Shown here: positions 1 to 11,966 of the stretch, in pieces
Layout: each line of letters starts with the position of its first letter
Numbering within the stretch: the stretch's first letter is position 1
Assembly: GCA_022566355.1 (NCBI GenBank)
Contig: JADFJB010000099.1
Location: forward strand, 1 to 11,966
Reading direction: 5' to 3'
Source: a candidate division KSB1 bacterium
GTDB lineage: Bacteria > Zhuqueibacterota > JdFR-76 > DREG01
DNA: 11,966 bases
Made by a program: the position numbers and the translations under genes
The notes under the pieces: generated by a model
Told to the model about the DNA's origin: nothing
Database searches by the model: none
Seen by the model: only the letters and a program-made list of their open reading frames with translations

Positions 1-3000
1 ATGCGCTCCCAGATCTTAATTATAAAAATGATGGTAAATCGACAGAGCGAATATCCCAATTAATTCTTACATTGGCAAATAGAAGTAGAGAAAATAAAGC
101 TAGTCGAAACTTATGGCCTACGACAGAATTGAACAAAGATAAAATAAGGTCAAAAAGGAACAGCAATACTAAGCTTAGAATTTTAGAAGTCATCCATAGT
201 TTCCTTCCTTTCAAATCTGGTGGAACAGAACTGTATACTTTTAACCTATCAAAAGAATTACAAAAATTGGGACACGATATTTTGGTTCTTTTTCCATTTC
301 TTGCAGAGGATAAAAAGGAATTCTCTTTTAACCATTCTCGTTACAACGGTATCCCAATTGTCATGTTCAATTTGTTTGAAAGTTATAAGTCGAAACGATC
401 TGAATTCCTAAATTTGGAATACGATCAGCCTTTTCGTGATTTCTTGAAGAATAATAAATTTGATATTGTTCATTTTCAGCATCTGTATGGGTTATCAGTG
501 AACTGGCTTTCCATTGCAAAAGAAAGTGGAGCCAAAGTTGTTCTTAAACTTGATGATTTCTATTTTTACTGCAAACAAATTCATTTAATTCAGTCAGAAG
601 GATCTTACTGTTCCGGGCCCGAATCACTTAACAAATGTATTCAATGCTGTTATCCTGCCCAAAAAGATAAAAAGTCTGAAAATTTAATAAGTGAATTTGA
701 ATATCGGAATGAAACCTTAAAATCGGCATTTTCCATACCTGATTTGGTTCATACACCTTCTCGTTTTGCTAAAGAATCTCATCAAAAAAATGGATTTGTG
801 AATTCAAATTTTAAAGTGATTCCCACCGGGATTTTACCATTTAAAGTGCTGACAAAGACCAAAGCTATCGATGAAAAAATAAGAATTGCATATGTCGGAG
901 CGATTGATCGCCGCAAAGGTGTCTTGGATTTCATCAGAGCGATAGAACATTTTATTGATCAGCCTGATATCAGCCAGAACGAAGCCAAATTAAAGTTTAA
1001 AATCTATGGCAATCATGACGATGATGATTTGTCTGAATTTGTCTTCGCTAAAGTGGCCGAGTTGGATTGTCTGGAGTACGAAGGAACATTTACACAAGAT
1101 GACCGATCTAAAATCTTCTCTCAAATAGATGTAATGGCCATCCCCTCCATAGGCGAAAATTATCCATTCATCATCAGGGAAGCACTCTATGCGAACATCC
1201 CGGTGATTGCAACAAACATATCGGGAGTTCCGGAGATCATTGCCAACGGCGTTAATGGATTCCTATTTCCTCCGGGGGATTTTAAATCTCTAGCAGCACT
1301 ATTTGAGAAGATTACAAAACAGCCTGATTTGCTAAATGAACTTGATCTTACCTCTTTTCCCGCAAAAACCATTTCTGAAGAAGCGATTGAATTGATAAAA
1401 GAATTCAAAAATCTCCCTGAATCAAAATCAGAGCAGCCATTGGTCTCAATTGTAATTGTCACCTATAACTCAGAAGCCACGATACGAAAGTGTCTTCAAA
1501 GCATTCATTTAAATACGACGATCTCATATGAGATCATTCTAATTGATAATGCTTCGAATAAAAATGTCAAAGAAGTTATCAACAATAACCTGGAATTTCG
1601 AATTCCTATCACAATCATACAAAATGACGAGAATGCAGGATTTTCCAAGGCTTCAAATCAAGGTATTCAGCAAGCAAGAGGAAAATATGTTGTTCTATTG
1701 AATCCAGATACTGCCGTTTTGCAAGGATGGGCTGAGCAACTGATAGCTCATTTTAACAATGAAGTCGGCGCTGTTGGACCCATTTCAAACTATGCTGCCG
1801 GGTTACAAAATGTGAATGAGCATATCGATAAAAAATTGCATGGCAATTTCTCTGTTGAGGAATTAAGCGCAAGAATTTACCAGACAAACAATGGTAAATC
1901 TATCGAAACTAAACTGCTAATCGGGTTTTGCATGATGATTAAGAAAGAGACGATCGATAAAGTTGGCTTATTGGATGAAAACTTGATTCTTGGCAATGAT
2001 GATCTTGATTATTCACTTCGTTTGAGAGACGCTGGTTATAAACTATTAATCGCGACAGATACATTTATTTACCATGAAGGACAATCAAGCTTTGCGATGT
2101 TAAAATCCGCAGAAAAGCAGCAAATGATGCAGATGTCACTGGATCGATTTTATGCAAAACTTGAAACCAAATATGGTGAAGGAAAAGTTCCTTCTTCGAT
2201 TCAGCTTTGGGGCTTAGACATCTTGGGCATCCCTTCTAAATTTACAGAAGGATTGAAACCTCTACTAAAAGTACCAAAATCACTGTCAATAAAAAAACGA
2301 ATTGCCCTCATTTATGACAATGCTGCACGTCCAGATACAACTGGTGAATATTGTAAGCGAGCGTTGTGTCAAATTTGCCAGACCGACCATTTTCTTCCGA
2401 GCCAAATAGCAAGTTTAACGCCTGGGAGTTATGATCTTTTTCTGTTTATCGATGATGGTCTTAACTATGCGATCCCTTATTATCTCAGGCCAAACGCCTG
2501 GTGGGTGATTGATACTCACCTTCAATATAATGTTGATTTGCAAAAGTCCAGAAAATTTGATTTTGTTTTCGCAGCTCAAAAAGACGGGGCCGCAAAATTA
2601 AAGCGTGATGGAATTAACAACGTGAAATGGCTTCCCCTGGCTGCGGATCCAGAAATTCACAAAAAACATCAAGTAAATAAGGAATATGATATTTCATTTA
2701 TTGGTCATTACGCCCATGGGCCAAGGAATAAACTTTTACAAATTATTAAATCAAACTTTGATAATGTTTACATCGGGCAACAATTTTTTGAGGAGATGGC
2801 CAAAACATACAGCGCTTCTAAAATTATTTTTAATAGAAGTTTAAAAAATGATATCAACATGCGTGTTTTTGAAGCAATGTCGACGGGAAGCTTGCTTGTT
2901 ACAAACGATGTTTCAGACAATGGCATACTAGAGATTTTCCAGGACGAACAAGTACTCGTACAATATTCAAGTGAAGCTGAACTTCTTAAAAAACTAAAGT

Positions 3001-4241
3001 ACTATCTCAAAGAAGAAAAGAAAAGAGAGTTCATTGCAGAGAAAGGGCGAAAAAACATATTAGCTAACCATACTTATACACATCGAATGAAAGTATTGTT
3101 AAGTGAAGTTTTTGAAAATGACGATACTGTTATGAGACCAACTCCAGACGAATTGGTTTCAATTATTTTGGTTACTTTTAACGGATTAGAAGCAACAAAA
3201 AACTGTATCGAAAGCATTCACAAGTATACAAATATTTCCTATGAATTAATTATTGTAGATAACGGATCAACGGATGGAACTTTGGAATATATAGACTCCC
3301 TTTCAAATGCGAAGACTATTCATAATCAGAAAAATCTTGGTTTTTCCGCTGCAAACAATATTGGCATAAAAAATAGTAAGGGTGATTACATTTTGCTTCT
3401 TAATAACGATACCATTGTTACTGAAGGTTGGTTAAATGGGTTGCTGCGCGCAATAAACCTTGCTCCGGAAGTTGGCTTAGCCGGTCCAAAAACGAATTGG
3501 GTATTTTCTTCTTCACAGATAGTTGATAGTCCAAAATATAAATCGCAAGCTGAATTGCAAACCTATGCAAAAGGTTTCACTAATCAACATAAAAACGAGT
3601 ATTTATTGACGAATGAAATATTAGTCGGTTTTTGTTTATTGATTAAAAAAGAGGTTATTGACAAAATCGGACTTTTGGATGAAAGATTCGGAAACGGCAA
3701 TTTCGAAGATGATGACTATTGTTTACGAGCTCGTTTAGCCGGATATGAAAAAATTGTTGCTGGCGATGTTTTTATTCATCACGAAGGTAACTTTTCATTT
3801 AAAGCAAACAATATCGATTACCAGGATCAAATGGAGCAAAATTTATTATTATTTAAAGAAAAATGGAAAGATGAAATAGAATTTCGTGGAAGAAAATATT
3901 TCCTGAAAAAGGATTTGGAAGCATTAGCGCAAACAGAAAATATTCGTGGTGAAAATGCATTTGAAAAAAATCGATTAGAAAATGCAAAGGAGCATTTCGA
4001 AAAAGCTTTAGAATGGGACCCGGAATATGTTGTAGCTCTGAATAATCTCGGTGTGCTAAATTGGCAATTAGGGAACACTTCAGACGCGGCGGATTACTTT
4101 TTAAATGCTTTGGAAAAAGATTCCAAATATCTGGATGCCATAGAAAACCTTATGCAAATAATTCCTAATTTGAACATGAACGATGAAGTGATGCAAAAAT
4201 TTACTGAAATTTGTAAAGACAGCAATTTGGTAGTGAGTTAA
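1..4241 (+). CDS. Giant multi-domain glycosyltransferase (GT4 - GT2 - CgeB-like GT - GT2 - TPR), 5' end outside window
   Basis: The frame is open from base 3 to the TAA at 4239-4241. The first possible start, TTG at 72, has no Shine-Dalgarno and the frame reads through it (LILTLANRS), so the true start probably lies upstream. Residues are counted from that TTG. Residues 34-448 are a GT4 (GT-B) domain with SGGTE near its start, a cysteine cluster at 167-193 and an EX7E motif, ENYPFIIRE, with glutamates at 362 and 370. Residues 456-700 are a GT2 domain with VTYNSE, NPDT (D546), GNDD (641-644) and HEG at 668. Residues 740-1015 resemble the CgeB-like GT-B family (MRVFEAMSTG near 930). Residues 1027-1270 are a second GT2 with NNDT (1111-1114), FEDDD (1211-1215) and HHEG. 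Residues 1295-1375 form about two TPR repeats. No membrane segment is evident, so it is probably cytosolic. It likely builds a surface or protein-linked glycan; donor and acceptor sugars cannot be read. The architecture is confident, the substrate unknown. Confidence 0.9.
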   Translation, partial: ALPDLNYKNDGKSTERISQLILTLANRSRENKASRNLWPTTELNKDKIRSKRNSNTKLRILEVIHSFLPFKSGGTELYTFNLSKELQKLGHDILVLFPFLAEDKKEFSFNHSRYNGIPIVMFNLFESYKSKRSEFLNLEYDQPFRDFLKNNKFDIVHFQHLYGLSVNWLSIAKESGAKVVLKLDDFYFYCKQIHLIQSEGSYCSGPESLNKCIQCCYPAQKDKKSENLISEFEYRNETLKSAFSIPDLVHTPSRFAKESHQKNGFVNSNFKVIPTGILPFKVLTKTKAIDEKIRIAYVGAIDRRKGVLDFIRAIEHFIDQPDISQNEAKLKFKIYGNHDDDDLSEFVFAKVAELDCLEYEGTFTQDDRSKIFSQIDVMAIPSIGENYPFIIREALYANIPVIATNISGVPEIIANGVNGFLFPPGDFKSLAALFEKITKQPDLLNELDLTSFPAKTISEEAIELIKEFKNLPESKSEQPLVSIVIVTYNSEATIRKCLQSIHLNTTISYEIILIDNASNKNVKEVINNNLEFRIPITIIQNDENAGFSKASNQGIQQARGKYVVLLNPDTAVLQGWAEQLIAHFNNEVGAVGPISNYAAGLQNVNEHIDKKLHGNFSVEELSARIYQTNNGKSIETKLLIGFCMMIKKETIDKVGLLDENLILGNDDLDYSLRLRDAGYKLLIATDTFIYHEGQSSFAMLKSAEKQQMMQMSLDRFYAKLETKYGEGKVPSSIQLWGLDILGIPSKFTEGLKPLLKVPKSLSIKKRIALIYDNAARPDTTGEYCKRALCQICQTDHFLPSQIASLTPGSYDLFLFIDDGLNYAIPYYLRPNAWWVIDTHLQYNVDLQKSRKFDFVFAAQKDGAAKLKRDGINNVKWLPLAADPEIHKKHQVNKEYDISFIGHYAHGPRNKLLQIIKSNFDNVYIGQQFFEEMAKTYSASKIIFNRSLKNDINMRVFEAMSTGSLLVTNDVSDNGILEIFQDEQVLVQYSSEAELLKKLKYYLKEEKKREFIAEKGRKNILANHTYTHRMKVLLSEVFENDDTVMRPTPDELVSIILVTFNGLEATKNCIESIHKYTNISYELIIVDNGSTDGTLEYIDSLSNAKTIHNQKNLGFSAANNIGIKNSKGDYILLLNNDTIVTEGWLNGLLRAINLAPEVGLAGPKTNWVFSSSQIVDSPKYKSQAELQTYAKGFTNQHKNEYLLTNEILVGFCLLIKKEVIDKIGLLDERFGNGNFEDDDYCLRARLAGYEKIVAGDVFIHHEGNFSFKANNIDYQDQMEQNLLLFKEKWKDEIEFRGRKYFLKKDLEALAQTENIRGENAFEKNRLENAKEHFEKALEWDPEYVVALNNLGVLNWQLGNTSDAADYFLNALEKDSKYLDAIENLMQIIPNLNMNDEVMQKFTEICKDSNLVVS

Positions 4242-4288
4242 CCTGATTTGAAAATCAATATCTGAATGAATCTAAATATGGTGATTTA

Positions 4289-7144
4289 ATGAACGATAAT
4301 AGAACCATTGCTTTCAATTTGAAAAACTTGTTGCCTCTTTCTGAAAAGGATCTGCAAATCTATAGGGAGTTTTGTATTGTTGTGATGGTTCTCATTCCGA
4401 TATTAGGTGGGATTTACGAGAATACAAATCCGGGTGCAAAGAATTTTGTAACTGACAGAATTATTTTGGCTCTTGTCGGTTTATCTGTTGTCGGGCTCTC
4501 GTATAAAATTCAATTGTTAAAAATATGGATGCGACAAATTGTCTATTTTTTTAATTTTACAGTTACCTTGTGGTCAATCCTTGTAGCATCCGTTAACCAC
4601 TTCTCCGTTGAATATGTTTTCAGCCTGGTTATAGTTATTTTGGCAAGCAGTGTTAGCTTTACATCTGTCAATCAACTTTCGTGGTATTTCCTTTTGACTA
4701 TTTCTTCTTCAGCATTAGCCGGTTGGTATGATCCTAATCCGTATGTTAATCGAAACATTTTTATTGGTTCTATTGCCACAGTAGGGCTGATTTCGTTTTT
4801 AGCGTTGCGATCCAAATTGCTCATTCAAAAAACCCTGGAAATCAGTGAAGAATTAATGAAAACGATATTTAATGAGTCTGCTGATGCAATGTTCCTGGTC
4901 GATAGGGAAAAACAGGATACGGTTGATTGTAATGTTAGCGCAGAAAAAATGTTCAAGGCAAAAAACAAAGATAGTTTGGTTGGAATTGATTTGAGAAATC
5001 TTGCTGAACTAGCATTTGAAATAGATACATTGGAAAAACTGCAAAGCGAAATTCTTAAAAATGGCAAGTGGGAGAAGGAACTAGAATTTAAAACTTTAGC
5101 AGGAACAGGGTTTTGGGGTGATATGGTAATTAAGGATATTGAAATTTCCGATAAAACTTATCATTTAGCCCGAATTACCGATGTCACGGAAAAGAAAAAA
5201 GCTCATGAAGAAGTGGCCTGGTTAGCAACTTTTCCTGAAAATGACCCTGTCTCGATTATTGAATTAAGTCCGGAAGGTAAAGTTACCTATGTTAATCCGA
5301 TGACTTCTTCCTCTTTCCCTGACCTTGAGAAAAAAGAATTGGCACATCCTATTTTGTGTGATATTCAACCCTTTGTGAGAGATTTGAAGTCAAGAGGCAG
5401 CTCCAAATCATTTAGAGAAGTTCAATATAATCAATCTCATTACCATCAAAACATTTCTCTTGTGCCGAATCAAAACTTGATAAGAATTTCTAATATTGAC
5501 ATCACGGCTAGAATTCGAGCGGAACAAGAAATCATAGCGAGTGAATTAAAAAACCAGGCTTTGATTAATGCAATTCCTGATTTGATGTTTCAGATCGACA
5601 AACAAGGTGTGGTTTTATCTTACAAACCTGCGAAGAAAACACAAAATTCAAGAAATGTAATCGAAAAAAATATTAGTGAGATCTTCCCAAATGATGTTGC
5701 CGAACAAATAAGAACCAGCATTCATAACGCATTTCAAACTAAAGAAATACAGGTTTTTGATTTTCAAATTTCACAAGGCAATAAATTAAGGGATTATGAA
5801 GCGAGGATTGTTGTTAGTAGTTATTCTGAAGTTGTGGCAATTGTGCGAGATATTACCAATCGTAAGGAATTGGATCGCAGCTTAATAGCTGCTCGAGAAG
5901 CTGCTTTGGAAACATCCCGACTTAAATCAGAATTTGTAGCCAATATTAGCCATGAACTTCGGACACCACTGAATGGAATTATGGGCTTTAGTGATTTATT
6001 ATCTGATTCCGAACTCGACGACGAGCAAAAACATTTCATTCAAGTAATTCGCAGTTCAAGCCAATCACTTTTGAAATTGATTAATGATCTTCTCGATTTT
6101 TCAAAAATAGAATCAGGGAAATTGGAATTAGAATTAATAGAATTTAACATAAGAGATTGCACCTGTAATTCCATCAAAACACTTTCAACCCTGGCCTATG
6201 AGAAAGGACTGGATTTGAATATAGAATTTGATGTCAATGTTCCAAAACAATTATCCGGTGACCCGGGACGGCTTCGCCAAATCCTGGTAAATTTAGTTTC
6301 CAATTCAATTAAATTTACGAACAAAGGTAAAATATCAATAACTGCTTCACAATTGTCTCGATCTGAAAATCGGGTTGAGATTCGTTTCACTATCGAGGAT
6401 TCTGGTATAGGTATTCCAAAAGAAAAGCTAAATATGATTTTTTATTCGTTTGCGCAAGCGGATGGATCTTCTACCAGAGAATTCGGTGGAACAGGCCTGG
6501 GGCTTGCTTTAACCAAACAGCTGGTAGAATTAATGACTGGCAAAATCTGGGTTGAAAGCAAGGTTGGGGTTGGTAGTAAATTCCATTTCAAAGTGAAATT
6601 TGATATTGCTCATATCAAAAGCATACCGGTGGATAAGCACTCTAAGCTAAATTTAAAAAATAAAAAAGTTCTTGTTGTTGATAGTGTACCACAAAGTAGA
6701 AAATCATTTAAAGATATTTTTACGAAGTGGAATATGAAATCGATTATTGTGGGAAGCGGACAAAAAGCTATACTTGAAATTGAGAAGTCAAGGACTCAAA
6801 AGGAAGGTTTCTCATACATACTCATTGATGCAAATATTTCCGAAATTGATGGATTTACACTGGCAAGCCAGATTTCAAAAACTGAAGATTTAAACCACTC
6901 CATGATTATGATTCTATCTTCAACAGGTAAAAGGGGAGATGCCGCCAGGTGCAGAGAAATTGGTATATCAGCTTATTTGACAAAACCAATTAAGCCTGAA
7001 CAATTACTTGAAACATTCGCAGCGATCGAAAACAATCGGAATTCGAACCAAAAAGAAATCCAACTGGTTACACGCCATTCCATTCGAGAAAATAAACAAA
7101 ATATGAATCACATTAAAGAAGAAAGCCTCAAACAGGAATATTAA
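4289..7144 (+). CDS. Membrane hybrid sensor histidine kinase (6 TM, three PAS-like, HisKA, HATPase_c, one receiver)
   Basis: This 951-residue protein starts at ATG 4289 behind a weak GGTGA, 47 bp after the giant glycosyltransferase gene. Residues 24-174 hold six hydrophobic helices with short loops, an integral-membrane sensor I cannot assign to a named family. Three PAS-like regions follow: about 185-308, 311-420 (degenerate, opening WLATFPENDP) and 425-540. The HisKA box ISHELRTPLNG puts the phospho-accepting histidine at 555. The ATP-binding domain shows an N box (LVSNSIKF, about 669-676), DSGIGI (D704) and GGTGLGL. The C-terminal receiver (about 795-910) keeps the phospho-acceptor D847, S877 and K899, but its acidic pocket reads VVDSV (D798, S799) where most receivers have two acidic residues. 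Expected role: autophosphorylation at H555 and transfer to D847. The tail contains LVTRHSIRE (926-934), which in related kinases introduces a second receiver, but the protein ends 17 residues later. Neither a response regulator nor an HPt protein is visible in the window. Confidence 0.93.
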   Translation: MNDNRTIAFNLKNLLPLSEKDLQIYREFCIVVMVLIPILGGIYENTNPGAKNFVTDRIILALVGLSVVGLSYKIQLLKIWMRQIVYFFNFTVTLWSILVASVNHFSVEYVFSLVIVILASSVSFTSVNQLSWYFLLTISSSALAGWYDPNPYVNRNIFIGSIATVGLISFLALRSKLLIQKTLEISEELMKTIFNESADAMFLVDREKQDTVDCNVSAEKMFKAKNKDSLVGIDLRNLAELAFEIDTLEKLQSEILKNGKWEKELEFKTLAGTGFWGDMVIKDIEISDKTYHLARITDVTEKKKAHEEVAWLATFPENDPVSIIELSPEGKVTYVNPMTSSSFPDLEKKELAHPILCDIQPFVRDLKSRGSSKSFREVQYNQSHYHQNISLVPNQNLIRISNIDITARIRAEQEIIASELKNQALINAIPDLMFQIDKQGVVLSYKPAKKTQNSRNVIEKNISEIFPNDVAEQIRTSIHNAFQTKEIQVFDFQISQGNKLRDYEARIVVSSYSEVVAIVRDITNRKELDRSLIAAREAALETSRLKSEFVANISHELRTPLNGIMGFSDLLSDSELDDEQKHFIQVIRSSSQSLLKLINDLLDFSKIESGKLELELIEFNIRDCTCNSIKTLSTLAYEKGLDLNIEFDVNVPKQLSGDPGRLRQILVNLVSNSIKFTNKGKISITASQLSRSENRVEIRFTIEDSGIGIPKEKLNMIFYSFAQADGSSTREFGGTGLGLALTKQLVELMTGKIWVESKVGVGSKFHFKVKFDIAHIKSIPVDKHSKLNLKNKKVLVVDSVPQSRKSFKDIFTKWNMKSIIVGSGQKAILEIEKSRTQKEGFSYILIDANISEIDGFTLASQISKTEDLNHSMIMILSSTGKRGDAARCREIGISAYLTKPIKPEQLLETFAAIENNRNSNQKEIQLVTRHSIRENKQNMNHIKEESLKQEY

Positions 7145-7214
7145 GATTATTGAATTCTTAACCAACCTTATTTAACCTGGATAATTCACAAACTTCATAA
7201 CTGATTTATAAAAC
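7145..7214. other. Short AT-rich spacer after the kinase gene
   Basis: This is the first part of the 475 bp gene-free gap between the kinase and the GT2-TPR gene. It is AT-rich. I see no intrinsic terminator, coding frame or trace of a lost receiver domain in it; the hairpins begin just downstream, in the repeat element. Confidence 0.4.
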
Positions 7215-7218
7215 TGTC

Positions 7219-7253
7219 ATTCCCGTCCCGCCTGGGGCGGGATTATCGGGAAT
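7219..7253. repeat. GC-rich hairpin in the intergenic repeat
   Basis: ATTCCCG (7219-7225) and TCCCGCC (7226-7232) pair with GGCGGGA (7236-7242) and CGGGAAT (7247-7253). The loop is three bases (TGG), with a four-base bulge, TTAT, on the right arm. The following bases are not a convincing T-run, so I call it a repeat hairpin rather than a terminator, although it may also slow polymerase downstream of the kinase gene. Confidence 0.7.
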
Positions 7254-7370
7254 CTTGTTACACAGGCCGCACATAGATCCCCGATAAAAATCAGACTGTC
7301 CGAGAACCGGTCTTGTCACTCCTGCAAGCTTTAATCAAAAGTTCATTTTGTGCTTAACTAATGCAAATAG

Positions 7371-7395
7371 ACCCCCGATTAAAGCGCTCGGGGGT
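7371..7395. repeat. Second GC-rich hairpin in the intergenic repeat
   Basis: ACCCCCGA (7371-7378) and TCGGGGGT (7388-7395) form a perfect 8 bp stem around a nine-base loop. No T-run follows on either strand. Its left arm is one copy of the direct repeat whose other copy is at 7274-7285, where the matching right arm is missing. Confidence 0.7.
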
Positions 7396-7442
7396 GACAG
7401 TTATGGGGTTCTCGGATAGCCTGAAAGCATTATGGAATGACA

Positions 7443-7619
7443 CTCTACAACAGCCTGCACGACGAGATAACATAGTTGGAAATTTTAAGCTTAAAATCAT
7501 AATTCATGAATAATGCAGGTTAATCATCCAATTTTTGACAAGAAGTATCTGAGATTATCCTTGGCCGTTATTTTGAGAAGTTCTCGATAATTTTCCAAAA
7601 CTTTAGAAAGACGTTTAAT
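7443..7619. promoter_or_regulatory. Palindrome-rich leader of the GT2-TPR gene, possible operator region
   Basis: No coding frame is seen. The stretch carries a perfect 16 bp palindrome, ATTTTAAGCTTAAAAT (7482-7497), a 10 bp palindrome, ATTCATGAAT (7502-7511), and CCTGCA (7454-7459) pairing with TGCAGG (7514-7519) around both. A TTGACA box lies at 7535-7540 but has no good -10 box at the right distance. A weak AGAAAG (7605-7610) is the only ribosome-binding candidate for the next gene. The promoter probably lies here, but its position is not resolved. Confidence 0.35.
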
Positions 7620-9578
7620 ATGAGTATCAAAAAGAAGAAGAAAAAAAATCAAATAAATAAACAGTCAAAAATTGAAGCTCCTCTCATAAGCGTATGTATG
7701 ATTGTAAAAAATGAAGAAAAAAATCTTGGCAAATGTCTTGAACTTGCCAATGGTTTTGCCGATGAAATTATTGTTGTCGATACCGGTTCCGTAGATAAAA
7801 CAACATCGATTGCTAAGAAGCATGGTGTACGGCTTTTTCAATTCCAATGGATTGATGATTATTCGGCGGCAAGAAATGTATCATTAAAACATGCTAGGGG
7901 TAAGTGGATTATCTGGCTTGATGCTGATGACCGGATTTATCCTGACCAGCATCCTCTTATCCGCAAGTTAGCACAAGAAAAACCGGATAGAGCATTTTAT
8001 TTCAAATTAGTAAACGATGGCTTTGAAAAGTCCCAATGCCTTCAATTAAGGATGTTCCCAAATTTTAAAGAAATCCGATTTGAGAGACCGGTTCATGAAC
8101 AAGTTGCGACCAGTATCAATCGTTTAGGATTACCTATCGTGAATTCGAAGGTTATCCTTTACCACACCGGTTACAGTAGTTTGGAAGTTGTTAAAGCGAA
8201 AAAGGAACGCTATATTGGTATGATGTCCAAATGGCTTGAAAGCCAACCAGGAGATAACGCAATTCGATATCAATATGCGCTTGCACTTCACACTTTAAAA
8301 CAAAACGAAAAAGCAAAGGCAGAGTTTGAATTTCTATTGAACCACTCGCCGGATTTTAAGAAAACCGATCCGATGTATTATTTTTCATCGATATTGCTTG
8401 GTAGAACATATCTTGAATTAAATGATTTTGATAGCGCACTATCTGCACTTAAAACAGCTGAAGAAATTAATCCCAATACTGCATTTCTAAGAATATCCAT
8501 TGCAGAAGTGTATGTTTATTCAGGTAATTATGATAAGGCTGTTCAATATCTAAATGAAACAGATATCAATCCTGAGGAAGAAATGTCTTCTTTTCCCTTA
8601 GATTATACAATCTTAAAGTATGGAAAATTGGTATTATTGGGAAAGAGCAAGTTGGAACTAGGCTATCCGGAATCTGCAAATTCGTATCTTAATGAAGCTT
8701 TAGAATTAGCTCCCCATAAACCGGATGCTTATAAGTTTCTTGCTGAAGTGAATAGAAACACCGGCAATTATAAAGAAGTCGTTCACTATTACACATTAGC
8801 TAAAGAAAAAGATCCTGAATATTTTTACTATGATTTTAAAATTGGGAATTTATTCTTAGCGTTGGGCTGGCTATCCAAATCAAAAGGGTATTTCAAACAA
8901 TCTTTAGAAAAATTACCTAACCACCCACCCATCTTATACAATTTAGCAATTATTGAGCAGTGTAGTGGCAGGTATGATAACGCACTTTCTTATTTTAGTA
9001 CATTACAAAAACTGGAAATTTGGAACGATAATTTCAGTCCTTTTTTTATCTTATGCTTAATGGATAAGGGAGATCTTTTATCTATTTCACAGAAATATTC
9101 TTTGTATTTAAATGGCAAAACCAAAGTATGGATGAGTTATTTATTAGATTTGTATTTTGAAAAAACGGAATCGTTCTGGACAAAGTTTAATGGTAGTCAT
9201 CCGGAATTACAAGAAAAAAGCATTAATGAAGTTGTTGTTCATATCACAAAAGAAATAGAACAGTCAATAAATAACAAGGATTTTGTGTTGTCAGAACTAC
9301 AATTGCGTGTGGCTTTATTCCTTGATCAGAAAGATACTTTGAGGTATTTATTGCAGTTGGCTGATATTCAGATGAAAAACAATAGATTATTTCAGTCAAT
9401 AAATACATTTGAACAGGGAATAAATTTTACAACAAACGATCAACAGGTAATAGCAATATTAGATAAAATGAGTCGATGTTACTTGCAACTAGGTGTCGAT
9501 GAAGCACATCAGATGTGCCTAAAACAAATCGAGCAAGTTAAAAATAATTCAATACAACCTCTTCTTTCCAGTCTTTAA
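7620..9578 (+). CDS. GT2 glycosyltransferase fused to a long TPR array
   Basis: The protein has 652 residues. A lysine-rich leader (about residues 3-9) precedes a GT2 (GT-A fold) domain running to about residue 185. Family marks are VCMIVKNEE, VVDTGSVDKT, DDYSAARN (79-86), the metal-binding WLDADD with aspartates at 101, 103 and 104, and RPVHEQV with H159-E160, a pattern typical of the WaaE/SunS-like branch. From about 210 to 640 the chain is helical, with repeated TPR-like pairs such as NYDKAVQYLNE, SYLNEALELAPHKPDAYKFLAEV and SKSKGYFKQSLEKLPNHPPILYNLA. TPRs in such enzymes usually hold protein acceptors or partners, so a protein or peptide acceptor is plausible. It ends 198 bp before flagellin, which makes flagellin glycosylation an attractive but unproven role. 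No signal peptide or membrane segment is visible, so it is likely cytosolic. ATG 7620 is preceded only by a weak AGAAAG. The donor sugar is unknown. Confidence 0.9.
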   Translation: MSIKKKKKKNQINKQSKIEAPLISVCMIVKNEEKNLGKCLELANGFADEIIVVDTGSVDKTTSIAKKHGVRLFQFQWIDDYSAARNVSLKHARGKWIIWLDADDRIYPDQHPLIRKLAQEKPDRAFYFKLVNDGFEKSQCLQLRMFPNFKEIRFERPVHEQVATSINRLGLPIVNSKVILYHTGYSSLEVVKAKKERYIGMMSKWLESQPGDNAIRYQYALALHTLKQNEKAKAEFEFLLNHSPDFKKTDPMYYFSSILLGRTYLELNDFDSALSALKTAEEINPNTAFLRISIAEVYVYSGNYDKAVQYLNETDINPEEEMSSFPLDYTILKYGKLVLLGKSKLELGYPESANSYLNEALELAPHKPDAYKFLAEVNRNTGNYKEVVHYYTLAKEKDPEYFYYDFKIGNLFLALGWLSKSKGYFKQSLEKLPNHPPILYNLAIIEQCSGRYDNALSYFSTLQKLEIWNDNFSPFFILCLMDKGDLLSISQKYSLYLNGKTKVWMSYLLDLYFEKTESFWTKFNGSHPELQEKSINEVVVHITKEIEQSINNKDFVLSELQLRVALFLDQKDTLRYLLQLADIQMKNNRLFQSINTFEQGINFTTNDQQVIAILDKMSRCYLQLGVDEAHQMCLKQIEQVKNNSIQPLLSSL

Positions 9579-9638
9579 TCTTCAAGTGACCTCCCCCAAA
9601 TTCTTCTTTTTATTCAATCCAAAACATCAATCTTCCAT

Positions 9639-9665
9639 TAAAGTAATTTCATAATTTGACGATAA
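9639..9665 (+). promoter_or_regulatory. Sigma-28 (FliA) type promoter of flagellin
   Basis: TAAAGTAA (9639-9646), an 11 bp spacer and GACGATAA (9658-9665) match the enterobacterial sigma-28 consensus TAAAGTTT-N11-GCCGATAA with only three mismatches and the exact spacing. Transcription should begin near 9672, giving a leader of roughly 105 nt before the flagellin ATG. Placement in front of a flagellin gene makes chance unlikely. Confidence 0.85.
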
Positions 9666-9685
9666 TTTAATAAGTTCAAAAAATT

Positions 9686-9699
9686 CCGGCTAATGCCGG
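9686..9699 (+). promoter_or_regulatory. Small 5' hairpin in the flagellin leader
   Basis: CCGGC (9686-9690) and GCCGG (9695-9699) form a 5 bp stem closed by TAAT, about 14 nt from the predicted 5' end of the flagellin mRNA. It may protect the transcript end; no sequence motif for a regulator is seen in the loop. Confidence 0.5.
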
Positions 9700-9733
9700 C
9701 AGCTAGAATTAGATGAACAAAGTAAACTGACTT

Positions 9734-9753
9734 AATATGCAAGGATGCATATT
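9734..9753 (+). promoter_or_regulatory. Leader hairpin with CsrA-type motif in its loop
   Basis: AATATGCA (9734-9741) and TGCATATT (9746-9753) form a perfect 8 bp stem with the tetraloop AGGA. Read across the loop, ATGCAAGGATGC matches the CsrA consensus RUACARGGAUGU at 10 of 12 positions, with the GGA displayed in the loop as CsrA prefers. It lies about 23 nt upstream of a second CsrA-type site over the flagellin ribosome binding site. Confidence 0.7.
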
Positions 9754-9761
9754 TTCTAAAA

Positions 9762-9771
9762 ACACGGAGGT
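9762..9771 (+). promoter_or_regulatory. Flagellin Shine-Dalgarno overlapping a second CsrA-type site
   Basis: ACACGGAGGT contains the strong Shine-Dalgarno GGAGG (9766-9770), six bases before ATG 9777, and fits the CsrA core ACANGGANGU exactly. A protein bound here would block ribosome loading, as CsrA does on Bacillus hag mRNA. The Shine-Dalgarno call is firm; CsrA binding is inferred from the motif. Confidence 0.75.
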
Positions 9772-9776
9772 ATAAC

Positions 9777-10901
9777 ATGGGTTTAAGAATCTATAATAAC
9801 ATCGCTGCGCTTAACGCAGGTCGTAACTTGGAGATAAACGATGCGCTGTTATCAAAATCATTAGAGCGCCTGTCGTCAGGATTGCGCATTAACCGTGCGG
9901 CTGACGATGCTGCAGGACTGGGTATTTCGCAAAATATGCGCGCCCAGATTTCCGGTTTGCGTATGGGAAGTCGAAATGCCTCTCAGGCCGTAAATCTGGT
10001 GCAGACCGCTGAAGGTGCGATGGTTGAGATTCATAATATGTTAGAACGGATGCGTGAACTTGCTGTTCAAGCATCTTCTGACAGTGTAACAGACACAGAT
10101 CGTGGATACCTGGATTCAGAATATAACCAATTAAGTTCTGAAATTGATCGTATTGCTGATGCCACAAAGTATAATGGTGTAGCACTGGTCAATGGTAGTT
10201 ATAGTGGCAATACAGTAAGTTTTGCGTCTGCTCAAACAACTGCTGATGCAGATCTTGGTGTTCAGAAGATTGAATTGAATGGCGCTGCCGCAGGAGTCTT
10301 CACCATAACAGATGCAAGCGGAACATCAATTCAAATGACTGATGGCACAATTACTCAATCTGTTACAATAGCAGCTGATCCTGGTGAAGGTGAAACCATA
10401 ACTGTGAACTTCTCACAATTGGGAATCACGCTTACCCTGAACGAAGCCTACGATGATCAGGATTTGGAAGGCACGATTATCACTGTGGATGCAGGTTCGG
10501 GTGGGTCATTCCAGATTGGCGCGGATAACGATGCTAACAACCGGATTACCTTTAGTATTGGTAACTTGAAAGCAACAGGCAGCAATTTAGGATTGAGCGG
10601 TACAGGTGTCTCTACCAGGTCTGCCGCACAATCAGCGCTGGATTCATTAGACACCGCAATCGGCGCCGTTAATGGCGAGCGTGCTACATTAGGTGCGGTT
10701 CAGAACAGGCTCGGATACACAATTGCCAGTTCAAATAACACTGCAGAAAACCTGCAAGCATCTGAATCTCAAATTAGAGATGCAGACTTTGCACTGGAAG
10801 TATCTTTGTTCACAAGAAATCAAGTTCTTGTTCAAGCAGGTACTGCAATGTTGGCACAGGCAAACAGTACGTCACAAAACGTACTATCCCTGTTACGATA
10901 A
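9777..10901 (+). CDS. fliC: Flagellin (filament subunit)
   Basis: The 374-residue protein is exported by the flagellar type III system and polymerises into the filament. The conserved N-terminal D0/D1 region (1 to about 145) reads MGLRIYNNIAALNA, LERLSSGLRINRAADDAAG, LVQTAEGAM and IADATKYNG. The C-terminal D1/D0 region (about 290-374) reads RATLGAVQNRL, SQIRDADFA and ends QNVLSLLR. The middle (about 148-285) is variable, rich in Thr, Ala, Asp and Gly, and includes a beta-rich stretch around GSFQIGADNDANNRITF; this is where surface-exposed domains and O-glycosylation sites would lie. The protein contains no cysteine or tryptophan. The start is fixed by GGAGG six bases upstream. The gene is visibly richer in GC and in preferred codons such as CGT and CTG than its neighbours, as expected for very high expression. 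It has its own sigma-28 promoter, a two-site CsrA-type leader and a strong terminator. Confidence 0.98.
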   Translation: MGLRIYNNIAALNAGRNLEINDALLSKSLERLSSGLRINRAADDAAGLGISQNMRAQISGLRMGSRNASQAVNLVQTAEGAMVEIHNMLERMRELAVQASSDSVTDTDRGYLDSEYNQLSSEIDRIADATKYNGVALVNGSYSGNTVSFASAQTTADADLGVQKIELNGAAAGVFTITDASGTSIQMTDGTITQSVTIAADPGEGETITVNFSQLGITLTLNEAYDDQDLEGTIITVDAGSGGSFQIGADNDANNRITFSIGNLKATGSNLGLSGTGVSTRSAAQSALDSLDTAIGAVNGERATLGAVQNRLGYTIASSNNTAENLQASESQIRDADFALEVSLFTRNQVLVQAGTAMLAQANSTSQNVLSLLR

Positions 10902-10920
10902 ACCTAGTTTAACCGTTAAT

Positions 10921-10963
10921 CAGGTGGGGGTTATTCATTTAACTCCCACTTGATACTTTTTTT
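10921..10963 (+). terminator. Intrinsic terminator after flagellin
   Basis: CAGGTGGGGGTTA (10921-10933) pairs along all 13 positions, with two G-U pairs, with TAACTCCCACTTG (10940-10952) around a six-base loop. Seven T residues follow at 10957-10963. It lies 20 nt after the flagellin stop and 24 nt before the flaG start, so it separates abundant flagellin mRNA from the flaG-fliD segment. Confidence 0.92.
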
Positions 10964-10987
10964 AAAGAATAATAAAGGGTGGTCAAA

Positions 10988-11359
10988 ATGAGTGAAGTCA
11001 GTTCAGTTGGACAAGTTGCAGCAGAATACAACCCATATATTGGTTCTGTTGTTACTGAAGAATCCAATATCGCTCATTCTCAAGAACAAGCACAAAAGAA
11101 AATTTTCGCCGAAAAAATCGATGATGGTAATGTTGATAAGAATGCTGTTAAATTGCAAACTGAGGAGCTCAATCAGGTTGTAGATTTGTTTAATCACGAG
11201 CTCAGGTTTGAAATTGACGATCGCTTGGGCAAAGTGATTGTCAAAATAATAGATAAAGAAACTGGTGAAACCATACGACAAATTCCCCCGGAAGATATGC
11301 TGAATATAATGGCAAGAATAGATGAAGTTCTTGGAATGATGTTTGATGAAAGAGCGTAG
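10988..11359 (+). CDS. flaG: FlaG family flagellar protein
   Basis: This is a 123-residue protein. The C-terminal half carries the FlaG signature: FNHELRFEIDD, KVIVKIIDKETGETI, RQIPPEDML and a closing helix, IDEVLGMMF. The N-terminal half (about 1-50) is low-complexity, polar and poorly conserved, as is usual in the family. FlaG proteins affect filament length and flagellin behaviour; the exact mechanism is not settled. I start at ATG 10988 because AAAGGGTGG (10974-10982) is well spaced for it; the in-frame GTG at 10979 lies within that Shine-Dalgarno. It follows the flagellin terminator by 24 nt with no room for a clear promoter, and precedes fliD by 44 nt, the common order flagellin-flaG-fliD. 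Expression is probably by read-through from flagellin. Length is normal for the family. Confidence 0.92.
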   Translation: MSEVSSVGQVAAEYNPYIGSVVTEESNIAHSQEQAQKKIFAEKIDDGNVDKNAVKLQTEELNQVVDLFNHELRFEIDDRLGKVIVKIIDKETGETIRQIPPEDMLNIMARIDEVLGMMFDERA

Positions 11360-11389
11360 GTTCTCTTTGGGATATGGTGTGTTTTTGAT

Positions 11390-11396
11390 AGGAGGT
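11390..11396 (+). promoter_or_regulatory. Perfect Shine-Dalgarno of fliD
   Basis: AGGAGGT at 11390-11396 is fully complementary to the usual 16S rRNA 3' end and lies seven bases before ATG 11404, which fixes the fliD start. It is among the strongest ribosome sites in the window and may compensate for low transcript supply past the flagellin terminator. Confidence 0.85.
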
Positions 11397-11403
11397 TTTA
11401 TCG

Positions 11404-11966
11404 ATGCCCGGTAGCTTTTCAATTGGTGGACTGGCATCCGGTTTAGATACACAAAGTATACTTTCAAGTCTTATTTCTTTGGAAAGGCGTCCGATCATTT
11501 TATTAAATGGCCGGAAAGATGATTTTATCAAAAGGCAAGACGCCTGGAAACAAGTAAATTCCAAGCTGCAATCGCTAAAATCAGTAATCGATGATATACG
11601 CAAAAAAAGCGACTTTAATTTATATATAACAGAAACAGACGATACCGCAACTAAAGAATCTTTATCTTTAACCGCTACTTCCAGCGCATCAGCGGGGAGC
11701 CATTCTGTTATCATTATGGCTTTAGCGAGTGCTCAGAAATATGGTTCATCTGCTTTTACAAGTAAAACCACAGCCTTGAATCTTTCTGGTGAATTTTTAG
11801 TCAATCAAAAAGCAGTTTCAATAAGCTCAACAGATGACCTTGTTGATATTGTTGATAAAATCAACAATGCAAATGCAAAAGCTACTGCTTCGATTATCCA
11901 GGTAGATTCGACTGATTTTCGCTTGATTATTAACGGCGACAATGAAGGCGTTGATTCTCTTGATCT
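11404..11966 (+). CDS. fliD: Flagellar filament cap FliD (HAP2), 3' end outside window
   Basis: The frame is open from ATG 11404 to the right edge, giving 187 residues of a protein usually 400-700 long. The N-terminus, MPGSFSIGGLASGLDTQS, followed by an ILSSLISLERRPI helix, is the hallmark of FliD. Residues about 33-70 form the amphipathic, coiled-coil D0/D1 helix (RQDAWKQVNSKLQSLKSVI). Residues about 93-115 (SASAGSHSVIIMALASAQ) are the conserved strand that opens the D1/D2 head. Residues about 140-180 (DDLVDIVDKINNANAKATASI) match the Flagellin-hook-IN type motif found in this family. FliD is exported unfolded and forms the oligomeric cap that folds flagellin at the filament tip. No promoter is seen in the 44 nt gap after flaG, so co-transcription with flaG is likely. 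Confidence 0.95.
   Translation, partial: MPGSFSIGGLASGLDTQSILSSLISLERRPIILLNGRKDDFIKRQDAWKQVNSKLQSLKSVIDDIRKKSDFNLYITETDDTATKESLSLTATSSASAGSHSVIIMALASAQKYGSSAFTSKTTALNLSGEFLVNQKAVSISSTDDLVDIVDKINNANAKATASIIQVDSTDFRLIINGDNEGVDSLD

Follow-up and report, generated by a model that had tools for sequence, protein, structure and literature searches.

Two predicted CsrA sites in the flagellin leader of a candidate division KSB1 bacterium and their likely role in a FliW-dependent switch

Flagellin is preceded, in the genome of a candidate division KSB1 bacterium, by a leader in which two GGA triplets stand in contexts resembling CsrA-binding sites. The locus raises the question of whether this leader belongs to a CsrA-FliW-flagellin homeostasis loop, as a first-pass annotation suggested, or whether the resemblance has another cause. 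The question was addressed with the sequence of the locus (a window of 11,966 nucleotides, the whole stretch of DNA analysed), the rest of the 4.6-Mb genome, and a search for flagellin, FliW and CsrA in 82 genomes of the same phylum.

The flagellin leader and its predicted CsrA sites

The proposed regulated gene encodes a flagellin of 374 aa with Pfam Flagellin_N and Flagellin_C domains (9777–10901, forward strand, as are flaG, fliD and the promoter and leader features below). It is followed by flaG (10979–11359; Pfam FlaG) and by fliD (11404–11964; Pfam FliD_N), which runs off the window. Upstream of flagellin, positions 3–9578 encode large glycosyltransferase/TPR proteins, of which that at 7620–9578 combines Pfam Glycos_transf_2 and TPR; these proteins may glycosylate the flagellin. 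A predicted sigma-28 promoter was read from the sequence at 9639–9665 as TAAA-N15-GACGATAA, which fits the consensus for sigma-28. Its TAAAG and CGATAAT are kept in four order-level leaders (this one and those of three relatives), and FliA/sigma-28 is encoded in the genome (275.5 bits, above the NCBIfam cut-off). The position of this promoter gives a predicted mRNA leader of ~105 nt (9672–9776). No Rfam family matches the leader at gathering score, either within the window or among five relatives, and the sub-threshold matches score far under their gathering scores.

Predicted CsrA site 1 (9734–9753, AATATGC-AAGGAU-GCATATT) contains a perfect 8-bp inverted repeat, with AATATGCA at 9734–9741 and TGCATATT at 9746–9753 separated by AGGA at 9742–9745. 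The first GGA (9743–9745) had been placed in the loop of a perfect 8-bp hairpin. The repeat is indeed perfect; the loop, to judge from its sequence and that of its relatives, is better described as a hexaloop of the CANGGANG type than as an AGGA tetraloop. This hexaloop, AAGGAU (9741–9746), is closed by GC/GC, with C9740-G9747 as the closing pair. The hairpin is present in the minimum-energy fold of the leader, and in the ensemble fold the closing C-G pair forms, and the GGA is unpaired, each with P = 1.0. In dinucleotide shuffles of the leader, the GCANGGANGC string recurs with p ~0.001, and an NNGGAN loop on a stem of at least 5 bp with p ~0.0025. These single-genome values are modest given that many features were scanned, and they leave some room for a chance hairpin in an AT-rich leader.

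Predicted site 2 (9762–9771) reads ACACGGAGGU (ACACGGAGGT) and overlaps the Shine-Dalgarno sequence, as had been proposed. Its GGA occupies 9766–9768, so that 23 nt separate the GGA starts at 9743 and 9766. No other GGA triplet lies between the ATG (9777) and the predicted start of transcription (~9672), and the earlier statement that the leader has just two, about 23 nt apart, is borne out by reading it. That there are only two is nevertheless a local accident; the leaders of relatives have more.

Some features of the locus would also fit a hairpin with a different job, such as a weak terminator, an mRNA stabiliser or an operator palindrome in the DNA, with the GGA incidental and site 2 a mere Shine-Dalgarno. 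UUUUCU lies directly 3' of the stem, the DNA is perfectly palindromic outside the loop, and any GGAGG Shine-Dalgarno partly resembles the CsrA consensus. The terminator reading was rejected on inspection, as the stem is AT-rich and relatives have no U-run. The remaining versions of this explanation are taken up with the relatives below.

Conservation and specificity of the two-site module

Flagellin leaders of 18 genomes from nine families of the phylum carry GC-ANGGAN-GC followed by (A/G)CANGGAGGU over the Shine-Dalgarno, and all 18 genomes encode both FliW and CsrA. In these leaders GC-ANGGAN-GC lies 30–57 nt upstream of the ATG, mostly inside a hairpin, although in three of them (L006, L017 and L018) the site 1 hairpin is not the favoured fold. 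The spacing from hairpin to Shine-Dalgarno site is 19–33 nt in 17 leaders and 45 nt in one, and (A/G)CANGGAGGU is found in every hairpin-bearing leader (18/18). When the 24-nt hairpin windows were aligned, only G8, C9, A10, G12, G13, A14, G16 and C17 were invariant. The hairpin string also occurs in two leaders of other phyla, L035 (Epulopiscium, GGCATGGACGCT) and L039 (Armatimonadota, AGCAAGGATGCG). One genome (G072) has two flagellin genes, L048 and L052; the L052 leader is without the GGA hairpin and the hairpin of the other stands 45 nt from the Shine-Dalgarno site, a sequence difference that suggests the paralogues may be differently regulated.

The stem sequence turns over while pairing is largely retained. 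Across the 6-bp stem, 78.7% of cells pair, as compared with 65.2% in shuffles. Double-changed cells number 21, whereas the shuffles average 8.9 and none of 500 reaches 21; these counts are not independent events because the sequences are related. Double changes occur at four of the six stem pairs; the inner two pairs are invariant and therefore uninformative on covariation. Sliding the partner by 1–3 columns leaves 0–9 double-changed cells. Relatives thus retain both the GGA loop and a paired stem, with compensatory changes in the outer stem, which is what the first-pass annotation had proposed to look for.

Because it is conserved in relatives, the module is more than a chance hairpin: the shuffle probability of the hairpin string is at most 0.007 in each of the 18 leaders, to which covariation and the shared loop and stem can be added, and the chance explanation is now hardly credible. 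The same alignment bears on a hairpin with another job. Only the GC-A-GGA-GC positions are invariant, the U-run of the locus is absent from relatives, and the invariant loop is asymmetric, which speaks against an operator. Given also that the CANGGAGGU context is not found in a family without FliW (below), this explanation is very improbable, and the conserved unit is best read as a CsrA site.

Over the 82 genomes the double-site pattern has 42 matches as compared with 12 in a reversed control, and 17 of the 42 are flagellin leaders. Among the other 25, 14 loci were read besides the repeat in the genome under study; in no genome with CsrA does any of them show a convincing gene start. Within that genome, GCANGGANGC-N(2,32)-CANGGAGG matches twice, in the flagellin leader and in a gene-less A/C-rich repeat. 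Two candidate second targets were discarded: the repeat (L054), which is of low complexity and has no gene start, and a match in family f12 (L109), which has no open frame. L054 also holds a C-terminal 'NPFNPQTTIEYAIP' motif, which would suit the FCB group; nothing among the relatives or kinship groups points to a Bacillus. By these pattern matches flagellin looks like the outstanding double-site target, and single-site targets may exist besides.

The leader has a second conserved hairpin at its 5' end (9682–9710), for which three relatives (L004, L005 and L007) have (stem)GCU-UACCGGU-AGC(stem). Applied to the order-level leaders, four in number, RNAalifold predicts two hairpins and no more: the CsrA-type one and this one. 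Its three outer pairs vary with pairing mostly kept, which with four sequences is suggestive only. Elsewhere in the genome under study, the 5' element GGCTTACCGGTAGC with 2 mismatches has 20 matches versus 19 in the reversed control, and so no excess. FliW has been reported to bind the hag leader of B. subtilis (PMC6529632). It is conceivable, if rather unlikely, that the flagellin control region of this order comprises three conserved elements, with the 5' hairpin acting independently in regulation or stability, perhaps in contact with FliW. The 5' element is not described for hag or flaA.

FliW, CsrA and the families that differ

The genome encodes one copy each of csrA (G000:C4:65998-66150; PF02599, 82.5 bits; NCBIfam NF002469 over cut-off) and fliW (G000:C4:65488-65847; PF02623, 129.6 bits; NCBIfam NF009793 over cut-off). 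The gene order on contig 4 is flgK-flgL-fliW-csrA, with fliW and csrA adjoining; both genes had been anticipated, and they lie beside flgL. In the published switch, FliW contacts the extended C terminus of CsrA (PMC7652899). The CsrA encoded here is the long form of 79 aa, in which residues 2 to 73 align with the Geobacillus CsrA in the CsrA-FliW complex 5dmb, tail included, and the invariant positions L4 and R44 are present. The FliW matches the solved FliW structures 5dmb and 2aj7. Adjacent fliW-csrA pairs with long-tail CsrA were also seen in ~10 genomes without a detectable Flagellin_N protein or FlhA (families f16 and f22 and genome G014), several of which are near 100% complete; examples are L112 2917-3657 (G035), L113 2665-3569 (G062) and G024:C3:408956-409504.

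Two families depart from the common arrangement. Members of family f10 have CsrA without FliW; their CsrA is 65–70 aa with no C-terminal extension, and neither the GGA loop nor the CANGGAGGU context is present in their flagellin leaders. That FliW, the CsrA tail and the two sites are missing together links the sites to FliW; a FliW-dependent model predicts this pattern, though it comes from one clade. Family f12, one incomplete genome excepted, has both FliW and long CsrA; its flagellin leaders have no GGA hairpin, and UCANGGAGGAU lies over their Shine-Dalgarno. The presence of FliW and CsrA together consequently does not always call for the hairpin, and the leader sequences suggest that the FliW-CsrA pair can persist after loss or alteration of the upstream GGA site. 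Most f12 leaders (L010, L011, L012 and L044–L046) have a hairpin ~60–80 nt upstream of the ATG with ANGG(C/U)N as hexaloop and C-G as closing pair, a CsrA-like loop in which GGA has become GGC or GGU.

The f10 pattern also bears on the proposal that CsrA binds these sites mainly for its own titration or for polar placement of the mRNA, both reported for Campylobacter jejuni flaA, and not for FliW homeostasis. The architecture is closest to that of C. jejuni flaA, whose leader titrates CsrA (PMC4894983), and at the stringency used the module is specific to flagellin. The link of the sites to FliW seen in f10 speaks against the proposal, and the roles are compatible, C. jejuni having both. Titration or placement as the main function is improbable.

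The predicted switch and its known counterparts

It is very likely that the two leader sites allow CsrA to repress flagellin translation and that FliW relieves this repression. The loop that had been suggested from the leader now has the support of csrA and fliW, a long CsrA and leader conservation; CsrA binding, repression, and binding of FliW to CsrA and to flagellin we infer from B. subtilis and C. jejuni. One CsrA dimer would span the 23 nt from the GGA in the hexaloop (9743) to that in the Shine-Dalgarno (9766) and would block 30S binding to the flagellin mRNA. Hexaloops of the CANGGANG type are reported to be high-affinity CsrA/RsmE ligands, and the optimal spacing for one CsrA dimer is quoted as ~18 nt (PMC4894983). 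FliW would inactivate CsrA through its C-terminal extension. If export stalled, cytoplasmic flagellin would capture FliW, and the freed CsrA would repress; flagellin export would then release FliW and allow flagellin translation to resume. FliW antagonism with flagellin as the FliW sink has been shown in B. subtilis (PMC6529632), and CsrA binding and FliW antagonism have been shown in C. jejuni (PMC4894983).

The Bacillus/Campylobacter switch thus very probably operates in this unrelated phylum too. Flagellin-leader control, experimentally known in Bacillota and Campylobacterota, is extended to another phylum by sequence-level tests. GC-ANGGAN-GC followed by CANGGAGGU provides a compact signature by which the target mRNA can be identified from sequence, and the f10 absences constitute a natural experiment on decay of the switch.

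The leader had been likened to that of B. subtilis hag. The two-site layout supports this: by the coordinates quoted in PMC8523840, the hag sites (BS1, A51-A55; BS2, C75-G82) are ~24 nt apart with one over the Shine-Dalgarno, a likeness in published site coordinates. Shared with hag are a sigma-28 type flagellin promoter and a fliW-csrA pair (PMC6529632, PMC7652899); function is demonstrated there, whereas here we infer it. The fliC leader of Clostridioides difficile has TGACAAGGATGT and CTAAGGAGGG sites, and FliW antagonises CsrA in that species, but the sites are predicted only and differ in sequence (PMC8523840). C. jejuni flaA is a closer counterpart than the comparison with hag alone suggests. 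Its leader is 45 nt, as compared with ~105 nt here, and belongs to another phylum; the leader studied here has an extra 5' hairpin, and its site 2 is not in a stable hairpin in the leader's own fold. In both, two sites of the ANGGA hexaloop type lie at nearly the same distance (21 nt in flaA, 23 nt here) and the second covers the ribosome site; compensatory changes accompany the conservation of the sites, and csrA and fliW are present (PMC4894983).
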